A stretch of DNA of 64,000 nucleotides from Chitinophaga pendula (GTDB lineage Bacteria; Bacteroidota; Bacteroidia; Chitinophagales; Chitinophagaceae): contig NZ_CP077769.1 of the NCBI RefSeq assembly GCF_020386615.1, positions 3,348,001-3,412,000 of the forward strand, read 5' to 3'. This document shows, one piece after another, positions 1 through 64,000 of this stretch. The notes under the pieces were generated by a model. That model was not told the DNA's origin and ran no database searches. It saw only the letters and a program-made list of their open reading frames with translations. The translations under genes were made by a program, and so were the position numbers. Positions within the stretch are counted from its first letter, which is position 1. Each line of letters opens with the position of its first letter.

Positions 1-65
1 GGAGACATGCATCAGCAAAACTACTTTTCTCATATTTTCCGTTTTTATTGTTTTAAGAGGTATTG

Positions 66-479
66 TCATTTGTGGGGATTGGTGCTGAGGAGCCATTGGT
101 GGCCATATTTGTCGGTAAGTGTACCCCAGAGGGCTCCTTCCTGGCCCTTTTGTAAGGGATAGGTTGCGATGCCACCGGCTACCAGCTTCCAGTAGTAGTC
201 CTGGGCTTCCCGTTCTGTATCACAGCACAGCAGCAGGGATATATTGTTTCCTTTTACGAGTCCTTCTTCTTCGACCATATCGGAGCCGGCGAGGAACAGG
301 TACCTGTTTTGCAAGGTTGCCTGTACGATGGCCTCGGTTAGTATTGCCGGTAATAGTCCGGCACCTGCCATCTCTCCTACCGTCTGAAAGGTGAGTTGTC
401 CTCCCAGGCATTCCTGATAAAAGCACATTGCTTCCCGGCAATTGCCGGTAAAGGTGAGGTAGGTATTTATTTGCGTCAT
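66..479 (-). CDS. VOC family protein (PhnB/YjdN-like)
   Basis: This 137-residue protein has the vicinal oxygen chelate fold organisation of the PhnB/YjdN subgroup: an N-terminal beta strand and Cys/Phe-Tyr helix (residues about 5-25, GNCREAMCFYQE) and a C-terminal WGTLTDKYGHQW stretch typical of the second half-module. Family members are small soluble proteins with no agreed substrate; some VOC members are glyoxalases or antibiotic-binding proteins. The start is an ATG. It lies divergent from the GlxA-like regulator at 597, with 117 bp between them, so that regulator may control it (inference). Length matches the family. Confidence 0.85.
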   Translation of the reverse strand: MTQINTYLTFTGNCREAMCFYQECLGGQLTFQTVGEMAGAGLLPAILTEAIVQATLQNRYLFLAGSDMVEEEGLVKGNNISLLLCCDTEREAQDYYWKLVAGGIATYPLQKGQEGALWGTLTDKYGHQWLLSTNPHK

Positions 480-501
480 TTCGCTATTTTTGATGGTGTT
501 A

Positions 502-509
502 CAAAGCTA
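502..509 (-). promoter_or_regulatory. Possible -7 element for the VOC gene
   Basis: Read on the minus strand this is TAGCTTTG, matching the Bacteroidota -7 consensus TAnnTTTG, about 22 bp before the VOC start codon. No good -33 TTTG lies 19 bp upstream, so this is only a partial match. Confidence 0.3.
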
Positions 510-596
510 CCGGGGCAGATCGATACTATTGACCGGGTTTAGCGACAATCAGCGCAGGGGATTGTGACAACCATATCAAGATAATTTACTGGCAAG

Positions 597-1595
597 ATGA
601 AACACATTTCCATTTTAATCCCTCAGGGCCAAAGCAGCCTGGTAAATATTGAAGGGAGTTTGCAAATACTTTCGGAAGTGAATATACTACGTGCTGCCAG
701 CGGGGAGGAACCGTTATTCCATATCCAGCTGGTGGGGCTTGCTCATCATACGAGTCAACGAAATGGTCTGTTTACCATTAATCCGGACGCATTGATCGAA
801 GATATAGTTAAAACGGACCTGATCATCATTCCATCGCTGCAAGGAGATCAGCAGGCAGCTATTGCGCTTAACCAGGCATTTATACCCTGGATACTGGAGC
901 AGCGGCGGCAGGGGGCGGAGATTGCCTGTCTTTGTATAGGCGCATTCTTCCTGGCTGCGACCGGCTTATTAGATAACCGGCCCTGTACTACACACTGGCA
1001 ACTGGCCGGGCAGTTCACCGCCCTGTTTCCCAAAGTGAAGATGATGCCCTCACAGATCATTACCGATGAAGAAGGCATTTATACCAGCGGCGGCGCTTTT
1101 GCCTATCTAAACCTGTTAGTATACCTGATCGAGAAGTATGCAGGGAGAGCGATGGCGATTACCATTGCAAAAGCATTTATCATAGATATAGACCGCAGAA
1201 GCCAATCGCCATTCATTATATTCGAAGGGCAGAAAGCGCATGATGATGAAGAGATCAAGATGGCGCAGGAATTCATAGAGAAAAATTACCCGGAAAAAAT
1301 CACGATAGACTTCTTAGCGAATAAATTTGCTATTGGCCGACGCAATTTTGAAAGAAGGTTCCAACGATCCACCAGCAACACAGTAAATGAGTATATCCAG
1401 CGAGTAAAAGTGGAAGCGGCCAAACGTACACTCGAAACCACCCGAAAAAATGTAAGTGAAGTAATGTACGAGGTGGGCTATACGGACACTCAGACCTTCA
1501 GGGAGATATTTAAGCGACTTACGGGTCTAACACCTGTGGAATATAGAAATAAATATAGCGAATCCATGGTACCGGCATTGGAGAAAGCCATGTAA
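597..1595 (+). CDS. GlxA-type AraC family regulator with DJ-1/PfpI domain
   Basis: Transcription factor of 332 residues. Residues about 5-190 form a DJ-1/PfpI-like sensor domain with the elbow motif CLCIGAFFLAATGLL followed by TTHW, as in GlxA/FtrA/CdhR regulators. Residues about 225-325 hold a double helix-turn-helix AraC DNA-binding domain ending in GLTPVEYRNKY. Regulators of this architecture usually activate small-molecule catabolic or stress genes; the ligand here is unknown. It is divergent from the VOC gene. A 13-bp inverted repeat follows the stop and probably ends transcription. Confidence 0.9.
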   Translation: MKHISILIPQGQSSLVNIEGSLQILSEVNILRAASGEEPLFHIQLVGLAHHTSQRNGLFTINPDALIEDIVKTDLIIIPSLQGDQQAAIALNQAFIPWILEQRRQGAEIACLCIGAFFLAATGLLDNRPCTTHWQLAGQFTALFPKVKMMPSQIITDEEGIYTSGGAFAYLNLLVYLIEKYAGRAMAITIAKAFIIDIDRRSQSPFIIFEGQKAHDDEEIKMAQEFIEKNYPEKITIDFLANKFAIGRRNFERRFQRSTSNTVNEYIQRVKVEAAKRTLETTRKNVSEVMYEVGYTDTQTFREIFKRLTGLTPVEYRNKYSESMVPALEKAM

Positions 1596-1666
1596 CATCA
1601 ATAACTTGTGGACATTTTTACCCAAGGAGTAGTTATGTATTATTGAGGACGTGGCTGGTATTATTA

Positions 1667-1707
1667 ATTAATGATGCCCGAAAACCGATGTAATGGGCAT
1701 CATTAAT
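1667..1707. terminator. Bidirectional hairpin between convergent genes
   Basis: Thirteen-base arms ATTAATGATGCCC and GGGCATCATTAAT are separated by 15 bases. The hairpin lies between the convergent GlxA-like gene and the small acidic-protein gene. No strong T-run follows on either side, so a terminator role is inferred from position. Confidence 0.55.
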
Positions 1708-1721
1708 GTATTGTTGCACGT

Positions 1722-1955
1722 TTATTCTTCTTCCGATCTGTCAATAGCATCCTTTTTTTGTTCTTCCGGGTCAACGTCTTCTTCATCCCCATTTTCGGCT
1801 ATCTTTCTGATGACTGATGAAACGGGGCCTTCCATTTTCTCTTGCGGTTCAGGGCCTAAGGTTTCCGGATCAGGCTTGATAGGCGAATCATTTTTCTCTT
1901 TCTCGTTGTTGGCTTTTTTGTCCAGCTCTTTTCCTGGTTTTTTGTTTTCCGTCAT
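1722..1955 (-). CDS. Small highly charged, probably disordered protein
   Basis: A 77-residue, strongly acidic/lysine-rich protein (MTENKKPGKELDKK... to ...EEQKKDAIDRSEEE) without signal peptide, hydrophobic segment or cysteine. Low-complexity composition suggests an unfolded stress-type protein, as is common in Bacteroidota. A plus-strand open frame covers the same bases but encodes a Ser/Phe-rich sequence that looks like a shadow of the Glu/Asp/Lys codons. I do not recognise a family. It is the last of several minus-strand genes beginning with the LytS-like kinase. Confidence 0.55.
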   Translation of the reverse strand: MTENKKPGKELDKKANNEKEKNDSPIKPDPETLGPEPQEKMEGPVSSVIRKIAENGDEEDVDPEEQKKDAIDRSEEE

Positions 1956-1978
1956 ATAAAAAGTTTTAATTCCCTAAA

Positions 1979-2098
1979 TCAGGAAACAAAATCGTGCCAA
2001 TGAGGTTGTTCAGGACCTGGCATCACAGATGCAGCAAGTAAGAGTGCTATGAAGAGGTAGATACATGTAGCTACCACAATGCAAGCCAGCTGATCCAT
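1979..2098 (-). CDS. Candidate 39-residue single-pass membrane peptide
   Basis: ATG at 2098, stop at 1979. It encodes 39 residues: a short N-terminus (MDQLAC), one hydrophobic stretch of about 20 residues rich in I/V/L/A, then a polar tail PGPEQPHWHDFVS. The shape is that of a small membrane protein. It sits in the 175-bp gap between the LytTR regulator and the acidic small protein, 23 bp ahead of the latter, in the same direction. No family is recognised and there is no independent evidence that it is translated. Confidence 0.35.
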   Translation of the reverse strand: MDQLACIVVATCIYLFIALLLAASVMPGPEQPHWHDFVS

Positions 2099-2130
2099 GG
2101 TTTGAACATTGGTACGGCTGACGGCGTGCG

Positions 2131-2898
2131 TTAGTAATCCAGCCACATTTTAAGCAAGGGAGCTTTTGATCTGCTGACGATGATATCTGTATCTCTGTAA
2201 TTCTTTATTTCGATTTTGAGCTTACCATTGAATTGGTTATATACTTTTTCGACGGAGTCGATATGTACGATATACTGTCGGTTTGCTCTAAAAAACAGTG
2301 CAGGGTCCAGTTGTTGTTCGAGGGTCTCCAGTGTCTGGGGGATGACCATTGTTTCTCCATTGAACAGATTCGCGTAATTGCCACCTACCTGGCTGGAGAA
2401 GAAGGCAATATCTTCCACATTAATTTTCTTATAGCCATCCCGGTATGGAATCAGGAAGCGGGTCCTGTACTCTTTGGGTTGTATGTAATTAAGCAGGTTT
2501 TCGATCAGCGTATGTTGTTCGAAGGTGTGTTTGATCAAGTCTTCATATTTCAGGATTGCTGTTTCCAGCTCTTCTCTTTCAATAGGTTTCAGGAGATAGT
2601 CTAAACTGTTATACTTAAATGCTTTGATAGCATATTCATCATACGCAGTTGTAAATATAACCGGGCTTTTTACATTGGCGAGGTTAAATATCTGGAAGCA
2701 AAGTCCATCTGCCAGGCGGATGTCCATAATGATCAGATCTGGAGGATCGTTTTTTGCGAGCCATTCCACCGCTTTTTTTACACTATCCAAAATAGCCGAT
2801 ACTTCAATGACCGGCCTTATTTCAGAGAGGAACCTTTGCAGCCTTTCTGCATTAGGTTCTTCGTCTTCCATGATCAATATTTTCTTAATCACTTTCAT
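2131..2898 (-). CDS. LytTR-family response regulator
   Basis: DNA-binding response regulator of 255 residues. A receiver domain (about 5-120) carries the acidic pocket (MEDEE), predicted phosphoacceptor Asp59 (LIIMDIRL) and KP motif (YLLKPIE). A LytTR domain (about 150-255) includes FFRANRQYIVHIDSV. The start codon overlaps the end of the kinase gene by 4 bp, so the two are translationally coupled and form a cognate LytS/LytR-type pair. Targets are unknown; the two small genes just downstream in the same orientation may be co-transcribed. Confidence 0.93.
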   Translation of the reverse strand: MKVIKKILIMEDEEPNAERLQRFLSEIRPVIEVSAILDSVKKAVEWLAKNDPPDLIIMDIRLADGLCFQIFNLANVKSPVIFTTAYDEYAIKAFKYNSLDYLLKPIEREELETAILKYEDLIKHTFEQHTLIENLLNYIQPKEYRTRFLIPYRDGYKKINVEDIAFFSSQVGGNYANLFNGETMVIPQTLETLEQQLDPALFFRANRQYIVHIDSVEKVYNQFNGKLKIEIKNYRDTDIIVSRSKAPLLKMWLDY

Positions 2899-3995
2899 TT
2901 GATAAGAGGTACTGTTACCGTAAAAGTTTCTTTTGTTACTTCCACAACAGGTTTTCTATCGGATAATAATGCATACCTGCCTAAAATATTCTGTAACCCT
3001 ATGCCTGTAGAGGGTGTCGGCTGAAGCAGCGGTAACAGGACATTAGAGACGACCAGTTCATCATCTTCGGTCGAATATATTTCAACGGTCAGTGGATTAC
3101 CTTTTTCTGTACTATTATATTTAAGTGCATTTTCAACAAATAGCTGCAACGTAGCGGGAGGTATCTGTAAGCTGAGTTTTGCGTTAGCTATATTGATGTT
3201 AAAAACAGCGCCCTCTCCTATCCGGTTTTTAATCAAAAAAAGGTAGGCATGGAGGAATTTAAGTTCTTCCCGCAATGTAATCAGTTTGTTTTTTGAATTA
3301 ACCAGCAGGTACTTATATACTTTCGCAAAGTTCTCGGTATACGCATGTCCTAATAGCGGATCTTTCAAAATCAACTCTGAAAGTACACTCAGGTTATTGA
3401 ATACAAAGTGGGGATCTACCTGTAGTTTAAGTGCCTGTAGTTCTGTTTCGGCAGCCAGTTGTCTGCTTTCGGCTGCTTTGATCTTATACTCCGCGGCCTG
3501 CATGGCTGCCCTTTTCCAGTTAGTAACCAGATAATGTACCGTGTTGAGTGCTCCCATCATCAACACCAGCAAAACCGTAGCGATCACTAAATACCATGAT
3601 TGCGTTATTTTACTCTCTGATAATTTCATCTTTGGGTTACCCAGCGTATACAAATAGATAATACCCAGCACAATTATAATTATTAATACTCCAACGATCT
3701 GAATGATCGACTGTATGAGCAAACGTATCAGGGGATGCGTTGTCCATGGTATTATTCTATTTAACACCTTATCTATGAAAAATATCAACTCTAAAAAGAA
3801 TATGCTAAATATCAGGTTAACGAAAACATCAATAATTATCTGGTAAACCGGCACCTCGAAAGCTTTCTTCCACTCAGCGTAAGGCTGCAGCGTAAATACG
3901 ATCATATACGATCCTACAAAAGCAAATGTAACCAGCCATAGTCGTTTTCTCCAGCTATTCTTCTTGGGGTAAGATATTCCTTCCTGATTATCCAC
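2895..3995 (-). CDS. LytS-like sensor histidine kinase (His_kinase family)
   Basis: 366-residue membrane kinase. Four hydrophobic segments lie within residues about 20-160, then a coiled-coil linker rich in Ala/Glu, then the His_kinase motif DPHFVFNNLSVLSEL with the predicted phosphorylated His196, and a C-terminal HATPase region (FVENALKY, then GIGLQNILGR). The start appears to be GTG at 3995; the next in-frame Met lies inside the first membrane helix and would be too late. It overlaps the LytTR gene by 4 bp. The signal sensed is unknown. Confidence 0.9.
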   Translation of the reverse strand: MDNQEGISYPKKNSWRKRLWLVTFAFVGSYMIVFTLQPYAEWKKAFEVPVYQIIIDVFVNLIFSIFFLELIFFIDKVLNRIIPWTTHPLIRLLIQSIIQIVGVLIIIIVLGIIYLYTLGNPKMKLSESKITQSWYLVIATVLLVLMMGALNTVHYLVTNWKRAAMQAAEYKIKAAESRQLAAETELQALKLQVDPHFVFNNLSVLSELILKDPLLGHAYTENFAKVYKYLLVNSKNKLITLREELKFLHAYLFLIKNRIGEGAVFNINIANAKLSLQIPPATLQLFVENALKYNSTEKGNPLTVEIYSTEDDELVVSNVLLPLLQPTPSTGIGLQNILGRYALLSDRKPVVEVTKETFTVTVPLIK

Positions 3996-4337
3996 AAATT
4001 TATTTTTAGATCAACTTTTGAACATTCATGATATTACGGCGAGTATCATTTCACCCCGCAAAGCTACTAATATTCGAATAAATGTTGCGGGTCACTTTCC
4101 TTTGCTGGTGAAGAAATCCGCGGAATTAACGCCTACACAAAAGGGTATGTCAATTCACCTGGGCAGGGCGACCATTCACCCGGGAATTTCGTCAGTTCAG
4201 TCAGAAATTCACAAGAGTACATCCCCGCTGCGCCTAATTTTGGCACCACAAAAGAAATTAACATTAAAAATGCAAGTATGATAGTAGCACCTAAAACACC
4301 AACTGATCAAAAAAAACACTTTAACAATATCGACAAA
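3996..4337. other. Intergenic region with no supported gene
   Basis: This stretch separates the divergent kinase and secreted-protein genes. An open frame from a TTG at 4018 runs through it, but it has no recognisable motif or good start, and I consider it chance. Regulatory sites for both neighbours probably lie here, but I see no clear promoter match. Confidence 0.4.
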
Positions 4338-5051
4338 ATGAAGAACAGATTACAAGTTCCCGGAATAAAGCAGGTAGTTGCTCTTTCCCTTTTGGTCACA
4401 TCGACGCTCACCGTTTCTGCCCAGAAATCCGTTGTATTAGATGCGTTTTCCAAATACGGCATTGATGCCAGCCTCTTGGAGCCTACGACTTTGCAACAAC
4501 CTACTGACTATGCTTATGACCTGAAGGCCACTTCAACGGCTGCTGGTAAGCAAACGGTCACCATGGCTCAATACGACCCCTCCAAACCAGCAGAAGAGCG
4601 TTGGACCGTAGTGTCTGTGAACGGACAATCTCCCTCCCGCGGAGAAGTTAATTCCTTTAGAAAAGAGCATGCTAAACCTGCATCTTCCAGCCGTGCAGAC
4701 GACGCATCCTACAAGATCGACAAAGAGACTGCAGATTACCTGTTGATCAGTTATAAGCAGGATCCGACTTCTCTTCCCAAAGACGCTAGCTTTATGAAAG
4801 ATTGCAGGATGTATATGACCATCAATCTGAAGACCAAGAAAGCAGAACAATCGCAGGTACTCAATGAAAAACCCGTGAAGATCAAAATGCTTACGGCGGA
4901 AAAATTTGAGATCATGGTAAAATACAACTGGAATAGTGAGGCGAAACGTTACTTCACCGTAAGTGAAGCACTCGATATGCAGGCTAAGTTTTTAGGCCAG
5001 ACTGCAAATGTAGAGACTGCGTCCGCCTATTCTAATTTTGCTAAAAAATAG
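4338..5051 (+). CDS. Secreted protein of unknown function
   Basis: The frame opens at 4278, but the ATG at 4338 starts a typical signal peptide (MKNRLQVPGIKQ, then a hydrophobic core ending TVSAQ), giving about 237 residues. The mature protein is soluble, Lys/Ser/Asp rich, with no cysteine pair, membrane segment or catalytic motif I recognise. It probably lies in the periplasm or is exported. It stands alone, divergent from the LytS-like gene, and is followed by a clear terminator. Confidence 0.75.
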   Translation: MKNRLQVPGIKQVVALSLLVTSTLTVSAQKSVVLDAFSKYGIDASLLEPTTLQQPTDYAYDLKATSTAAGKQTVTMAQYDPSKPAEERWTVVSVNGQSPSRGEVNSFRKEHAKPASSSRADDASYKIDKETADYLLISYKQDPTSLPKDASFMKDCRMYMTINLKTKKAEQSQVLNEKPVKIKMLTAEKFEIMVKYNWNSEAKRYFTVSEALDMQAKFLGQTANVETASAYSNFAKK

Positions 5052-5102
5052 TTGCTCATCCGTGTTGATTGATACCATCCATTTTTTTATTGCTCAAACA
5101 AA

Positions 5103-5133
5103 GTCGCATAGGTTAATACTTATGCGGCTTTTT
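5103..5133 (+). terminator. Rho-independent terminator
   Basis: Arms GTCGCATA and TATGCGGC with a short inner loop are followed by a T-run (TTTTT), 51 bp after the stop of the secreted-protein gene. Confidence 0.8.
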
Positions 5134-5213
5134 CATTTGGAAGGAATTTTCCAGATAAGTAAGATTGGATAGGTTGCGGCGAATCGTTAAATTTACTTAT
5201 AGTAAATTCCTAT

Positions 5214-5819
5214 ATGAAAAGAAGAGCCCGCTCTATTGTACTGTGGTATACGCTGTTGTTTACCGGCTTACTCACTGCATGTGACAGCCATAGATCATCC
5301 TATGAAACGCCGGCACCGGTCGCTGCTGTTGACAGTGCACATCCCCCCAGCGCGCAGATCGCGGATGATGTAAAATTCCGTACTACCCTTTCCAGCTTTC
5401 AACACGCCGTAAAATCGGATACCCCAGAGATCATCGCAAAATATATACACTTTCCCTTGCAAACTGCTCCCAAATGGTTTGATGAAGACCTTTCACACAT
5501 GCAAATAGACAAGTCAGCAGGCAAGGTCAGCGCGAGCGAATTCAAGGAGTACTATTCTAATATCTTCCATGCCGATGTAAAGCGACTATTACCTTTGGCG
5601 GGTGAAGAAGACATCACAGAGATTGATGAAAAATCAGATGAAGACTATTACAATCTACTAAGGGCTGAAACCGATAAAGGCTCAATGCTATACGAGATAT
5701 ACTTTCAATATGCCGTAGAAAGTAATAATAGTGAAAGTTACTTCTCGTTTATATTTGGCCGTATTAATGGGGACTATAAAGTGCTAGCCTACTATGGGAA
5801 GTGGCCAGCAAAAATATAG
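5214..5819 (+). CDS. Lipoprotein of unknown function upstream of PoNi-like gene
   Basis: A 201-residue lipoprotein: basic start MKRRAR, hydrophobic core, lipobox LLTAC with lipidation Cys23. The mature part begins with a Pro/Ala-rich linker. The body (about 60-200) looks like an NTF2-like alpha/beta module (FQHAVKSDTPEIIAKYI near its start, FIFGRINGDYKVLAYYGKW at its end), a resemblance by eye only. It ends 35 bp before the PoNi-like immunity gene in the same orientation, so they may be co-transcribed. Confidence 0.7.
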   Translation: MKRRARSIVLWYTLLFTGLLTACDSHRSSYETPAPVAAVDSAHPPSAQIADDVKFRTTLSSFQHAVKSDTPEIIAKYIHFPLQTAPKWFDEDLSHMQIDKSAGKVSASEFKEYYSNIFHADVKRLLPLAGEEDITEIDEKSDEDYYNLLRAETDKGSMLYEIYFQYAVESNNSESYFSFIFGRINGDYKVLAYYGKWPAKI

Positions 5820-5854
5820 TATTAGTTCCTGTAGCTTAAAAAAATATCTATATC

Positions 5855-6625
5855 ATGACATTTTTCAAGAAGTTGTTCCGCAGATCAGAGGAAACATTAT
5901 GTCCTAACCAAAGGGCTCCTCTTAAAAATGCTAAATATTTCGAGGCGATGCTTACAAAACAGGATAAGATCCTACAAAGGACGAGCGCCACGAATGAGGA
6001 GTTAACCGCCGCCGGTAAGCTGACCTCTTACAACTATTGGGCGTTGGCGGTAGATTATCTCAGCAAAATATACCTGATTTATTCCATGGGAAAGCCCATC
6101 ACTGAATGTTACGACCTTTTTATAGCAGCAGCCCGACTATATGAAAAATCATGGGATCCGGATTCAATATATCCAGATATGCTCGATATGGTATCACTTG
6201 GCTACTTATTACAGGTACCGGATCAAGAGTTTGGCTACATCGTACAGTATGTCCAGCAAGCAGACCAGCATTCCAGCGAACCTAAATGGACACCAGACGG
6301 CGTATTATGGTTTATTATTAATGCCAGAATGCCCGGAGGGCCGAAGCCAACATCCGTTATCTGGCCTAAAATATCCCAGGATATCTTTGCAATAACAAAG
6401 ATGCAACGGCCCCAGGCGGAAATAGCCATGAAGACTTACCTTGACAAATGGTATCAACTACATTCACAGGATCCCTGGTATGATAACCACAAAAAGGAGT
6501 TGTGTTACAAAGGCTATTGGGCCTGGGAAGCCGGCGCCGTCGCTAAAATAATGCAACTGGACGATTCTTCTTTCAAAGACAATCCCTACTATCCATATGA
6601 GCTTGTTCATTGGACCGGGCCATGA
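5855..6625 (+). CDS. PoNe immunity protein (PoNi)-like protein
   Basis: 256 residues. The C-terminal part (about 185-255) strongly resembles the PoNi C-terminal domain (formerly DUF1911): a Trp/Tyr stretch DPWYDNHKKE, then GYWAWEAGAVAKIMQLDD and NPYYPYELVHW. The N-terminal helical part (about 25-150) fits the PoNi N-terminal domain (DUF1910). Family members neutralise PoNe DNase toxins delivered by type VI or other secretion systems. No PoNe toxin or secretion gene is visible nearby, so this is an orphan immunity gene. The domain call rests on motif recognition without a profile search. Confidence 0.75.
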   Translation: MTFFKKLFRRSEETLCPNQRAPLKNAKYFEAMLTKQDKILQRTSATNEELTAAGKLTSYNYWALAVDYLSKIYLIYSMGKPITECYDLFIAAARLYEKSWDPDSIYPDMLDMVSLGYLLQVPDQEFGYIVQYVQQADQHSSEPKWTPDGVLWFIINARMPGGPKPTSVIWPKISQDIFAITKMQRPQAEIAMKTYLDKWYQLHSQDPWYDNHKKELCYKGYWAWEAGAVAKIMQLDDSSFKDNPYYPYELVHWTGP

Positions 6626-6647
6626 GCGCAAGCGTCGATGGTCCAAT
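6609..6647 (+). terminator. Inverted repeat at the end of the PoNi-like gene
   Basis: Arms ATTGGACC and GGTCCAAT (8 bp) are separated by 23 bases and overlap the last codons of the gene. There is no T-run. It may be a weak terminator. Confidence 0.35.
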
Positions 6648-6652
6648 CGTTA

Positions 6653-6769
6653 TTATGCATTGGAAAATGTATCTATTATAAGTCCGATCAGGAAAGCGGA
6701 CATTGTAACCGACACTATGCCCAGCAGGTAGGCAGCGCCAACCTGCAGATAATCAGGAAGTACGATCTG
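6653..6769 (-). pseudogene. Hydrophobic C-terminal fragment of a membrane protein
   Basis: Directly after the TAG stop of the NmrA-like gene, the same frame stays open for 38 codons and encodes a membrane-helix-like segment (VGAAYLLGIVSVTMSAFLIG, then LIIDTFSNA and a stop). It has no start codon of its own. It looks like the tail of a lost membrane-protein gene, or less likely a read-through extension. The family is not recognised. Confidence 0.35.
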
Positions 6770-7675
6770 CTATATATCCAGGATATTTTGCTTTGCCCAT
6801 TGTACGACATCCGTAGTGGGTATATTGTGCTGTTGATTGAATGTTCCTGCCATCGGCCAGGCTACCCCCGGTTCTGTAAATACGAGGCGATAACGTTTAA
6901 ATGGATTATCCGGATCCCTTTGTAATTCATCTTGCAAATAATCATTACTCCATAATACGCGTTCGAATTTCGTATTGAAAAGATGTTCCATTTTATGGGC
7001 AATATCTGCAAATGTTAGCGTATCTCCGGCAACAAAAACAACCTGATCCAATATCCCTGGCTCGTGGAACAAAATAGCCACGGTCAATGCCCCAATATCT
7101 TCACAAGCGGTCAGCGTAAGGGAATGCTGCCAATCGCCAAGTCCATGCACGATACTCTCAGACAGGCTGATTACACCAAAATCTTCCCGAAATAAAAAGC
7201 TGGTGATCATACCGGTGGAGACTATGATCCAATGAGTTTGATCTTGCGCCCTTAGCAAATCCCGAACATCTAGCTGCTCGTCAAATGTGGGTTGCGCACT
7301 CCCCCGCCCTATTTTATCATAATCTACTCCAAATTGCCACGGTACATATCTTTTCACTCCAGCTGCGATTACGGCTTGGGTGATCTTGACCTGTATGCCG
7401 GCACCTATAGAGAATCCACTACAACAAATGATCGTATCATATTTCCGGAAAACATTCACCAACATGGCAATACTATCGTTCTTCAGATCTACTGCCTCGA
7501 TTATAATATCTTTGAACTTGGGCTCCAGGACCACCTTGCTGCTGCATACTGTTGAAGGTTGTACAAGTACAGCGATACTTATTGGCGCAGCGTGGCGTTG
7601 TCGATAATTGTACAAACTGTTCAACATGGCCAAACCTACTTCGCCAATCCCAATAATTAAAAATGATTGTTTCAT
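6770..7675 (-). CDS. NmrA-like NAD(P)-binding reductase
   Basis: 301-residue Rossmann protein with N-terminal dinucleotide motif IGIGEVGLAML and the NmrA/isoflavone-reductase pattern (CCSGFSIGAGIQVKITQAVIA, KRYVPWQFGVDYD, and a late FADIAHKMEHLF segment). Members are aromatic alcohol/isoflavone reductases or redox-sensing regulators; the substrate here is unknown. It lies 88 bp after the AraC gene at 7764 in the same direction and is probably controlled by it. Confidence 0.85.
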   Translation of the reverse strand: MKQSFLIIGIGEVGLAMLNSLYNYRQRHAAPISIAVLVQPSTVCSSKVVLEPKFKDIIIEAVDLKNDSIAMLVNVFRKYDTIICCSGFSIGAGIQVKITQAVIAAGVKRYVPWQFGVDYDKIGRGSAQPTFDEQLDVRDLLRAQDQTHWIIVSTGMITSFLFREDFGVISLSESIVHGLGDWQHSLTLTACEDIGALTVAILFHEPGILDQVVFVAGDTLTFADIAHKMEHLFNTKFERVLWSNDYLQDELQRDPDNPFKRYRLVFTEPGVAWPMAGTFNQQHNIPTTDVVQWAKQNILDI

Positions 7676-7763
7676 TGCTTTACCTATTATTTATTCTAAA
7701 ACAAAGGTAAAATCACCATAACTCGTCGTCATTGCAAATAAACGGCGAACTATTGCAAATAAA

Positions 7764-8663
7764 CTATGCCAGTCTATACTGAAGTGGCGTGCGACCGGTA
7801 TGTTTCTTATAAAAATTCTGGAAATGGGCTACTTCCTGGAATTGCAAACACCAGGCGATCTCCTTCATACTATAGGCGGTATGGCGCAGTAAGACATTTG
7901 CTTCCAGCAGTAGACGTTCATGCAAAAGTGCCTGCGTAGTTTTACCTGTGGATCTTTTGAGTGTCTTATTCAACCTGTCAACTGTTGTATTAAGCAGCTG
8001 CGCAAAATATGCAGGTGTTTTATCTGGCAACGGATTATCTACACTTATGTGTAGAAAGACGGCTTCAAGAGTGCTGAAAAAAAATGAAGCAAGGCTTTCA
8101 TTTTGTTTGTTGATCGCGCTCGTATCCTGCTGTTCCATTTTTTGTGTAAAATGGATGATATCAAAAATACGGTTGCGGATCAAGTCTTCTTTAAATGTAT
8201 AAGCTGTTTGGTATTCGGTCTCTATTTCCTGAAATATACTCATCATTTTTTTATATTCCTCGTCATTCAGAGACTTCGTATATATGCCTTTCGTTTTAAA
8301 AACTGGCCAGTTGGCAAGGATAATTTTACTGGTTCCTCTGAGAAAACTCTCACTGAAAACACAATATTTACCGGTGAATCTTTTATCATTAGTTTTGAAA
8401 CGACACTGCGTCATTGGGTCAATGAACACGATTGTATTGCCTTTTATAGGTATATGTTGATTATTGGAATGATAGACCGCTTCGCCAGTGAGCAAGGCAA
8501 TTTTATAGAATGGCTTACGTTGGATCCTGTCACAAGCAGAGATATCGGCTTTAAAGTGCTGCCATGAAAAAGTATCAAAATATCCCAGGAAATTGTTCTT
8601 CTCTATTGATTTCCCATCCAGGTAATTTTCATAGAAGGCACTTACATCAACAATTTTTTTCAC
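7764..8663 (-). CDS. AraC family transcriptional regulator
   Basis: About 299 residues, starting at a GTG (MKKIVDVSAFYEN) at 8663; a TTG at 8684 is an alternative. Residues about 40-180 form an AraC-type ligand/cupin domain; the C-terminal 100 residues form the two-helix-turn-helix domain ending HTGRTPLQYRLA. The last third matches regulators of small oxidoreductases in Bacteroidota. It precedes and shares direction with the NmrA-like gene, its likely target. Confidence 0.85.
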   Translation of the reverse strand: MKKIVDVSAFYENYLDGKSIEKNNFLGYFDTFSWQHFKADISACDRIQRKPFYKIALLTGEAVYHSNNQHIPIKGNTIVFIDPMTQCRFKTNDKRFTGKYCVFSESFLRGTSKIILANWPVFKTKGIYTKSLNDEEYKKMMSIFQEIETEYQTAYTFKEDLIRNRIFDIIHFTQKMEQQDTSAINKQNESLASFFFSTLEAVFLHISVDNPLPDKTPAYFAQLLNTTVDRLNKTLKRSTGKTTQALLHERLLLEANVLLRHTAYSMKEIAWCLQFQEVAHFQNFYKKHTGRTPLQYRLA

Positions 8664-8761
8664 GATGGAATACTTTACCCGCAAAATTACTAATTAAATC
8701 AACCGTTTAAATGTTTCCCGAAATTCACCCTCTCCCTTTTGCAGGCTAAACCGACTCCCAT

Positions 8762-8787
8762 AATAAAAGATATTTTTGTCTTTTATT
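8762..8787. promoter_or_regulatory. Candidate Rrf2 operator, copy 1
   Basis: Perfect inverted repeat AATAAAAGA-N8-TCTTTTATT (26 bp overall). It overlaps the -33 element of the Rrf2 promoter, where binding would block transcription. A 26-bp palindrome with the same ends occurs at 9285-9310 before the flavohaemoprotein gene. The shared form is AATAAARGA-N8-TCYTTTATT. Confidence 0.7.
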
Positions 8788-8805
8788 ATCATACCACTAT
8801 CTTTG
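8775..8805 (+). promoter_or_regulatory. Bacteroidota-type promoter of the Rrf2 gene
   Basis: TTTG (8775-8778), exactly 19 bp, then TATCTTTG (8798-8805): a full match to the consensus TTTG-N19-TAnnTTTG. It lies 28 bp before the start codon. Confidence 0.8.
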
Positions 8806-8833
8806 TATCGTAACTAAATTACAAAACAGATAT

Positions 8834-9271
8834 ATGGCTATCTTTTCTAAAACATGTGAATACGCCATGCGAGCGGTTTTCTACGTTGCGCAGCGATCTC
8901 ATGAGGGATATAAGGTAGGCATAAAGGAAATCGCGGGACACATAAACTCGCCGGAACCTTTCCTGGCCAAGATCTTACAAAAACTTAGCCGGGAAGGATT
9001 GATCCAGTCGGCTAAAGGGCCTAGTGGCGGCTTCTACTTTGATGCGGCTTCACTGAACAGACCGCTGGCAGATATTGTAACAGCCGTAGATGGCAGTGAA
9101 ATATTTACCGGGTGTGGATTGGGGCTCACCTATTGCTCGGAAAGCAATCCATGCCCACTACACGAGGATTTTAAGAAAGTCAGGAACCAGATCACGCAGA
9201 TGCTGAATAATACTACTATTGGGAAATTCAACCTTGGGCTGATCAAAGGAAAGTTCACACTTAACAAGTAG
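8834..9271 (+). CDS. Rrf2 family regulator, probably NO-sensing (NsrR-like)
   Basis: 145-residue Rrf2 regulator with an N-terminal winged helix (residues 1-80; YAMRAVFYVAQ, recognition segment EPFLAKILQKLSREGLI, wing KGPSGGF). Three cysteines, Cys94, Cys101 and Cys107 (GCGLGLTYC, NPCPLH), fit an Fe-S cluster as in NsrR/IscR. The adjacent flavohaemoprotein gene and the shared palindrome make a nitric-oxide response the most likely role (inference). It appears autoregulated through the palindrome over its own promoter. Confidence 0.88.
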   Translation: MAIFSKTCEYAMRAVFYVAQRSHEGYKVGIKEIAGHINSPEPFLAKILQKLSREGLIQSAKGPSGGFYFDAASLNRPLADIVTAVDGSEIFTGCGLGLTYCSESNPCPLHEDFKKVRNQITQMLNNTTIGKFNLGLIKGKFTLNK

Positions 9272-9284
9272 TTTTTTTTACCCT

Positions 9285-9310
9285 AATAAAGGACTAAAAA
9301 GTCCTTTATT
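9285..9310. promoter_or_regulatory. Candidate Rrf2 operator, copy 2
   Basis: Perfect inverted repeat AATAAAGGACT-AAAA-AGTCCTTTATT (11-bp arms, 26 bp overall), 16 bp before the flavohaemoprotein start. It has the same ends and length as copy 1. It could also fold as a hairpin after the Rrf2 gene, but no T-run follows. Confidence 0.65.
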
Positions 9311-9326
9311 ATTAAAAATATACAAC

Positions 9327-10526
9327 ATGACAGACGAACAAAAGCGACTTGTAGCAGCGACAGTACCAGTGCTCAGAGAGCACGGGGTATTATTGACCAC
9401 TCATTTCTATAACCGTATGTTTACCCATAATCCCGAACTCAGGCATGTATTCAACATGGGGAATCAACAGAAAGGGAAACAACAGACGGCGTTGGCCATG
9501 GCGGTATTAGCTTATGCGGAACATATAGAAAATCCATGCTCATTGATGCCTGTGATAGACAGTATCGGACACAAACACACCAGTCTTAATGTCCGCCCGG
9601 AACACTATGCCATGGTTGGGAAACACCTGTTGGCTTCTATCTCCGAAGTACTGGGAAAGGCAGCCACACCCGAGTTAGTGGAAGCCTGGAAAATGGCGTA
9701 TCAAAAGCTGGCAGCTATTATGAGTGGCCATGAGCAGCACCTCTACGCGATGCAAGTGAGTAAGAATGCAGGATGGACAGGCTGGAAGCCTTTTGTTGTA
9801 AAACGGAAAGTAGAAGAATCCGCAGAAATCACTTCTTTTTATCTATATCCCGCTGATGGTGGTGCAGTAGCAGATTTTCTTCCGGGGCAATACATCAGTC
9901 TACGATTGTTTTTACCCGAGCTACAACTCCTACAGCCTCGACAGTACAGCATTTCCTGCGCTCCCAATGGTGAATACTATCGTATTTCGGTAAAAAGGGA
10001 AGCCGGAGCTACTTATCCGGATGGTATGATCTCCAATCGACTACACGATCATATCAGGGAGGGTGATGTTGTTGATCTGTCAGCACCTGCTGGTACTTTC
10101 ACGCTGAATCCCAACAAGACCAGACCCAAGGTGTTTATCAGTGGAGGAGTTGGCCAAACCCCCTTGATGGCCATGCTGGAGGCACTGACAAGCCAACGGA
10201 CAGATGTTTCTATTACCTGGATACACGGATGTCGTAATGAAGCCGTACATGCTTTTAGAGACCGGCTCACACAATTAGCTGGCGCACATCCTAATCTCGA
10301 TCCTCATATTTTCTATGATCAACCTACTGCACCGGCCCAGTATAAAGGCTGGGTAGATCTTTCGGTACTCAAGGCAAAAATATTGCAGGAAAATGCCGAT
10401 TATTACCTCTGCGGACCAGCACCATTCATTACCAGGCACCATACTTTCCTGGTTGAAAATGGGGTAAATACTGGTGCTATACATTTTGAGGAATTTGGGC
10501 CAGCTTCCCTTCAATTAGGCAATTAG
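9327..10526 (+). CDS. hmp: Flavohaemoprotein, nitric oxide dioxygenase
   Basis: 399-residue cytosolic enzyme that converts NO and O2 to nitrate using NAD(P)H. The globin domain (1-140) includes GHKHTSLNVRPEHY with proximal haem His84 (equivalent to E. coli Hmp His85). The FAD domain (about 150-255) has QPRQYSIS, the flavin-binding RxYS motif; the NAD domain (about 260-399) has FISGGVGQTPLMAML and YYLCGPAPF, ending in EEFGP. Length matches the family. It sits 55 bp downstream of the Rrf2 gene with a putative operator between them. Confidence 0.95.
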   Translation: MTDEQKRLVAATVPVLREHGVLLTTHFYNRMFTHNPELRHVFNMGNQQKGKQQTALAMAVLAYAEHIENPCSLMPVIDSIGHKHTSLNVRPEHYAMVGKHLLASISEVLGKAATPELVEAWKMAYQKLAAIMSGHEQHLYAMQVSKNAGWTGWKPFVVKRKVEESAEITSFYLYPADGGAVADFLPGQYISLRLFLPELQLLQPRQYSISCAPNGEYYRISVKREAGATYPDGMISNRLHDHIREGDVVDLSAPAGTFTLNPNKTRPKVFISGGVGQTPLMAMLEALTSQRTDVSITWIHGCRNEAVHAFRDRLTQLAGAHPNLDPHIFYDQPTAPAQYKGWVDLSVLKAKILQENADYYLCGPAPFITRHHTFLVENGVNTGAIHFEEFGPASLQLGN

Positions 10527-10542
10527 TTAACTAAACAAGTAT

Positions 10543-10569
10543 GCAAAAGGGGGCTTTACCTCCTTTTGC
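10543..10569. terminator. Bidirectional terminator between hmp and the monooxygenase
   Basis: GCAAAAGGGGG and CCTCCTTTTGC form a stem around a 5-base loop between two convergent genes. It overlaps the final codons of the monooxygenase. Confidence 0.7.
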
Positions 10570-12121
10570 TTATAAACCAACGCGCAGCGGCCTTTTGTAA
10601 TTCATCGGTATCAGGCGCATTCTCTGCCACCCAAGCGACGATTCCATCAGGACGTATAAGCAAGGCTTTTAATCCAAGCGAGTCCTTTACGCTACCAGGC
10701 ATATATCTGATCCGATCACCATAATCCGCAACCCACATTTTGAGCGAAGTATTGCCTTCAAAGTCTAACAGTATACCTTGTCCATCGTGCATTTGCTCTC
10801 CAAGGAGCAGACCTTCTTCGAACTCAAAGTTGGGAACACTCAGACCGACCAGTGGTTGATCACTTTCCAGATCGTAACGAGTATGAATGCCCCGTACTCT
10901 TGCTGCAATATAGGTAGTGCCATCTTCGGTATCGATCAGGTCTCGTATAATCGCATTTAGCGCGCGAGTACCGGGATCGAGGCGCATGACTGCTACCTGG
11001 GCACGGGACCAATCCAGCACCTGTGCGCCGATGGGATAACGTTCGATGTAATAGCTGTCCAGTAGCCCGTCTGGCGCGTTGTCATGGACGGTTGCCGCGA
11101 GCTTCCAACCCAGATTCATGACGTCGCCCAATCCGAGGTTAAGGCCCTGGCCACCCAACGGCGAATGAATATGCGCGGCATCCCCAGCTAAAAACACCCG
11201 TCCATTCCTGTAACTAGTGGCCTGCCGTGCGCGGTCTGTCCAGGAGGTTGCCATATGTAAGACTGTAAGTGTAACATCGGCACCTGAAACCCGGCGTAAT
11301 ACCTCCTGCACATGTTCAAGTGTAATAGGCTGTTCCCCATTGTGAAAAGCGCCCGCATCAAAATCCTGTATTCCAAAATAACCAGGCTGTGATTGTATGT
11401 ACATTCCCGTAGGTGTTGCGTTCCGGCCGGGTTTGAGCTTTTCAGGGTCCGCAATATCCACCTGCACTGAATAACCTGTGAATTCGGGTTCAGTACCCGC
11501 GAACTCAAAACCACCCGCCTTACGCACGATACTACGGCTACCATCACAGCCAACTAACCATTTACCTGTAAATGATTGGTCACTTGATTGAACAGTTACA
11601 TAGTCCGAAGATTGCTGAAAACTAGTAATTGCGCATCCGCGCTTGATCACTACGCCCAGTGTTTCTGCCCGGTGCGCTAATATGGTCTCGAGTTCATCCA
11701 TATCGGATAATAAATGAGTATCCGTAGGACCTGGTAAACGTATCTTCCATTGAGAAGTGTCAATACTGTCGAAGTAAAATGGAATACCGGCAAAATGTCC
11801 TGCCTGACGACGTGGAAGTGGCCCCTGTTGTGGCGCTATTACACTATGCGGGTTTTTAAGGTGTTTGTGTATCTCCAGATCCTTTAGTAAGTCCCGACGA
11901 TAAAGTGCATCTATGGTGGGTGCCGAGAGCCCTCTGATACCAAAAGGACGTTTTTTCAATGGGGAATGTGGGTCCTCTGCCCTTTCCAGTACCAGAACGA
12001 CACATTTGCGCAGTGCCAGTTCGCAGGCGAGGAATAGACCAACCGGCCCTGCGCCCGCTATGACTACATCATAAGTAGCATGATCTTGTAAGTATCCGTT
12101 GTTTTCAAGTGTACCTTTCAT
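10556..12121 (-). CDS. FAD-dependent monooxygenase (PheA/TfdB family)
   Basis: 521-residue class A flavoprotein hydroxylase. FAD motif near residue 20 (VVIAGAGPVGLFLACELA), DG motif (LVGCDGSRSIVRKAGGFEF), and GD motif (RVFLAGDAAHIHSPLGGQGLN). These enzymes hydroxylate phenolic compounds or antibiotics such as rifamycin and tetracycline; the substrate cannot be told. The frame is open from a TTG at 12142, but the ATG at 12121 (MKGTLENN) is the better start. The AraC regulator just upstream, same strand and 41 bp away, probably controls it. Confidence 0.9.
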   Translation of the reverse strand: MKGTLENNGYLQDHATYDVVIAGAGPVGLFLACELALRKCVVLVLERAEDPHSPLKKRPFGIRGLSAPTIDALYRRDLLKDLEIHKHLKNPHSVIAPQQGPLPRRQAGHFAGIPFYFDSIDTSQWKIRLPGPTDTHLLSDMDELETILAHRAETLGVVIKRGCAITSFQQSSDYVTVQSSDQSFTGKWLVGCDGSRSIVRKAGGFEFAGTEPEFTGYSVQVDIADPEKLKPGRNATPTGMYIQSQPGYFGIQDFDAGAFHNGEQPITLEHVQEVLRRVSGADVTLTVLHMATSWTDRARQATSYRNGRVFLAGDAAHIHSPLGGQGLNLGLGDVMNLGWKLAATVHDNAPDGLLDSYYIERYPIGAQVLDWSRAQVAVMRLDPGTRALNAIIRDLIDTEDGTTYIAARVRGIHTRYDLESDQPLVGLSVPNFEFEEGLLLGEQMHDGQGILLDFEGNTSLKMWVADYGDRIRYMPGSVKDSLGLKALLIRPDGIVAWVAENAPDTDELQKAAARWFISKRR

Positions 12122-12162
12122 AATAACATGATTGAAACACAAAATTCCGGAACCTTCTTTTA

Positions 12163-12987
12163 TTAGGCTTGTATAAACGCGACAAAATCGTCGCTTATAG
12201 TCTGCTTCCTTTTTTTTATTTTTCTTGCAAATGCGGCAGGCGTAGTACCACTATAGCGTTTAAACTCCCTGCTCAAATGGGACTGATCGGTATAACCCAT
12301 TTCATGAGCCAAGCCTGCAATATTAGCATCAGGGTAAAGCCATAGTTTATTCCTTACCTGCTCAAAACGTATCAGGCCGGATACGTCCTTAACTGTGTAG
12401 CCGGAAGATTGCTTAAAACTTCTTTCCAATGTGCGGACAGTCGCATGAGCCGCTGCCGCAACCTGACTTACAGGTATAGCTCCATTTGCCGCTCTCATGG
12501 CAACTCCCGCTTTGAACAGCATGCTATCAACAGCCACCCTTGACCTTGCATCCAAAAAGTGTTGTTTCACATGGTCTATTGCAGACTCGATCCTACCCTC
12601 TTCAACAAATTCATTCAACTTGGATTGAAGTCGGGCTAAAGGATGTTCAAATATGTGCACACTATTTTTATCGGAAGGTAGACCGAGTAGATCAAATACC
12701 ATCCACGGATAACATCTGATGCCGATGACCTCCAACCGCCTTTCCGTATAGACATGAATAGGTTGGTTGAGCAATCCCATCATGAACGGTGAAGGTAAAG
12801 GTTGAAGACTTCCGTTATAAGAAATGCTACAAGAACTGCCAAAATGAAAAATGATTTCAGCATAACCATCAGGAAGTACTTCAATACTTGATTGTTGTTC
12901 TTCGAAATCCCGTCTCTCATACCAAAAGCACCTAATGGAATCCTGTAACGCTTCAGGAGCTTCGAATTCTTTGTGCTGACGCTGCAT
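12163..12987 (-). CDS. AraC family regulator (DUF6597-type N-terminus)
   Basis: 274 residues. The N-terminal part (about 10-120) matches the DUF6597 layout (IRCFWYERRDF, LPDGYAEIIFHFG, IGIRCYPWMVFDLLGLP). The C-terminal HTH_18 domain (about 165-265) contains GYTVKDVSGLIRFEQ and MGYTDQSHLSREFKRYSGTT. It lies directly before the FAD monooxygenase gene in the same direction, its likely target. The start is an ATG with a 252-bp upstream region that holds only a gene remnant. Confidence 0.88.
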   Translation of the reverse strand: MQRQHKEFEAPEALQDSIRCFWYERRDFEEQQSSIEVLPDGYAEIIFHFGSSCSISYNGSLQPLPSPFMMGLLNQPIHVYTERRLEVIGIRCYPWMVFDLLGLPSDKNSVHIFEHPLARLQSKLNEFVEEGRIESAIDHVKQHFLDARSRVAVDSMLFKAGVAMRAANGAIPVSQVAAAAHATVRTLERSFKQSSGYTVKDVSGLIRFEQVRNKLWLYPDANIAGLAHEMGYTDQSHLSREFKRYSGTTPAAFARKIKKRKQTISDDFVAFIQA

Positions 12988-12989
12988 AT

Positions 12990-13213
12990 TACCGTAGCTT
13001 TTATCCTGATACTTTACGGGGTAGTCGCCTACCTGGCAAACTACTAACTTTGCTCGTAATTATGCTACTTATGGCGGTATTTTTACTGTACTTACTTCAA
13101 TATGGGCATGGAAAGTAGATGGCTTTCGGCCGGACCGTTACGACATCATCGTAGCCCTTATTGCACTGATCGTTGTGGTATTATCTTTCGTGCTCCCACG
13201 TCTGTTCAATAGA
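12990..13213 (+). pseudogene. Frameshifted 3' remnant of a YnfA-family (UPF0060) gene
   Basis: Translating the plus strand gives ITVAFILILYGVV, then after a 1-base slip at about 13027 PTWQTTNFARNYATYGG and IFTVLTSIWAWKVDGFRPDR, then YDIIVALIALIVVVLSFVLPR. This is the C-terminal two-thirds of a YnfA/UPF0060 inner-membrane protein (compare YAAYGGVY and ALIAL in E. coli YnfA). The first helix and start codon are missing and a frameshift interrupts the rest, so it is dead. YnfA-type genes are sometimes found beside arsenic genes, as here. Confidence 0.75.
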
Positions 13214-13239
13214 CAGATAAATAACTTTACAATTGTCTT

Positions 13240-13857
13240 CTATGTACGTTCAAAAGTACAAAAGATAAAATTCTGTAGCTTGCCCGCGGGTGTTTTATGA
13301 TCTTCCGTCGAACAGGTTATTTTCCGAAAAAGTGGTGCAAACCGATCCTCCATACTTTTTTCATCATATTGTTGAATAGCTAGTCCGCTACATTTTGTTG
13401 GTCCCGATATGGAAAATGTTCCAATGATCAGATGACTGGTAGCGGCAATAGCCGCAGTCTGAACATAACGATATTGTTGGTCGGGATCTCTGAGAAAATG
13501 AAATGCTGCGCGATCATGCCATAAATCATAAGTGTGCTCGGGCTTAAAATCGTTAATATCAGCTTCAATCCACGTTATCAGATCCGCCGACTTACCCAGT
13601 CGCTGTTTCGCCCGTTCAAGTGAATGCGCAGAAATATCCAAGACAGCCAGATTTGTATATCCCTCGTTAAGCAAAAAATCCACAAGCATACTATCTCCAC
13701 CTCCTATATCAATGATACGGGCATCCTTTGCTAAATTTAATTGCTTGATAAGCGACAGTGACATGGAAGGCACTGCCTGTGTCCAGCTTACATCATCAGG
13801 TTGTCTGGTCTGGTAAATATGTTCCCAATGCTCTTTAGATGCTATCATCAGAACCAT
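13240..13857 (-). CDS. Class I SAM-dependent methyltransferase in the ars operon
   Basis: About 205 residues from the ATG at 13857 (MVLMIASKEHWEHIYQ); a longer upstream reading would overlap acr3. SAM-binding motif I is IIDIGGGDSMLVDFLL, motif II LAVLDIS, followed by WIEADINDF and DLWHDRAAFHFL. The DLWHDRA phrase is typical of small methyltransferases of the thiopurine/tellurite-like group. It is the last gene of arsR-arsC-acr3 (13 bp after acr3), so a role in arsenic or metalloid handling is plausible. It lacks the cysteine pattern of ArsM, so arsenite methylation is not supported. Confidence 0.8.
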   Translation of the reverse strand: MVLMIASKEHWEHIYQTRQPDDVSWTQAVPSMSLSLIKQLNLAKDARIIDIGGGDSMLVDFLLNEGYTNLAVLDISAHSLERAKQRLGKSADLITWIEADINDFKPEHTYDLWHDRAAFHFLRDPDQQYRYVQTAAIAATSHLIIGTFSISGPTKCSGLAIQQYDEKSMEDRFAPLFRKITCSTEDHKTPAGKLQNFIFCTFERT

Positions 13858-13870
13858 TTTTATCGTCAAG

Positions 13871-14932
13871 TTAAATGAAATATTTTTTTCTGAACTTAAC
13901 GGCCAGATTAACAAGAGCAATCAATGCAGGTACTTCCACAAGCGGCCCAATCACTCCCACAAAAGCCTGACCACTATTAATACCGAAAACGCCAATAGCG
14001 ACTGCAATCGCCAGTTCAAAATTGTTACCTGTAGCAGTAAATGCAATAGAAGCGCTTTGCGAGTAATCTGCACCAGCTTTCTTTCCGGCAAAAAAACTAA
14101 CCACAAACATCAGCAAAAAATAGATCAACAGGGGTACCATGATGCGTATTACATCCATTGGAAGCCGCATGATCAAATCCCCTTTCAAACTGAACATAAT
14201 CACTATGGTAAACAATAAAGCATACAACGTAATAGGCGATATCATAGGAATGAACTTTTGCTCATACCATTTTTCACCCTTCATTGCAACCAGCCCATAC
14301 CTGCTGATCACACCTGCGGCAAAGGGGATGCCCAGGTAAATACCAACACTTTCAGCAATCTCTGTTATGGTAATGTTAACGCTGATACCTGTGACTCCAA
14401 ACAAAGGAGGAAGCACAGTAATAAATAAATAAGCATAGACACCATAAAGGAATACTTGAAATATACTGTTGAGTGCCACCAAACCAGCAGCGTATTCTCT
14501 ATTTCCCTCTGCCAATTCATTCCATACAATGACCATTGCAATGCACCGGGCCAATCCAATTAACACCAATCCTGTCATATATTCTGGGTATCCATGTAAG
14601 AATAAAAGCGCCAACGCAAACATGAATATCGGTCCAATTACCCAATTCAGCAACAAAGAAACACCCAATATCTTTATATTACGGAATACCTTACCAATAT
14701 GCTGGTAACGTACTTTTGCAAGTGGTGGATACATCATCAACACTAATCCAACAGCCAATATTATATTAGTCGTTCCATTACTATAGCTATTTATCCAGTT
14801 AGCAGATGCCGGTATAAAATAACCCAATGCAATCCCAGCTGCCATCGCTATAAAAATCCATCCTGTTAAATACTTGTCCATAAAACCAAGCCGTTTGCGT
14901 TCTGTCACAGGATTGCTATTATTAACACTCAT
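13871..14932 (-). CDS. acr3: Arsenite efflux permease, ACR3 family
   Basis: 353-residue inner-membrane transporter with about ten hydrophobic helices. It exports As(III). The conserved Cys in the fourth-helix motif [18 protein letters not shown] matches the essential Cys of Acr3 proteins, and [19 protein letters not shown] is the other family signature. It starts 1 bp after arsC ends, so the two are translationally linked in an arsR-arsC-acr3 operon. Confidence 0.95.
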
Positions 14933-14933
14933 A

Positions 14934-15350
14934 TTAGGCTATATTTTGTTCAATAAATCTCCCGCTATACCGCTTAATCTGCTCACGTACTATTCTGAAC
15001 TGATCCATAATCTCGTCTTCGCTTCCCTTCGCCTTTGCAGGATCGGAGAAGTTTTCATGAAACGTCTTTGCTCCTGAGGGAAAGAAAGGGCAGCGTTCTT
15101 TTGCATTATCGCATACTGTGATGACAAAGTCAAAATCAATCTCTTTATATTCATCTATGTTGTTGGAAGTATGACTAGATATATCAATACCATCTTCTGC
15201 CATTACTTTGACAGCCCGGGAATTCACGCCATGTATTTCTACCCCCGCACTATACACTTCCGCATTGCCACCTGCAAAATGTCTCAGGTAACCTTCAGCC
15301 ATCTGACTGCGACAACTATTGCCAGTACAGAGTACCAAAATCTTTTTCAT
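14934..15350 (-). CDS. arsC: Arsenate reductase, thioredoxin-coupled (LMW-PTP type)
   Basis: 138 residues of the low-molecular-weight phosphatase fold. The P-loop [14 protein letters not shown] holds Cys8 and Cys13; the redox pair Cys80/Cys87 lies in [13 protein letters not shown], as in the S. aureus pI258 type enzyme that uses thioredoxin. It reduces As(V) to As(III) for export by Acr3. It follows arsR, with an ArsR-type site in the 74-bp gap. Confidence 0.95.
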
Positions 15351-15390
15351 ATAATTATTTATTTGTGTTATAGTTTACGATCGTACAATC

Positions 15391-15406
15391 ATCGTAATAT
15401 TGCGAT
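15391..15406. promoter_or_regulatory. Candidate ArsR operator between arsR and arsC
   Basis: ATCGTAATATTGCGAT, an imperfect palindrome. Its exact reverse complement recurs at 15770-15785 before arsR. The position suggests that arsC-acr3 has its own repressible promoter in addition to read-through. Confidence 0.65.
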
Positions 15407-15424
15407 AATTATGCTCAAAAAAAA

Positions 15425-15757
15425 TCAACAGCAATCCTGATTAGTTAAGTTTACATCTTTAAAGAAGCTATTAAAGAGTATTTGATATTGTTTCCATATT
15501 TTAGGATTAATACAGTAACACACACTGGCACCCTCTATCGTACCCTGAATAATACCCGCTAGTTTCAGCTCTTTCAGATGTTGAGATACGGTGGCTTGTG
15601 CCAGTCCTAATTCCTCTACAAAATTACTGGTAATGCAAGTGTTTTCCTTTACCAGATATTGTAAGATTGCTATACGTGCGGGATGGGCTATTGCTTTAGC
15701 CATTGCGGCTATGTCATTCTGTTCTTTAGTAAATAAATCTGTTTTAGTGGTGCCCAT
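15425..15757 (-). CDS. arsR: ArsR family metalloregulator
   Basis: 110-residue winged-helix repressor: IAHPARIAILQYL, then the recognition region LGLAQATVSQHLKELKLAGII and wing GTIEGASVCYCI. Cysteines at ENTCITS, VCYC and the C-terminal DCC could bind As(III), a layout different from the ELCVCDL site of E. coli ArsR. It probably represses itself and arsC-acr3 through the two matching sites. Confidence 0.92.
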   Translation of the reverse strand: MGTTKTDLFTKEQNDIAAMAKAIAHPARIAILQYLVKENTCITSNFVEELGLAQATVSQHLKELKLAGIIQGTIEGASVCYCINPKIWKQYQILFNSFFKDVNLTNQDCC

Positions 15758-15769
15758 CTGAATAATTAT

Positions 15770-15785
15770 ATCGCAATATTACGAT
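15770..15785. promoter_or_regulatory. Candidate ArsR operator before arsR
   Basis: ATCGCAATATTACGAT, the exact reverse complement of the site at 15391-15406, 13 bp before the arsR start codon. Confidence 0.65.
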
Positions 15786-15831
15786 GATTAAATACAATTA
15801 CCAAAAAGAAAGCTGAAAAAATTATCCGATA

Positions 15832-16186
15832 TCAGTCTTCGGAGTCCCTGCCGTAGTATTTCTCACCCAACTTTATTTTCTCTCGGCCGTTTTCTATACG
15901 CCATTTATTAGTATCTCGTAGAGAATAGGTACAACCACAATATTTATCGACAAAGGGAATATTATGTTTTTCTGAAGAACGGGTATTTTCATCCTTTCGA
16001 ATTTCATATTCCTTCTTAGGATGAATATTCGGATTATAAAAGAAGAGGGTGAAATCTATGCCTGAAGCAATGATCGCCTCCCTTACCTGCCCTGATCACG
16101 GCGCGCAGCAAGAATGTAGCAACAGCTTCTGACCAGCATTAGGTAGTTTCCAGTTTCTCCCTGATAAAGCTCATATTCCAATCCAT
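15832..16186 (-). pseudogene. queH: Decayed queH (epoxyqueuosine reductase QueH) gene
   Basis: The minus strand encodes pieces of QueH: MDWNMSFIREKLE, then after a 1-base slip KLLLHSCCAP, a TGA where the next catalytic Cys codon of CCAPC should be, then VREAIIASGIDFTLFFYNPN, HPKKEYEIRKDEN and HNIPFVD. It jumps directly to KYCGCTYSLRDTNKWR and ends GREKIKLGEKYYG. About 100 residues of the middle, including the second Cys region, are missing. Frameshift, nonsense codon and internal deletion together mean no functional enzyme. It lies just downstream of the metF-like gene, with queD nearby. Confidence 0.85.
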
Positions 16187-16193
16187 TTGAGCG

Positions 16194-17147
16194 CTATTGC
16201 GCTGTTAGTAAAACCTCCTTCCGAATACCCATTTCCGATAACATAGCAGCGATTTTAGTCACCATATAGATCGATGCTTCTATTTCATCCTTTTTTATCG
16301 CCACACTTTCAATATTGAAACCAAAGGGCACTGCCCGTTCTGCGCAGAAAACAGCAAGTTTTTCCGCGATGTCCAGACAAATATTTACCGATCTGTCCAA
16401 CATATTATCTGTCTGATTCAGTTCGTCTTTAAGATCGTTAGGGATGTGTATACCCAGCCATTCCAGGAATTGCAGTGTTTTGGCAGACCCACAAGCGGTG
16501 AGTGTAAATATAATCGTAGGTATACGCCTGTTCTCCATTTTGCAGGTGGTACTTAGATCTTCTATTACCTGTTTTGCATAAGCAAAGTTAAAAATGCACT
16601 GGGAGATGAAATAAGATACGCCACTGTTGGCCTTATCCAGGATCCTTCTATCTTCGTCCTTTAGCATTTCATGTCGTTCGGGAATGGTTACTGCCCCTAT
16701 AACAGAGGACTCACTATGTTTACCCCAAATCCTATAAGCTTCCGGTAAACTGGTTTTAACGGGAAAATCCGGTGACGGAATGCCCACAAAAACCGGATAA
16801 AACCGATGTTGCTGGAGTTCATCCAGCCAGGTGGACAATTCCTCTGCTGAAAATTTTCCTGCTGGCCGATATATAATCTTGGGGATGTCCAATTCCTGTA
16901 AATACGCGCTGGCAAAGGTAAAGGGATCAAGGGCGTTCAGATAGGGAAATGGTCTTTCTTCAACAGTACGGGCAGATTCATCTTGTACATCGTACACGAC
17001 GAGTGCATCAATTTCTAGTTGCAGGATCCTGGCCACTGTCTTCTCAGCGATCTGCGCAATCCGCTCAGCATTGGTGTCTGATTTAGGTGGAGTGATGCCG
17101 TAAGTTAAAATACCAGATTGGCCGGTTTTAATTTTATGTAAGAACAT
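16194..17147 (-). CDS. Methylenetetrahydrofolate reductase-like protein
   Basis: 317-residue TIM-barrel protein resembling MetF: GILTYGITPPKSDTNAERIAQ at the N-terminus, VYDVQDES and an ALDPFTFA segment, then SGVSYFISQCIFNFAYAKQVI, which corresponds to the FxTQxxFD region of MetF. MetF makes 5-methyl-THF, the methyl donor for methionine synthase, so proximity to metE fits. It diverges from canonical MetF (ITPP rather than FEFFPP), so a related reductase in one-carbon metabolism is also possible. Confidence 0.75.
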   Translation of the reverse strand: MFLHKIKTGQSGILTYGITPPKSDTNAERIAQIAEKTVARILQLEIDALVVYDVQDESARTVEERPFPYLNALDPFTFASAYLQELDIPKIIYRPAGKFSAEELSTWLDELQQHRFYPVFVGIPSPDFPVKTSLPEAYRIWGKHSESSVIGAVTIPERHEMLKDEDRRILDKANSGVSYFISQCIFNFAYAKQVIEDLSTTCKMENRRIPTIIFTLTACGSAKTLQFLEWLGIHIPNDLKDELNQTDNMLDRSVNICLDIAEKLAVFCAERAVPFGFNIESVAIKKDEIEASIYMVTKIAAMLSEMGIRKEVLLTAQ

Positions 17148-17216
17148 AACCAGATGTGACTATTGTTTATACAAAGGGTTTTCTTTCTTCACTATTTATA
17201 TATGTTATCGGAATAT

Positions 17217-17636
17217 CTACTCTCCGAAATATTCCGCATAATTATTTTCTGTTTCATGCAGCCTGACCGAGTGAAGTAAAACACCACCATTGCTTTCTAT
17301 CGGCTCTTTCAGCTCATTGAATATTTCTACGCAAAGCAATTCTGTAGTTGCCATCTTTCCTTTAAGAAAAGGTACGTCCAGGTTCAGGTTCTTATGATCA
17401 AGTTTTTCAATCACGTGGTCGTTTATGATCGCCTTAAGTTGTTTCAGATCAATCAGATATCCTGTTTCGTAATTTATTTTGCCCTTAACGGTTATAAAAA
17501 GGCTGTAATTATGACCATGCCAGTTTGGATTGGCACATTTTCCAAACACTTCCATATTTTTTTCCGGGCTCCACTCCTCCCGGTACATCTTGTGTGCGGC
17601 GTTGAATGTTTCCCTGCGGGTAAGATGTACTATCAT
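17217..17636 (-). CDS. queD: 6-carboxy-5,6,7,8-tetrahydropterin synthase (QueD/PTPS)
   Basis: 139 residues of the 6-pyruvoyl-tetrahydropterin synthase fold. Zn ligands are seen in FNAAHKM and WHGHNY; the catalytic Cys is in FGKCANPNWHGHNY, and the Glu of the active site in VRLHETENNYAEY. It converts dihydroneopterin triphosphate to the queuosine/7-deazaguanine precursor. It stands between metE and the metF-like gene, each with its own spacing, and the decayed queH nearby suggests a former queuosine cluster. Confidence 0.92.
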   Translation of the reverse strand: MIVHLTRRETFNAAHKMYREEWSPEKNMEVFGKCANPNWHGHNYSLFITVKGKINYETGYLIDLKQLKAIINDHVIEKLDHKNLNLDVPFLKGKMATTELLCVEIFNELKEPIESNGGVLLHSVRLHETENNYAEYFGE

Positions 17637-17671
17637 TTATTCCAGGCTAAATTCTTCGTTTGTCGATTGAA

Positions 17672-17709
17672 AAACACCAGGCAACGGTATTTGCCGATGC
17701 CTGGTGTTT
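17672..17709 (-). terminator. metE terminator
   Basis: Stem AAACACCAGGCA / TGCCTGGTGTTT, loop of 14 bases, 20 bp after the metE stop. It separates metE from queD. Confidence 0.8.
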
Positions 17710-17729
17710 GTGTTTATAAACAGGCTATT

Positions 17730-20036
17730 CTATACGAGGCTTTCAGTGCTGATCTCTTCACGTGCCTGTTGAGCCGCAGCCACCATATTTTCCAGAGCAG
17801 CTTTGGTTTCTGGCCATTTACGTGTCTTCAGCCCACAGTCAGGGTTCACCCAGAGGTTACGAGCGGGCAGCAGGTCTGCTGCTTTTGCAAGCAGGGAAGC
17901 CATTTCTTCAGTACTAGGCACACGAGGTGAGTGGATATCGTAAACACCTGGTCCGATTTCGTTCGGATACTCGAAATGGGCAAACGCCTGCAAAAGTTCC
18001 ATTTGCGAGCGGGATGTTTCGATGGTGATAACATCGGCATCCATAGCTGCGATATGTTCAATAATATCATTGAACTCGCTGTAGCACATATGGGTGTGGA
18101 TCTGTGTCTTGTCTTCTACTCCACTGGCGGTAATACGGAATGAGCCTACCGCCCAGTCGAGGTAATGCGGGCGTTTTGCTTTGCGCAGAGGTAAACCTTC
18201 GCGAATCGCCGCTTCATCGATCTGAATAATACCGATACCTGCTTTTTCCAGTGCAACTACTTCATCACGGATAGCAAGCGCTATCTGTTTGGTAGTTGCT
18301 TCACGTGGCTGGTCATCACGTACAAAAGACCACTGTAGGATGGTTACGGGACCAGTCAGCATGCCTTTCATTGGCTTATCTGTTTGCGCTGCGGCAAAAG
18401 TGCTCCAACGTACGGTCATATCATTTGGACGGCTAACGTCGCCAAATATAACAGGAGGCTTTACGCAGCGGCTACCATAACTTTGAACCCAACCATTTTT
18501 GGTAAACAGGAATCCATCCAACTGTTCTCCAAAGTACTCCACCATGTCATTGCGCTCGAATTCTCCGTGTACCAGTACATCCAGACCTATTTCTTCCTGC
18601 CAGCGAATGGTGTCGATAGTCGCCTGTTCGATAGCCTTTTCATATTGTTCGGTAGTAAGATCTCCCTTTTTGAATTTAGCACGAAGTTGACGGATATCGT
18701 CTGTTTGCGGGAATGAACCGATGGTTGTAGTGGGGAATGCCGGCAGGTTGAAGCGCTCACGGTGCAGCTGCTGACGAACCGGGAATGCACTTTTACGGGA
18801 AGCATCGGCAGCAGTAATAGCAGCTACGCGATCTTTCACTGCTTGTTTGTGTACCTTGCCAGATGAACGTCTGCTACCGATAGCTTTTTTATTTGCATCA
18901 AGCAAAGCCGCATTTCCGGTAACAATTTGTTTTAATTCGCTCACCTCTGTCAGCTTCTGTTTTGCAAAAGCCATCCAGTTCTTGATCTCAGCATCAAGAG
19001 TATTCTCCAAGTCGAGATCGATCGGGCTATGGAGCAACGAACAGGAAGGGGCAATGATCACCCTATCCTCACCAAGTTGCTCAATTGCCTTATTGATAAA
19101 CCCTAAAGATTTTTCGTAGTCGTTCTTCCAGACATTACGGCCGTCAATAACGCCGAGCGATAACTGAAGGCCCCCCGGGATCAATACCAGTAATTCCTCC
19201 AGTTGCTCAGGAGCACGTACGAGATCTATATGCAGCGCATTAACCGGAAGGCTAACGGCCAGTTGGGTATTATCTAATAGTGCATCGAAATAAGTGGCTA
19301 CCAATAATTTAACCCCACTTACCTGGGCAGCAATTTCACGATATGCGTACTCAAATGCTTCTTTATCTTTTTTGGAAAGGTCAAGCACCAGGCTAGGCTC
19401 GTCCAACTGTATCCATTCTGCGCCCTGTTCTTTCAGGCGGTTAATGATAGCGACATAAACCGGAACGATTTTTTTGATCAGATCAATACGTTCAAAACCT
19501 TGTTCTTTTTCTTTTCCAAACAGCAAATAACTTACCGGACCTACCAATACAGGTTTAGCCTTCTGTCCCACTTGTTTTTTAGCGTCTTGGTATGTGGTAA
19601 AAATATTGTCATTGAAAATTCGGAATTCCTGGTTAGCCTTGAATTCTGGTACGATATAATGATAGTTGGTGTCCAGCCATTTAGTCATTTCCATTGCAGT
19701 GATGTCCAGACCATCTTTCTGGTAGCCACGTGCCATTGCAAAGTAAAGATCGATTTGGCTGTTGGCTTTTACCTGGGAAAGTACGGGAGCGTAGCGCTCA
19801 GGGATAACACCTAACATCAGGCTGGTGTCCAGTACCTGGTCATAAAAGCTGAAATCATTGCAGGGGATCAGGTCGATACCCGCATCGAGTTGGGTTTGCC
19901 AGTTTTCCTCTCTAATCTTGCGTGCAGAGTCTTTTAATTCGTTCAGGTCAATCTTGCCTGCCCAATACTGTTCGTTTGCTTTTTTAAGTTGTCTTTGGCT
20001 ACCAATCCGCGGATAGCCCAGGTTTTGCGTAAGCAT
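17730..20036 (-). CDS. metE: Cobalamin-independent methionine synthase
   Basis: 768-residue cytosolic enzyme that transfers the methyl group of 5-methyl-THF-polyglutamate to homocysteine, using Zn. It begins MLTQNLGYPRIGSQRQLKKA; a GTG-started extension of 17 residues upstream is unlikely. The C-terminal barrel shows TTTIGSFPQT, VHGEFERNDMVEYFGEQLDG, THMCYSEF (Zn ligands His, Cys) and VNPDCGLKTR (third ligand Cys). A cobalamin riboswitch precedes it, so it is expected to be off when B12 is available and MetH can act. Confidence 0.97.
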   Translation of the reverse strand: MLTQNLGYPRIGSQRQLKKANEQYWAGKIDLNELKDSARKIREENWQTQLDAGIDLIPCNDFSFYDQVLDTSLMLGVIPERYAPVLSQVKANSQIDLYFAMARGYQKDGLDITAMEMTKWLDTNYHYIVPEFKANQEFRIFNDNIFTTYQDAKKQVGQKAKPVLVGPVSYLLFGKEKEQGFERIDLIKKIVPVYVAIINRLKEQGAEWIQLDEPSLVLDLSKKDKEAFEYAYREIAAQVSGVKLLVATYFDALLDNTQLAVSLPVNALHIDLVRAPEQLEELLVLIPGGLQLSLGVIDGRNVWKNDYEKSLGFINKAIEQLGEDRVIIAPSCSLLHSPIDLDLENTLDAEIKNWMAFAKQKLTEVSELKQIVTGNAALLDANKKAIGSRRSSGKVHKQAVKDRVAAITAADASRKSAFPVRQQLHRERFNLPAFPTTTIGSFPQTDDIRQLRAKFKKGDLTTEQYEKAIEQATIDTIRWQEEIGLDVLVHGEFERNDMVEYFGEQLDGFLFTKNGWVQSYGSRCVKPPVIFGDVSRPNDMTVRWSTFAAAQTDKPMKGMLTGPVTILQWSFVRDDQPREATTKQIALAIRDEVVALEKAGIGIIQIDEAAIREGLPLRKAKRPHYLDWAVGSFRITASGVEDKTQIHTHMCYSEFNDIIEHIAAMDADVITIETSRSQMELLQAFAHFEYPNEIGPGVYDIHSPRVPSTEEMASLLAKAADLLPARNLWVNPDCGLKTRKWPETKAALENMVAAAQQAREEISTESLV

Positions 20037-20199
20037 TTTCCTTGAAAATTTAGTTAAAACAATTACAGTTGTCTTTACAAACCTCACAATGCTTTGCAGG
20101 GGAAAGGCATATGATAGCCTGTCAGAGCACAGATATGTGGCCGACAGACACCATCAAAATGAGACCTTTGCTTCATTACGCGAAAGCATCGTCCTTCCA

Positions 20200-20372
20200 G
20201 TATGGGCAGGTCTCCTGACTTGTAACATCTTCTCCGTCCTTCCCATCTGTAATGACAAACAGTGGACATACATGGAAAAAACCTTTTTCGTTACTTACAG
20301 TTGCGCGACAGTCCGTGATTTTCACACGGTTCCCTTTTAATACTGATTCTCATCAGCAACCTATTCTGGTCG
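20200..20372 (-). ncRNA. Cobalamin (B12) riboswitch
   Basis: Read on the minus strand the leader contains GGTTGCTGATGAGAATCAG, AAAAGGGAACCGTGTG, the conserved B12-box core GCGCAACTGTAAG, CCACTG, ATGGGAAGGACGGAG and GTCAGGAGACCTGCC in that order. These are the landmark segments of cobalamin riboswitches. About 160 bases of possible expression platform follow before the metE start. The two open frames across this element are chance. Confidence 0.95.
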
Positions 20373-20532
20373 ATAAAGTATGAAAAGAACTAAAATCGGA
20401 GCAAATCTACAAATAAACACCTCTCATCCTAAAAAGTGACATAAATTCAGAATAAAAAACTACTTTTATAAAAAATAAAGGAAATAAACCTTTCCAAGTG
20501 GAGTATTTTATGCCAAAAAAGAAAATTATTTT

Positions 20533-20994
20533 ATGGAGCAATTAGATGATACAGATAAACATCTACTTAAATTACTCAGTGAAAATTCTACTATCACCGT
20601 CAAAGAGTTGGCAGCAAAAGTCAATCTTTCTGCTTCACCAGTATTCGAACGGGTAAAAAAGCTGGAAGCTGGTGGGTATATAAAAAAATATATAGCCTTG
20701 GTTGATGCCGAAAAACTCGGCTATGGATTAATCGTTTTTTGTAATATCCGCCTCAAACATCATGACAAAAGCATCGGAAGCCAGTTTGTTGCCGACATTA
20801 TGCGGTTACAGGAGGTTACTGAGTGTTACAATATATCCGGCGACTATGACTTTTTATTGAAGGTTTATGCCAGGGACATGAAACATTACCAGGATTTTGT
20901 ATTCAATAAATTGGGGTCAGTAAAGAGCATCGGGAGCACGCATAGTACTTTTGTAATGTGCGAAAACAAAAACACGCACAATATAAATCTTTGA
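20533..20994 (+). CDS. Lrp/AsnC family transcriptional regulator
   Basis: 153 residues: an N-terminal helix-turn-helix (LDDTDKHLLKLLSENSTITV, KELAAKVNLSASPVFERVKKLEAGGYI) and a C-terminal RAM ligand-binding domain (about 70-150; ECYNISGDYDFLLKVYARD). Such proteins sense amino acids and act as dimers to octamers. It is divergent from metE, with the riboswitch leader between them, so a link to methionine metabolism is possible but unproven. A terminator follows. Confidence 0.92.
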   Translation: MEQLDDTDKHLLKLLSENSTITVKELAAKVNLSASPVFERVKKLEAGGYIKKYIALVDAEKLGYGLIVFCNIRLKHHDKSIGSQFVADIMRLQEVTECYNISGDYDFLLKVYARDMKHYQDFVFNKLGSVKSIGSTHSTFVMCENKNTHNINL

Positions 20995-21030
20995 TACGTT
21001 ACTCCAGACCCAAATAACGTAGAGGGTATA

Positions 21031-21065
21031 CAAGTAGCAGTCGATTTTAGCACGACTGCTGCTTG
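21031..21065. terminator. Terminator hairpin after the Lrp gene
   Basis: Arms CAAGTAGCAGTCG and CGACTGCTGCTTG (one G-U type mismatch) with a 9-base loop, followed by TATTTTG on the plus strand. Confidence 0.8.
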
Positions 21066-21120
21066 TATTTTGAATGTACTCAATACTTTATTACATACAT
21101 CAGCCAAAGCCGTTATCATC

Positions 21121-21278
21121 CTAGATGCGTAAAAACATAAGGTGCCCTGGATAAGGAAACCACCAACGCAGCTTCCCCGGCATTTCCCTCCACATCTTCG
21201 AACAACAGACTTTCCTTCGCCGTTTACTATTTTTAAATCGGAGCGGAAGATCTTTTCAAATTTTAGCACTTTTTTCAT
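21121..21278 (-). other. Candidate Cys-rich secreted peptide (possibly RiPP/bacteriocin-like), reading frame uncertain
   Basis: From an ATG at 21278 the minus strand encodes MKKVLKFEKIFRSDLKIVNG, EGKSVVR, then a Gly/Cys-rich segment RCGGKCRGSCVGG. The charged leader with a Gly-containing break, followed by a Cys-rich core, resembles peptide precursors of Bacteroidota. The frame then runs on through the terminator hairpin and antisense into the Lrp gene, which is unnatural. A 1-base slip would end it at 21121. No modification or export gene is adjacent. This is a weak candidate. Confidence 0.25.
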
Positions 21279-21413
21279 AGTGCTATTTAGGGGGATATAC
21301 CTACAAGCCAGTATTGACTTTGTTATAAAGTTGTTAAATAAGTCTCATATGAATACTGACTTACAATATGCCAATGCCACCTCCGTTTATCAGCAGTAAT
21401 TAAATTTCAGATA

Positions 21414-22268
21414 ATGATTGTTAGGAAAAAGATGATATTAGTATGCAGCCTAGCTGTACTTGCGGCCTCATGTAGCAAAGGACAAGACAACGAAGAAATT
21501 ATTAATCCAACTGATAGCACAACACTTCCGGGAGGGAAAACCACCTGGTGGAAGCCAACTGCCGGCATAAGTTTCGATTGGGTATTAGATGACGTTAATT
21601 CTAATAATACTTTTTCCGGTACTGTGGTGGATGTTGATGCATTCACAACCAGTCCTGCCACGGTAGCCTCCCTGCATGCCAAAGGACATAAGGTAATTGC
21701 TTATCTATCTGTAGGTACCTTGGAAAACGACAGGAATGATGCGTCCTTACTTCCTGCGGAAGTTATCGGTAAACGATACGATCAGTGGCCAAAAGAAAGA
21801 TGGCTTGACATCCGGCAGATCGATAAGTTAAAACCATGGTTAAATTCAAGATTTAATATGATCATTCAGAAAGGGTTTGATGGCATTGAGCCAGACAACC
21901 TGGACGGCTTTGCAACAGTGACAGGATTTTCACTTACAGAGTCGGATGCACGGAAATATATGGACTACCTGATCACTACAGCCCATGCAAACGGCCTATC
22001 CATCGGACAAAAGAACGTAGCAGACCTGAGTGCAGACTATTCGTCCAAATTCGATTGGGCATTAACAGAAGATGCATTTCAACAAGGTTGGCAAGAACGT
22101 ATGACACCATATGCAAGATTGAACAAACCCGTGTTCGCCGTCGAATATACCGACAATACCAGTCAACAAAAATTTGAAACCACTTTTTGTCCGCAAGCTG
22201 CGAAATTAGGATTTACTGCTATTCTTAAACATCGAAACCTGGATACGTGGGTGGACAAATGTAAATAG
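21414..22268 (+). CDS. GH114-like endo-alpha-1,4-polygalactosaminidase lipoprotein
   Basis: 284 residues. Lipobox LAASC near residue 20 makes it a lipoprotein. The rest is a TIM-barrel of the GH114 type: WWKPTAGISFDWVLDD, VIAYLSVGTLEN, WLDIRQIDKLKPWL, GFDGIEPDNLDGF with the catalytic acidic residues, then GLSIGQKNVADL and FAVEYTD. Characterised GH114 enzymes cleave alpha-1,4-galactosamine polymers of fungal or bacterial matrices. It stands alone, with a terminator downstream. Confidence 0.88.
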   Translation: MIVRKKMILVCSLAVLAASCSKGQDNEEIINPTDSTTLPGGKTTWWKPTAGISFDWVLDDVNSNNTFSGTVVDVDAFTTSPATVASLHAKGHKVIAYLSVGTLENDRNDASLLPAEVIGKRYDQWPKERWLDIRQIDKLKPWLNSRFNMIIQKGFDGIEPDNLDGFATVTGFSLTESDARKYMDYLITTAHANGLSIGQKNVADLSADYSSKFDWALTEDAFQQGWQERMTPYARLNKPVFAVEYTDNTSQQKFETTFCPQAAKLGFTAILKHRNLDTWVDKCK

Positions 22269-22314
22269 ATATCATATTTTTTTAGCGATATTGCCATATC
22301 CATAAAAGTTAAAT

Positions 22315-22349
22315 AAAAGCCCGCGCCTGGAATAAGCGCCGGCTTTTTA
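22315..22349 (+). terminator. Terminator after the GH114 gene
   Basis: GC-rich imperfect stem AAAGCCCGCGC / GCGCCGGCTTT followed by a T-rich run. Confidence 0.75.
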
Positions 22350-22481
22350 TTTATAGTGAGATTTCATGGCACAATTAATTGTATTGCTAACAGTCACCAG
22401 TGCAATTATTGTTATCTTAGATCATATATAAGCGGTTTTCAACAAAATATTTGTCGCGAGCATACCAGAAAAAAATAACAA

Positions 22482-23291
22482 ATGATGAACTGGCAAACAG
22501 CTGTCTGCACGACTAACAATATCCACATACACTATACAAGAACAGGAGGTAATAAACCACCCTTAATCCTGCTTCATGGCCTAACTGCCAATGGCGAGTG
22601 CTGGGCTGATCTGGCACGTGTTCTTGAAAGTGAATACGACGTGATCATGCCAGATGCCAGGGGGCATGGAAAATCCAGTACTCCTGACAATGGGTATCAA
22701 TATGAAGAGCTCGCAAATGATGTGACCGGTTTAATAGAAAAATTAGAGCTTTCCCCTACGTTTCTGGCAGGACACTCCATGGGAGGAATGACTGCGGCCC
22801 TAGTGGCAAGTCGTAAACCCAATTTACTAAGAGGAGTGATCTTAGCCGATCCAACGTTTCTAAGTCCCGACTTTCAACGTGAAGTTTATGATAGTGATGT
22901 TGTCGATCAACACCGTAAATTTCTTTCCATGTCACTGGACGAGTTGATAGCCGATGCCCGTAAAAGACATCCTAAACGTTCAGCGGAAGTTATTGAGCTA
23001 TTCGCCCGGGCGCGACTTCAAACCAGTATGGTTGCGTTTGATATTCTTAGGCCACCCAATCCGGATTATAAACAATTGGTCAGTACTATTGATATTCCAA
23101 GTCTCCTGGTAGTTGGAGATAAGGGCGTGGTTTCAGTTGCTGTCACCGAGGATTTGCTACGTCTTAATACCAGGCTTTTGTTTACACAAATCAGCGAGGC
23201 TGGCCATGGCCTCCAAATGGATCAGCCTGAACGTTTTTCTGCTGCCGTCAAAACATTCTTAGACTCTGTTACGACAGCAGCTGAGCTGTAA
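22482..23291 (+). CDS. Alpha/beta-fold hydrolase
   Basis: 269-residue cytosolic hydrolase. Oxyanion region LILLHGLTANGECW, nucleophile elbow AGHSMGGMTA, and C-terminal catalytic His in SEAGHGLQMDQPERF; the acid is probably in LLVVGDKG. No signal peptide. It belongs to the large esterase/haloperoxidase/dienelactone-type family and no substrate can be assigned. It is isolated, with 213 bp before it and 140 bp before the sigma factor gene. Confidence 0.88.
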   Translation: MMNWQTAVCTTNNIHIHYTRTGGNKPPLILLHGLTANGECWADLARVLESEYDVIMPDARGHGKSSTPDNGYQYEELANDVTGLIEKLELSPTFLAGHSMGGMTAALVASRKPNLLRGVILADPTFLSPDFQREVYDSDVVDQHRKFLSMSLDELIADARKRHPKRSAEVIELFARARLQTSMVAFDILRPPNPDYKQLVSTIDIPSLLVVGDKGVVSVAVTEDLLRLNTRLLFTQISEAGHGLQMDQPERFSAAVKTFLDSVTTAAEL

Positions 23292-23430
23292 AATATATCA
23301 TCTTCATGCTATACTTTCGGCTTTTATTTACTTTGCCTGTTTTCTATCTTTACAGACATATTAGCAATTAATTCCCTATCTCTTACATGCTATATTAATA
23401 ACCAGCGATCAAAAAATATTTTCAAAAGGT

Positions 23431-24021
23431 ATGGAGCGTATGTCTATGGAAGAGGAAGTACTATTACGTATGATTGAGGGAGATGAGTCGGCTTTTTCAG
23501 CCATCTACCGGCATTATTATCCTTCCTTATATATGTATCTGTTGCGTTTTTGTAAGATCCCTTCTCTTGCAGAGGACCTTGTTCATGATGTCTTTCTCAA
23601 AATTTGGGAGCTCAGGGGGCGTATCAACCCGCAACTGTCTTTCAGTGGATATCTTTATCGGATCGCCCGTAATCACGTATTTAAAACTATCACGAAACTG
23701 GCTACGGACAGTCAGATGCGCGCGCAATTATATCAACAGCTTGCGGATATTGATCCGAAGCAACCCGATGAGCTCGTGCGGACCAGGGAATATGAGCGTC
23801 TTTTCCAGGAGGCACTTTCAAAGCTGACCACGCAGCGATTGAAAGTATTTCACCTTTGCCGCCAGGAGGGAAAAAGCTACGACGAGGCTGCCGCCATACT
23901 AGGTATTTCCCGTAATGCGGTAAAAAAGCATATGGTACTGGGCATGCGTTTTATAGAAGACTATGTGTACAGACATGGTGACATATTGATGGCTATATGG
24001 CTAATTTCCACTTTTTATTAA
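23431..24021 (+). CDS. ECF RNA polymerase sigma factor (Bacteroidetes expansion family)
   Basis: 196 residues. Region 2 (about 20-90; YHYY near residue 28, AEDLVHDVFLKIWELRG) and region 4 (about 130-185; KVFHLCRQEGKSYDEAAAIL and GISRNAVKKHMVLGMRF). It would direct transcription of the SusC/SusD genes when its anti-sigma partner, the FecR protein just downstream, is activated by the loaded receptor (known mechanism for this family). Confidence 0.93.
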   Translation: MERMSMEEEVLLRMIEGDESAFSAIYRHYYPSLYMYLLRFCKIPSLAEDLVHDVFLKIWELRGRINPQLSFSGYLYRIARNHVFKTITKLATDSQMRAQLYQQLADIDPKQPDELVRTREYERLFQEALSKLTTQRLKVFHLCRQEGKSYDEAAAILGISRNAVKKHMVLGMRFIEDYVYRHGDILMAIWLISTFY

Positions 24022-24103
24022 AAAAACTGCTATAAGGGGTACCCTCTTTTTTTATTTTCGGATATTATATAAGTACCTGTTGTTTCCAATAGGCCATCGT
24101 AAT

Positions 24104-25285
24104 ATGCCACAACCTGATAATTACCACGAGCAGCTATTACAGCGATACCTGAATGGTGAGTGCGATAGGGAAGAGTTAGCGGCCTTGTTCACCTATCTTA
24201 ATACCGCCGGCTCCAGACGCCACCTGTTGAATACTGTCAAACAGGAGTTTGAGCGCGCCATGAACGAAAAACATACCGTACCGGAAGCTATTGGCGATCG
24301 TATTGAAGCCAGGCTACTACGGAAGATCAGTGAAAAAAAGGTCATGCCCATGGATACTTTCCCTTATCTAAACTGGGTAGCGGCCGCTGCAGTTATTATT
24401 TTTATATCAACGGTCGGTATTTTCCTTATTTCCCGTCCCCCATCTATTACACCCAAACTGGCACAGCAGTCCGTGGTTACTGTCGGCCGGCCAGGCGGCA
24501 GCAAGGCATTATTAACATTAGCGGATGGGTCTGTAGTTACTTTGGACAGTACGGGTAACCAGGTCATTGCACAGGGTGATGTGAAGGTACAGCAACATAA
24601 TGGGCAGTTACTCTACCAGCTTGCCACCGCCTCATCACCAGTTGTTAGTTATAACCTATTGTCAGTTCCACGTGGGGGAATATTTAATATAGTTTTGCCG
24701 GATGGGAGCCGGGTCTGGATTAACTCTTCATCCAGTCTACGTTATCCCACCGCATTTCCTTCCGGACATCGTACGGTAGAAATACAAGGGCAGGCTTATT
24801 TTGAAATAAAACCGAATCCAAGCCAACCATTTATTGTGAAAGTTAACAACATGGAAGTTCAGGTATTAGGTACCAGCTTTGATGTAATGGCCTATGCCGA
24901 CGAACCTGCCGTCCGTACCACGCTGGTAGAAGGAGCCGTCAAAATTAAGTCGGGGAATAATGAAAACCAATTGCTGCCCGGACAAGCAGCATTAGTGAAC
25001 AATACAACAGGTATACTTTCCATACAGACGGCCGATCTGCGGGAAGCTACCGCCTGGAAAGCAGGCTTCTTCAACTTTGAAAATGCCAGCCTTGGCGGCA
25101 TACTCAAACAATTATCGAGATGGTACGATGTGGAGGTGGATTATCAATCTGTACCGGATGGGAACCGTTTTGGAGGATACATCAGCCGAAGCCTTCCACT
25201 ACAGGAAGTATTGCCTATGCTGGAAACTGATCGAGTAAAACTTAAACTGGAGGGAAAAATAATTAAAGTAATACTGATCCGATAA
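24104..25285 (+). CDS. FecR family anti-sigma factor
   Basis: About 393 residues from the ATG at 24104 (MPQPDNYHEQLLQRYLNGEC); a TTG-started reading at 24080 adds eight residues. The cytosolic N-terminus binds sigma; one membrane helix lies near residues 95-115 (NWVAAAAVIIFISTVGIFLI); the FecR domain follows (PRGGIFNIVLPDGSRVWINS, GQAYFEIKPN, TSFDVMAY), and the C-terminal DUF4974 region (FENASLGGILKQLSRWYDVE). It holds the sigma factor until the SusC partner signals. Confidence 0.93.
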   Translation: MPQPDNYHEQLLQRYLNGECDREELAALFTYLNTAGSRRHLLNTVKQEFERAMNEKHTVPEAIGDRIEARLLRKISEKKVMPMDTFPYLNWVAAAAVIIFISTVGIFLISRPPSITPKLAQQSVVTVGRPGGSKALLTLADGSVVTLDSTGNQVIAQGDVKVQQHNGQLLYQLATASSPVVSYNLLSVPRGGIFNIVLPDGSRVWINSSSSLRYPTAFPSGHRTVEIQGQAYFEIKPNPSQPFIVKVNNMEVQVLGTSFDVMAYADEPAVRTTLVEGAVKIKSGNNENQLLPGQAALVNNTTGILSIQTADLREATAWKAGFFNFENASLGGILKQLSRWYDVEVDYQSVPDGNRFGGYISRSLPLQEVLPMLETDRVKLKLEGKIIKVILIR

Positions 25286-25397
25286 ATATCAGTCCTACGC
25301 AACCATTCTTGAATAATAGCTATAAACCAACAATGCTAAAATCAAACAAGGCTATAACCAAACGGGTTGTGGTTTGAAATCTTTTTGCTCAACCAAA

Positions 25398-28300
25398 ATG
25401 TTCTACGTTATGCGATTTACTGTCTTCCTTCTGCTTGCGGTCTGCCTGCAATGTAGCGCTGTCGCTTTATCCCAGCAGATTACACTCTCCGAAAAAAATG
25501 CGCCACTAAAAAAAGTACTCAAAGAAATTGCTGCCCAGACGGGGGTATCGGTGGCATATAGTGAAAGCCTGATGTCGGCCACCAAACCGGTAACTATCGA
25601 TATCCGGAATGCCCCCTTGGAGCGTGCGCTTGAAATCGCTCTTCGTGATCAACCAGTGCGCTATACTTTCAACAATGGCCGCATCCTACTTAACAGCCGT
25701 TCCCGCGAGGTAGCTGATTCTTCCTTGACAGTCAGCGGCAGGGTAACCAATGAAAAAGGAGAACCGATACCTGGGGCCAGTGTACTCATTAAGGGGACTA
25801 ATATAGGTACTGCCACCAGCAACGATGGCAGGTTCGAACTCAAAACGCCTAAAGAGGCAGCCATACTGATCATCAGCGCGGTTGGCTTTCAGTCTACAGA
25901 AATAACGGCCCAGGCGTATGTCAACATGGAAATCCGTTTAAAAACGGGTACCCGGAGTCTCTCTGAAGTAGTAGTCATGGGATTTTCTGAAGTAGAACGA
26001 CGGCATGTGGCCTCTTCAGTTTCCCAGGTGAATGTCAAGCTAGCCAAGACCAGGCCCATTGCCAAACTACAGGAGGCATTCACCGGTACCGTTCCGGGTG
26101 TTACTGTTCAACAGACTACTAATTTGCCAGGTAGTGTACCTGAGATTACGATCAGGGGAATCAGCACTTTACAGAATGCCAGCCCTCTTGTCATCGTCGA
26201 CGGAATGGAGCAAAGCTTAAATGATATAGATCCCAATCAAGTGAAAAGTATCACCGTATTAAAAGATGCTGCATCAGCCTCTATGTATGGCTCCCGAGGC
26301 GCTAATGGAGTAATCATCATAGAAACGGAACGCGGGCAGATGGGGAAGTTTAAGGTAGATGTTAACTCCTGGGCTGCTATACAGCAACCCATTGATCTTC
26401 CAAAATTTGTCAATGGCGTCGATTACATGCGGTTAAATAACGAAGCCAGGAGCTTACAAGGACAGACACCACTTTATACTGAAGAAAACATACGCAAGAT
26501 GCAATCCGGGGAAACACCTTCTGTAGACTGGATAAAAGAAGGAATGCAACGAAGGGCCAGTTCGCAGAATGTTACCATAAGTGTTTCCGGTGGCGGGGGC
26601 ATAGGCTCTTTCAACCTTATGATGGGATACCTGAAAGAAAATGGGCTCAATGCGTATGAAGGCTCTGGTAAATATTCTGCACGCTTTAACACCAATGTAA
26701 ACATCGCAGATAAATTTGTTTTACTCGCCGATTTCTATGCGCACCGTCTGCAAATTAACCGATTGAAGGAAAATGATGACGGTACCGGTTTATATCAAAA
26801 TCTCTGGAAGATGAATCCCGCCCAACAGATTTATTATCCTGGCGCTGACATTCCCGAGCATTATATTTTGTACAATGATATGAATCCTATAGCCTCTATC
26901 AACCGGGGTGGATCACGAAATAATCTATATGATTTCAGCTCTGTGAATCTCCGACCTAAATATAATATCAATAAACACCTTAGTTTGGAAGGGAATGTAT
27001 CCTACCAGATCAGTAAATCGGCCAATAAACGCCAACGGGCAACATTTAAGTTTTATGATGGCAACGGCAAACCGGTAAAAATATGGAAAAACGAAGTCGG
27101 TGCTGACCAGGATGTCAGTCAAAGCCAGTTGACGGCTCGTGGTTTATTAAACTATACTGGTAGCCTGCGTCATCAGGCGGACAAGATATATCTGACTGCT
27201 GGTGCAGAGGTGATGACTTTCAATTATACCAATTACCGGGAAATTTCCAAAGCATCTTTCTTCGGGAAGTTGAACTATTCTTTTGATAACAGGTATATAT
27301 TGGAATTCACCGCCCGCGGGGATGGTAGCAGCAAATTTGCACCCGGTAAACAGTGGGGATTTTTTCCTGCCGGTGCAGTTGCCTGGAATATGACCAATGA
27401 GCAATTCATGAAGGGCCTGGTAAATAACGGAATTTTAAACAACGTGAAATTGCGTGCATCTTATGGCCTGATAGGAAATGAGAATGTAGATCCATATTTA
27501 TGGCAAGAGAATGTAAACGATTGGGGATGGCTGATCCGTGTACCTAATATGAACTTCTCCTGGGAAAAACAAAGACAAGGGAATATCGGGCTGGAGTTGA
27601 CGCTGTTAGACAACAGATTTAGCATAACAGCAGAAGCTTATAAAAAGAACTCTTATGACCTGATTTATTCCAGGTTCCCGGTACCTCCGATCACCGGATC
27701 ACAATCGCTAGAAGCAGCTTTCAATATTGGAGAAGTAGAAAATAACGGATATGAAATTTCCGTACAGTGGCAGGATAAGGTAGGCAAATTGGGCTATACT
27801 ATAGGCGCTATGTTATTCGATAATAGGAATAAAGTGCTTAAAGCTGGTTATCGGAATGGAGACACATTAATTTTTAAAGATGATAATGACAAGATCTGGT
27901 ATAGGGGAATCGCCATTGACAACTACTATGGATATAAAAGCAATGGCTTTTTCCGCGATAAGGCAGATGTAGATGCAACGAGGGCTAAACTGCCCAATAC
28001 GCTTCCCGGTGATATCAAGTATGTAGATCAGAATGGTGATGGAATTATCAATGATCTTGACAGAATAGACCTGGGCGATCCCTTTCCTCACTTTAACTAC
28101 TCCATTACGCTGGCTTTACAATATAAGAACTGGGACTTTAACCTATTAGGGCAAGGTGTAGGCAAAAGGACCGGCCGCCTGAATGGCATGGAAGGGTATC
28201 CTATATTGGTGGACGGTAGCAGTAATGCACTGGGACGTCCTAGTCAATACTATGCTGATAACCGATGGACACCTCAGACGCCGGACAGCCGGTTTCCTAG

Positions 28301-28565
28301 AGTGTGGACCGGATCTAGCACTAATGCCCAGCTCAGCGATATCTGGCTAAGTAATGCCGCTTACTTCCGTATAAAAGTATTGCAACTGGGATATACTTTT
28401 CCGTTACAGGGTAAAACAATCAGGAATGTCCGGGTATATGTAAATGCGCAGGACGCTATCACTTTCACAAGATGGGAAGGGCTAGAGCCCGAGCGCAATG
28501 GTGGTAACGGCAATTATCCAAGAATGGCTGTTTACAGTGTAGGTGTCAGGGCTACATTGTTTTAA
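25398..28565 (+). CDS. SusC/RagA family TonB-linked outer membrane receptor with STN domain
   Basis: About 1055 residues from the ATG at 25398 (MFYVMRFTVFLLLAVCL signal peptide); a TTG eight codons earlier is possible. Order: secretin/TonB STN signalling domain (about 30-95), carboxypeptidase-D-like domain (SGRVTNEKGEPIPGASVLIK), TonB-dependent plug (PGSVPEITIRGISTLQNASP, KDAASASMYGSRGANGVIII), then a 22-strand barrel to the final ATLF. It imports a ligand, probably a glycan, with SusD. The STN domain fits control by the upstream sigma/FecR pair. Confidence 0.96.
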   Translation: MFYVMRFTVFLLLAVCLQCSAVALSQQITLSEKNAPLKKVLKEIAAQTGVSVAYSESLMSATKPVTIDIRNAPLERALEIALRDQPVRYTFNNGRILLNSRSREVADSSLTVSGRVTNEKGEPIPGASVLIKGTNIGTATSNDGRFELKTPKEAAILIISAVGFQSTEITAQAYVNMEIRLKTGTRSLSEVVVMGFSEVERRHVASSVSQVNVKLAKTRPIAKLQEAFTGTVPGVTVQQTTNLPGSVPEITIRGISTLQNASPLVIVDGMEQSLNDIDPNQVKSITVLKDAASASMYGSRGANGVIIIETERGQMGKFKVDVNSWAAIQQPIDLPKFVNGVDYMRLNNEARSLQGQTPLYTEENIRKMQSGETPSVDWIKEGMQRRASSQNVTISVSGGGGIGSFNLMMGYLKENGLNAYEGSGKYSARFNTNVNIADKFVLLADFYAHRLQINRLKENDDGTGLYQNLWKMNPAQQIYYPGADIPEHYILYNDMNPIASINRGGSRNNLYDFSSVNLRPKYNINKHLSLEGNVSYQISKSANKRQRATFKFYDGNGKPVKIWKNEVGADQDVSQSQLTARGLLNYTGSLRHQADKIYLTAGAEVMTFNYTNYREISKASFFGKLNYSFDNRYILEFTARGDGSSKFAPGKQWGFFPAGAVAWNMTNEQFMKGLVNNGILNNVKLRASYGLIGNENVDPYLWQENVNDWGWLIRVPNMNFSWEKQRQGNIGLELTLLDNRFSITAEAYKKNSYDLIYSRFPVPPITGSQSLEAAFNIGEVENNGYEISVQWQDKVGKLGYTIGAMLFDNRNKVLKAGYRNGDTLIFKDDNDKIWYRGIAIDNYYGYKSNGFFRDKADVDATRAKLPNTLPGDIKYVDQNGDGIINDLDRIDLGDPFPHFNYSITLALQYKNWDFNLLGQGVGKRTGRLNGMEGYPILVDGSSNALGRPSQYYADNRWTPQTPDSRFPRVWTGSSTNAQLSDIWLSNAAYFRIKVLQLGYTFPLQGKTIRNVRVYVNAQDAITFTRWEGLEPERNGGNGNYPRMAVYSVGVRATLF

Positions 28566-28573
28566 TAAAAGCC

Positions 28574-30223
28574 ATGGACAAGAGAAAAATATATTTCAAT
28601 CAACTGCAAAATATGCATAAGATGAAAACGAAATTTATCCTACTTATAGTGTTATCCATTGTCCTTACTTCCTGCAAGAAGTTTTTGGACAAACCGGATC
28701 CTACCGCTACCAAATTCAATGAATTTTTTAATACAGAAGAGGACTTGCGTCGTGTTGTATATAGCACCTACCTGGATGTATTTACCAACCAGGGTGACAG
28801 AAGACTACTCTTTTATATGGACGATAGTAAATCAGACGATGTCTATAGCCGCGTGGAAGGCGATAATCATCAGCGTATTGCCAACGGCAGTTTTGATGCT
28901 AACACCAGGGCTTTTGAATATTACTATACCATACACATGAAACATATCGGCCGTTTGAATACTTACTTGAAAAGCATCAATACCCCTTATGTTGAAGATG
29001 AGGCTATCCGGACAAAATATAAAGGTATCTTAGAGGGTCTCAGGTGCTGGCATTATTTCAGAATGGTATCCCGCTGGGGTAATCTTCCATTTTATCTCGA
29101 GCCAGTAGATATCTCACAAGTCACACAGCCTGCCAAATCCAAAGAGGAAATATTGAATACGCTTTTTCCAATGGCGGAGGCTACTGCTAATACCCTTCCG
29201 GATAAGGAATATAACTCGGATGCCTATATGTTCAACAAATACTCCCTTAAGGCCCTGATCATGCGCTATGCCTTATTCAATGGCCGTTATGAGCTGGCCG
29301 CCCGGATGGCCAAAGAGATTATGGAAAGTGGCAATTACGCTCTATATCCTGTTTACCGGGATCTGTTCAACTACAAAGGCGACAAGACAAACAAAGAGTT
29401 TATCATAAAAATGGATATGCAGAGCCACGGCAACAGCGGTACCAATTCTTTTGAACACCTGGGACCACATTTCCGGACGGGAAAAGGCCAGTCCTACGCA
29501 GTTCCCTTAAAGTCGCTGGTCGATGCTTACTGGACGTTACAGGGTAATAAAATTGATGAGTGTCCCTACCATACAAAACAAGACTACGAACTGAATCCCA
29601 AGTTGAACAGGGACCCAAGATATACTGCCAGTATTATGGGGCAGGGAGACATATTTGTCAATGAGCCTATCAACATATATGATCAAAATAGTCCTATGTT
29701 TTACGAAAAAGAACGCGCCAGCCGCTCCGGTTACTGGTTCAGGAAATTTGTGGATGAAACAGATGCCTTCCGGGATAACGGCAATATGTATTTCCCGATA
29801 CTCAGGTATGCTGAAGTGCTTTTGACATATGCAGAAGCCAGCATTATGATGAACAATGTCGACAATCTCTCCAAGTCCTGTATTAACCAGATCAGGACCA
29901 GGGCAGGCCTCGATATGAAAGAGGCTGACGTCACCCTTCCGAAATACGCCGGATATTCAAGGCAGCAGTGGATCGATTTAATCAGAAATGAGCGGCGTAC
30001 AGAACTGGCGGGTGAAGGTGTAAGATATGATGATATCCTCAGATGGAAGATTGGCGAACAGGTGATGAATAAACCCGCTCTTGGTCATACCCGGTTGGTA
30101 AACGGCAGCCTCGTTTCGCTGAAAATCGAGGATCGTACATTTCAGACACGCAACTACCTGTGGCCATTTCATTCAGGTAGTTTGAAAATTGAACCTGGTT
30201 TGACACAGAACCCAGGCTACTAG
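28574..30223 (+). CDS. SusD/RagB family nutrient-binding lipoprotein
   Basis: Outer-surface glycan-binding lipoprotein forming a complex with SusC. The frame opens at 28574, but the signal peptide MKTKFILLIVLSIVLTSC begins at 28622; that gives 533 residues. The C-terminal SusD signatures are present (PILRYAEVLLTYAEASIM, INQIRTRAGL, WIDLIRNERRTELAGEGVRYDDILRW). It begins 8 bp after susC ends, so the pair is an operon. No glycoside hydrolase follows, so the target is not indicated. Confidence 0.95.
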   Translation: MDKRKIYFNQLQNMHKMKTKFILLIVLSIVLTSCKKFLDKPDPTATKFNEFFNTEEDLRRVVYSTYLDVFTNQGDRRLLFYMDDSKSDDVYSRVEGDNHQRIANGSFDANTRAFEYYYTIHMKHIGRLNTYLKSINTPYVEDEAIRTKYKGILEGLRCWHYFRMVSRWGNLPFYLEPVDISQVTQPAKSKEEILNTLFPMAEATANTLPDKEYNSDAYMFNKYSLKALIMRYALFNGRYELAARMAKEIMESGNYALYPVYRDLFNYKGDKTNKEFIIKMDMQSHGNSGTNSFEHLGPHFRTGKGQSYAVPLKSLVDAYWTLQGNKIDECPYHTKQDYELNPKLNRDPRYTASIMGQGDIFVNEPINIYDQNSPMFYEKERASRSGYWFRKFVDETDAFRDNGNMYFPILRYAEVLLTYAEASIMMNNVDNLSKSCINQIRTRAGLDMKEADVTLPKYAGYSRQQWIDLIRNERRTELAGEGVRYDDILRWKIGEQVMNKPALGHTRLVNGSLVSLKIEDRTFQTRNYLWPFHSGSLKIEPGLTQNPGY

Positions 30224-30246
30224 AAAAAAACATCCCAGATATCTCA

Positions 30247-30278
30247 AAAGGCCCAGCTTTAAAATAAGCTGGGCCTTT
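30247..30278. terminator. Strong bidirectional terminator
   Basis: AAAGGCCCAGCTT and AAGCTGGGCCTTT, perfect 13-bp arms with a 6-base loop, between the convergent susD and nitroreductase genes. T-runs are present on each side through the arms themselves. Confidence 0.88.
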
Positions 30279-30984
30279 AAGAGGCCGATTTCTGAACAAA
30301 AGCGTCCAAAGTCTGTTCCATGGGGAGGTCTGCTATTACTGCAGCATCTTCAATATCCATTTCAACGATAAATTCTTTTTTAGGCGTACGTACTTTCTTC
30401 ATATTCACTAACCAATCATGCTCCTCTTCCCGATATCCCAAAGGCAGTATCACAGTGCTTCTATAACCACTGTCCCTTAACTTCAAAAGCTCATCCAGCT
30501 TTTCGGGGATAAACCCCTCTATAGGGGTAGCATCCACTTTCTGTTCTGCCGCCGCAGCAATTGTCATAGCAAAGGAGATATAACTTTGTTTTGATGCATG
30601 ATGCGCCTGCCATTCCGGCCCCAAAGTATCATAGAGGCCTAATATGGTATTTTTATAACTATCCATGGTACTATGTGGTAATCCACGTTCATCCATGATG
30701 TAATCAAAGACCGTACTGATCCGTTTATCACTATAGCTATCCCATGCTACGAAAACAAGTAAATGTGAACAATCCGTAATTACGCTTTGATTATAAGCAA
30801 TCCCTTTTATTTTCTCTAACAATGCCCTATCAGAAATTACAATGACCTTGTACTGCTGCAAACCGGAAGAAGACGGTGCCATACGGGCAACTTCCAGTAT
30901 ATAATCCAGTTTTTCCTGCGGCACTTTGGCGCCATTCATTTTCTTTGTGGCGTAGCGCCATTGTAAGGCTTCCAGTAAACTCAT
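30277..30984 (-). CDS. Nitroreductase family protein (NfsB-like)
   Basis: 235-residue FMN enzyme. FMN-binding segments WRYATKKMNGAKVP, ARMAPSSSGLQQYKVIVIS and, near the C-terminus, RDSGYRSTVILPLGYREEEHDW. It reduces nitroaromatics, quinones or flavins with NAD(P)H; physiological substrate unknown. It is divergent from the Crp-like regulator at 31172, which may control it. Length fits the family. Confidence 0.9.
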   Translation of the reverse strand: MSLLEALQWRYATKKMNGAKVPQEKLDYILEVARMAPSSSGLQQYKVIVISDRALLEKIKGIAYNQSVITDCSHLLVFVAWDSYSDKRISTVFDYIMDERGLPHSTMDSYKNTILGLYDTLGPEWQAHHASKQSYISFAMTIAAAAEQKVDATPIEGFIPEKLDELLKLRDSGYRSTVILPLGYREEEHDWLVNMKKVRTPKKEFIVEMDIEDAAVIADLPMEQTLDAFVQKSAS

Positions 30985-31171
30985 TTTTATTAATTTAAGG
31001 TTACCCGTTCATTCGAATAACAGTACAAAGTTCTCTCAGAAGGTGGCTGTATAGCAAGGACATAAATTCCAATCTTGCTGTGACTTTTATCACAAGCAAC
31101 ACAATAAATAATTCATAATCAATATATTATCAATCATTTGACAATTATTGTTAATTCGCGATATTGCAGAT

Positions 31172-31747
31172 ATGTTTGAATACTTCATCAGCTATCTAAA
31201 CGGGAAGGTATCACTCACGGAAGAGGAGCTTTTATTTATAAAATCTCATTCCATTGTTAGGAAATTCAAAAGACATCAGTTTTTATTAAATGAAGGTGAC
31301 ATCTGCCGGCATAAGTGTTTTGTGATACAAGGATTATTCAGGTCCTACCGAACCACTGATGAAGGAGTTGAGCACGTTCTTGCATTTGCACCTGAAAACT
31401 GGTGGACACTTGACATGGAAAGTTATTATAATGAGTTACCTACCAAGATGAACATTGAAGCCCTGGAAGACAGCTATGTTCTACTTTGGACAAAGGAGCA
31501 CTTTTCAATACTGATAGATAAAATACCTGCCTGGAGGCAGTTTCGTGATTACCTTTGGTTCAGAAATTCTTATGCCAATGCGGAACGGGTGTATTCCCAT
31601 ATTAGCTTTTCTGCAGCGCAGAAATATGATGATTTTCTAAAACGTTATCCCGATATTTTTAATCGGGTGCCATTACACATGGTGGCATCCTATCTTGGCA
31701 TAACGAGAGAGACCTTGAGTAGAGTGAAGAATAACAAACACCGTTGA
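31172..31747 (+). CDS. Crp/Fnr family cyclic-nucleotide-binding-type regulator
   Basis: About 191 residues from the ATG at 31172 (MFEYFISYLNGKVSL); a TTG eight codons upstream is less likely. A cNMP-binding beta-barrel spans about 20-120 (RHQFLLNEGDICRHKCFVIQGLFR). The C-terminal helix-turn-helix (LHMVASYLGITRETLSRVK) is short. Many Bacteroidota members of this group bind no cyclic nucleotide. It is divergent from the nitroreductase gene, the probable target. Confidence 0.88.
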   Translation: MFEYFISYLNGKVSLTEEELLFIKSHSIVRKFKRHQFLLNEGDICRHKCFVIQGLFRSYRTTDEGVEHVLAFAPENWWTLDMESYYNELPTKMNIEALEDSYVLLWTKEHFSILIDKIPAWRQFRDYLWFRNSYANAERVYSHISFSAAQKYDDFLKRYPDIFNRVPLHMVASYLGITRETLSRVKNNKHR

Positions 31748-32245
31748 AGTTACACCGCTGTCCCCTCTCCCACTGCCTTTTCATAGCCCTTTTAAGGTCA
31801 GCGAGGTAGTGAGCTTAATAGCGATAAGTACATCCTTTCGTAGCATATGCTGTATGTTCGGATAAGTCGGAAAGGATTTATAGAATGTTACAGGCAGGCG
31901 ACCACTTGGGGACGACCTACCAAACAGGACGTATGCCAGTGCGTGCCCCCCTGCTCGCCAGGATACCATGCCAACAGGATCGCATCAACATAAGGATCGA
32001 TAGCTCCCAAATCAACCGCACTTCCACCAATAACGACTGTCCTCGAACTGATCCTTGTTTTGCCAGGGAGTCAAGATACAAACTTCTCTATAAAATCTTA
32101 AGCGCGTCCTTTCAGTCCGGAAATCCTTGTCTGAACAGGTGCCACCTTATCTGATGAACCGCTTGGGTAGTGACTCTTTGATAGTTTTGCTCCCATGAAC
32201 CGGCCGTACCTTCGGCCACATTTTTTACCTTAAAAACATGAATGG
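31748..32245. other. Gene-free stretch containing the GH3 remnant
   Basis: Between the Crp-like regulator and the esterase gene no intact gene is visible. The left and centre hold the decayed GH3 fragment; the remaining bases to 32245 show nothing I recognise. Confidence 0.5.
31781..32080 (-). pseudogene. GH3 glycoside hydrolase (beta-glucosidase/xylosidase) remnant
   Basis: On the minus strand one frame encodes SSRTVVIGGSAVDLGAIDPY, VDAILLAWYPGEQGG, and after a 1-base shift the next frame reads HALAYVLFGRSSPSGRLPVT and FYKSFPTYPN. These are the adjoining C-terminal motifs of GH3 enzymes (AWYPGxxGG, ADVLFGDxNPSGRLPVTFYKS). The rest of the gene (about 600 residues) is missing. It is a frameshifted 3' fragment. 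Confidence 0.82.
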
Positions 32246-33046
32246 ATGAAACTGTGCTACACCTGGTACTTAGCCGGCTGGTTGGGCCTGGTCCTAATTT
32301 TTTCAGCATGCAAGAAGGAAACTATTGCGAAAGACCGTGTAAAAGAATTTACGATTACCTCAACGGTCAATGGAGGAAGTTATGATATTAAAGTAGCGCT
32401 ACCGGAGCACTACTCACCCTCCGATGAATATCAGACACTCTATGTACTAGATGGCAAGCTGGATTTTGACTTTACGGCATTAGAATCTGAGAGGCAAGCC
32501 CGGGACCGACACCGAAAAGGTATCCTGGTGGTAGGGATAGGTTGGGGCCATAACCGTCTGGATGACTATACCCCTACAGTCAGTGACATTGGTAGCGGGG
32601 GAGCCGATAAATTTATGGGCTTTATTGAGACGGAACTGATCCCCTTCATAGAATCAGCCTATCATGCCGCTCCTTCACGCGCCGGCAGGGGTATACTGGG
32701 ACACTCTGCCGGGGGGCTATTCGTTGGACATAGCTTTACTAATCATAATCGTGTATTTGAAAATTATCTGTGTCTAAGCCCTTCTTTTTGGTATGATGAT
32801 GCCATTGTACTCAGGAATGAGCAGCTCCATCGGGAGCAAAACAAAAAAGGGAAGGGTAACTTCTATCTGGCACTAGGTGAGTTGGAAGAGAAGATGCGAC
32901 CACCTTTTGTAGGTTTTCGTAGTGCACTCCGGGACAATTATCCTAATTATTCGCTGCGGGATTACATAACGCCTGGAAAGGGCCACCTGGATTCTAAGAA
33001 TACGAACATACGAAAGGCACTTACTTTCTTCTTTGAAAACAATTAA
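32246..33046 (+). CDS. Esterase-family lipoprotein (IroE/Fes-like alpha/beta hydrolase)
   Basis: 266 residues; lipobox LIFSAC with Cys22. The mature protein matches the putative-esterase family: LYVLDGKLDFDF, ILVVGIGWGHNRLDDYTP, the nucleophile motif GILGHSAGGLFVGHSF and C-terminal His in TPGKGHLDSKN. Relatives hydrolyse siderophore esters, acyl groups on glycans or mycolyl groups. It begins a small operon with the 192-residue outer-membrane-like protein, which starts 8 bp later. Confidence 0.87.
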   Translation: MKLCYTWYLAGWLGLVLIFSACKKETIAKDRVKEFTITSTVNGGSYDIKVALPEHYSPSDEYQTLYVLDGKLDFDFTALESERQARDRHRKGILVVGIGWGHNRLDDYTPTVSDIGSGGADKFMGFIETELIPFIESAYHAAPSRAGRGILGHSAGGLFVGHSFTNHNRVFENYLCLSPSFWYDDAIVLRNEQLHREQNKKGKGNFYLALGELEEKMRPPFVGFRSALRDNYPNYSLRDYITPGKGHLDSKNTNIRKALTFFFENN

Positions 33047-33054
33047 AACAGTGT

Positions 33055-33633
33055 ATGCGATACCTATCTTTTATTTGCCTTATATTATTGACAGTCAGTG
33101 TATACGGACAAAACGATCCCACAACTCCGCCATTAACTCGTCTCACTATTAAACCCGCCGTTGGCATATTACCATGGAGCCTGCCGGCTAAGGCACTGGC
33201 TGCCGTCCTGGTGGAATATCCTATAAAAGGGAATTGGGTAGCAGGCTCTCATACGATGCTGGCAAGCGCCATAGCAAAAAACACTTATAATATCCAAACA
33301 AATTATAGCCTACAGTTCTCTCAAAAATTGGGTATCGGCTATTCCGTAACTGGCCCGAAGAAGTTTATCCGGCTCACCGTGCTGGCCATGGGAGGCCTGC
33401 GGCGGATTGCATTCAAAGAAACACTGGACCATCCAGGTCTGGAAAAGATCTCTACCCAATCTGCCATTACCATGCCGGATGTTGGATTACTGTTAGACTG
33501 GTCGCTCGGAAGGAGACGCCATACTTTTAATGCCCGGGTTTATCTGCCTTTTTATCCATTTGAAGGGTATCCTATCAGCACTTTTCAAAACATCAGTTTG
33601 GAAATGGGCTTAGGTATAAAACTCAAATACTAA
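33055..33633 (+). CDS. Secreted, probably small outer-membrane barrel protein
   Basis: 192 residues with a signal peptide (MRYLSFICLILLTVSVYGQ). The mature part alternates hydrophobic and polar residues with many aromatic and Gly residues and ends SLEMGLGIKLKY, a C-terminal aromatic typical of outer-membrane beta barrels. I do not recognise a family. It is coupled to the esterase gene (8-bp gap). Confidence 0.7.
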   Translation: MRYLSFICLILLTVSVYGQNDPTTPPLTRLTIKPAVGILPWSLPAKALAAVLVEYPIKGNWVAGSHTMLASAIAKNTYNIQTNYSLQFSQKLGIGYSVTGPKKFIRLTVLAMGGLRRIAFKETLDHPGLEKISTQSAITMPDVGLLLDWSLGRRRHTFNARVYLPFYPFEGYPISTFQNISLEMGLGIKLKY

Positions 33634-33719
33634 AAAAGTGCGTTAAGGTAAGTAATGCCATCGTATACAGGCTGGAAGTATTTATATTTGGCATTTCTTA
33701 CATTACACGAACAATTTAT

Positions 33720-34889
33720 ATGTTATTGGATTGGCGTATTATATATATAGGTGGTGTCTTTATCTCAATGTTCCTCTTTGTCATCCTCATCAGCAAATCG
33801 CAGAAAAATACGGCGGATAAAATATTAAGTGCCTGGCTCTTCTTTGCTTTAATTCACCAGGTGTTGATAGGCTGGTATGCATCGAACGGGATGAGAAATA
33901 TGCCGGCACTTATAGGCTGGGAGCTACCGTTTCCCTTTTTACACGGTCCATTCTTATACCTGTACATTCTGTTTCTTACCGGTCAGCAGCGCCGCGGGTG
34001 GCAAAATATAATTCACTTCATCCCGGCGCTCCTGACAGCCATTATATTAGCTCCCGTGTTAACCTCCATGTCTGCACAGCAGAAGATGGGTCTTTTGGGT
34101 CCCAGCGAATTTGATCCCTTATTCCAGTGGATGGTCAAGGGTATTATTATTTCGGGAGTCGTGTATGTCGTGTTATCCTTTATACTGCTTCGGCGACACA
34201 GCCAAAATGTCGCCTTCCAGTTTTCCAATACGGATAAGATCACCCTTAACTGGCTCCGCTATTTAATTGGAGGAATGGGGGTAATATGGATAGTAGTTAT
34301 ATTTTTCCTGTCTGCACAATCATTATACATCGTCGTTGCATTGTTTATTTTCTTTATCGGTTATTTGGGCATCCGGCAAGTCGGAATATTTTCCAATCCT
34401 CCCCCCGCACATGAAGTATATCTTCCTGCTGTTATTCAACCTGTGGAGGACAAACAGGAACCCGATATAATAGCAGCCAGAAGTGATAAGAAAGTAAAAT
34501 ATGAAAAAAGCGGGCTCACTGATACCGAAGCACGGAGGATCCACATTGCACTTGGAATGATCATGCAGGACCAACAATGCTATAAAGACCCAGAGTTAAC
34601 GCTGGGAGACCTGGCCAAAATGTTGGATGTACATCCCGCCATCCTCTCTCAGGTTATTAATTCAAGAGAAGGGAAGAATTTTTATGATTATATTAATGTG
34701 CTCCGGGTCGAAGCTTTTAAACAGCTGTTATCACAGCCGAGTAATCAGCAATATACCCTGTTGGCATTGGCTTTCGAGTGTGGTTTTAATTCAAAAACGA
34801 GCTTTAACCGAAATTTCAAGAAAGTCACCCAGCTTTCACCCAGTAATTATGCTAAGGGAATAAATGTTAGCATACAAGAGGGGAATTAA
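33720..34889 (+). CDS. Membrane-anchored AraC family regulator
   Basis: 389 residues. Residues 1-220 hold about seven hydrophobic helices (VFISMFLFVILIS, FPFLHGPFLYLYILFLTG, and others), the sensing part. After a polar linker the AraC domain (about 280-385) reads LTLGDLAKMLDVHPAILSQVI and LALAFECGFNSKTSFNRNF, ending TQLSPSNYAKG. Such regulators are typical of Bacteroidota and sense signals at the membrane. The esterase operon just upstream is the likely neighbour target. Confidence 0.9.
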   Translation: MLLDWRIIYIGGVFISMFLFVILISKSQKNTADKILSAWLFFALIHQVLIGWYASNGMRNMPALIGWELPFPFLHGPFLYLYILFLTGQQRRGWQNIIHFIPALLTAIILAPVLTSMSAQQKMGLLGPSEFDPLFQWMVKGIIISGVVYVVLSFILLRRHSQNVAFQFSNTDKITLNWLRYLIGGMGVIWIVVIFFLSAQSLYIVVALFIFFIGYLGIRQVGIFSNPPPAHEVYLPAVIQPVEDKQEPDIIAARSDKKVKYEKSGLTDTEARRIHIALGMIMQDQQCYKDPELTLGDLAKMLDVHPAILSQVINSREGKNFYDYINVLRVEAFKQLLSQPSNQQYTLLALAFECGFNSKTSFNRNFKKVTQLSPSNYAKGINVSIQEGN

Positions 34890-34919
34890 GAAAATGGCAT
34901 GTCAATAGACCGGTATTTG

Positions 34920-35417
34920 TTAGTTCACGCTATGCTGGAAAGGCCAAGGTTTGCCTTTCCCTGTTTCGCAAAGTAACTTAAGACTTTTCAGGAACTGCGC
35001 CCAGGTATAACTGCATTCGGCAAATGTAGGTGTATATCCGGACCAGTCGTCATGTTGAAAAAGCACTAATGTTGAGCGGTCAGCAGTGTTCTGTTCTATC
35101 TGTCCCTTTATCTCCGGGTGTATTTTTTCCATCGTCTTATTATCTTGTTCCAGCAATCTGAAACTAAGGGTTGTTCCAATCCATTCCTGGTCACCCTGAA
35201 TACAACTCCATTTGACAAACTCCGAAGGTAATAGTTCAACAATTTTCATCTTCTTCACATAGACATCTCCAAATGGAAAACTGGCGACCGATCCTACCTG
35301 TGGTATCGCCTCCGTGCCCGGAGTCCACCACGATGAAAGACCCTTAGCACTGGTAATAGCCTCATAGACACACTCTCGTGAAGCTGCGATCAGCAATGAA
35401 TGACGGATATTAGGCAT
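34920..35417 (-). CDS. SRPBCC/AHSA1-domain protein
   Basis: 165 residues of the START/Bet-v1-like fold: IRHSLLIAASRECVYEAITS, LSSWWTPGTEA, and a C-terminal helix with SYTWAQFLKSLKLLCETGKG. These small soluble proteins bind hydrophobic ligands; the AHSA1 subgroup has no settled function. It lies after the truncated beta-lactamase fragment on the same strand. Confidence 0.87.
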   Translation of the reverse strand: MPNIRHSLLIAASRECVYEAITSAKGLSSWWTPGTEAIPQVGSVASFPFGDVYVKKMKIVELLPSEFVKWSCIQGDQEWIGTTLSFRLLEQDNKTMEKIHPEIKGQIEQNTADRSTLVLFQHDDWSGYTPTFAECSYTWAQFLKSLKLLCETGKGKPWPFQHSVN

Positions 35418-35448
35418 AATAAGTATTTGTCAGTTTTTGGAACGAAGG

Positions 35449-36060
35449 TTAAAATCGTAGAGCGCTTTGCTGATCTTCGCAATGATGGCACCAGTTAGAA
35501 TACTGTACTTCCCATCCAGCATGCATTTTGGCTTCGTTAGCTACGATCGCCAGATCTTTAACACCCAGCTTATGAATATAGTCATTTATCATAGCTTCAT
35601 TACCAATGAGATCAATCAGGATATCGCAGGCAATATTGTCACTTTGTGACACCATCAACGTCAGCAGTTTTGACAGCGGCACGTTTACATTTCCCTTTGG
35701 AAAGGAATCACGGAGAGGGCTCCAGGTATTCGGTACCATCCATTTACGATCCAGGTATATGGGCTGTTCCAATAGTAACCGGCCCTCATCCACCTGATGG
35801 AGAACAGCCATGGCAATCGGGAACTTGAAGGTGCTTTGCATGGGGTAACGTGCGGAATCACGGTAGCGTACTTCCAGTCCTGTGGCAAAATTTTTAGCGG
35901 CAACACCCACTTCTCCCCCTGACTCAGCAGCAAAACCAGCGATCTGACGCTGCAGGGAATCAAGCGGTGTGAACCCGGACGATTCCCTCAGAGCCTGTTC
36001 CTGGCAGCCGATAGTCATAAATAAGCTGATAGCTACGGACAATAGGAACGTATTTTTCAT
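35449..36060 (-). pseudogene. Truncated class A beta-lactamase
   Basis: N-terminal 203 residues of a class A enzyme (full length about 290-300). Signal/lipobox TIGC (Cys19), catalytic S-x-x-K as STFK at 76-79, SDN loop as SDN at 140-142 and a Glu in NEAKMHAGW near the omega loop. The sequence leaves the family after VQYSNW and stops within 13 codons. The KTG box and the last beta strands are absent, so it should be inactive. No remainder is visible downstream. It is a 3'-truncated gene, still with intact start. Confidence 0.85.
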
Positions 36061-36122
36061 CCTATGAGTAATATTTCGTTGTGCATAGAAAGTTGATTGT
36101 TGAACACAACTCTTAGCTGGAC

Positions 36123-36470
36123 CTATTTGACTATGACAAAAGCCTTTAATTCTGCCATCTTACCATCGCGGAATCGCCAAACGTCGCAATAAGTGTAATC
36201 GATCATCTTCCCATTTTCGTCCTTCATACTTATTTCACCGATTGCAATAACAAATTCGCCATCAGCCATCAGGTTTTCCACCCTGAACTTGGGTGGTTCC
36301 ACATACGCTGTTGCCATGTATTCCCGAACAGCTTGTTTTCCTTGCAGCACCCTATCACCAACAAATGTCCATTCCGTATCATCGGTGCAGTAAGACAAAA
36401 ATCCTTCATTGTCTCCCTGCGTCACAGCTTCATTTGCTTTTTCCAGTATTGCTTTATTACTTAAATCCAT
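36123..36470 (-). CDS. SnoaL-like/NTF2-fold protein
   Basis: 115 residues with the NTF2-like pattern: AILEKANEAVTQGDNEGFLS, YCTDDTEWTFVGDRVLQGKQ, AVREYMATAY and the ending DYTYCDVWRFRDGKMAELKA. Members are ketosteroid-isomerase-like enzymes or ligand-binding proteins; no catalytic residue set is obvious. It lies 62 bp before the beta-lactamase remnant, same strand. Length fits the fold. Confidence 0.85.
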   Translation of the reverse strand: MDLSNKAILEKANEAVTQGDNEGFLSYCTDDTEWTFVGDRVLQGKQAVREYMATAYVEPPKFRVENLMADGEFVIAIGEISMKDENGKMIDYTYCDVWRFRDGKMAELKAFVIVK

Positions 36471-36495
36471 GCGATATATTTAATTTATGTTTTAA

Positions 36496-37190
36496 TGCCA
36501 ACTATTTGGTGAACGCCCTCAGAAGTCATAATTGCTTTTTGCATGGCATCATCAACGTTATAGTATAGCGGATCTATATATACCGAGCGACGATGAGTGC
36601 CACCATGTGATCCTTCTTCAAACCCAGGGGGATATCAACTTTGCTTATTGTTCCTTTCAGACTAATCAAATTATGATCGAATTCTGCATAATAACACTGC
36701 TGATTTCCCCAAAAAATGTAAGCTGAACCATCATCATCCACAAACACTGCGGGGTCAAGATTTACTTTTTCCATTATCGCTCCAATCAGGAAGCATAGCC
36801 GTCGTAATAAGTGCATCCCCTTTGGCATCTATAAACCCAGCTGCTGGTTCCGTTGATACGGCCACTCCGATGGCCGTCCCCCCACCCTACCCATGGTTTA
36901 CTTACACATACCAATAAAAACGTCCTTCGTTATGAACGACCTTAGTGGCAAAGGCACCATCTGAAGACCATTTAAAGTCTTTCGCCCTTAAAGAGACTGT
37001 TCCCTCCAATTTATCAAATCAGGGGAGGAAAAACAAAGCCATTCTTCCATCACGTAATTTGCTGTCCCTACCGATGCCTGGTCGTGCCCGGTATACAAAT
37101 AAACGATATCCTGCAAAACTATTGCTGTAAGATCCGCCGTGAATTTGTGTTTATTATCGGGTTTGCCGCATCAAATGCTGAAAAACTGAT
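36496..37190 (-). pseudogene. GH43-family glycoside hydrolase remnant
   Basis: Several minus-strand frames together recreate a GH43 arabinanase/xylosidase-type enzyme: KHKFTADLTAIVLQD, VYLYTGHDQASVGTANYVME, EWLCFSSPDLINWREQ, RAKDFKWSSDGAFATKVVHN, EGRFYWYV, a catalytic-type stretch LDPAVFVDDDGSAYIFWGNQ with QCYYAEF, and LYYNVDDAMQKAIMTSEGVH at the end. At least three frame changes and stop codons, an absent N-terminus, and an internal loss after the KVD segment mean it is dead. Confidence 0.82.
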
Positions 37191-37198
37191 CATACTGC

Positions 37199-37399
37199 TT
37201 GACAATTAAAGTATTCAGAGCTATGCCAATCGTCCAAATCAAATGCCAAAATGAGCGTTCAGTATTAAGCGTTTTTTCAGTACTGGAAGTGATAAGGGTG
37301 CTTCATCTGAGAGTTATCGAAATTCCTGTTGATCCTTATGCCGGATTTGACATTGACTTCTTAAGGAAAGCGTGCCGTAACAACACTATAATGCAGTAG
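37199..37399 (+). pseudogene. MocR/PdxR-type regulator (GntR + aminotransferase fold) fragment
   Basis: About 66 codons. The end of the frame reads VFSVLEVIRVLHLRVIEIPV, DPYAGFDIDFLRKAC, which matches the middle of the aminotransferase-like domain of MocR regulators (EIPVDPETGLDL... and LEKAC). There is no upstream HTH domain and no downstream PLP-lysine region. It is therefore an internal fragment. Confidence 0.55.
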
Positions 37400-37545
37400 C
37401 AAACGTACCGTATGCCTTATACACAGTCCTTGCCTATATATTAGCAAACAAAGTGATCATGCATAACTCCCGATATCAATGAAATCTCCATATTTGGATC
37501 ATACTAATACGTGAAAAAGCTTCATTTCTCACTAAAAAAACATAT
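37400..37545. other. Upstream region of the MACPF gene
   Basis: 146 bases with no gene. It presumably holds the MACPF promoter. A near-match to the -7 element (CATATTTG) occurs about 45 bp before the start, but no full promoter is seen. Confidence 0.3.
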
Positions 37546-38985
37546 ATGAAAACCCCATTTCAATTAAGCCTTGGAGCACTATTTGTGCTTACCATGCTGC
37601 TATCATCCTGTACCAAAAAGGAACTGCCGGAAACCCTTGTTAATGCTACCACTAAAGAACAGCAACGTACAGCAGGTGATGGCGAATATGACCTGTTAGG
37701 ATATGGTTATGATGCAACAGGCCAGTATGCTAACGCCGCTTCTGCAGGATTTGCAATTTTAGACATTCCCAGGATAAAAGTGGAAAAACCATCTCTTCTT
37801 TTGGTGGAGAATACCAGAACGCAGGAATATACAGAAGAATATGGAGAAGATGCGGCGCAGTATGCGGCCATGATTACGCGCAAGGTGGATGCGACTGCGC
37901 TCATAAGTTTATTCGCCGGTTCTGTCAGCAGTAGCTTCCAATTATCTGAGGTAAATGACGCTAAATATATTTATGGTAGTTACAATCTCACAATCAAGCA
38001 AAAGAGGCTTAGACTGAATGCTGTCCTTGATATCCTCATACAATACCTTACACCTGATTTCAAGGCAGCCATACAATCATCTACACCCGATCAACTGGTC
38101 AGGACATATGGTACACATTTGCTGGCTGATATTTACACAGGAGCCAAACTGGAAATTGCCTATCAAGCGGAGACACATAATACTGATCGCCGCACAGCAT
38201 CCAGGTCTGGCATTAAAGCAGGTGTTAAAGACGTATTCGGTCTTGATATCAATAATGACGTAGATCGGGCCAATGCCAGTCAAAACTTCGCCAAAAAACT
38301 CTCCTACTTTACAAGAGGAGGTGATCCGACACAAGGATTACGCGGAGAGGTCAATTTGGATAATACAACGCCCAAAATAACTATCAGCGGATGGCAAAAC
38401 ACTGCTACCACTGCCAATGCAGTATTAGTAGATTTCGGCCGTAATGGTTTAATCCCCATCTATAATCTGATCACAGATCCCGGGAAAAAGGCCTTGGTAA
38501 AAAGTTATGTTGATAAATATATTGAAGACAACCAGATAAAACTGTTTTACCGCCGAGTTCCTATTTATTCTTACTGCAGTAACAACTCTATTGCACATTA
38601 TTATACCCCCTTTAACGTTCCCGAAATAAGTGGTGACGGATATTCTTACAGGCGAATAGAGCGGATATTCTATGCATATGACAAGCAGGTACCTGGTAGT
38701 ATCCCGATATATGTTTACCTGCGGCAAGGAGCAAGGGAAGATTGGTATTACACGACGATCAATACTCCGTTCATTTCAGGACCTGGCTATTCGTACGCTA
38801 ATACAGGCGTACTTTTTTATGCAGCTGAAGGATCTCATATATCTGGCGCAATTCCTATTGCCGGTTATCTGAGTAGCGCCAGCACCCATTATCTGAATAC
38901 GATGAATGTACCACAGTTTACATGGCCGGGTTATGTCTTCAACAGAGAAGGCACTGCTTTTTATGCATTTGCAACAGAGAGATAA
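37546..38985 (+). CDS. MACPF-domain lipoprotein with C-terminal repeats (BSAP-like candidate toxin)
   Basis: 479 residues. Lipobox LLSSC (Cys22). Residues about 60-335 form a membrane attack complex/perforin domain: the signature YGTHLLADIYTGAKL at 188-202 matches the MACPF (Y/W)-G-(T/S)-H-(F/L) core, preceded by AAIQSSTPDQLVRTYG. Then come three repeats of about 45 residues (about 337-378, 386-426, 436-475), each opening P-I-Y/A-x-Y, with a central H-Y-Y/L-T and Gly-Tyr, and closing F-Y-A. This resembles Bacteroidales secreted antimicrobial proteins, which are MACPF lipoproteins. Killing activity is inferred. A terminator follows. Confidence 0.85.
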   Translation: MKTPFQLSLGALFVLTMLLSSCTKKELPETLVNATTKEQQRTAGDGEYDLLGYGYDATGQYANAASAGFAILDIPRIKVEKPSLLLVENTRTQEYTEEYGEDAAQYAAMITRKVDATALISLFAGSVSSSFQLSEVNDAKYIYGSYNLTIKQKRLRLNAVLDILIQYLTPDFKAAIQSSTPDQLVRTYGTHLLADIYTGAKLEIAYQAETHNTDRRTASRSGIKAGVKDVFGLDINNDVDRANASQNFAKKLSYFTRGGDPTQGLRGEVNLDNTTPKITISGWQNTATTANAVLVDFGRNGLIPIYNLITDPGKKALVKSYVDKYIEDNQIKLFYRRVPIYSYCSNNSIAHYYTPFNVPEISGDGYSYRRIERIFYAYDKQVPGSIPIYVYLRQGAREDWYYTTINTPFISGPGYSYANTGVLFYAAEGSHISGAIPIAGYLSSASTHYLNTMNVPQFTWPGYVFNREGTAFYAFATER

Positions 38986-39035
38986 GATTGCCCGACTTCA
39001 TAGAATATTTTTATAAACAAACAATACCATATGCT

Positions 39036-39063
39036 TAGGGAAGTGAGTAATCTCACTTCCCTA
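39036..39063 (+). terminator. MACPF terminator
   Basis: Perfect 12-bp stem TAGGGAAGTGAG / CTCACTTCCCTA with a TAAT loop and a T-rich tail, 50 bp after the stop. Confidence 0.88.
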
Positions 39064-39253
39064 TTTGTTTATGTGTATTCCTATCAATTTGTCTTTAAAA
39101 AATTTTAATCATAATAAATTAATAATCATATCATTATAAATAACACATTAATATCTTCACTTCCGACATGGGGGGAAAGGATATTGTGCAGTTGTGTTAA
39201 TGGTACCCGTAGCTATAGCCTTTTAGGTGAGTTGAGCACAATAATCAGATTTA

Positions 39254-41755
39254 ATGCTAAATACCTGCAACTGTTTTATATATAGATGGCTACTGTGTAT
39301 CGTCCTGCTGGCTGCATCGCAGGGAGTTATAGGCCAGGACCTATTGACCGGAAAGGTGATAGGTCAATTTACGAGGGAACCACTCCCCTATGCTACTGTT
39401 TATTGGAAGCTGGCTGGTTTTGGCGTGATGACAGACAGCGTAGGTATTTTCCGCCTGAAGAAAAGTCATCGTACGCAGGATACACTGTTAACCCGTTATG
39501 TGGGTTATAATGTTCGTCTTACTACAGGACAAGCATTGCTACAGCCTGAAATACTAATAGAGATGGAAACGCTCCTGAAGGAGGGGGTCGAGGTAAAGAG
39601 CAAGTTAAATAAGGGCTGGGTTTGGTGGCGACAGGTGGTGGCTCATAAAGAGGAAAACGCCCCCTCACATTACACACATTACTACGCAGAGTTATATAAT
39701 AAGCTGGAAGTTGACCTTTCGAATCTTAATAATTCCAAGTGGTTACGTTCTGGTATGATGAAACCATTTGCCCCCTTACTTCACCGGATCGATTCAACGA
39801 CTGAGTCACAACCTTTCCTTCCAGTGTTCCTCAGTGAATCGATATCGGATTACTATAGTGGGGGCAGTCCCAAAAGAGCCAGAGAGGAGATCAAAGCATT
39901 GCAAACCAGCGGGATTAAAAATGAATCTGTCATGGAATGCCTGGGAGGCATGAATCAAAAGATCAATACTTATGACGATTATATCAGCATCTTCGGGCGC
40001 GAGTTTGTAAGTCCGGTCTGTCGTGCAGGAGACCGGTATTATGATTATAAGGGGTTGGATACCGTCTCCCTTCATGGTGAACACTATTATCATCTTCGTT
40101 TCACCCCTAAAAGAGAGGGAGAGAATGTTTTTTCAGGTGATTGCTGGATACATAGCTCGACATGGGCATTGCAAAAGATCAGCATGACGGTGAACGGGGC
40201 TGTGAATATCAACTTTGTGAAAAGGCTGGATCTTATACAGGAGTTCTCGCGATTAAATGATAAGGAATGGTATGTTTCCAAAGATAAGTTCATAGTGGAG
40301 TTGAGTCCATTAGGCAAAACGCGTACCTCTTTTATAGGCCGTAAAACTACTCATTACCGGAAGGTGGTTATCAATCAGCCTGAGATTGACAGTAAATTGG
40401 ATGTCAACAATAAGAAAGAAGAGGTGATAATTGCCGACAGTGCGGGAGTTGCCAGTAGTGACTACTGGCTGCGGCAGCGTCCGGAGCCACTTGGCCGGAA
40501 TGAGCTCAATGCCATTACCTTAGTAGATACGCTGAAGTCTATGCCTGCCTATAAAAAATTGAGTACCTATGCAACCCTCCTAGTCGAGGGATATATTAAA
40601 CTGGGAAAGGTGGAGATCGGTCCCTGGTATCGCTGGGTGAGTCGTAACCAGGTAGAAGGGATGCGTTTTAGGTTTGACCTGGGTACTACTCCTAAATTCA
40701 GCCGGAGATTGCGACTGTTTGGCTACCTGGCCTATGGTACCCGTGACGAATCCTTGAAAGGCAAACTCGCCGCCACGTATAATTATGGTAACTGGTCACT
40801 CCTGTCTTCTTTTAAAGATGACATTGACAACCGGCAGCGGGGTTTTAAGGGAGAAGAAGTAGCACTTGACAATATCTTCGGTCAGTTGATACGCCGTCCG
40901 GATATCCAACAGAAATTTATCCGGGAACGGGAGATCAAGTTATCTGTAATGCGCCGTTTGGCCGGTAGCTTTTCGGTGCAAGGCACTGCCTCTAACAACT
41001 CCTTCACTACTTTTGATCCCTTACCTTCTCATAAACTTTATGTTCCCCAGAATCTAACACAGCATGCAGTTGTAAGTACAGCATTCGAATTGAAGTTACG
41101 ATATGCGCCCGGTGAGCGGGAAATACGTACTTTCCGAAAGGTACGCCGTTTGCGCAGCAATCAACCTATATGGGAAATGGCCTATACATTTGCGCCATCC
41201 GGCGTATTAGGTAGTCATTACACCTATCAGAAACTGGATGTAAGCGTGAGTCATCGTTTCCGTATACCAGCTTGGGGGCAGGTACAATATATGGTCTATG
41301 GAGGAAAGTACTTCGGGAATCAGCTACCTTTCATGTTGCTGCAAGTACATCCGGGTAACGAAACGTATTATTATAATAAGGAAGCATTCAGCTTGATGAA
41401 TAGATATGAGTTCTTCAGCGATCGGTATGCAGGTATTAATATCGAACATCATTTTGATGGCAAACTTCTTAACTTGTTGCCTTTCATGCGCAGAACGGGC
41501 ATACGCCAATTCTGGAATGTAAAAACAGTGGTGGGCGATCTTTCCGAAGCAAATCGTCTTTATAACCGCATTCATAAAGCAGAATATGGCATGCGCTCCT
41601 TGGGAGGCAATGCTTATACAGAATTAGGCACCGGCTTGGATAATATATTCAAGTTCCTGCGGGTGGATGCAGTCTGGCGCTTTTATCCCAACAGTTCTAA
41701 AGTTTCCCGACCCAGCAATTTCGGCATTTTCGGGAGTTTCAGACTACAATTTTAG
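39254..41755 (+). CDS. DUF5686 outer-membrane barrel protein with carboxypeptidase-like N-terminus
   Basis: 833 residues. A signal peptide of about 27 residues, then a carboxypeptidase-D regulatory-like beta domain (about 30-110; GKVIGQFTREPLPYATVYWK, FRLKKSHRTQDTLL). The body follows the DUF5686 pattern: a polar segment (YYAELYNKLEVDLSN), ESISDYYSG, then a barrel with many aromatic-rich strands to the terminal FRLQF. Function unknown; the C-terminal Phe and strand pattern indicate an outer-membrane barrel. It stands alone. Confidence 0.88.
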   Translation: MLNTCNCFIYRWLLCIVLLAASQGVIGQDLLTGKVIGQFTREPLPYATVYWKLAGFGVMTDSVGIFRLKKSHRTQDTLLTRYVGYNVRLTTGQALLQPEILIEMETLLKEGVEVKSKLNKGWVWWRQVVAHKEENAPSHYTHYYAELYNKLEVDLSNLNNSKWLRSGMMKPFAPLLHRIDSTTESQPFLPVFLSESISDYYSGGSPKRAREEIKALQTSGIKNESVMECLGGMNQKINTYDDYISIFGREFVSPVCRAGDRYYDYKGLDTVSLHGEHYYHLRFTPKREGENVFSGDCWIHSSTWALQKISMTVNGAVNINFVKRLDLIQEFSRLNDKEWYVSKDKFIVELSPLGKTRTSFIGRKTTHYRKVVINQPEIDSKLDVNNKKEEVIIADSAGVASSDYWLRQRPEPLGRNELNAITLVDTLKSMPAYKKLSTYATLLVEGYIKLGKVEIGPWYRWVSRNQVEGMRFRFDLGTTPKFSRRLRLFGYLAYGTRDESLKGKLAATYNYGNWSLLSSFKDDIDNRQRGFKGEEVALDNIFGQLIRRPDIQQKFIREREIKLSVMRRLAGSFSVQGTASNNSFTTFDPLPSHKLYVPQNLTQHAVVSTAFELKLRYAPGEREIRTFRKVRRLRSNQPIWEMAYTFAPSGVLGSHYTYQKLDVSVSHRFRIPAWGQVQYMVYGGKYFGNQLPFMLLQVHPGNETYYYNKEAFSLMNRYEFFSDRYAGINIEHHFDGKLLNLLPFMRRTGIRQFWNVKTVVGDLSEANRLYNRIHKAEYGMRSLGGNAYTELGTGLDNIFKFLRVDAVWRFYPNSSKVSRPSNFGIFGSFRLQF

Positions 41756-41792
41756 TATCCTCACGCTACTCAACAATTCCAGCATTTGCCAG

Positions 41793-41821
41793 GAGGGCCA
41801 TCTCCTTCTTCCACGGCCCTC
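41793..41821 (+). terminator. Possible weak terminator after the DUF5686 gene
   Basis: GAGGGCC and GGCCCTC arms with a 15-base loop, about 40 bp past the stop. There is no T-run. Confidence 0.35.
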
Positions 41822-41927
41822 ACTCAATAACAGGCACCCCAAGTCTTTATCCCCTGAAGCAGGCTCATTAATGAGTTCATCAGCTATCAGGCCCATAGTA
41901 ACTATCTGTCATATCTTTGGGTCATCT

Positions 41928-41966
41928 ACATTTTATTGGTGTTCGTAATATCTACTAATAAAATGT
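41928..41966. repeat. Inverted repeat in the gap before the beta-propeller gene
   Basis: Ten-base arms ACATTTTATT / AATAAAATGT, 19 bases apart. It may be an operator or hairpin. The remaining part of this 300-base gap shows nothing else apart from the promoter below. Confidence 0.35.
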
Positions 41967-42004
41967 CATCAGGCAATAGCGAGCGCCTATCGAAAAAGAT
42001 ACAG

Positions 42005-42037
42005 TTTGTTAGAAAGGTGATTTGTGCATTATTTTTG
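42005..42037 (+). promoter_or_regulatory. Putative promoter of the beta-propeller gene
   Basis: TTTG (42005-42008), 21 bp, TATTTTTG (42030-42037), 19 bp before the start codon. The spacing is two bases longer than the consensus. Confidence 0.5.
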
Positions 42038-42056
42038 CACCGAAGAAACTAAACAC

Positions 42057-43115
42057 ATGAGTCAATTTCCACATATTAATTTACCATTAAGGAACAAACT
42101 GACATTCACCGCTAACCCCGTAAGTGTAGTGCCATTACCAAATGGAGAGATGTTGATGAACTTCGCGAGTCAACCGTTGATCACAAAACTGAATGCTAAT
42201 CTGGAAATTATTTGGGAAAAAATCATGCAGGGGCAGAATGCAAACTATGTCAGTAGCAAACTGTCTGCCTCCTCTGATGGCAGGTTGATTGCTATCGCGG
42301 GCATGACCGACATCCGTATTCTCGACACGGATGCCGCTACCATACAACATACAGTGGAGCATGGCTCCTGGAGCTGGTTCCTGGGAGCTGCCTGTTATTT
42401 TACCAAGGATAATACCACTATCTGGTATGTATTGCCAGGTGATGAAAATGTAACAGATGAGCTACAGGTAATGCATACAGCCACTTTTGAAGTAATTGCA
42501 TCTTATCCGTTGCTGGAAAGCCAACGATATACCTATGCATTCCATGCTACGCCTGACAACGACATTATCCTGCTGGAAGCAGCTGCTGGCCAGGAAGAAT
42601 CTATCCTGATGAAATTATATCTAGACAACGGAAGCATCTCCCTAACCAAACTTCCTCAATGTAATGATGTTATCATGGGCAACTTTGCACCATCAGGAAA
42701 GGAGTTTACTATTGCTCCTCATTATGATGGGCCATTAGAGATCTATTCCTTTCCTGAGATACTTAAGGTAGCAGAACAAGATCAGGAAGCTATTTTCGAA
42801 GGCAGTAAAGATTTTCCTGCCTCTGAACCGGACAATATCAACTATAGTGTAATTTTTGTAGATGATAACAATATCCTGGTTGTGTCCCAGTTTGGAAGAT
42901 TGTTATTGCTGGAGAGAGCAAGCTTACGCTGCAAAGCAGAGGTAATGCCGGAGGGTATCGAATTTACAGCATACAAACTGGACGGAAACCCTACGACCAA
43001 TCCAGATTATATCTTTGATTACAGCAGTAATATTATTAATGTAATGATTGTCCATAACAAGCTGTTACTGACAACCAATGATGGTCAGCTTCGCAGTTAT
43101 GACCTGCCTGTGTGA
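42057..43115 (+). CDS. WD40-like beta-propeller protein
   Basis: 352 residues from the ATG at 42057 (MSQFPHINLPLRNK); a GTG at 42024 is a weaker start and overlaps the promoter. No signal peptide. Repeated four-stranded patterns (KLSASSDGRLIAIAGMTDIRI; YAFHATPDNDIILLEAAAGQ; VIFVDDNNILVVSQFGRLLL; VHNKLLLTTNDGQLRSYDLPV) indicate a seven-bladed propeller, seen by eye. Likely a cytosolic binding protein; partners unknown. Confidence 0.7.
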   Translation: MSQFPHINLPLRNKLTFTANPVSVVPLPNGEMLMNFASQPLITKLNANLEIIWEKIMQGQNANYVSSKLSASSDGRLIAIAGMTDIRILDTDAATIQHTVEHGSWSWFLGAACYFTKDNTTIWYVLPGDENVTDELQVMHTATFEVIASYPLLESQRYTYAFHATPDNDIILLEAAAGQEESILMKLYLDNGSISLTKLPQCNDVIMGNFAPSGKEFTIAPHYDGPLEIYSFPEILKVAEQDQEAIFEGSKDFPASEPDNINYSVIFVDDNNILVVSQFGRLLLLERASLRCKAEVMPEGIEFTAYKLDGNPTTNPDYIFDYSSNIINVMIVHNKLLLTTNDGQLRSYDLPV

Positions 43116-43353
43116 GGAAATATATAAAAGTATCTCCTATTTTGGAGACTGTTATGCAGGTAAATCTCAATCAGCAATGGTTTATACTGAAGATGATATT
43201 GGACGACAATATTTGTGCAGTATCTTTTGCTGATTGAATTGCCCTTTTTATGTATCCGAAAAATTACAGCTCTCAGGATACCGGTATCACTAATAAAATG
43301 ATGGGCTAAGCCTTCTCTGTCAATAGTGAATCACGGTTTCCTGTAAATAATCT
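43116..43353. other. Gap between convergent genes, no gene seen
   Basis: 238 bases. A weak hairpin (TCTCC / GGAGA) occurs at about 43132-43149 and may serve as a terminator. Confidence 0.35.
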
Positions 43354-44388
43354 CTAGCTGACCCCACTTTCCAGTATTGAAAAAGTTTTATCAATACAAT
43401 TGATCTCTGCTAACCTTCCGTATGGAATTGTGAAGGTAGGGCAGGTATGACCAAAATCCATGCGGGTAATGACAGGTAAATCATATAGCTCTTCTTCATC
43501 CAGTACCTTTAAAAATTCAGATTCATATTCTTCCGTATATAAATTATCATAGGGTCTTCCAAAAATAATCCCTTTTGCATTTTTGAGTATTCCCCTGCTT
43601 GCGTAATTTCTTAACCACCATCTGATATATTCTGGTTTCGGCTTGTCTTCTGAGGTCTCAAAAAACAATATGCTGTCTTTCCAAACCTCCAAATCCGGCC
43701 AATAATCCGTTCCTTTAAGCATTTCCAGCACCTCGAAACAACCGCCAATCAAGCGGCCTTGTACAATAGTATTTCCTCTTAGGAAGTTCCACCCGGTAGC
43801 CGGGGTCAAAGTTCTTCCTATATTCTGCAAACTAATGTCAAACCAATCCAGAAATTCTGTTGTCCAGCCTTCCTCGTTTGGATGTATCTGTCCAATTATG
43901 GAGGAAGAAAACAGGGTTCTCCTGATATCATTTATCTGGTATTCATGCATCGCATGATTTTCTGCAAACCCTACTAGTAGAGAAGTCCCGTAAAAAGAAC
44001 CTAACCCAGCTTTAAGGCAGATAAAGTGAGTAACGGTACTATCAGAAAATCCCAAGAATATTTTCGGATTATCTTTAATAACATTTAGATCAATATATTT
44101 GAGTATCCGGACACTATCATCTCCTCCAATATTCGAAATAATAGCCTTAATAGAAGGATCTGAAAATGCATCCATCAAATCATTAGCCCTCGCTTCGGGA
44201 TTGTTGTAGAGCCATTTAGCAGATTGCAACGCATGTTTGGTTTCGCTGACTTCAAGATTAAAAACCTGATTCAGTCGTTCTTTTCCTTTTCGATATCGGT
44301 GTGGTAATTCGCCAGCACCTCCCCAAGACATAGAAATAGTGGCAACTTTATCTCCCTCGTGTAGACCTTTTGGCGCAATTAATTTCAT
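43354..44388 (-). CDS. S66 peptidase, LD-carboxypeptidase / MccF-like
   Basis: 344 residues of the S66 family. The nucleophile is in GFSDSTVTHF (catalytic Ser), Glu in FETSEDKPKPEY and His in MDFGHTCPTFTIPYG, which is the complete Ser-Glu-His triad of the family. Members either trim tetrapeptide stems of peptidoglycan (LdcA) or give self-immunity to microcin C (MccF). IGGDDSVRILKYIDL and the later sequence fit the MccF-like branch, but no microcin genes are near. It is an isolated gene, without signal peptide. Confidence 0.85.
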   Translation of the reverse strand: MKLIAPKGLHEGDKVATISMSWGGAGELPHRYRKGKERLNQVFNLEVSETKHALQSAKWLYNNPEARANDLMDAFSDPSIKAIISNIGGDDSVRILKYIDLNVIKDNPKIFLGFSDSTVTHFICLKAGLGSFYGTSLLVGFAENHAMHEYQINDIRRTLFSSSIIGQIHPNEEGWTTEFLDWFDISLQNIGRTLTPATGWNFLRGNTIVQGRLIGGCFEVLEMLKGTDYWPDLEVWKDSILFFETSEDKPKPEYIRWWLRNYASRGILKNAKGIIFGRPYDNLYTEEYESEFLKVLDEEELYDLPVITRMDFGHTCPTFTIPYGRLAEINCIDKTFSILESGVS

Positions 44389-44984
44389 AAAACTCAGTTG
44401 TCAGTAATAGATGGAAAGGAGTTGGTTATTCTCTTGTTCAACGTCCTACTTACTTTTGCGCCAATTTAATACGATTCTGTCATACTTCTTTAAAAAGCAG
44501 CTGTACCTTCGGTATATTTCTACATAAAATGAACAACTTCTTATAATTTAGATTTCAGAATGCTCTTGGAGGTTTTCCAATCTTTGATTTGAAAAGTTTG
44601 GTAAAATGCGAGGGTGGTCAAATCCTATTTGCATGCAATCTCACTAATGGACATTTTGGAGCCCCATAAAAGTGATTTTGCTTTATCTACCAGCTGTAAA
44701 TGAACATATTCCTGAGTAGTTTTAACAGTGTATTTATTAAGTAGGTTCGAAAGGTAATTAGCAGAAAGATTGAGTTTAGTGGCAAAGTATTTCACATCCG
44801 GAAAACTGTTTTTTATCAGCAAATCATTGGAAAAATATTCTTTCAACAATTTCTCAAAACGTCTGTACTATATCATTACTTACCGTTGCCCTTTTATTAC
44901 AATGAGATTGCAATTGATGGTAAACCTAGTATGCCGCTTGTTACTATATGGTATAATATGGAAAGGCTAACATAAAAAATAAAA
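44389..44984. other. Gene-poor gap with an AraC fragment
   Basis: Between the S66 gene and the tRNA terminator no intact gene is visible. It contains the broken AraC gene described separately. Confidence 0.4.
44560..44875 (-). pseudogene. Broken AraC-type DNA-binding domain
   Basis: The minus strand encodes RRFEKLLKEYFSNDLL, FPDVKYFATKLNLSANYLSN and TTQEYVHLQLVDKAK, then SMSISEIACK and a premature stop. Further bases in shifted frames give FDHP and TFQIKDWKTSKS-like pieces matching the end of an AraC domain. The N-terminal sensor part is missing, and a stop and a frameshift disrupt the rest. Confidence 0.75.
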
Positions 44985-45017
44985 TGGGACAGGCCTGTCA
45001 ATTTTAGGCTTGTCCCA
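44985..45017 (-). terminator. tRNA-Lys terminator
   Basis: TGGGACAGGCCT / AGGCTTGTCCCA (one G-U pair) with a 9-base loop; on the minus strand it is followed by TTTTATTTTTT. It begins 6 bases past the tRNA 3' end. Confidence 0.88.
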
Positions 45018-45022
45018 TCAGG

Positions 45023-45095
45023 TGATCCCGCTGGGACTCGAACCCAGGACCCATACATTAAAAGTGTATTGCTCTACCAACTGAGCTACGGAATC
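45023..45095 (-). tRNA. tRNA-Lys (anticodon UUU)
   Basis: Acceptor stem GATTCCG pairs with CGGGATC; D arm GCTC-AGTTGGTAGA-GC; anticodon arm ATACA-CTTTTAA-TGTAT with anticodon TTT; T arm CTGGG-TTCGAGT-CCCAG. 73 bases, no encoded CCA. Confidence 0.97.
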
Positions 45096-45116
45096 GTTTC
45101 ATTGTTTAACGGGGTG

Positions 45117-45147
45117 CAAATGTAAATAAAAATATTTACTTGCCAAA
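45117..45147 (-). promoter_or_regulatory. tRNA-Lys promoter
   Basis: On the minus strand: TTTG, exactly 19 bases, TACATTTG, a full Bacteroidota consensus promoter, 21 bp before the tRNA 5' end. Confidence 0.85.
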
Positions 45148-45259
45148 AATTTCTCTCTTAAATCAAAAAAACTGTTTCCTTAGAGATGTAATTCCTGCCA
45201 GTAAGGACTTCTGCTTGCCTGTGGCATTATTATAAATAATGGTGGTATATTCAATTTAC

Positions 45260-45267
45260 TATATTTG
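45260..45267 (+). promoter_or_regulatory. Possible -7 element for the GT2 gene
   Basis: TATATTTG matches TAnnTTTG and lies 24 bp before the start; no clear -33 box. Confidence 0.4.
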
Positions 45268-45291
45268 CGATCTAAGTCAACAATGCATTAA

Positions 45292-46134
45292 ATGGATCAA
45301 ACGCAGCATCCCGAGGTTTCAATCATCATACCCTGTTATAATCATGGGCACTTTCTTGAAGACGCACTTAGCAGTCTGGAAGAAAATGGTCTTACTGCTA
45401 TTAGTGAGGTGATCATTGTTAATGATGGCAGTACAGATGTCAATACCATATCCAAACTCAAAGAGCTAGAAGCTCGAGGCTGGCGGGTTATTCACCAGGA
45501 GAATGGGGGATTATCTGCTGCGCGGAATACAGGCATTAGTGCCAGTACTACGGACTACATCCTTCCTTTGGATGCGGACAATAAGTTGACAAAAATGTAC
45601 CCCACCAAGGGTATACAAATAATGAAAGACCATCCTGAGGTGAGTGTGGTATATGGAGATGCTACCTATTTTGGCTCAAAAACCGGTCTCTGGAAAAATC
45701 AGCCTTGGAATCTACAAAGACTCATGTTAAGTAATTTTATTGATGCTTGTGCGCTAATACGAAAAAAAGATCTCGTTGAAGTAGGTGGATACACGAAAAA
45801 AGAGAATGGTTGGGAAGATTGGAACTTATGGTTGAATCTGGCTTTTAAGGGTAAGAAATTTTACTATCTGCCCGAGGTGTGTTTTGAATATAGAGTTGTT
45901 GAACAATCAATGGTCAGATCCCTCAATCGGCAGAAAAATTGGTCCAATGCCACATTGGAACAAATATTGGAAAGTAACAGGCCATATACTGATCCTGCAG
46001 CCCTGGAGGAATATATCATCGATCAGTACAAAAAAAATCCAATTGGATATTCTATCAAGCTATTCCTGAAAGCCTACCTACCCGGATGGTATAACTACCT
46101 ATACAAGAAAAAACTTGTCCGTAAGCATTTTTAA
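45292..46134 (+). CDS. Glycosyltransferase family 2
   Basis: 280-residue GT-A fold enzyme with no membrane segment. Nucleotide-sugar binding region VSIIIPCYNHGHFLEDALSS, IIVNDGSTD, and DXD-type motif LPLDADNKLT; later WEDWNLWLNLAFKGKKFYYL. Likely transfers one sugar onto a surface glycan. It starts a run of glycan genes. Confidence 0.92.
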   Translation: MDQTQHPEVSIIIPCYNHGHFLEDALSSLEENGLTAISEVIIVNDGSTDVNTISKLKELEARGWRVIHQENGGLSAARNTGISASTTDYILPLDADNKLTKMYPTKGIQIMKDHPEVSVVYGDATYFGSKTGLWKNQPWNLQRLMLSNFIDACALIRKKDLVEVGGYTKKENGWEDWNLWLNLAFKGKKFYYLPEVCFEYRVVEQSMVRSLNRQKNWSNATLEQILESNRPYTDPAALEEYIIDQYKKNPIGYSIKLFLKAYLPGWYNYLYKKKLVRKHF

Positions 46135-46207
46135 TCAATGACCAGGGAGTCGCTCCCAGTCCATACGTGTAATGCTATAACATTGCACATTACCAATATT
46201 TTAACAT

Positions 46208-46927
46208 ATGCGAGAAGAGAACCTTCAAAGACTAAGTGGTTTTACCACCAATCTAAATGATCCATACTATTTACATTATAAATTCCTTTTCCGGGATATC
46301 ATTGCTGCAACGAAAGAGTATGCAAAAGGGGAAGTGTTTGATATCGGCTGTGGTAATAAACCTTATGCACCCTTATTTACTCATTGCAGTAAGTATGATG
46401 GCTGTGATATTATTCAGTCGTCAGGACATCAGGTAGATATATTATGTCCGTGTACAGATATCCCCTTGGCAGACAATAGTTATGACACGATCTTTACCAC
46501 GCAGGTGATGGAGCACGTAGCAGAACACCAAAAGATGTTATCGGAGGCTTACCGTATTGTACGCCCTGGCGGGTATATTATTTTAACCGCACCAATGTAC
46601 TGGCATCACCATGAAGAGCCTTATGATTTCTTCCGCTTTACCCGTTATGGCATGGAGCATTTGTTTACAAAGGCAGGCTTCACAGAATTACAGATTATCC
46701 CGAATGGCGGCAAATGGGCACTTACCGGGCAGGCATTACTAAACAGTATACGGAGCAGCCTATACGGTTCAAAGAAATCACTTACCCGTAAAATTCTTAA
46801 AGCAGGATTTATCCTGTTCCGTATAAAATGGCTGATCAATATCTTCTATGGTATGTTGGAGAAATATGATACAGATCATAGCTCCACACTTAACTTCCTG
46901 GTCGTCGGGAAAAAACCAAGCCTATAA
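46208..46927 (+). CDS. Class I SAM-dependent methyltransferase
   Basis: 239 residues. SAM motif I EVFDIGCGNKPYAPLF, motif II YDGCDI, and YDTIFTTQVMEHVAEHQKML followed by RPGGYIILTAPMYWHHHEEP. Often such enzymes cap glycans or act on lipids. It is in the same direction as the GT2 gene and ends with a 6-bp overlap against the convergent GT32-like gene. Confidence 0.9.
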   Translation: MREENLQRLSGFTTNLNDPYYLHYKFLFRDIIAATKEYAKGEVFDIGCGNKPYAPLFTHCSKYDGCDIIQSSGHQVDILCPCTDIPLADNSYDTIFTTQVMEHVAEHQKMLSEAYRIVRPGGYIILTAPMYWHHHEEPYDFFRFTRYGMEHLFTKAGFTELQIIPNGGKWALTGQALLNSIRSSLYGSKKSLTRKILKAGFILFRIKWLINIFYGMLEKYDTDHSSTLNFLVVGKKPSL

Positions 46928-47761
46928 AAATCGCCGGGCAATCAGGTTGTAAGTGGTATCTTTTGTCTTGATATACTCGGGTGTCAGCTGCTGCAGATCT
47001 TTCCAGGAATGTGATTCCCATACATGATGTGCATAAGCTTCGGGAAATACGGCCTTTTTCTCAAACAGGTATTTCAAACCAAGTTTGTTATATAGTGGAA
47101 AATGGAAACTACGTGCATTGGTAATATGCACAAAGGATGGATGTTTCTCTGCCAAGGCCAGCGGGACAAAAACAGAATGCTCTCCCCAATAGATATCATC
47201 TTTGCCTTTGGAACGAAAGGTATGATACGAATCGATCCAAAGATCGATAAAGCGACTATGTGGCTGACTCATCATCACAGCATTGCAAAGCCCTTCTATT
47301 TCTGCCTCCCTGAAGGCTTTGAGATTCATACGACGGATAGCTGTTCCTATACGGAGCAGCCAGGAATTATAAAATACATACTTAGGCTTGTATTGCTGTC
47401 CTATAACAAATTCATGCGTATAGAAATCCCGGAAGGGTTTGATACAGATCACATCACAATCCAGATAAATTCCTCCATATTCCTGTAACATCTGTAATCT
47501 GATCACATCTGCCTTATGCGCTACATGGCATAACTTATTGCCAAAAATTTCCTCCGGAGCTACTATTTTATTAAGCGTTAAATAAGGCTTTATCTTGTCC
47601 CACCACTCTCCTGACGGTTCATATTGGTAGTGAAATAAAACTTTCTCGGGCTTATTTACCTCGATAGCTGACTTTATCGCCAGGTAATGGACCAAAGAAA
47701 ATGGTTTGCCTCCGAAGTCAGGAGACATACCAAAAACAAAATGAAAAATATTGGGTATCAT
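46922..47761 (-). CDS. GT32-like glycosyltransferase (capsular-type)
   Basis: 279 residues. The sugar-transferase core is seen as IPNIFHFVFG at the start, CHVAHKADVIRLQMLQEYGG, and IYLDCDVICIKPF with a D-C-D (DXD) motif. This is the mannosyl/galactosyl-transferase fold of GT32 and capsular polysaccharide synthesis proteins. It runs opposite to its neighbours in the glycan cluster. Confidence 0.88.
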   Translation of the reverse strand: MIPNIFHFVFGMSPDFGGKPFSLVHYLAIKSAIEVNKPEKVLFHYQYEPSGEWWDKIKPYLTLNKIVAPEEIFGNKLCHVAHKADVIRLQMLQEYGGIYLDCDVICIKPFRDFYTHEFVIGQQYKPKYVFYNSWLLRIGTAIRRMNLKAFREAEIEGLCNAVMMSQPHSRFIDLWIDSYHTFRSKGKDDIYWGEHSVFVPLALAEKHPSFVHITNARSFHFPLYNKLGLKYLFEKKAVFPEAYAHHVWESHSWKDLQQLTPEYIKTKDTTYNLIARRFL

Positions 47762-47980
47762 TATATAAGAAATAATAAATTTAATACTTATTTTCGGGAC
47801 TGTGAACTACCAGGATGATTCTTACGAATGAGTAAAATCAGGCAATTTACATTTAAATACAAATTTTCAGGCAATTTTATTGGTGCGTTTCTTGATAAAC
47901 GCCCATAGGTAGTATCCGTTTCTTCCATAAAGGGTATGTAAAATGGATACCTAAATTCGGAACGGCAAAAGCATTGACAT

Positions 47981-49105
47981 TTGATTCGTATACTTGAAAT
48001 AGCACCGTATAAATATTTACCTGCACGCACGGGGGGAGAGATCGGCATCGCTGACTTTGCCACATATCTGGGACGTTACAGTGAACTGACAGTAGCTTCC
48101 GTCACGGCTAATAAGCCGGAGGGTCCCCTTCCCTATCAATTATGGAAATTATTCCGTGATAGCCGTTTCCGTTATCTCAATCCTTTTTATATCGGACCAC
48201 TTAAACAAGCAATACGTAACCAACAGATCGACCTGTTACTGATAGAACATCCGTACATGGGTTGGATGGCAGTTTGGCTGCAAGCACTTACCGGTTGCAG
48301 CTTTGTTATTCACTCCCGTAATATCGAAGGACTGCGTTTTAAGACTATGGGGAAAAAATGGTGGCTACTGCTACAGGCATATGAAAAATGGGTGCACCGG
48401 AAAGCCGCTTTTAGTTTCTTTATCAGCCAGGATGACGCCGAAGAGGCGACCAGCAGATATAACCTGGATCCCAAAAAAGTTGGTGTAGCGACACATGGTA
48501 TCACCCCTCCGGTTACTATACCAGATAAACAAATGTTGCGGCAGCAACTGATCCGTGATCATCAGCTACCCGCAGATGTAGTGATCTATACGTTCAACGG
48601 CGCATTAGGATACCTTCCCAATCAACAAGCTGTCAGGATGATCACAGATAAGATCTATCCTTTACTCGAACAACGGACTAACAGACCATATGTAATCCTC
48701 ATCAGTGGAAAGGGACTTTCTGCTGACGTGGTGGAGAAAATCAATCAAACGAATGGTAAAATCATCTACACTGGCTTTGTGCCGAGTATAGGAGATTACT
48801 TGGCCGGCTCCGATATGTTTATTAATCCTGTTGTCGAAGGCGGGGGAGTGAAAACGAAGGTGCTCGAAGCGCTGGCGTGGCAGAAAACCGTTGTTTCCAC
48901 CGCCAGTGGTGCACTTGGCATCCATACGGCGGTATGCGGATCTAAACTGAAGATCGCGGGTGATGATCAATGGGAAGATTTTATTGCCCTGATGTTGGAT
49001 CTACGGGATATCGATATGGAAGTACCATCCGCTTATTTCGAATACTATAGCAATGATAATATTGCCCGTTCGGCAATAGCAGTTATGCAATCGCTTGTCC
49101 ATTGA
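47981..49105 (+). CDS. Glycosyltransferase family 4 (GT-B)
   Basis: 374 residues. Start MIRILEIAPYKYLPARTGGE is the usual GT4 N-terminus but is encoded by a TTG at 47981; a stop lies two codons upstream and no ATG is near, so the TTG start is real or a small sequence error hides the start. C-terminal donor domain: GALGYLPNQQAVRMI, TGFVPSIGDYLAGSDMF and NPVVEGGGVKTKVLEALAWQ with the E-x7-E nucleotide-sugar motif. Confidence 0.88.
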   Translation: MIRILEIAPYKYLPARTGGEIGIADFATYLGRYSELTVASVTANKPEGPLPYQLWKLFRDSRFRYLNPFYIGPLKQAIRNQQIDLLLIEHPYMGWMAVWLQALTGCSFVIHSRNIEGLRFKTMGKKWWLLLQAYEKWVHRKAAFSFFISQDDAEEATSRYNLDPKKVGVATHGITPPVTIPDKQMLRQQLIRDHQLPADVVIYTFNGALGYLPNQQAVRMITDKIYPLLEQRTNRPYVILISGKGLSADVVEKINQTNGKIIYTGFVPSIGDYLAGSDMFINPVVEGGGVKTKVLEALAWQKTVVSTASGALGIHTAVCGSKLKIAGDDQWEDFIALMLDLRDIDMEVPSAYFEYYSNDNIARSAIAVMQSLVH

Positions 49106-49164
49106 TAGATGAATCACTTACCAGTAAGCACTATTTTCGGTTTATCCTAGCAAAGATCATCTCC

Positions 49165-49675
49165 TTACTTACGCTTGTATACATACTTCACATTATACCA
49201 TATGACGGTATCTAATGGGTTCGTCATGGCATCAGGAGATGTAAAAGATGGTCTGGTTGTATTAAAAAATTGTTTATATATCGAGGTGCCTCTATCACCT
49301 CCATTTTTGCTAAAGTAGGTCTCCCCCTTAAGCACCTTTACCATCTTGTAAAAAGTGTAGACAAGCGCTATCGTGTTATCCTTCTTAAACCCAGTCCAGG
49401 AAGCGGCTTCATTGGGACTATTCCTATATAACAAGGAGTCCTTTACTATATTGCTGATGAACGGCTCTTTTTTGCCTTTGCCTTTACGAAATTCCAGAAT
49501 AGCAGTATCTCCTACTTCCTGCGGGGAATCGAGGGCATAGTACTGCACCGTTTGCCTAGTATTGCCCCGGACCCACAGGTACAGGCAAAGACGGATCACT
49601 CTTTTTAGAGCACGCAAGATTACATAAAATGAGTCCGGCTGCTACGGCAGACATAAGGTTAAGATACATTTTCAT
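49165..49675 (-). pseudogene. Lipoprotein gene with a 1-base frameshift
   Basis: One frame starts at an ATG at 49675: MKMYLNLMSAVAAGLILC, N-LACSKKS (lipobox LAC) and DPSLPVPVGPG, then stops at a TAG. The adjacent frame continues NTRQTVQYYALDSPQEVGDT and on to the end YNVKYVYKRK at 49165. Joined by a single base change in the GGGG tract they give one 168-residue lipoprotein. Either it is a recent pseudogene or a sequence error. No family recognised. Confidence 0.65.
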
Positions 49676-49789
49676 TCGACAGCTGATGTTGGGTTACCAT
49701 TTAATTGCGCCGGGAAATTACCTGATCATTCGTTAACGACGGTGTTAATTTTTCGCCAATGCTTTAGTGAGCGTGACAGTATAATCTCT

Positions 49790-50482
49790 TTATCTTGTCA
49801 ATTGATCAATTCCAGAAAGGATTGCATCCAGCGGCCTGTTGCCGACCATTATCACACCTCGTCCGTGGGCATTTGTAATCACCAGGGATGGAAAACGGCG
49901 TATATTCTTTACGATTATTTCTTCCAGATCTTTCTTGAAATTGGCGATCGTTACTTGTCCTGACAAATCATTCAGAAATCTTTCCGTATTTAAAATGTCT
50001 TTCATTTGCATTGCTATATTCACAAGTACCTCTTTCCTAGCGATATTCAGTCCATCTATCATCAGCGTGTGACGCACTTCTTTTAAGTAACGTGCGGCTA
50101 TCTGCTCTGACTGTAACGCTGCGGCTTTTACTGCTAAACAGGCTGGATATGAAGAGGCTGGGGGATCATCAAACCAGATATGGCTATTGATCTGCTGGCC
50201 GGTCAGATGAGCAGCCTGCATAAAAACAGCTCCCATTTGTATTGGTTTACTTACGTCGTTGACGTTGTCATAAAAATCTTCCCACGATGGAATAAGGCCG
50301 CCCATACAATACCGAAAGGTTGCCTGCTCAGCCAGCATCGTCTGCAGAGCCTCCCATACCGGCTCAAATACCCAACTCCAGCAGCACAAAGGATCTGTAT
50401 AGTATACGATACCGAGTTTCCCTTCTACTACCGGAGGGGTATTCTGAATTTGATTATCTACCTTTTCAGTTTTGTTAGTCAT
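49790..50482 (-). CDS. DsbA-family thioredoxin-like protein (SpxH/FrnE-like)
   Basis: 230 residues, no signal peptide, cytosolic. Thioredoxin-like with an inserted helical domain (DsbA family). The N-terminal motif YYTDPLCCWSWVFEPVWE occupies the active-site position: C33-C34-W-S36, so the usual second redox Cys is a Ser. Close relatives have DPLCxWxW and include SpxH/YjbH-type adaptors. It lies 20 bp after the manganese catalase gene on the same strand, suggesting oxidative-stress function. Confidence 0.85.
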   Translation of the reverse strand: MTNKTEKVDNQIQNTPPVVEGKLGIVYYTDPLCCWSWVFEPVWEALQTMLAEQATFRYCMGGLIPSWEDFYDNVNDVSKPIQMGAVFMQAAHLTGQQINSHIWFDDPPASSYPACLAVKAAALQSEQIAARYLKEVRHTLMIDGLNIARKEVLVNIAMQMKDILNTERFLNDLSGQVTIANFKKDLEEIIVKNIRRFPSLVITNAHGRGVIMVGNRPLDAILSGIDQLTR

Positions 50483-50501
50483 TCGTTTATCGATTGGTTA
50501 C

Positions 50502-51461
50502 TTATTTCATATTTTTACTTGCATCTGCATTTCCGCTCCATTGCTGAGGGCCCGGAGGTGTTGCCAACCTGACCTCTTCGCTTTTTATCTGACTCATCTC
50601 TTTATCAAGTCTGGCGTTTGTGTTAATGCTTCTGTCCGTTCCATTTACCTGTTGATCAAGAAGTCCGTTTGTTTGTAAAATATGACTGACAGGGTCATCA
50701 ATATATTGCCAGGTTTCTCCTAATTGAGTACTGATGCCCTCATTCCAGGGTCCGCGTACAGTGGAGCCACTAGACATATTGAAATAAAGATTACTATACC
50801 TGGGATCACCTTGCAATACGCCCGGTGGAAAATCAGGCTGAATTGTTTGTAAAGCAGCTTCAAACATCTGATAATGTGCTATCTCTCTTGTCATCAAAAA
50901 TTGTAAAGTTGACTTTACATCGGGATCATTTGTGAATTGCAATAAATATTCGTAGGTGATCTTGGCTCTGGATTCCGCGGCGATATCTGAGCGGAGATCT
51001 ACCGTCAAATCTCCATTTGCATCTCCGTTAATGTAGGCGGCCGTCCAAGGTACTCCCTCCGAATTTGTTAACGCGGGTCCCCCTCCCGTTGAAACTTTAA
51101 ATTGCGGGCTCATTATCGCCTGGTGGATAAAATCCTCCTTTGCTGCCTTACCATTAAGTAAATGCATGATCTCTGAGTTTTCAGCAGCATTTTTAAGATC
51201 TCCGTTAATCCCCTGTAACAACATCTGTATAGTTGCTCCTACTATTTCAAGATGACTGAATTCTTCGGTAGCAATATCCATCAGCATATCATATTTGTCC
51301 GGATATGGGTTTCTTGCGCTGAAAGCTTGCATGAAGTACCTCATGGCAGCCGCCAGCTCTCCGTTGGCCCCACCAAATTGTTCCAATAAAAGGCTGGCAA
51401 ATGCCGGATCGGTCTTACTGACTCTGGCATTGAACTGTAATTCTTTTACATGATAAAACAT
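50502..51461 (-). CDS. Manganese catalase family protein
   Basis: 319 residues, ferritin-like di-manganese catalase that dismutates hydrogen peroxide. Metal ligands lie in LLLEQFGGANGELAAAMRYF (Glu), ATEEFSHLEIVG (Glu, His) and REIAHYQMFEAAL (Glu, His). N-terminus MFYHVKELQF is typical. It precedes the DsbA-like gene in a two-gene unit. Confidence 0.95.
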   Translation of the reverse strand: MFYHVKELQFNARVSKTDPAFASLLLEQFGGANGELAAAMRYFMQAFSARNPYPDKYDMLMDIATEEFSHLEIVGATIQMLLQGINGDLKNAAENSEIMHLLNGKAAKEDFIHQAIMSPQFKVSTGGGPALTNSEGVPWTAAYINGDANGDLTVDLRSDIAAESRAKITYEYLLQFTNDPDVKSTLQFLMTREIAHYQMFEAALQTIQPDFPPGVLQGDPRYSNLYFNMSSGSTVRGPWNEGISTQLGETWQYIDDPVSHILQTNGLLDQQVNGTDRSINTNARLDKEMSQIKSEEVRLATPPGPQQWSGNADASKNMK

Positions 51462-51686
51462 AAATAAAATTTTAGGTGAATGACTGTTTTACTGGAGTTA
51501 TACACCAGATGCCAAAGTCCGTGCCGCCAACCCGCTGTAATTGCTGATATACAAGGGGTCGCCAGTAAATTGGGGTATTCTTTCCCTAGAAGTGTGTAAA
51601 GTCTTACGCTGTACTTCCCACATTTGGATTCTTATCCCTACGTAACAGAATGGCTTCTTTTTTGGGAGACCGCATTAAAAAGAATT

Positions 51687-52259
51687 ATGAAACAAACATA
51701 CCTTTTGGTACTTGCGATACTGTCATGCTATGCTTGTAACCGACACAAACATTCCCATAGTGAAATACAGAGAGATAGCGCAAAATCTATGAAAGAGCAT
51801 CTTGACCATATCAGCACTGCTACGGTCGCGTTTATTACAGACGCGGCTGTTATTACGGAAGAAGAGATTAATACCGGTAAAGCTGCGATAAAAAAGGCCA
51901 GGAACTTCCGAACGAAACAATACGCTAAAAAAGCGGTAGAAGACCATACCAACTTCTACAATGAGTTACAGTCACTTGCTAGTCAAACGGGTGTAACGCT
52001 TCCTGCTCCTAATACTCATAAAGGACTGGAGACCTTAAATACCGATACGGATTTTGATAAAGCATATATTAAACAAAGTATTAGTAATCACAGAAAGCTC
52101 CTTGAAAGAATAAATATTGCTTCCGCTTCGGACGAAGACAGCGTTAGCACCTTATCTATGCGGGCTTTACCTGTAATGGAAACATGCCTCTCAGATGCAA
52201 ATATTGTATTACAGGATTTCAGGAAACAGATGAACAATAGAGATATTTCACACAATTAA
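51687..52259 (+). CDS. DUF4142 lipoprotein
   Basis: 190 residues from the ATG at 51687 (MKQTYLLVLAILSCYAC, lipobox CYAC); the frame is open from 51624. DUF4142 is a ferritin-like all-helical periplasmic domain (AVITEEEINTGKAAIKKARN, EDHTNFYNELQSLA, DFDKAYIKQSISNHRKLLER). Homologues occur in stress-related clusters. It lies 47 bp before the DUF892 gene in the same direction and is divergent from the manganese catalase. Confidence 0.87.
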   Translation: MKQTYLLVLAILSCYACNRHKHSHSEIQRDSAKSMKEHLDHISTATVAFITDAAVITEEEINTGKAAIKKARNFRTKQYAKKAVEDHTNFYNELQSLASQTGVTLPAPNTHKGLETLNTDTDFDKAYIKQSISNHRKLLERINIASASDEDSVSTLSMRALPVMETCLSDANIVLQDFRKQMNNRDISHN

Positions 52260-52306
52260 TCGTTATCAAGCATTCATAACATTATTTATCACTTAAATAA
52301 GTCATT

Positions 52307-52831
52307 ATGCAGACAGTAACAGACACATCGGCCAATTCCAAGCTGGAAGTATTTTTTATAACAATGTTACAAGAAATTTACTGGTCAGAACAAAACCTGA
52401 TAAACGTACTATCAACCATGACAATATCGGCTACTCATCCTGAGCTGATACAAGCTTTTGATCTGCATAAGCGCCAGACAGAGGAACATGTCCGTATTGT
52501 GGAGCGGGTGTTTAATATGCTGGACAGAGTACCAGAAGCTTTGCCATCTGCTGGATTGCAGGGATTATTTGATGAGGGTTGGCAGGTGATTGATGAAACA
52601 GAAGCTGGCACATCTCAAAGGGATGTCGCACTGATCATAGCTGCCCAGAAAGTAGAACATTATGAAATAGCGTGTTATGGCAGCCTGGTTACCATCGCTG
52701 CTACGCTGGGGTTGACGAAGGTTGTTGATGAGCTGAGAGTAATATTGACAGAAGAAAAAGAAACAGATGCTACCCTAACGATCATTGCCGAAAGTAAGAT
52801 CAACGTACAAGCCAGCGAAGAAAAAGTATAA
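52307..52831 (+). CDS. DUF892 (YciE-type) ferritin-like protein
   Basis: 174 residues. KLEVFFITMLQEIYWSEQNL and AAQKVEHYEIACYGSLV form the metal-binding helices of the DUF892/YciE family, four-helix proteins linked to stress and osmotic responses. It follows the DUF4142 gene by 47 bp and probably shares its transcript. Confidence 0.92.
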   Translation: MQTVTDTSANSKLEVFFITMLQEIYWSEQNLINVLSTMTISATHPELIQAFDLHKRQTEEHVRIVERVFNMLDRVPEALPSAGLQGLFDEGWQVIDETEAGTSQRDVALIIAAQKVEHYEIACYGSLVTIAATLGLTKVVDELRVILTEEKETDATLTIIAESKINVQASEEKV

Positions 52832-53442
52832 CAACAGCTCATTTGTGGTGTATGTTGTGCATGGTGGCGGAGGTCATTTCTTTTCTAATTTGGCTTTCGC
52901 CACTCCTTTATTTAGTATGTTTGACAGCATATTATCAGAAAGCTTGTTAAACATTCCTTCTGCGGAGAGCATCTGCTTACATCATTTTTTATGAGCGTGA
53001 AGATTTCTGCTATTCATCGTCCCTATTATTCCAATATTTCAGGGCTATTATTTGCTGAACAACCAGTTGCGGCTCCGTCGCCAAATCAGGTATTAGTATA
53101 AATGAAACCTTTTCCTTTTGATTACGGGGACTTATTGGTAATAAAAGGAATTAACAAATGGCGACTTCCGGCAAGCAGGATGCAAAGACCTGGTTGCATT
53201 TTTAGCTTCCTCAATATATTTTTCTTCCTTTGTCAGCTCCCATGCCTCCAGCATTACCGACGCATAAATTCCGGCGACGTCGTTTTAGCCTCCTTCGCCA
53301 GGCGCTGTTTCGGCGGGTCGGTCTAACCGCGTAGGTTGATCGGGAGATTAACAGACAAAATGCGGCAGCCGCCAAGCAGTATCTATTTATGTGCTATTAC
53401 GTTGTGATCAATACCTTATAGGGATATAGGGATAAAATCTGT
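52832..53442. other. 611-base gap, mostly decayed coding sequence
   Basis: No intact gene is visible. A minus-strand fragment at about 53132-53284 has protein-like sequence (listed separately). A 32-codon minus-strand frame at 52874-52972 (MLSAEGMFNKLSDNMLSNIL, then charged) is too short to trust. Frames between the two also look degenerate. Confidence 0.45.
53132..53284 (-). pseudogene. Fragment of an unidentified helical protein (possibly six-hairpin glycosidase-like)
   Basis: About 50 codons with strong protein character: NDVAGIYASVMLEAWELTKE, EKYIEEAKNATRSL. The pattern of a tryptophan-containing helix followed by E-x-KY-x-E-A resembles helical repeats of glycosidase-type (alpha/alpha) proteins. 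A stop precedes it and there is no start codon. A dead piece. Confidence 0.4.
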
Positions 53443-55683
53443 TTATTGGATACGTATCTCATCGCAGCACAAAGCCGGCTTCTTACCTCCTACCAGCCTC
53501 CATATCGGCAGTGTTGGCGGACATTGGGCGGTAACACGGATATATCTGGCAGCAGAGGAACCAGTGGCAAAAGTATAATGGTTGATCTGTACGGAATAAT
53601 CTTCATCAGGGAGTGGAATCTCCTTCTGTGCTACTTTCGTAAAGTGTTGTCCATCTGCAGACGTCTCTATCAGAATCGATAATGGATTAAAAATATAATG
53701 CCTGGCATCCTGTAAAAAATTCATTTCGATCTGGGTCGTTGTTTTTGTACTGCCCAGATCGATTGTTGCGATCATATCCTTACCGTAGGTAAACAGCCAG
53801 TTATAGCTAAAGTCTTTGCCTCCGGTCAGGCCATCTGTCAGTGTACGTTCCTTTTTGGGGGTATACTCTGGTGTAAAAGGATTCACGAGTGCAACAGATG
53901 CTCCCAAAGCGATTCCGGGTGACCATTTGCGAGCCAGCCACTCCTGCCATTCCGCTTCATATGCGTCTGGCGAAAGTCCTCCTTCTGACAATTCGGTTAC
54001 GCCATTTTTCTTACACTGTGCTACAAACTGTTTTACCCGTTGCTTCCACCCAGGCTGTACCATCCCATCGGGTTGCAGGTAACCATATTTTTCTGTACCA
54101 TAGAAACGGGATTGCTGCAGTATCACGTATTCCAGTGAGAGCCGAAGTGTATTGACCCTTTGCTGCAGCATATCCTTATCATTGACGCTAGCTGCGGCTT
54201 TATCCAGCAATGCGCTGTATTGTTCGATCAGGGCAGGAGAAAGATATTGACCGGCGCTGAAAAAGGGATTGCCATATATATCCAGCGAGCTATGTGTACT
54301 TTTAACAGCATTGGTGAGTGCCTCGATATATTGACCAACATAAGTAGCGGCGGCTCCGTAATAGCCTTTCAAAAAGTTTTCCTTTTCTTGCGCAATATCG
54401 GCATCTGGTTTCCACAACAGGCACGATTGCGCATAACTATTCCAGGCGGCCATATCTCCCAGGGTTTCTCCACTACCTTGCGAAAACACGCCTTTAACAC
54501 GATGAGCAGAGAAATACTGAAGATTAGGTTGGAGGTTATTATAATCGGGGAAAGGACTTATATAATTGGTAAACTGAGTGGTATAATCCCAGATAAATAT
54601 ATTTTCCGTTACCTTTTCCCAATCTATCAGGTTTTTACGAAAACCTGCAGCTGAAGGTTCTTGTTCTAATGGTTGATGGCGAAAGGCATCTATAGTACTA
54701 AGCATGATATAGACATTCGCTGCAGGTCTTGTTTTCAGCGGCGCCTTTGCCGTATACCCATAAGCCAATGTAGTAAACCGTTGCTCGGGGAATTGTTTCG
54801 CCACACGATTAACAAATCGTATCAGCGAGCCCTGAGGCCCGCCCTCTTCTTTATCCACCTGCCGGCAAAGATCACAAGTGCAGGCACCGTTCCCATCTTC
54901 TGGTGCCACAGACCAATACATAGCATCAGGATTCCCGGCAATAGCTTTTTTAAACCAGGCTGTGACTAAATTATACACGTTTTCGTTGCTTAGGCAAAGC
55001 TGTTGGGCCTGTCGTTTACCGTTGACCAAGGAATAGTATTCCGGATGTCCTTTGAAATAATCTTTGGGAGGCACCAGTTTAAAAAAGGAATGTCCCCATA
55101 GCCCCCACAAATCTTCAAAACGATGCAATTTATGCCAGGACAGGTATTCTGCGTCAAAGGAAGCTGGGTAGTAGGTTTCCCTATATACAAAAGCAGGCTC
55201 CTGCAGGTCGGCAATATTATCTTTCAGTCGAATGTTTTTAGAGGCGGGAACGGTGGCTGGCCCCTGATCATCTTTGCGGCAGCCCAGGTATGTTTGTAAC
55301 AGGTGGTATATACCATATACAACACCTTGTCCACTTCCACCTCTGACATACAGGGCATTGTTGTGAGTAGCTACGTAATAGCCCTCTGCTTTGATGTTTG
55401 CCGGCCCGGATTTATGTTCAGTGTTACCCACAAATATTGCGGGGATTTCTTTTTTGTACTGGTCTTCTGTAAGTAACGTCAACTTTGCGCCAGATATCCG
55501 TTGTATATAGTCCCGGAGGATGCTGGCAGCCTTACTTTCTGCTTTAGTAGGTTCGGCGGGTGTAACGATCACGTATAGACTACGCCCCTGCTCTACCAGT
55601 AAGATATCTGCACTGTTCTGCCCACAGGCAGTTAATAAGTAGGCGGTAATTGAAAACAGGAAGCTAAACATAAATCTCCGCAT
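53443..55683 (-). CDS. DUF4838 lipoprotein with discoidin-like C-terminus
   Basis: 746 residues. Lipobox LLTAC (Cys20). N-terminal GH20-type accessory domain (about 30-150; YVIVTPAEPTKAESKAASIL, VYGIYHLLQTYLGCR), then DUF4838 (TIM-barrel-like; FKGHPEYYSLVNGKRQ, YWSVAPEDGNGACTCDLCRQ) and a C-terminal F5/8 type C-like carbohydrate-binding domain (TIDLGSTKTTTQIEMNFLQD, ARYIRVTAQ). Probably a glycan-processing or binding protein on the cell surface; catalytic activity unproven. It starts 10 bp after the YaiO-like gene and is the last gene of the exopolysaccharide operon. Confidence 0.88.
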   Translation of the reverse strand: MRRFMFSFLFSITAYLLTACGQNSADILLVEQGRSLYVIVTPAEPTKAESKAASILRDYIQRISGAKLTLLTEDQYKKEIPAIFVGNTEHKSGPANIKAEGYYVATHNNALYVRGGSGQGVVYGIYHLLQTYLGCRKDDQGPATVPASKNIRLKDNIADLQEPAFVYRETYYPASFDAEYLSWHKLHRFEDLWGLWGHSFFKLVPPKDYFKGHPEYYSLVNGKRQAQQLCLSNENVYNLVTAWFKKAIAGNPDAMYWSVAPEDGNGACTCDLCRQVDKEEGGPQGSLIRFVNRVAKQFPEQRFTTLAYGYTAKAPLKTRPAANVYIMLSTIDAFRHQPLEQEPSAAGFRKNLIDWEKVTENIFIWDYTTQFTNYISPFPDYNNLQPNLQYFSAHRVKGVFSQGSGETLGDMAAWNSYAQSCLLWKPDADIAQEKENFLKGYYGAAATYVGQYIEALTNAVKSTHSSLDIYGNPFFSAGQYLSPALIEQYSALLDKAAASVNDKDMLQQRVNTLRLSLEYVILQQSRFYGTEKYGYLQPDGMVQPGWKQRVKQFVAQCKKNGVTELSEGGLSPDAYEAEWQEWLARKWSPGIALGASVALVNPFTPEYTPKKERTLTDGLTGGKDFSYNWLFTYGKDMIATIDLGSTKTTTQIEMNFLQDARHYIFNPLSILIETSADGQHFTKVAQKEIPLPDEDYSVQINHYTFATGSSAARYIRVTAQCPPTLPIWRLVGGKKPALCCDEIRIQ

Positions 55684-55693
55684 TGTAAGTCTG

Positions 55694-58555
55694 TTAAAAC
55701 CTTCGCTGAAGCGTTATATAAATATCGTATTGATTTTGATACCCTGTATTGGTGATCTTCTGATTAATCCAGGTACCGAATAACCCGATGGTCGTACGAT
55801 AATGCAATACTTTCTGATAACCTGCGCCGATGCTGTGCGTTAGCAAACCGGATAGATTTGGAAAGTTGATCAGGCGGCTGCGATCATCCGGCGAGGTACC
55901 CAAACCGGCTATTAGTTGCAGGTAATCCTGTCGCCTATTCATGTAATAACGGGTAGTCAGGTTAAAGGCCGTATAAAAATCTGACGCCTCGCTAATGGCA
56001 AATCCTCTAAGATTAACCCAGAAATCGCCGAAAGGTTTTGCCACCGACAATACTCCAGAGAAATTACTGGTGCTGTCCAGGTTAAGGTAACGACCACCCA
56101 GCTCTACTTCAAATTCTTTACCAAAAGTTTTAAAAATGGAATAGGCAGCTCTTAGCTGCGGAAAGACTAAGTTATTGGAATATGCCACCATTCCGTACGA
56201 ATACAGTTTGCTATTATGTGTATAATATAATTCAGCGAGCCCCTGCAGCCCATTACCAGTCTTCCTTCCGGCATAGTTCAGCTGAAAAGCATAAGAGCCA
56301 CGTTTCATAAAGCGGCGATATTCTACCGTTGCAATATTGTATTTATCCGAATTATAGTCATAACTCGAATTGAGGAAGTATAATCCGAATTGGTTTTTCA
56401 ATGTTTTGCTTTGCAAGTAGTCCCGGTAATCCGCATTCGCAGCTGTATGCTGCAACGTTACTACTGAATCTGCCGTTAATGCGGCTGTCACATAGTCTTT
56501 TTTGTTTTCCAGGGTGATCGCACGTTTTAGGAGGAAGGTCTCATTACCTGGGTAGTATTTGATTCCCTGGCTGATGTATATAAGCGCACTATCATATTGT
56601 TGCCGGCCATTGAGGATATTAATACTGTATAAAAGTGCCAGGGAGTCTTTATTATTCAAGGTTAATACCTTACTAAAAACCTCCAAAGCGCTGTCTGGTT
56701 GCTGGTTACGCTGGAAGCTTTGCCCTTGGCTCATCAGACTGGTGATATAGGCCTGCTTATACTTCAGGGTATAAGGATACTTGTTCATGAGGGCAGCGCT
56801 GATGGCAGCCGACTCATCATACCGATGCAGGTCTTGCAACACAGCAGCTTTCTTTAACAGAAATTCGCGATTATCCGGGTAGTAACCAATTGCCTTATCG
56901 GCAAAATACAAGGCGCTATCGGCGTTTCCGGTCGCACTTTGCATGTTGATCATGTATTCCAGTGCTTCCTGATTGGATGGTGCTACTGCCAGGACTTGTT
57001 CAAATTGCTGTTTTGCCAGGTCATATTCCTCTGCTTTCATGAATATACGTCCCTGCGTCAGACGCATATCTACCAGATTATTGTTATATCTGTCATCACG
57101 CGGATAACGGGAGCTCAGTTGAGCAGCTATTTCCGCGGCCTCTTCATACCTGCCTGCATCTGACAAAACGCCTGCTTTTTTCATCAGGAAATAGGCATTG
57201 TCCGGATACTGGGTTAATGCCTGATCCAATACCTGTAGTGCTGCTGTGGCATTTTTCTGAGAAATATAGGTATTGGCCAGCAGGTTAAGGATTATAGTAT
57301 CTGCTGGGCTTGCTTCCAGTGCGGTTGTGAAGGACGACAATGCCAGGTCATATTGTTGTTGGGCCAGATATTCTCTTCCTGTAGCAGTTTCCAGCGTCAC
57401 AAGCCTCTCTTGTAATGCGGGGCTAGGTGTACGCCGATACAATAATTCAGCGATCGCAGCTGCACTGCCATATTTATGATCGCCTTCCAGGACATCCATT
57501 TTCAGCGTCAGCAGGCGGATATCGTTAGGGTTATTTTTCAGCCCACGATTGATCCAAGCCAGTGCTTCGCGGTATGCTCCGCGGGTCATGCTATAGCCGA
57601 TCAGTTTGTCGAGGGCTTCTCTATTTCCTGGTTCCCGTTCAAGCACACTGGCATACAGAGAATAAGGATCATTATTGGTGTAGTAAGCGGCGGCCTCCAT
57701 TCTGAGTGATGTCTCTAGGGAACGGGCTTTTGCGTTGGTGGGGTATCTACGTATTATCTCCTGTAATGTAATAATGGCTTCTGCATAGGCATGCATTTCC
57801 TGCAGGATACCTAATTTTCTCATTAACAAATCATAGTTACCGGGGGAAGCAGCTAATGCTTCGTTGACTACATCCAGCGCGGCACCATAATTACTGCCCT
57901 TCAATGACAAACCCAGACTTGCTTCCCTGGCGTCTTGATTCCGGGGATCAGCGAGTAATACGCGGTCGAAGTTCTGGCGTGCCATGTTATTATTTCCGAG
58001 CTGCTGATAATATTTTCCACTCAGCAGGTAATGTTCTATGTATGCATTTCGGACGGTAGTATCCTGCGGGTACTTACCCATTAGAGACTCAGCCAATTCA
58101 TGGCCCTGATATATTTTATGTTGCAGGTTGAGTATTCCCAGCTTTTTCAACATGAATTCCTGACTGCCTGGAAACTCGCTCAGTGCCTCATCTACATAAC
58201 ATGCTGCCTCTTCCAATTTGCTGGTGGTCAACTCTACATTAATAGCATAGTAATAAGCATCGCGATAACGGGGATTTTTGGTCAATACTTTTCTGATATA
58301 TTGCCTGGACAGATCGTATTGTTTGGTGAGCATATATAAGCGGGCCAGCAGCAGTTCCTGATCAATAAAATCTGGTTGTTCTTTCAGTGCCTGCCTGGAC
58401 AAGGCAATCGCTTTTTCGTAATGCTGTTGTTTGGTTTCCTGTAATGCCTGTTCATACAGGGCCTCAGCGTTATTTTTCTGTTTAAAAATCTGCGCTTGTA
58501 CCTGGGAGATCAGGCATATCAACAGTCCGGATAACAGATATTTTAATACAGTCAT
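55694..58555 (-). CDS. TPR-repeat protein with C-terminal YaiO-type outer-membrane barrel
   Basis: 953 residues. Signal peptide (MTVLKYLLSGLLICLISQVQ). Residues about 25-700 are tetratricopeptide repeats arranged in a longer period of about 110 residues (hallmark: YYP-x-N-xx-FLLK-, then RY-x-E-AA, then VL-x-x-P-x-N-xx-AL). The last 240 residues are a YaiO-family beta barrel (YEYxRFM, SYAFQLNYAGRKTGNGLQGL, ... LQRRF). The layout resembles exporters of polysaccharides such as PgaA or BcsC. It is placed between GT2 synthases and a surface lipoprotein. Confidence 0.88.
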   Translation of the reverse strand: MTVLKYLLSGLLICLISQVQAQIFKQKNNAEALYEQALQETKQQHYEKAIALSRQALKEQPDFIDQELLLARLYMLTKQYDLSRQYIRKVLTKNPRYRDAYYYAINVELTTSKLEEAACYVDEALSEFPGSQEFMLKKLGILNLQHKIYQGHELAESLMGKYPQDTTVRNAYIEHYLLSGKYYQQLGNNNMARQNFDRVLLADPRNQDAREASLGLSLKGSNYGAALDVVNEALAASPGNYDLLMRKLGILQEMHAYAEAIITLQEIIRRYPTNAKARSLETSLRMEAAAYYTNNDPYSLYASVLEREPGNREALDKLIGYSMTRGAYREALAWINRGLKNNPNDIRLLTLKMDVLEGDHKYGSAAAIAELLYRRTPSPALQERLVTLETATGREYLAQQQYDLALSSFTTALEASPADTIILNLLANTYISQKNATAALQVLDQALTQYPDNAYFLMKKAGVLSDAGRYEEAAEIAAQLSSRYPRDDRYNNNLVDMRLTQGRIFMKAEEYDLAKQQFEQVLAVAPSNQEALEYMINMQSATGNADSALYFADKAIGYYPDNREFLLKKAAVLQDLHRYDESAAISAALMNKYPYTLKYKQAYITSLMSQGQSFQRNQQPDSALEVFSKVLTLNNKDSLALLYSINILNGRQQYDSALIYISQGIKYYPGNETFLLKRAITLENKKDYVTAALTADSVVTLQHTAANADYRDYLQSKTLKNQFGLYFLNSSYDYNSDKYNIATVEYRRFMKRGSYAFQLNYAGRKTGNGLQGLAELYYTHNSKLYSYGMVAYSNNLVFPQLRAAYSIFKTFGKEFEVELGGRYLNLDSTSNFSGVLSVAKPFGDFWVNLRGFAISEASDFYTAFNLTTRYYMNRRQDYLQLIAGLGTSPDDRSRLINFPNLSGLLTHSIGAGYQKVLHYRTTIGLFGTWINQKITNTGYQNQYDIYITLQRRF

Positions 58556-58579
58556 TAGTTTAGTCTTAATTTAAGAGTA

Positions 58580-60058
58580 TTATTTTTTCTTACCGAATCC
58601 CTGTCTTTGCATGTTACCCCAGGAGGTTTTCTTTCCGATGAGGAAAAACCAATAGCCGCGCAAGGCAAAAAATACGATCAGCGGATGATACAGCAATGGT
58701 TCTAAAAATGCCATCAAGGCTAATCCTATTACTTCGCGCCAGGTTTTATAATAGCCATAAGTCAGCTGGTCCCAGCATATTGCCAAGGTAGTGATCATGA
58801 CGGAGTAGAGGTAGACAAAGATGAGGAGGATGACAGCATAAAGCCAGTTCACCTGGTTTGTGCAGATGAGGTATATATAGTATAATATGCCGACAAATTC
58901 GATGATAGGTGCCAAAAATTCAAAGAAGAGGTTGTATGGCAGTACGATCAGGCCCAGCTTCTTATACCGTGGATTGAAGATGATCTTTCTGTGTAATGTC
59001 ATTATTTCGGCCAGACCGCGCCCCCATCGGGTGCGTTGCCGGCTAAATATTTTCATGTTAGGAGGGCCTTCCGTCCAACATTGTGTAGTAGGAATGTATC
59101 TTATCGCATATTTCATTTTATTGTCCAGCATGTAGGCACACATGCGGGTTACAATATCCATATCCTCCGCAAAAGAAGAATGGTCATATCCACCTGCTTT
59201 GATAGCTACTTCTTTGTCGAACAGACCAAGTCCACCAGATACATTAGGTACACTATTCATCTTACTCCAGCCCATTTTGCCCAGTACGTATGCCCTTATG
59301 TACTCCATTTCCTGGAAGCGAGGCAATAGTTTTTCGGGAGGTCGTACCCTCGTGATTACGCCTTCATCTACTTCAGTGGAATTGGCTAGTCTCAGGGTAG
59401 CGCCAGTGGCGATTACCTGTCGACTATCTTCCACGACATGTACATAACCACATTGGGGGCAGGGCTCTCCTACTTCTTTGGTTTCTTTATGTTCCTCATC
59501 CATGAACGGTTTAATCATTCTAAGGAGGGTATCTTTTTCTATGATACAGTCTACATCTGTACAAAGGAAGTAATCGAAGGAGGCGGCGTTAATACCTGCA
59601 TTGGAAGCATCTGCCTTACTTTTTCCATTTATTTTGTCAATGACCAACAGCTTATCATAAGCGATATTAGTGGATTTATACAGTTGTTTTACTGGTTTAG
59701 TTACAATGCGTTCATTATAGGCAAAATCAATGGGAACGAGTTCAAATTCCCTGATCAGCTTTTCAAGTGTGTCGTCGGTGCTCCCATCATTGACAATGAT
59801 CACTTCAAAACGAGTATAGTTAAGTGTAAGCAGGGATCTTACGTTCATGATGATCGTCACGCCTTCGTTAAAAGCAGGTGCTATTACGGATATACCTGGT
59901 GTCAGCGGGGAGTTAAGCAGGTGGTCATAGTTAGTAAAACTGGCTTTTTTGCGGAATTTGATGATACCACGAAAAGACAGATAAGCTAATATTGCGTACA
60001 TTATTAACAGTACGCAACCATATATAAATACGCCACCTTCAAATAAAGTTCTGATCAT
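58580..60058 (-). CDS. Processive GT2 membrane glycosyltransferase, paralog B
   Basis: 492 residues. N-terminal membrane segment(s), GT-A domain with D-D-D-QxxRW: VNDGSTDD (91-93), CTDVDC (168-171), AED (298-300), SRQRTRWGRGL (341-345 QRTRW), then about three to four C-terminal membrane helices. This is the layout of PgaC/IcaA/BcsA/hyaluronan synthases that polymerise and extrude beta-linked glycans. It differs from paralog A by an insertion of about 20 residues at 187-210 with CPQCGY at 200-205. It ends WGNMQRQGFGKKK like paralog A. It begins 16 bp after paralog A stops. Confidence 0.92.
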   Translation of the reverse strand: MIRTLFEGGVFIYGCVLLIMYAILAYLSFRGIIKFRKKASFTNYDHLLNSPLTPGISVIAPAFNEGVTIIMNVRSLLTLNYTRFEVIIVNDGSTDDTLEKLIREFELVPIDFAYNERIVTKPVKQLYKSTNIAYDKLLVIDKINGKSKADASNAGINAASFDYFLCTDVDCIIEKDTLLRMIKPFMDEEHKETKEVGEPCPQCGYVHVVEDSRQVIATGATLRLANSTEVDEGVITRVRPPEKLLPRFQEMEYIRAYVLGKMGWSKMNSVPNVSGGLGLFDKEVAIKAGGYDHSSFAEDMDIVTRMCAYMLDNKMKYAIRYIPTTQCWTEGPPNMKIFSRQRTRWGRGLAEIMTLHRKIIFNPRYKKLGLIVLPYNLFFEFLAPIIEFVGILYYIYLICTNQVNWLYAVILLIFVYLYSVMITTLAICWDQLTYGYYKTWREVIGLALMAFLEPLLYHPLIVFFALRGYWFFLIGKKTSWGNMQRQGFGKKK

Positions 60059-60073
60059 AGCAGCTGCTTTTCT

Positions 60074-61504
60074 TTATTTTTTCTTTCCAAATCCTTGTCT
60101 TTGCATATTGCCCCAGGTACTTTTCTTACCTGTAAGGAAATAATAATATCCACGAAGCGAAAAGAATACGATGAGGGGATGATATAGCAGAAACTCCAGG
60201 AAGGGCGTCAGGCAGAGATAGGCCACCTCCTTCCAGGTCTTGTAGTATCGGAAGCTGAGTTGGTCCCATAGTATTGAGATGGTGGTGATCATTACTGCAT
60301 AAGTATATACGAAAAGCAGTAATAATAGTGCATAAGGCCAGTTGATATTTCCTGTGAGTGCTAATATTATATATATAATGATACCAGATGCCTCAATAAT
60401 GGGCGCAAGTAATTCGAAGAAAAAGTTGAAAGGAAACACCACCAATCCCATTCTACCATAATTCGGATTCATGAACATACCAAAGTGGGAGGTAATCAGC
60501 TGTGCAAGCCCTCTGGCCCAGCGGGTACGCTGCCGGCTGAATATTTTTAGTGTAGCCGGAGCTTCGGTCCAGCAGAGTGTTCTCGGTATATATCTTACGG
60601 CGTAATCGATGCGGTTTTCGTGTGCATAACGACACATGCGGGTGAGCAGCTCCATATCTTCTCCGAAAGAGCTATGGTCATAGCCACCGCAGCGGATCGC
60701 CACTTCTTTATCAAACAATCCTAGCCCGCCGGATACGTTCGGAACACAGTTGATGTAGCTCCAACCCATTTTCCCTAATACAAACGAGCGGATGTACTCT
60801 ACCTCCTGGAACCTGGGTAATAGCTGAGATGGTGGGCGCATGCGAGTCATTACCCCTTCATCGAATTCGGAGGAGTTAGCAATACGAAGGGTGGCACCGG
60901 TGGCGATAACCCTTTTCCCCCGCTCCTGCATAACTGGTACTATTAGTTCCAGTAAGGTATCTTTATGCAGGATACAGTCTACGTCGGTACACACAAAATA
61001 ATCGAAAGAAGCTACATTAATCCCTGCATTTACTGCATCTGCTTTACTTTTCCCGTTGACTTTGTCTATGACTAACAATGATGAATAGGCAGGGTCGGTA
61101 GATTTATAGATCTTCCGGATGGGCTGCGACATAATCTTGGTGGTGTAGGCGAAGTCGACCACTACCAGTTTGAACTCTGCAATGAGTTGTTCCATGGTAT
61201 TATCGGTGCTACCATCATTGATCAATACGATCTCATATCTTGGGTAATTCAGTGTCAGGAGGGATCGTACGTTGGATATGATGGTAAGTCCCTCATTAAA
61301 GGCAGGTGCCAGAATGGTGATCCCGGGAGCCAGTGGCGAGCTGGCAAGTATATCCAGTTGATATTTACGATTATTATTAATATAAAAGCGTATAGCCAGC
61401 ATAGATAATATAGCCAGCAAGGCATAAACGGCCAACAGCACGATGCCGTAAACAAACAGGACATTTTCATATATCCGGCCCAGTGTTAGAAAAAAGCCCT
61501 CCAT
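60074..61504 (-). CDS. Processive GT2 membrane glycosyltransferase, paralog A
   Basis: 476 residues from the ATG at 61504 (MEGFFLTLGRIYENV); a longer upstream reading to 61603 lies inside the HEAT gene. Motifs INDGSTDN (97-99), CTDVDC (173-177), GED (281-283) and SRQRTRWARGL (325-329). C-terminal membrane helices follow. High similarity to paralog B along the whole length. Its start overlaps the HEAT-gene stop in the form TAATG, so translation is coupled. Confidence 0.92.
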   Translation of the reverse strand: MEGFFLTLGRIYENVLFVYGIVLLAVYALLAILSMLAIRFYINNNRKYQLDILASSPLAPGITILAPAFNEGLTIISNVRSLLTLNYPRYEIVLINDGSTDNTMEQLIAEFKLVVVDFAYTTKIMSQPIRKIYKSTDPAYSSLLVIDKVNGKSKADAVNAGINVASFDYFVCTDVDCILHKDTLLELIVPVMQERGKRVIATGATLRIANSSEFDEGVMTRMRPPSQLLPRFQEVEYIRSFVLGKMGWSYINCVPNVSGGLGLFDKEVAIRCGGYDHSSFGEDMELLTRMCRYAHENRIDYAVRYIPRTLCWTEAPATLKIFSRQRTRWARGLAQLITSHFGMFMNPNYGRMGLVVFPFNFFFELLAPIIEASGIIIYIILALTGNINWPYALLLLLFVYTYAVMITTISILWDQLSFRYYKTWKEVAYLCLTPFLEFLLYHPLIVFFSLRGYYYFLTGKKSTWGNMQRQGFGKKK

Positions 61505-62658
61505 TAGTATTTTATTAATGGGTTCATGCAATGCTTCAGGATACGTAAGCTTTCCGGGTCTGCGGTATCGAGTAACTCCTGTATTACCTGGCTGGCAATC
61601 CATTCATTTTTTACCAGGGATTTGGCGGCATTCTTCCGGAGATCAAAATTGGTAGAATGCAGGAATTCCTGTTTGAGGAAATCGATATGCCGGCCGCTGC
61701 TAATACGACCTACTGCTTTCAGGATGGCTATCTGGCAATGGAGAGGCTGACTGCTGTACATTGATACCAGTCTGTCTTCCACATCTGGTACCCTTAGTTT
61801 ACCCAGGCACCTGATAGCATCTGTCCGGAGGTAGTGGTCTTTGGTATCCAGCAATTTGATAACGGCTGATACAGCAGGTAGCTGATTATAGTGTGTGATG
61901 AGGAGTAGGCAGAATGATACTACGCTTTTGTTATTAGAATAGGTTACCCATCGGGCGAAGTTAGGGATGGCGATATCTTCGGTGGTGGTGATAATCCGGA
62001 AGAGCTCGACCTGGTCCCACATCAGCAAGGGGTCAGTGACGACATCAAAGAATTTGAAGGGTTCGTTTTTGCTTAGTTTTATATAGGCATGGCGGGCAGC
62101 GGCTCTGAGTTCACGGTTACGGCTATTGGTCAGCGGTAGTAGGGTTACATCTGCTACGGGGATTTCCATTTCCATGAATTCTGTCAGTGCCCGCACTTTT
62201 CTGGCCCAATGCCTTGACTTCATTTGTTTGAGGGTATCCTTGCTCAGGTCGAGCTGGATATAGAGATTACGCAGGAGATGCCCGGCATTGCCTCTGACGT
62301 TACGCCGGAAGTGTATGATACGGTCGGTGACGGCCTGCCTGGCCCATTTTTTATCCAAAGGTAGCTCCTGGAAAGCTTCCAGATCCATCTGAATGTGATC
62401 GGCCGGTTCTCCTGCCGCTATTGCCGGATTGGCCAGCACCTGTTCTACTATCAGGTTATCGATCTCAGGTAGCAGACCAGCCAGTCGCTTGTTGCGTTTA
62501 TAGCCTCTGAAACGGCTACGCAATATAGATAGATATGCCAGCAAGGTGATTATTACCGCGACTACAATAAATACTATTGCCAGTTTTATTGCCAACGGAG
62601 CACCTTGAAATACATTAAAAATAGGTTCCAGGAAGGATGGTACTTGGATTTCGAACAT
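61504..62658 (-). CDS. Membrane-anchored HEAT-repeat protein
   Basis: 384 residues. One hydrophobic helix near residues 22-50 (LAIKLAIVFIVVAVIITLLA), a short basic loop, then about 300 residues of HEAT-like helical pairs (VTDRIIHFRRNVRGNAGHLL, LRAAARHAYIKL, YLRTDAIRCLGKLRVPDVED, LRKNAAKSLVKNEWIASQVI). A scaffold is suggested. It sits between the regulator and the GT2 synthases, coupled to paralog A (TAATG) and 3 bp from the regulator. Confidence 0.85.
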   Translation of the reverse strand: MFEIQVPSFLEPIFNVFQGAPLAIKLAIVFIVVAVIITLLAYLSILRSRFRGYKRNKRLAGLLPEIDNLIVEQVLANPAIAAGEPADHIQMDLEAFQELPLDKKWARQAVTDRIIHFRRNVRGNAGHLLRNLYIQLDLSKDTLKQMKSRHWARKVRALTEFMEMEIPVADVTLLPLTNSRNRELRAAARHAYIKLSKNEPFKFFDVVTDPLLMWDQVELFRIITTTEDIAIPNFARWVTYSNNKSVVSFCLLLITHYNQLPAVSAVIKLLDTKDHYLRTDAIRCLGKLRVPDVEDRLVSMYSSQPLHCQIAILKAVGRISSGRHIDFLKQEFLHSTNFDLRKNAAKSLVKNEWIASQVIQELLDTADPESLRILKHCMNPLIKY

Positions 62659-62661
62659 CGA

Positions 62662-63033
62662 CTATTTATTCTTCATTAACAATCGCTTTACCCGAATGAG
62701 TAGTTCAGCAGGTATGATTGGTTTTTTCAGGAAGTCATCTGCGCCCAGTTTAAATCCTTCCATTACCATATCTTCATTACCTGCATTGGATACAATAATA
62801 ACCGGAATAGGGTTCGGCTGGCTTTTTACCTTACTCAATATTTCAAATCCATTGGCGTAAGGCATCATAATATCTGTAATGATCAGGTCATACCCATAAG
62901 CAGAGGCTTCCAGTTTTTCGAATGCTTCTTTCCCATTGGATACATGATCCAGCTGATATTCTGAAGAGGAGAGAATCCTGGCTACAATTTTTGGCATTAT
63001 CTCATCGTCTTCGACTAGCAAAATTTTACTCAT
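62662..63033 (-). CDS. Single-domain response regulator
   Basis: 123 residues from ATG 63033 (MSKILLVEDDEIMPKIVARI); an upstream reading would be shorter in evidence. CheY-like: acidic pair EDD, phosphoacceptor Asp in DLIITDIMMPY, Lys in DDFLKKPIIP. No output domain, so it acts by protein contact, for example through the HEAT protein. It is the first gene of the six-gene operon and diverges from the CHASE3 kinase, its probable partner. Confidence 0.92.
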   Translation of the reverse strand: MSKILLVEDDEIMPKIVARILSSSEYQLDHVSNGKEAFEKLEASAYGYDLIITDIMMPYANGFEILSKVKSQPNPIPVIIVSNAGNEDMVMEGFKLGADDFLKKPIIPAELLIRVKRLLMKNK

Positions 63034-63313
63034 TTTGGCAAGCGTTTTTATGATGTAGTCACCGGTAGAACGGCGATACAATCACTTCTATTAATTGGTT
63101 TCGGACACAGTTAGCGGTTTTTTCAAAGATATTGGTCAATTTGATCCTTGATGCTTAGTTTATGTGTTATTCGGTATATACTACAAAATTCAATAAAAAG
63201 TTTTTAACTATGCGTCAAAGTTATGTTACTTTTTATAAGTATTATTCTGTTGTACAAAGATATGCATATGAATGCATTTAGGTATTTTTATCCTGTTTTA
63301 AGTCATTAAATAT
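63034..63313. promoter_or_regulatory. Divergent control region
   Basis: 280 bases between the response-regulator operon and the CHASE3 kinase. On the minus strand TATCTTTG occurs at 63255-63262 and TAACTTTG at 63216-63223, each a match to the -7 consensus, but without a good -33 box. Confidence 0.4.
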
Positions 63314-64000
63314 ATGAAGCTCTCTTTAGTGAACAGGCTTTACCTGGGTTTTGCGTTAGTGATATCGCTGATCCTGGTGGGTGGTTATCTGACCTGGCAG
63401 ACATTTAACACTCAGACGGAGGAAGCCGGGTGGGTACAGCATACTTACCGGGTATTAAATAATTCGGAAAGGGTACAAAGGTTACTTTTCGATATGGAGG
63501 CGTCCAGGCGGGGCTTTAGGAGTACTTTTAACAAGCGATTCCTGGAGCCGTATGAGACCGCTCTACCGAAGGTAGCGCCGGCGATCAATGATCTTCGCAC
63601 CATGGTATCAGACAATCCTGTCCAGTTCCGAAATACGGATTCACTGGAGCGGGCGGTCAACAGCCTGCTGAGTTTCTGGAATGAGCTGGATCACTTGACT
63701 ACCCAGCAACGATTTGATCAGAATGTAGCTATTACGGAACAGGAGACCTTATTGATGGACAAGGTCAGGGCACGGATCAATACTGTTAATTTAACGGAAC
63801 GACATCTCCTGGCTAAACGGGAGGAGTTAAAAAACAGTTCCTTTACCAAAGCAATCAAAACACTATTGCTGAATAACCTTTTCATCCTGTTGGTCGGTTT
63901 TATATTAATGCGGGTAACCTATGCGGAATTCAAGCGGCGGTTAAAAGTACAGAAGGCCCTTAACAGTAAGTTACATGAGGTAGTAGAGTTGAATAAGGCA
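63314..64000 (+). CDS. CHASE3-domain sensor protein, probably histidine kinase (partial, runs off the window)
   Basis: 229 codons visible from the ATG at 63314, open to the window edge. First membrane helix about 8-28 (LYLGFALVISLILVGGYL), extracytoplasmic CHASE3 region (about 30-185; RLLFDMEASRRGFRSTFN, then coiled coil), second helix about 190-205 (LLLNNLFILLVGFILM), followed by a coiled-coil linker (KALNSKLHEVVEL). Usually followed by a histidine kinase core, which is outside this window. Divergent from the response regulator. Confidence 0.85.
   Translation, partial: MKLSLVNRLYLGFALVISLILVGGYLTWQTFNTQTEEAGWVQHTYRVLNNSERVQRLLFDMEASRRGFRSTFNKRFLEPYETALPKVAPAINDLRTMVSDNPVQFRNTDSLERAVNSLLSFWNELDHLTTQQRFDQNVAITEQETLLMDKVRARINTVNLTERHLLAKREELKNSSFTKAIKTLLLNNLFILLVGFILMRVTYAEFKRRLKVQKALNSKLHEVVELNKA

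Follow-up and report, generated by a model that had tools for sequence, protein, structure and literature searches.

A conserved REC-HEAT-GT2-YaiO gene module of Chitinophaga and other Bacteroidota, predicted to serve exopolysaccharide synthesis and export

Post-translational control of synthase-dependent polysaccharides frequently involves c-di-GMP, according to the available part of PMC12802240. The same part describes EpsW of Myxococcus xanthus, a lone receiver of the EpsW/EpsZ system that activates polysaccharide synthesis post-translationally, and whose target is a monotopic phosphoglycosyl transferase of the Wzx/Wzy pathway (PMC12802240). The locus of Chitinophaga pendula described here resembles the Bcs, Alg and Pga systems in its membrane processive-type GT2, its TPR-plus-barrel exporter and its operon-borne glycosidase-fold protein, but differs from them by a response regulator (REC), a HEAT-repeat protein (HEAT), two synthases, and the lack of GGDEF and PilZ domains in the 40 module genomes scanned. 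It shares with EpsW the tie between a single-domain response regulator and exopolysaccharide synthesis, whereas a HEAT protein and GT2 synthases are found here, and no monotopic phosphoglycosyl transferase is among the seven proteins scanned.

The window, i.e. the whole 64,000-nucleotide stretch that was analysed, comes from a host genome that is a single 7.66-Mb contig. A preliminary description of the window had reported six minus-strand genes with gaps of 25 bp or less and one TAATG overlap, which is borne out by ORF positions and the measured gaps: in transcription order, 3 bp between REC and HEAT, -1 bp between HEAT and the first synthase GTA (the TAATG junction, an overlap of 1 bp), 15 bp between GTA and the second synthase GTB, 24 bp between GTB and TPR-YaiO, and 10 bp between TPR-YaiO and DUF4838. 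The domains it named (DUF4838, YaiO barrel with TPRs, GT2 twice, HEAT_2, Response_reg and CHASE3) were all matched in the domain scan. The start of GTA is more likely at 61504 (the first-ATG ORF would overrun HEAT by 100 bp), and that of REC at 63033 (ATG), the TTG-started ORF extending to 63081.

GTA (476 aa; 60074..61504, minus strand; PF00535/PF13641) and GTB (492 aa; 58580..60058, minus strand; PF00535, E 3.6e-18) are 62% identical paralogues, as had been proposed. Both carry the D, DxD, ED and QxxRW motifs of membrane-integrated GT2 enzymes in synthase-dependent secretion (DGS, DVD, GEDME and QRTRW in GTA; DGS, DVD, AEDMD and QRTRW in GTB), and the AlphaFold model of GTB (pLDDT 87.8) has the channel-type fold, aligning with hyaluronan (HAS), cellulose (BcsA, CesA) and chitin synthases. 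Motifs, and for GTB also the model, point to enzymes of the processive type, with processivity itself a prediction. A phmmer search of the GT against the PDB gave generic GT2 matches; PcManGT, we assume, is non-polymerising. That one GT is a dead subunit is disfavoured on motifs, as full-length GTA and GTB copies alike retain DVD, ED and QRxRW, although such motifs are no proof of activity.

TPR-YaiO (953 aa; 55694..58555, minus strand) has a hydrophobic signal-like N-terminus, a long TPR array and a C-terminal YaiO outer-membrane beta-barrel, with matches to TPR_19, PF19413 (E 3.4e-35) and TIGR04390 (78.2 bits against a cutoff of 32), and is presumed to be the exporter. The DUF4838 lipoprotein (746 aa; 53443..55683, minus strand; DUF4838, E 1.5e-91; lipobox by sequence reading) has a glycoside-hydrolase fold and a C-terminal F5/8-type domain. 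Its model resembles glycosidases, with a GH115/GH84-like fold in a comparison that also took in GH20 and GH67, and it is presumed to be a polymer-trimming or polymer-binding enzyme, a role paralleled by BcsZ, PgaB and AlgL, the operon hydrolases of known systems; the BT0459 family we take to be GH20.

No named system had been recognised in this arrangement at the outset, and the comparisons made here did not change this. Pga/PNAG membership was rejected on TIGR03937 (115.5 for GTB and 125.2 for GTA against a cutoff of 422.3) and TIGR03939 (50.2 against 366.65), and Bcs cellulose membership on TIGR03030 (17.8 for GTB and 31.9 for GTA against 699.1) and the BcsC model NF008520 (20.8 against 858). 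The polysaccharide N-deacetylase domain of Pga/Ica was not found in the seven proteins scanned, and the matches listed from a scan of the operon proteins with curated models included none for alginate. In the open-licence literature, covering part of the matching papers, no published description of a REC-HEAT-GT2-YaiO module was found. The E. coli yaiO/yaiP/yaiS stretch also combines a YaiO-family barrel with a GT2, but YaiP reached only 29% over 121 aa and YaiO gave no match to the TPR-YaiO barrel by BLASTP, no TPR array, HEAT or REC is annotated there, and none of the seven proteins scanned here corresponds to its putative deacetylase yaiS. YaiOPS was therefore rejected as a close relative on the BLASTP results, leaving yaiP/yaiO the distant parallel it had been called. 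The zetaproteobacterial sfz stalk cluster was rejected as well, as it has a BcsB-like Sfz1 and a Sfz2 with an EpsE-like GT, and no YaiO/TPR in the available part of PMC8250860. A further parallel is BcsG, which the accessible portion of PMC11470070 describes as a pEtN transferase with cellulose synthase, i.e. a membrane transferase that sits next to the synthase and works on the nascent polymer; in other lineages, the module carries a PF00884/LtaS-like protein at that place, often fused to the GT, for which transferase activity is a guess, and this protein is absent from the window's operon.

The preliminary description had made its reading depend on conserved gene order in relatives. When HEAT was used as the query of a protein-to-DNA scan, 18 distinct close loci were obtained (by title 16 are Chitinophaga, one is a Flavihumibacter MAG and one is Parapedobacter), in which HEAT is present by construction, and the order REC-HEAT-GT-GT-YaiO on one strand was found in all 18 of these loci fetched by HEAT similarity. 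DUF4838 came next after YaiO in 17/18 (missing in L008), and a long REC-bearing protein lay divergently upstream in 17/18 (missing in L018), counted irrespective of CHASE3. Both the YaiO and the DUF4838 gene of L011 are broken into two ORFs apiece.

Beyond this close set, the HEAT profile matches 43/395 Bacteroidota genomes. From 49 matches, the window's own and seven others (the second hits of G343, G021 and G245, and G025, G316, G046 and G287) were left out, so that 41 homologues on 40 stretches were examined. A module GT2 is the next same-strand gene after HEAT in 40/41, the sole exception, L090, being a weak match; YaiO lies near HEAT (no more than three genes away on the upstream side or five on the downstream side) in 37/41, on the same strand in 29, and DUF4838 is near in 9/41. 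Of the 40 GT-linked modules, 35 have a lone REC in the locus. It lies upstream of HEAT on HEAT's own strand in 26 and in L071 (by direct tblastn), downstream on that strand in L065, L066, L072, L074 and L076, and nearby on the opposite strand in L068, L085 and L086. No lone REC was found in the remaining five, namely the second module of L064, which is truncated where its stretch ends, L053, which has only 975 bp before its contig start and was scored as a genuine absence, and L067, L078 and L087. An apparent lack of REC in L065, L066 and L071 was rejected, since direct tblastn found RECs hidden by ORF calling, and an apparent lack of GTs in L125 was likewise an ORF-caller artefact, both GTs being present. 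Modules of the phylum set have one GT each, a count of two in L064 reflecting two adjacent modules.

Because GT2, YaiO and lone REC recur beside HEAT homologues across Bacteroidota, REC-HEAT-GT2-YaiO is the core, and the tandem GT2s and DUF4838 are lineage variants. With the same order in 18/18 related loci and the core in distant Bacteroidota, the gene set is beyond chance. For the family and class of the genomes compared we use the names Chitinophagaceae and Bacteroidia, which we take to apply.

REC (123 aa; 62662..63033, minus strand) is a CheY-like protein with PF00072 (E 1.1e-27) as its sole domain and no DNA-binding output. Among 61 aligned RECs (the window's and 60 found upstream of HEAT, with at least one duplicate, as L009 and L121 are a single record), D9 is kept in 60, D54 in 60, K104 in 61 and S/T82 in 60, D54 being presumably the phosphosite as in the family. 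As with EpsW, a receiver-only protein with an intact phosphoacceptor is linked here to synthesis genes. HEAT (61504..62658, minus strand; PF13646 (HEAT_2), E 1.2e-13) has by hydropathy one N-terminal TM (about 22-40) that is followed by basic residues, and hence its solenoid is probably cytoplasmic. EPxKF...WxQ is a conserved stretch in the consensus, and a single-protein HEAT search gave 5 matches.

Across a 280-bp gap from REC starts a divergent hybrid histidine kinase, a candidate sensor (63314..64000, plus strand, running beyond the window; CHASE3, E 3.3e-25), whose full ORF of 1130 aa reads CHASE3-GAF-HisKA-HATPase-REC-REC (L002:3315-6707). Beyond it lie CheR, CheB and then, by sequence reading, an RR-kinase-like ORF. 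The proposal of a sensor-controlled machine is upheld in part: the CHASE3 kinase does start divergently, with a REC-bearing protein at that place in nearly all close loci, but in many distant loci the adjacent kinase is a different one or is lacking. The CHASE3 kinase is a candidate for this control and would then be the kinase cognate to REC. In 14 of the 26 modules with upstream REC, the gene immediately before REC on its strand encodes a long REC-bearing protein, and six such neighbours scanned by Pfam comprised five hybrid kinases (L054 without Hpt; L055, L057, L058 and L071 with REC then Hpt) and one REC-Hpt protein (L084). The hybrid kinase of L057 lies about 0.8 kb upstream. By domain content, kinase-REC-Hpt neighbours together with an output-less REC abutting HEAT have the layout of a phosphorelay. 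As the two Hpt domains found in the genome of C. pendula are both away from the locus, signalling from the window's hybrid kinase may be direct or pass through a remote Hpt.

These data are consistent with synthase-dependent exopolysaccharide secretion, as the preliminary description had held, which fold, catalytic motifs, gene order and wide synteny support; that phosphorylated REC, via HEAT, replaces c-di-GMP control is part of the reading we favour, with moderate confidence. In this model, the GT2s would build the chain from a nucleotide-sugar and drive it across the inner membrane, TPR-YaiO would take it across the periplasm and outer membrane, and the DUF4838 lipoprotein would trim or bind the polymer. 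Either a hybrid kinase or a phosphorelay would phosphorylate the lone REC, and REC~P would dock on the cytoplasmic HEAT solenoid, by which the synthase would be switched on or off, a switch that would do the job of c-di-GMP in Bcs, Alg and Pga. We infer polymer secretion, the contact between REC~P, HEAT and synthase, and the direction of control.

The same exopolysaccharide machine could instead have the lone REC as a phosphate sink or relay intermediate that does not touch HEAT, with HEAT a structural scaffold. Single-domain response regulators can act in phosphorelays, and DifD is a sink in Myxococcus, as given in the available part of PMC12802240; the hybrid kinase has two further receivers with the RR-kinase-like ORF close by, and L053, L067, L078 and L087 keep HEAT-GT-YaiO with no REC found. 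However, REC stays -10 to +68 bp from HEAT in 21/26 modules while its upstream neighbour varies or is no kinase, and in L065, L066, L074 and L076 it is placed at the opposite end of the operon HEAT-GT-YaiO-DUF4838, so that REC is tied to the machine and not to a kinase; we regard a sink or relay role as unlikely. The product could also be of another kind, with the GT2s building, instead of a free exopolysaccharide, a capsule-like or teichoic-acid-like surface glycan that has a lipid or lipoprotein anchor and is modified by an LtaS-like or DUF4838 partner. Against this stand the YaiO outer-membrane barrel, encoded in the cluster in 37/41, and a membrane domain whose model aligns with channel-type synthases, both of which fit chain export, and we consider such a product quite unlikely.

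Secretion through the synthase and exporter, our preferred reading, frequently though not universally involves c-di-GMP control by PilZ or an equivalent, and this was not seen here: GGDEF and PilZ were each found in 0/40 module genomes scanned, that of C. pendula included (the scans took in 40 of the 43 genomes with a HEAT match and omitted G046, G287 and G389, whose hits are weak). GGDEF occurs in 108/198 phylum-drawn genomes, with only 2 of the 108 in the class of C. pendula. The absence therefore speaks against c-di-GMP regulation, but it tracks taxonomy and is not independent evidence for REC.

The duplicated synthase, which had been presented as part of the system, is a real tandem pair in the Chitinophaga family, but modules of the phylum set have a single GT; it is a lineage feature (of this family and Parapedobacter) outside the core, with tandem GT2s in 25/79 same-family genomes carrying the GT. 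In a tree of 59 GTs (4 of L003-L020, 15 of L051-L090 and all L121-L140 with a usable GT; four fragments <400 aa excluded), GTA falls in clade A (UFBoot 89) and GTB in clade B (UFBoot 99). For a common A+B origin of the duplication, p-AU was 0.33 from 1000 replicates, rated too few by the program. GTB further carries a CPxCG-x2-H beta-hairpin insert (at about residues 193-210, where the confidence of the model is about 59-67), which is in GTB of 18/18 close loci and in every full-length GTB adjoining a GTA in the GT comparison set, and was found neither in GTA nor in the 40 GTs of L051-L089. Five same-family genomes, some of them draft assemblies, have, at E <= 1e-80, a GTB-type enzyme as their only one (three put in clade B by the tree, two by best BLAST score); two of these enzymes keep the CxxC and three have lost it, a hint, from few and related genomes, that the insert is tied to the presence of GTA.

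GTA could be redundant, both synthases making the same polymer and the pair being a dosage duplication. The GTB-only genomes would agree with this, and duplication recurs, since L140 has two GTs (69% identical) that stand in tandem independently of the GTA/GTB pair; tandem-duplicated PgaC-like synthases are also reported for a clade including Thauera sp. MZ1T, although the available part of PMC7112194 gives these pgaC clusters no detectable pgaA exporter and names no HEAT or YaiO. Yet A and B are separate clades, both represented under no fewer than ten genus labels, their motifs differ (GEDME in A, AEDMD/GEDMD in B), and only GTB has the Cys-bearing insert, which together argue for distinct roles and make redundancy rather unlikely. 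A bolder view, speculative and in our estimate quite improbable as a whole, is that REC-HEAT is a c-di-GMP-independent allosteric synthase switch across the class, and that GTA and GTB form a heteromer in the Chitinophaga family, joined or metal-stapled via the GTB hairpin and making a two-sugar polymer (uronate/HexNAc-like, DUF4838-trimmed).

In our best reading, the module is real, conserved and exopolysaccharide-type, a variant of synthase-dependent secretion with REC-HEAT in place of the expected c-di-GMP control. The 40 scanned module genomes keep synthase and exporter beside HEAT, mostly with a lone REC, and without GGDEF or PilZ. If confirmed, the model would explain how matrix production is switched without c-di-GMP in these bacteria and would provide a compact case of phosphorelay control of a membrane synthase, and the GTA/GTB pair allows asking whether tandem synthases build a copolymer.

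The hairpin CPxCG-x2-H of GTB, one of the two paralogous GT2 synthases of the operon, lies at about residues 193-210 of the product (gene at window 58580-60058) and is exclusive to GTB, and it is missing in three of the five genomes whose sole synthase is of the GTB type. In the REC-YaiO-HEAT-GT-type module of L140, a tandem pair of synthases (L140:6163-9315) is 69% identical, and this duplication is an independent event. A divergent third synthase, with REDME replacing GEDME, is placed between GTA and GTB in L127 (L127:4690-9266) and L133; the L127 copy is 39-45% identical to its neighbours.

Beside the operon, a sensor cluster of hybrid kinase, CheR, CheB and an RR-kinase-like ORF occupies window 63314-64000 and L002:3315-9228, the latter in the genome stretch carrying the full hybrid-kinase ORF, and REC-bearing proteins adjoin the operon in 17 of the 18 related loci. 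Elsewhere, the window encodes a 479-aa MACPF/perforin-domain protein (37546-38985; weak match, E 1e-6) and a stress-type cluster (49790-52831) of a thioredoxin-fold protein, Mn catalase, DUF4142 and a DUF892/YciF-like protein.

DUF4838 almost always accompanies a long TPR-YaiO (L051, L053, L067, L087 and the same-family loci; the exception is L008). In C. pinensis YS-16 (L011:14132-19259), the YaiO and DUF4838 genes are each split into two ORFs, reflecting either pseudogenes or sequencing error. Two unlike modules, REC-HEAT-GT-(796 aa)-YaiO and HEAT-GT-YaiO-DUF4838, adjoin back to back at L064:7237-19501. YaiO is short (about 400-500 aa) where an LtaS-like partner adjoins. In three Bacteroidota loci (L065:5077-8859, L079:569-4003 and L084:5133-8621), a GT2 synthase carries an LtaS-like PF00884 domain after a hydrophobic stretch, and these proteins are possibly synthase-decorator fusions.
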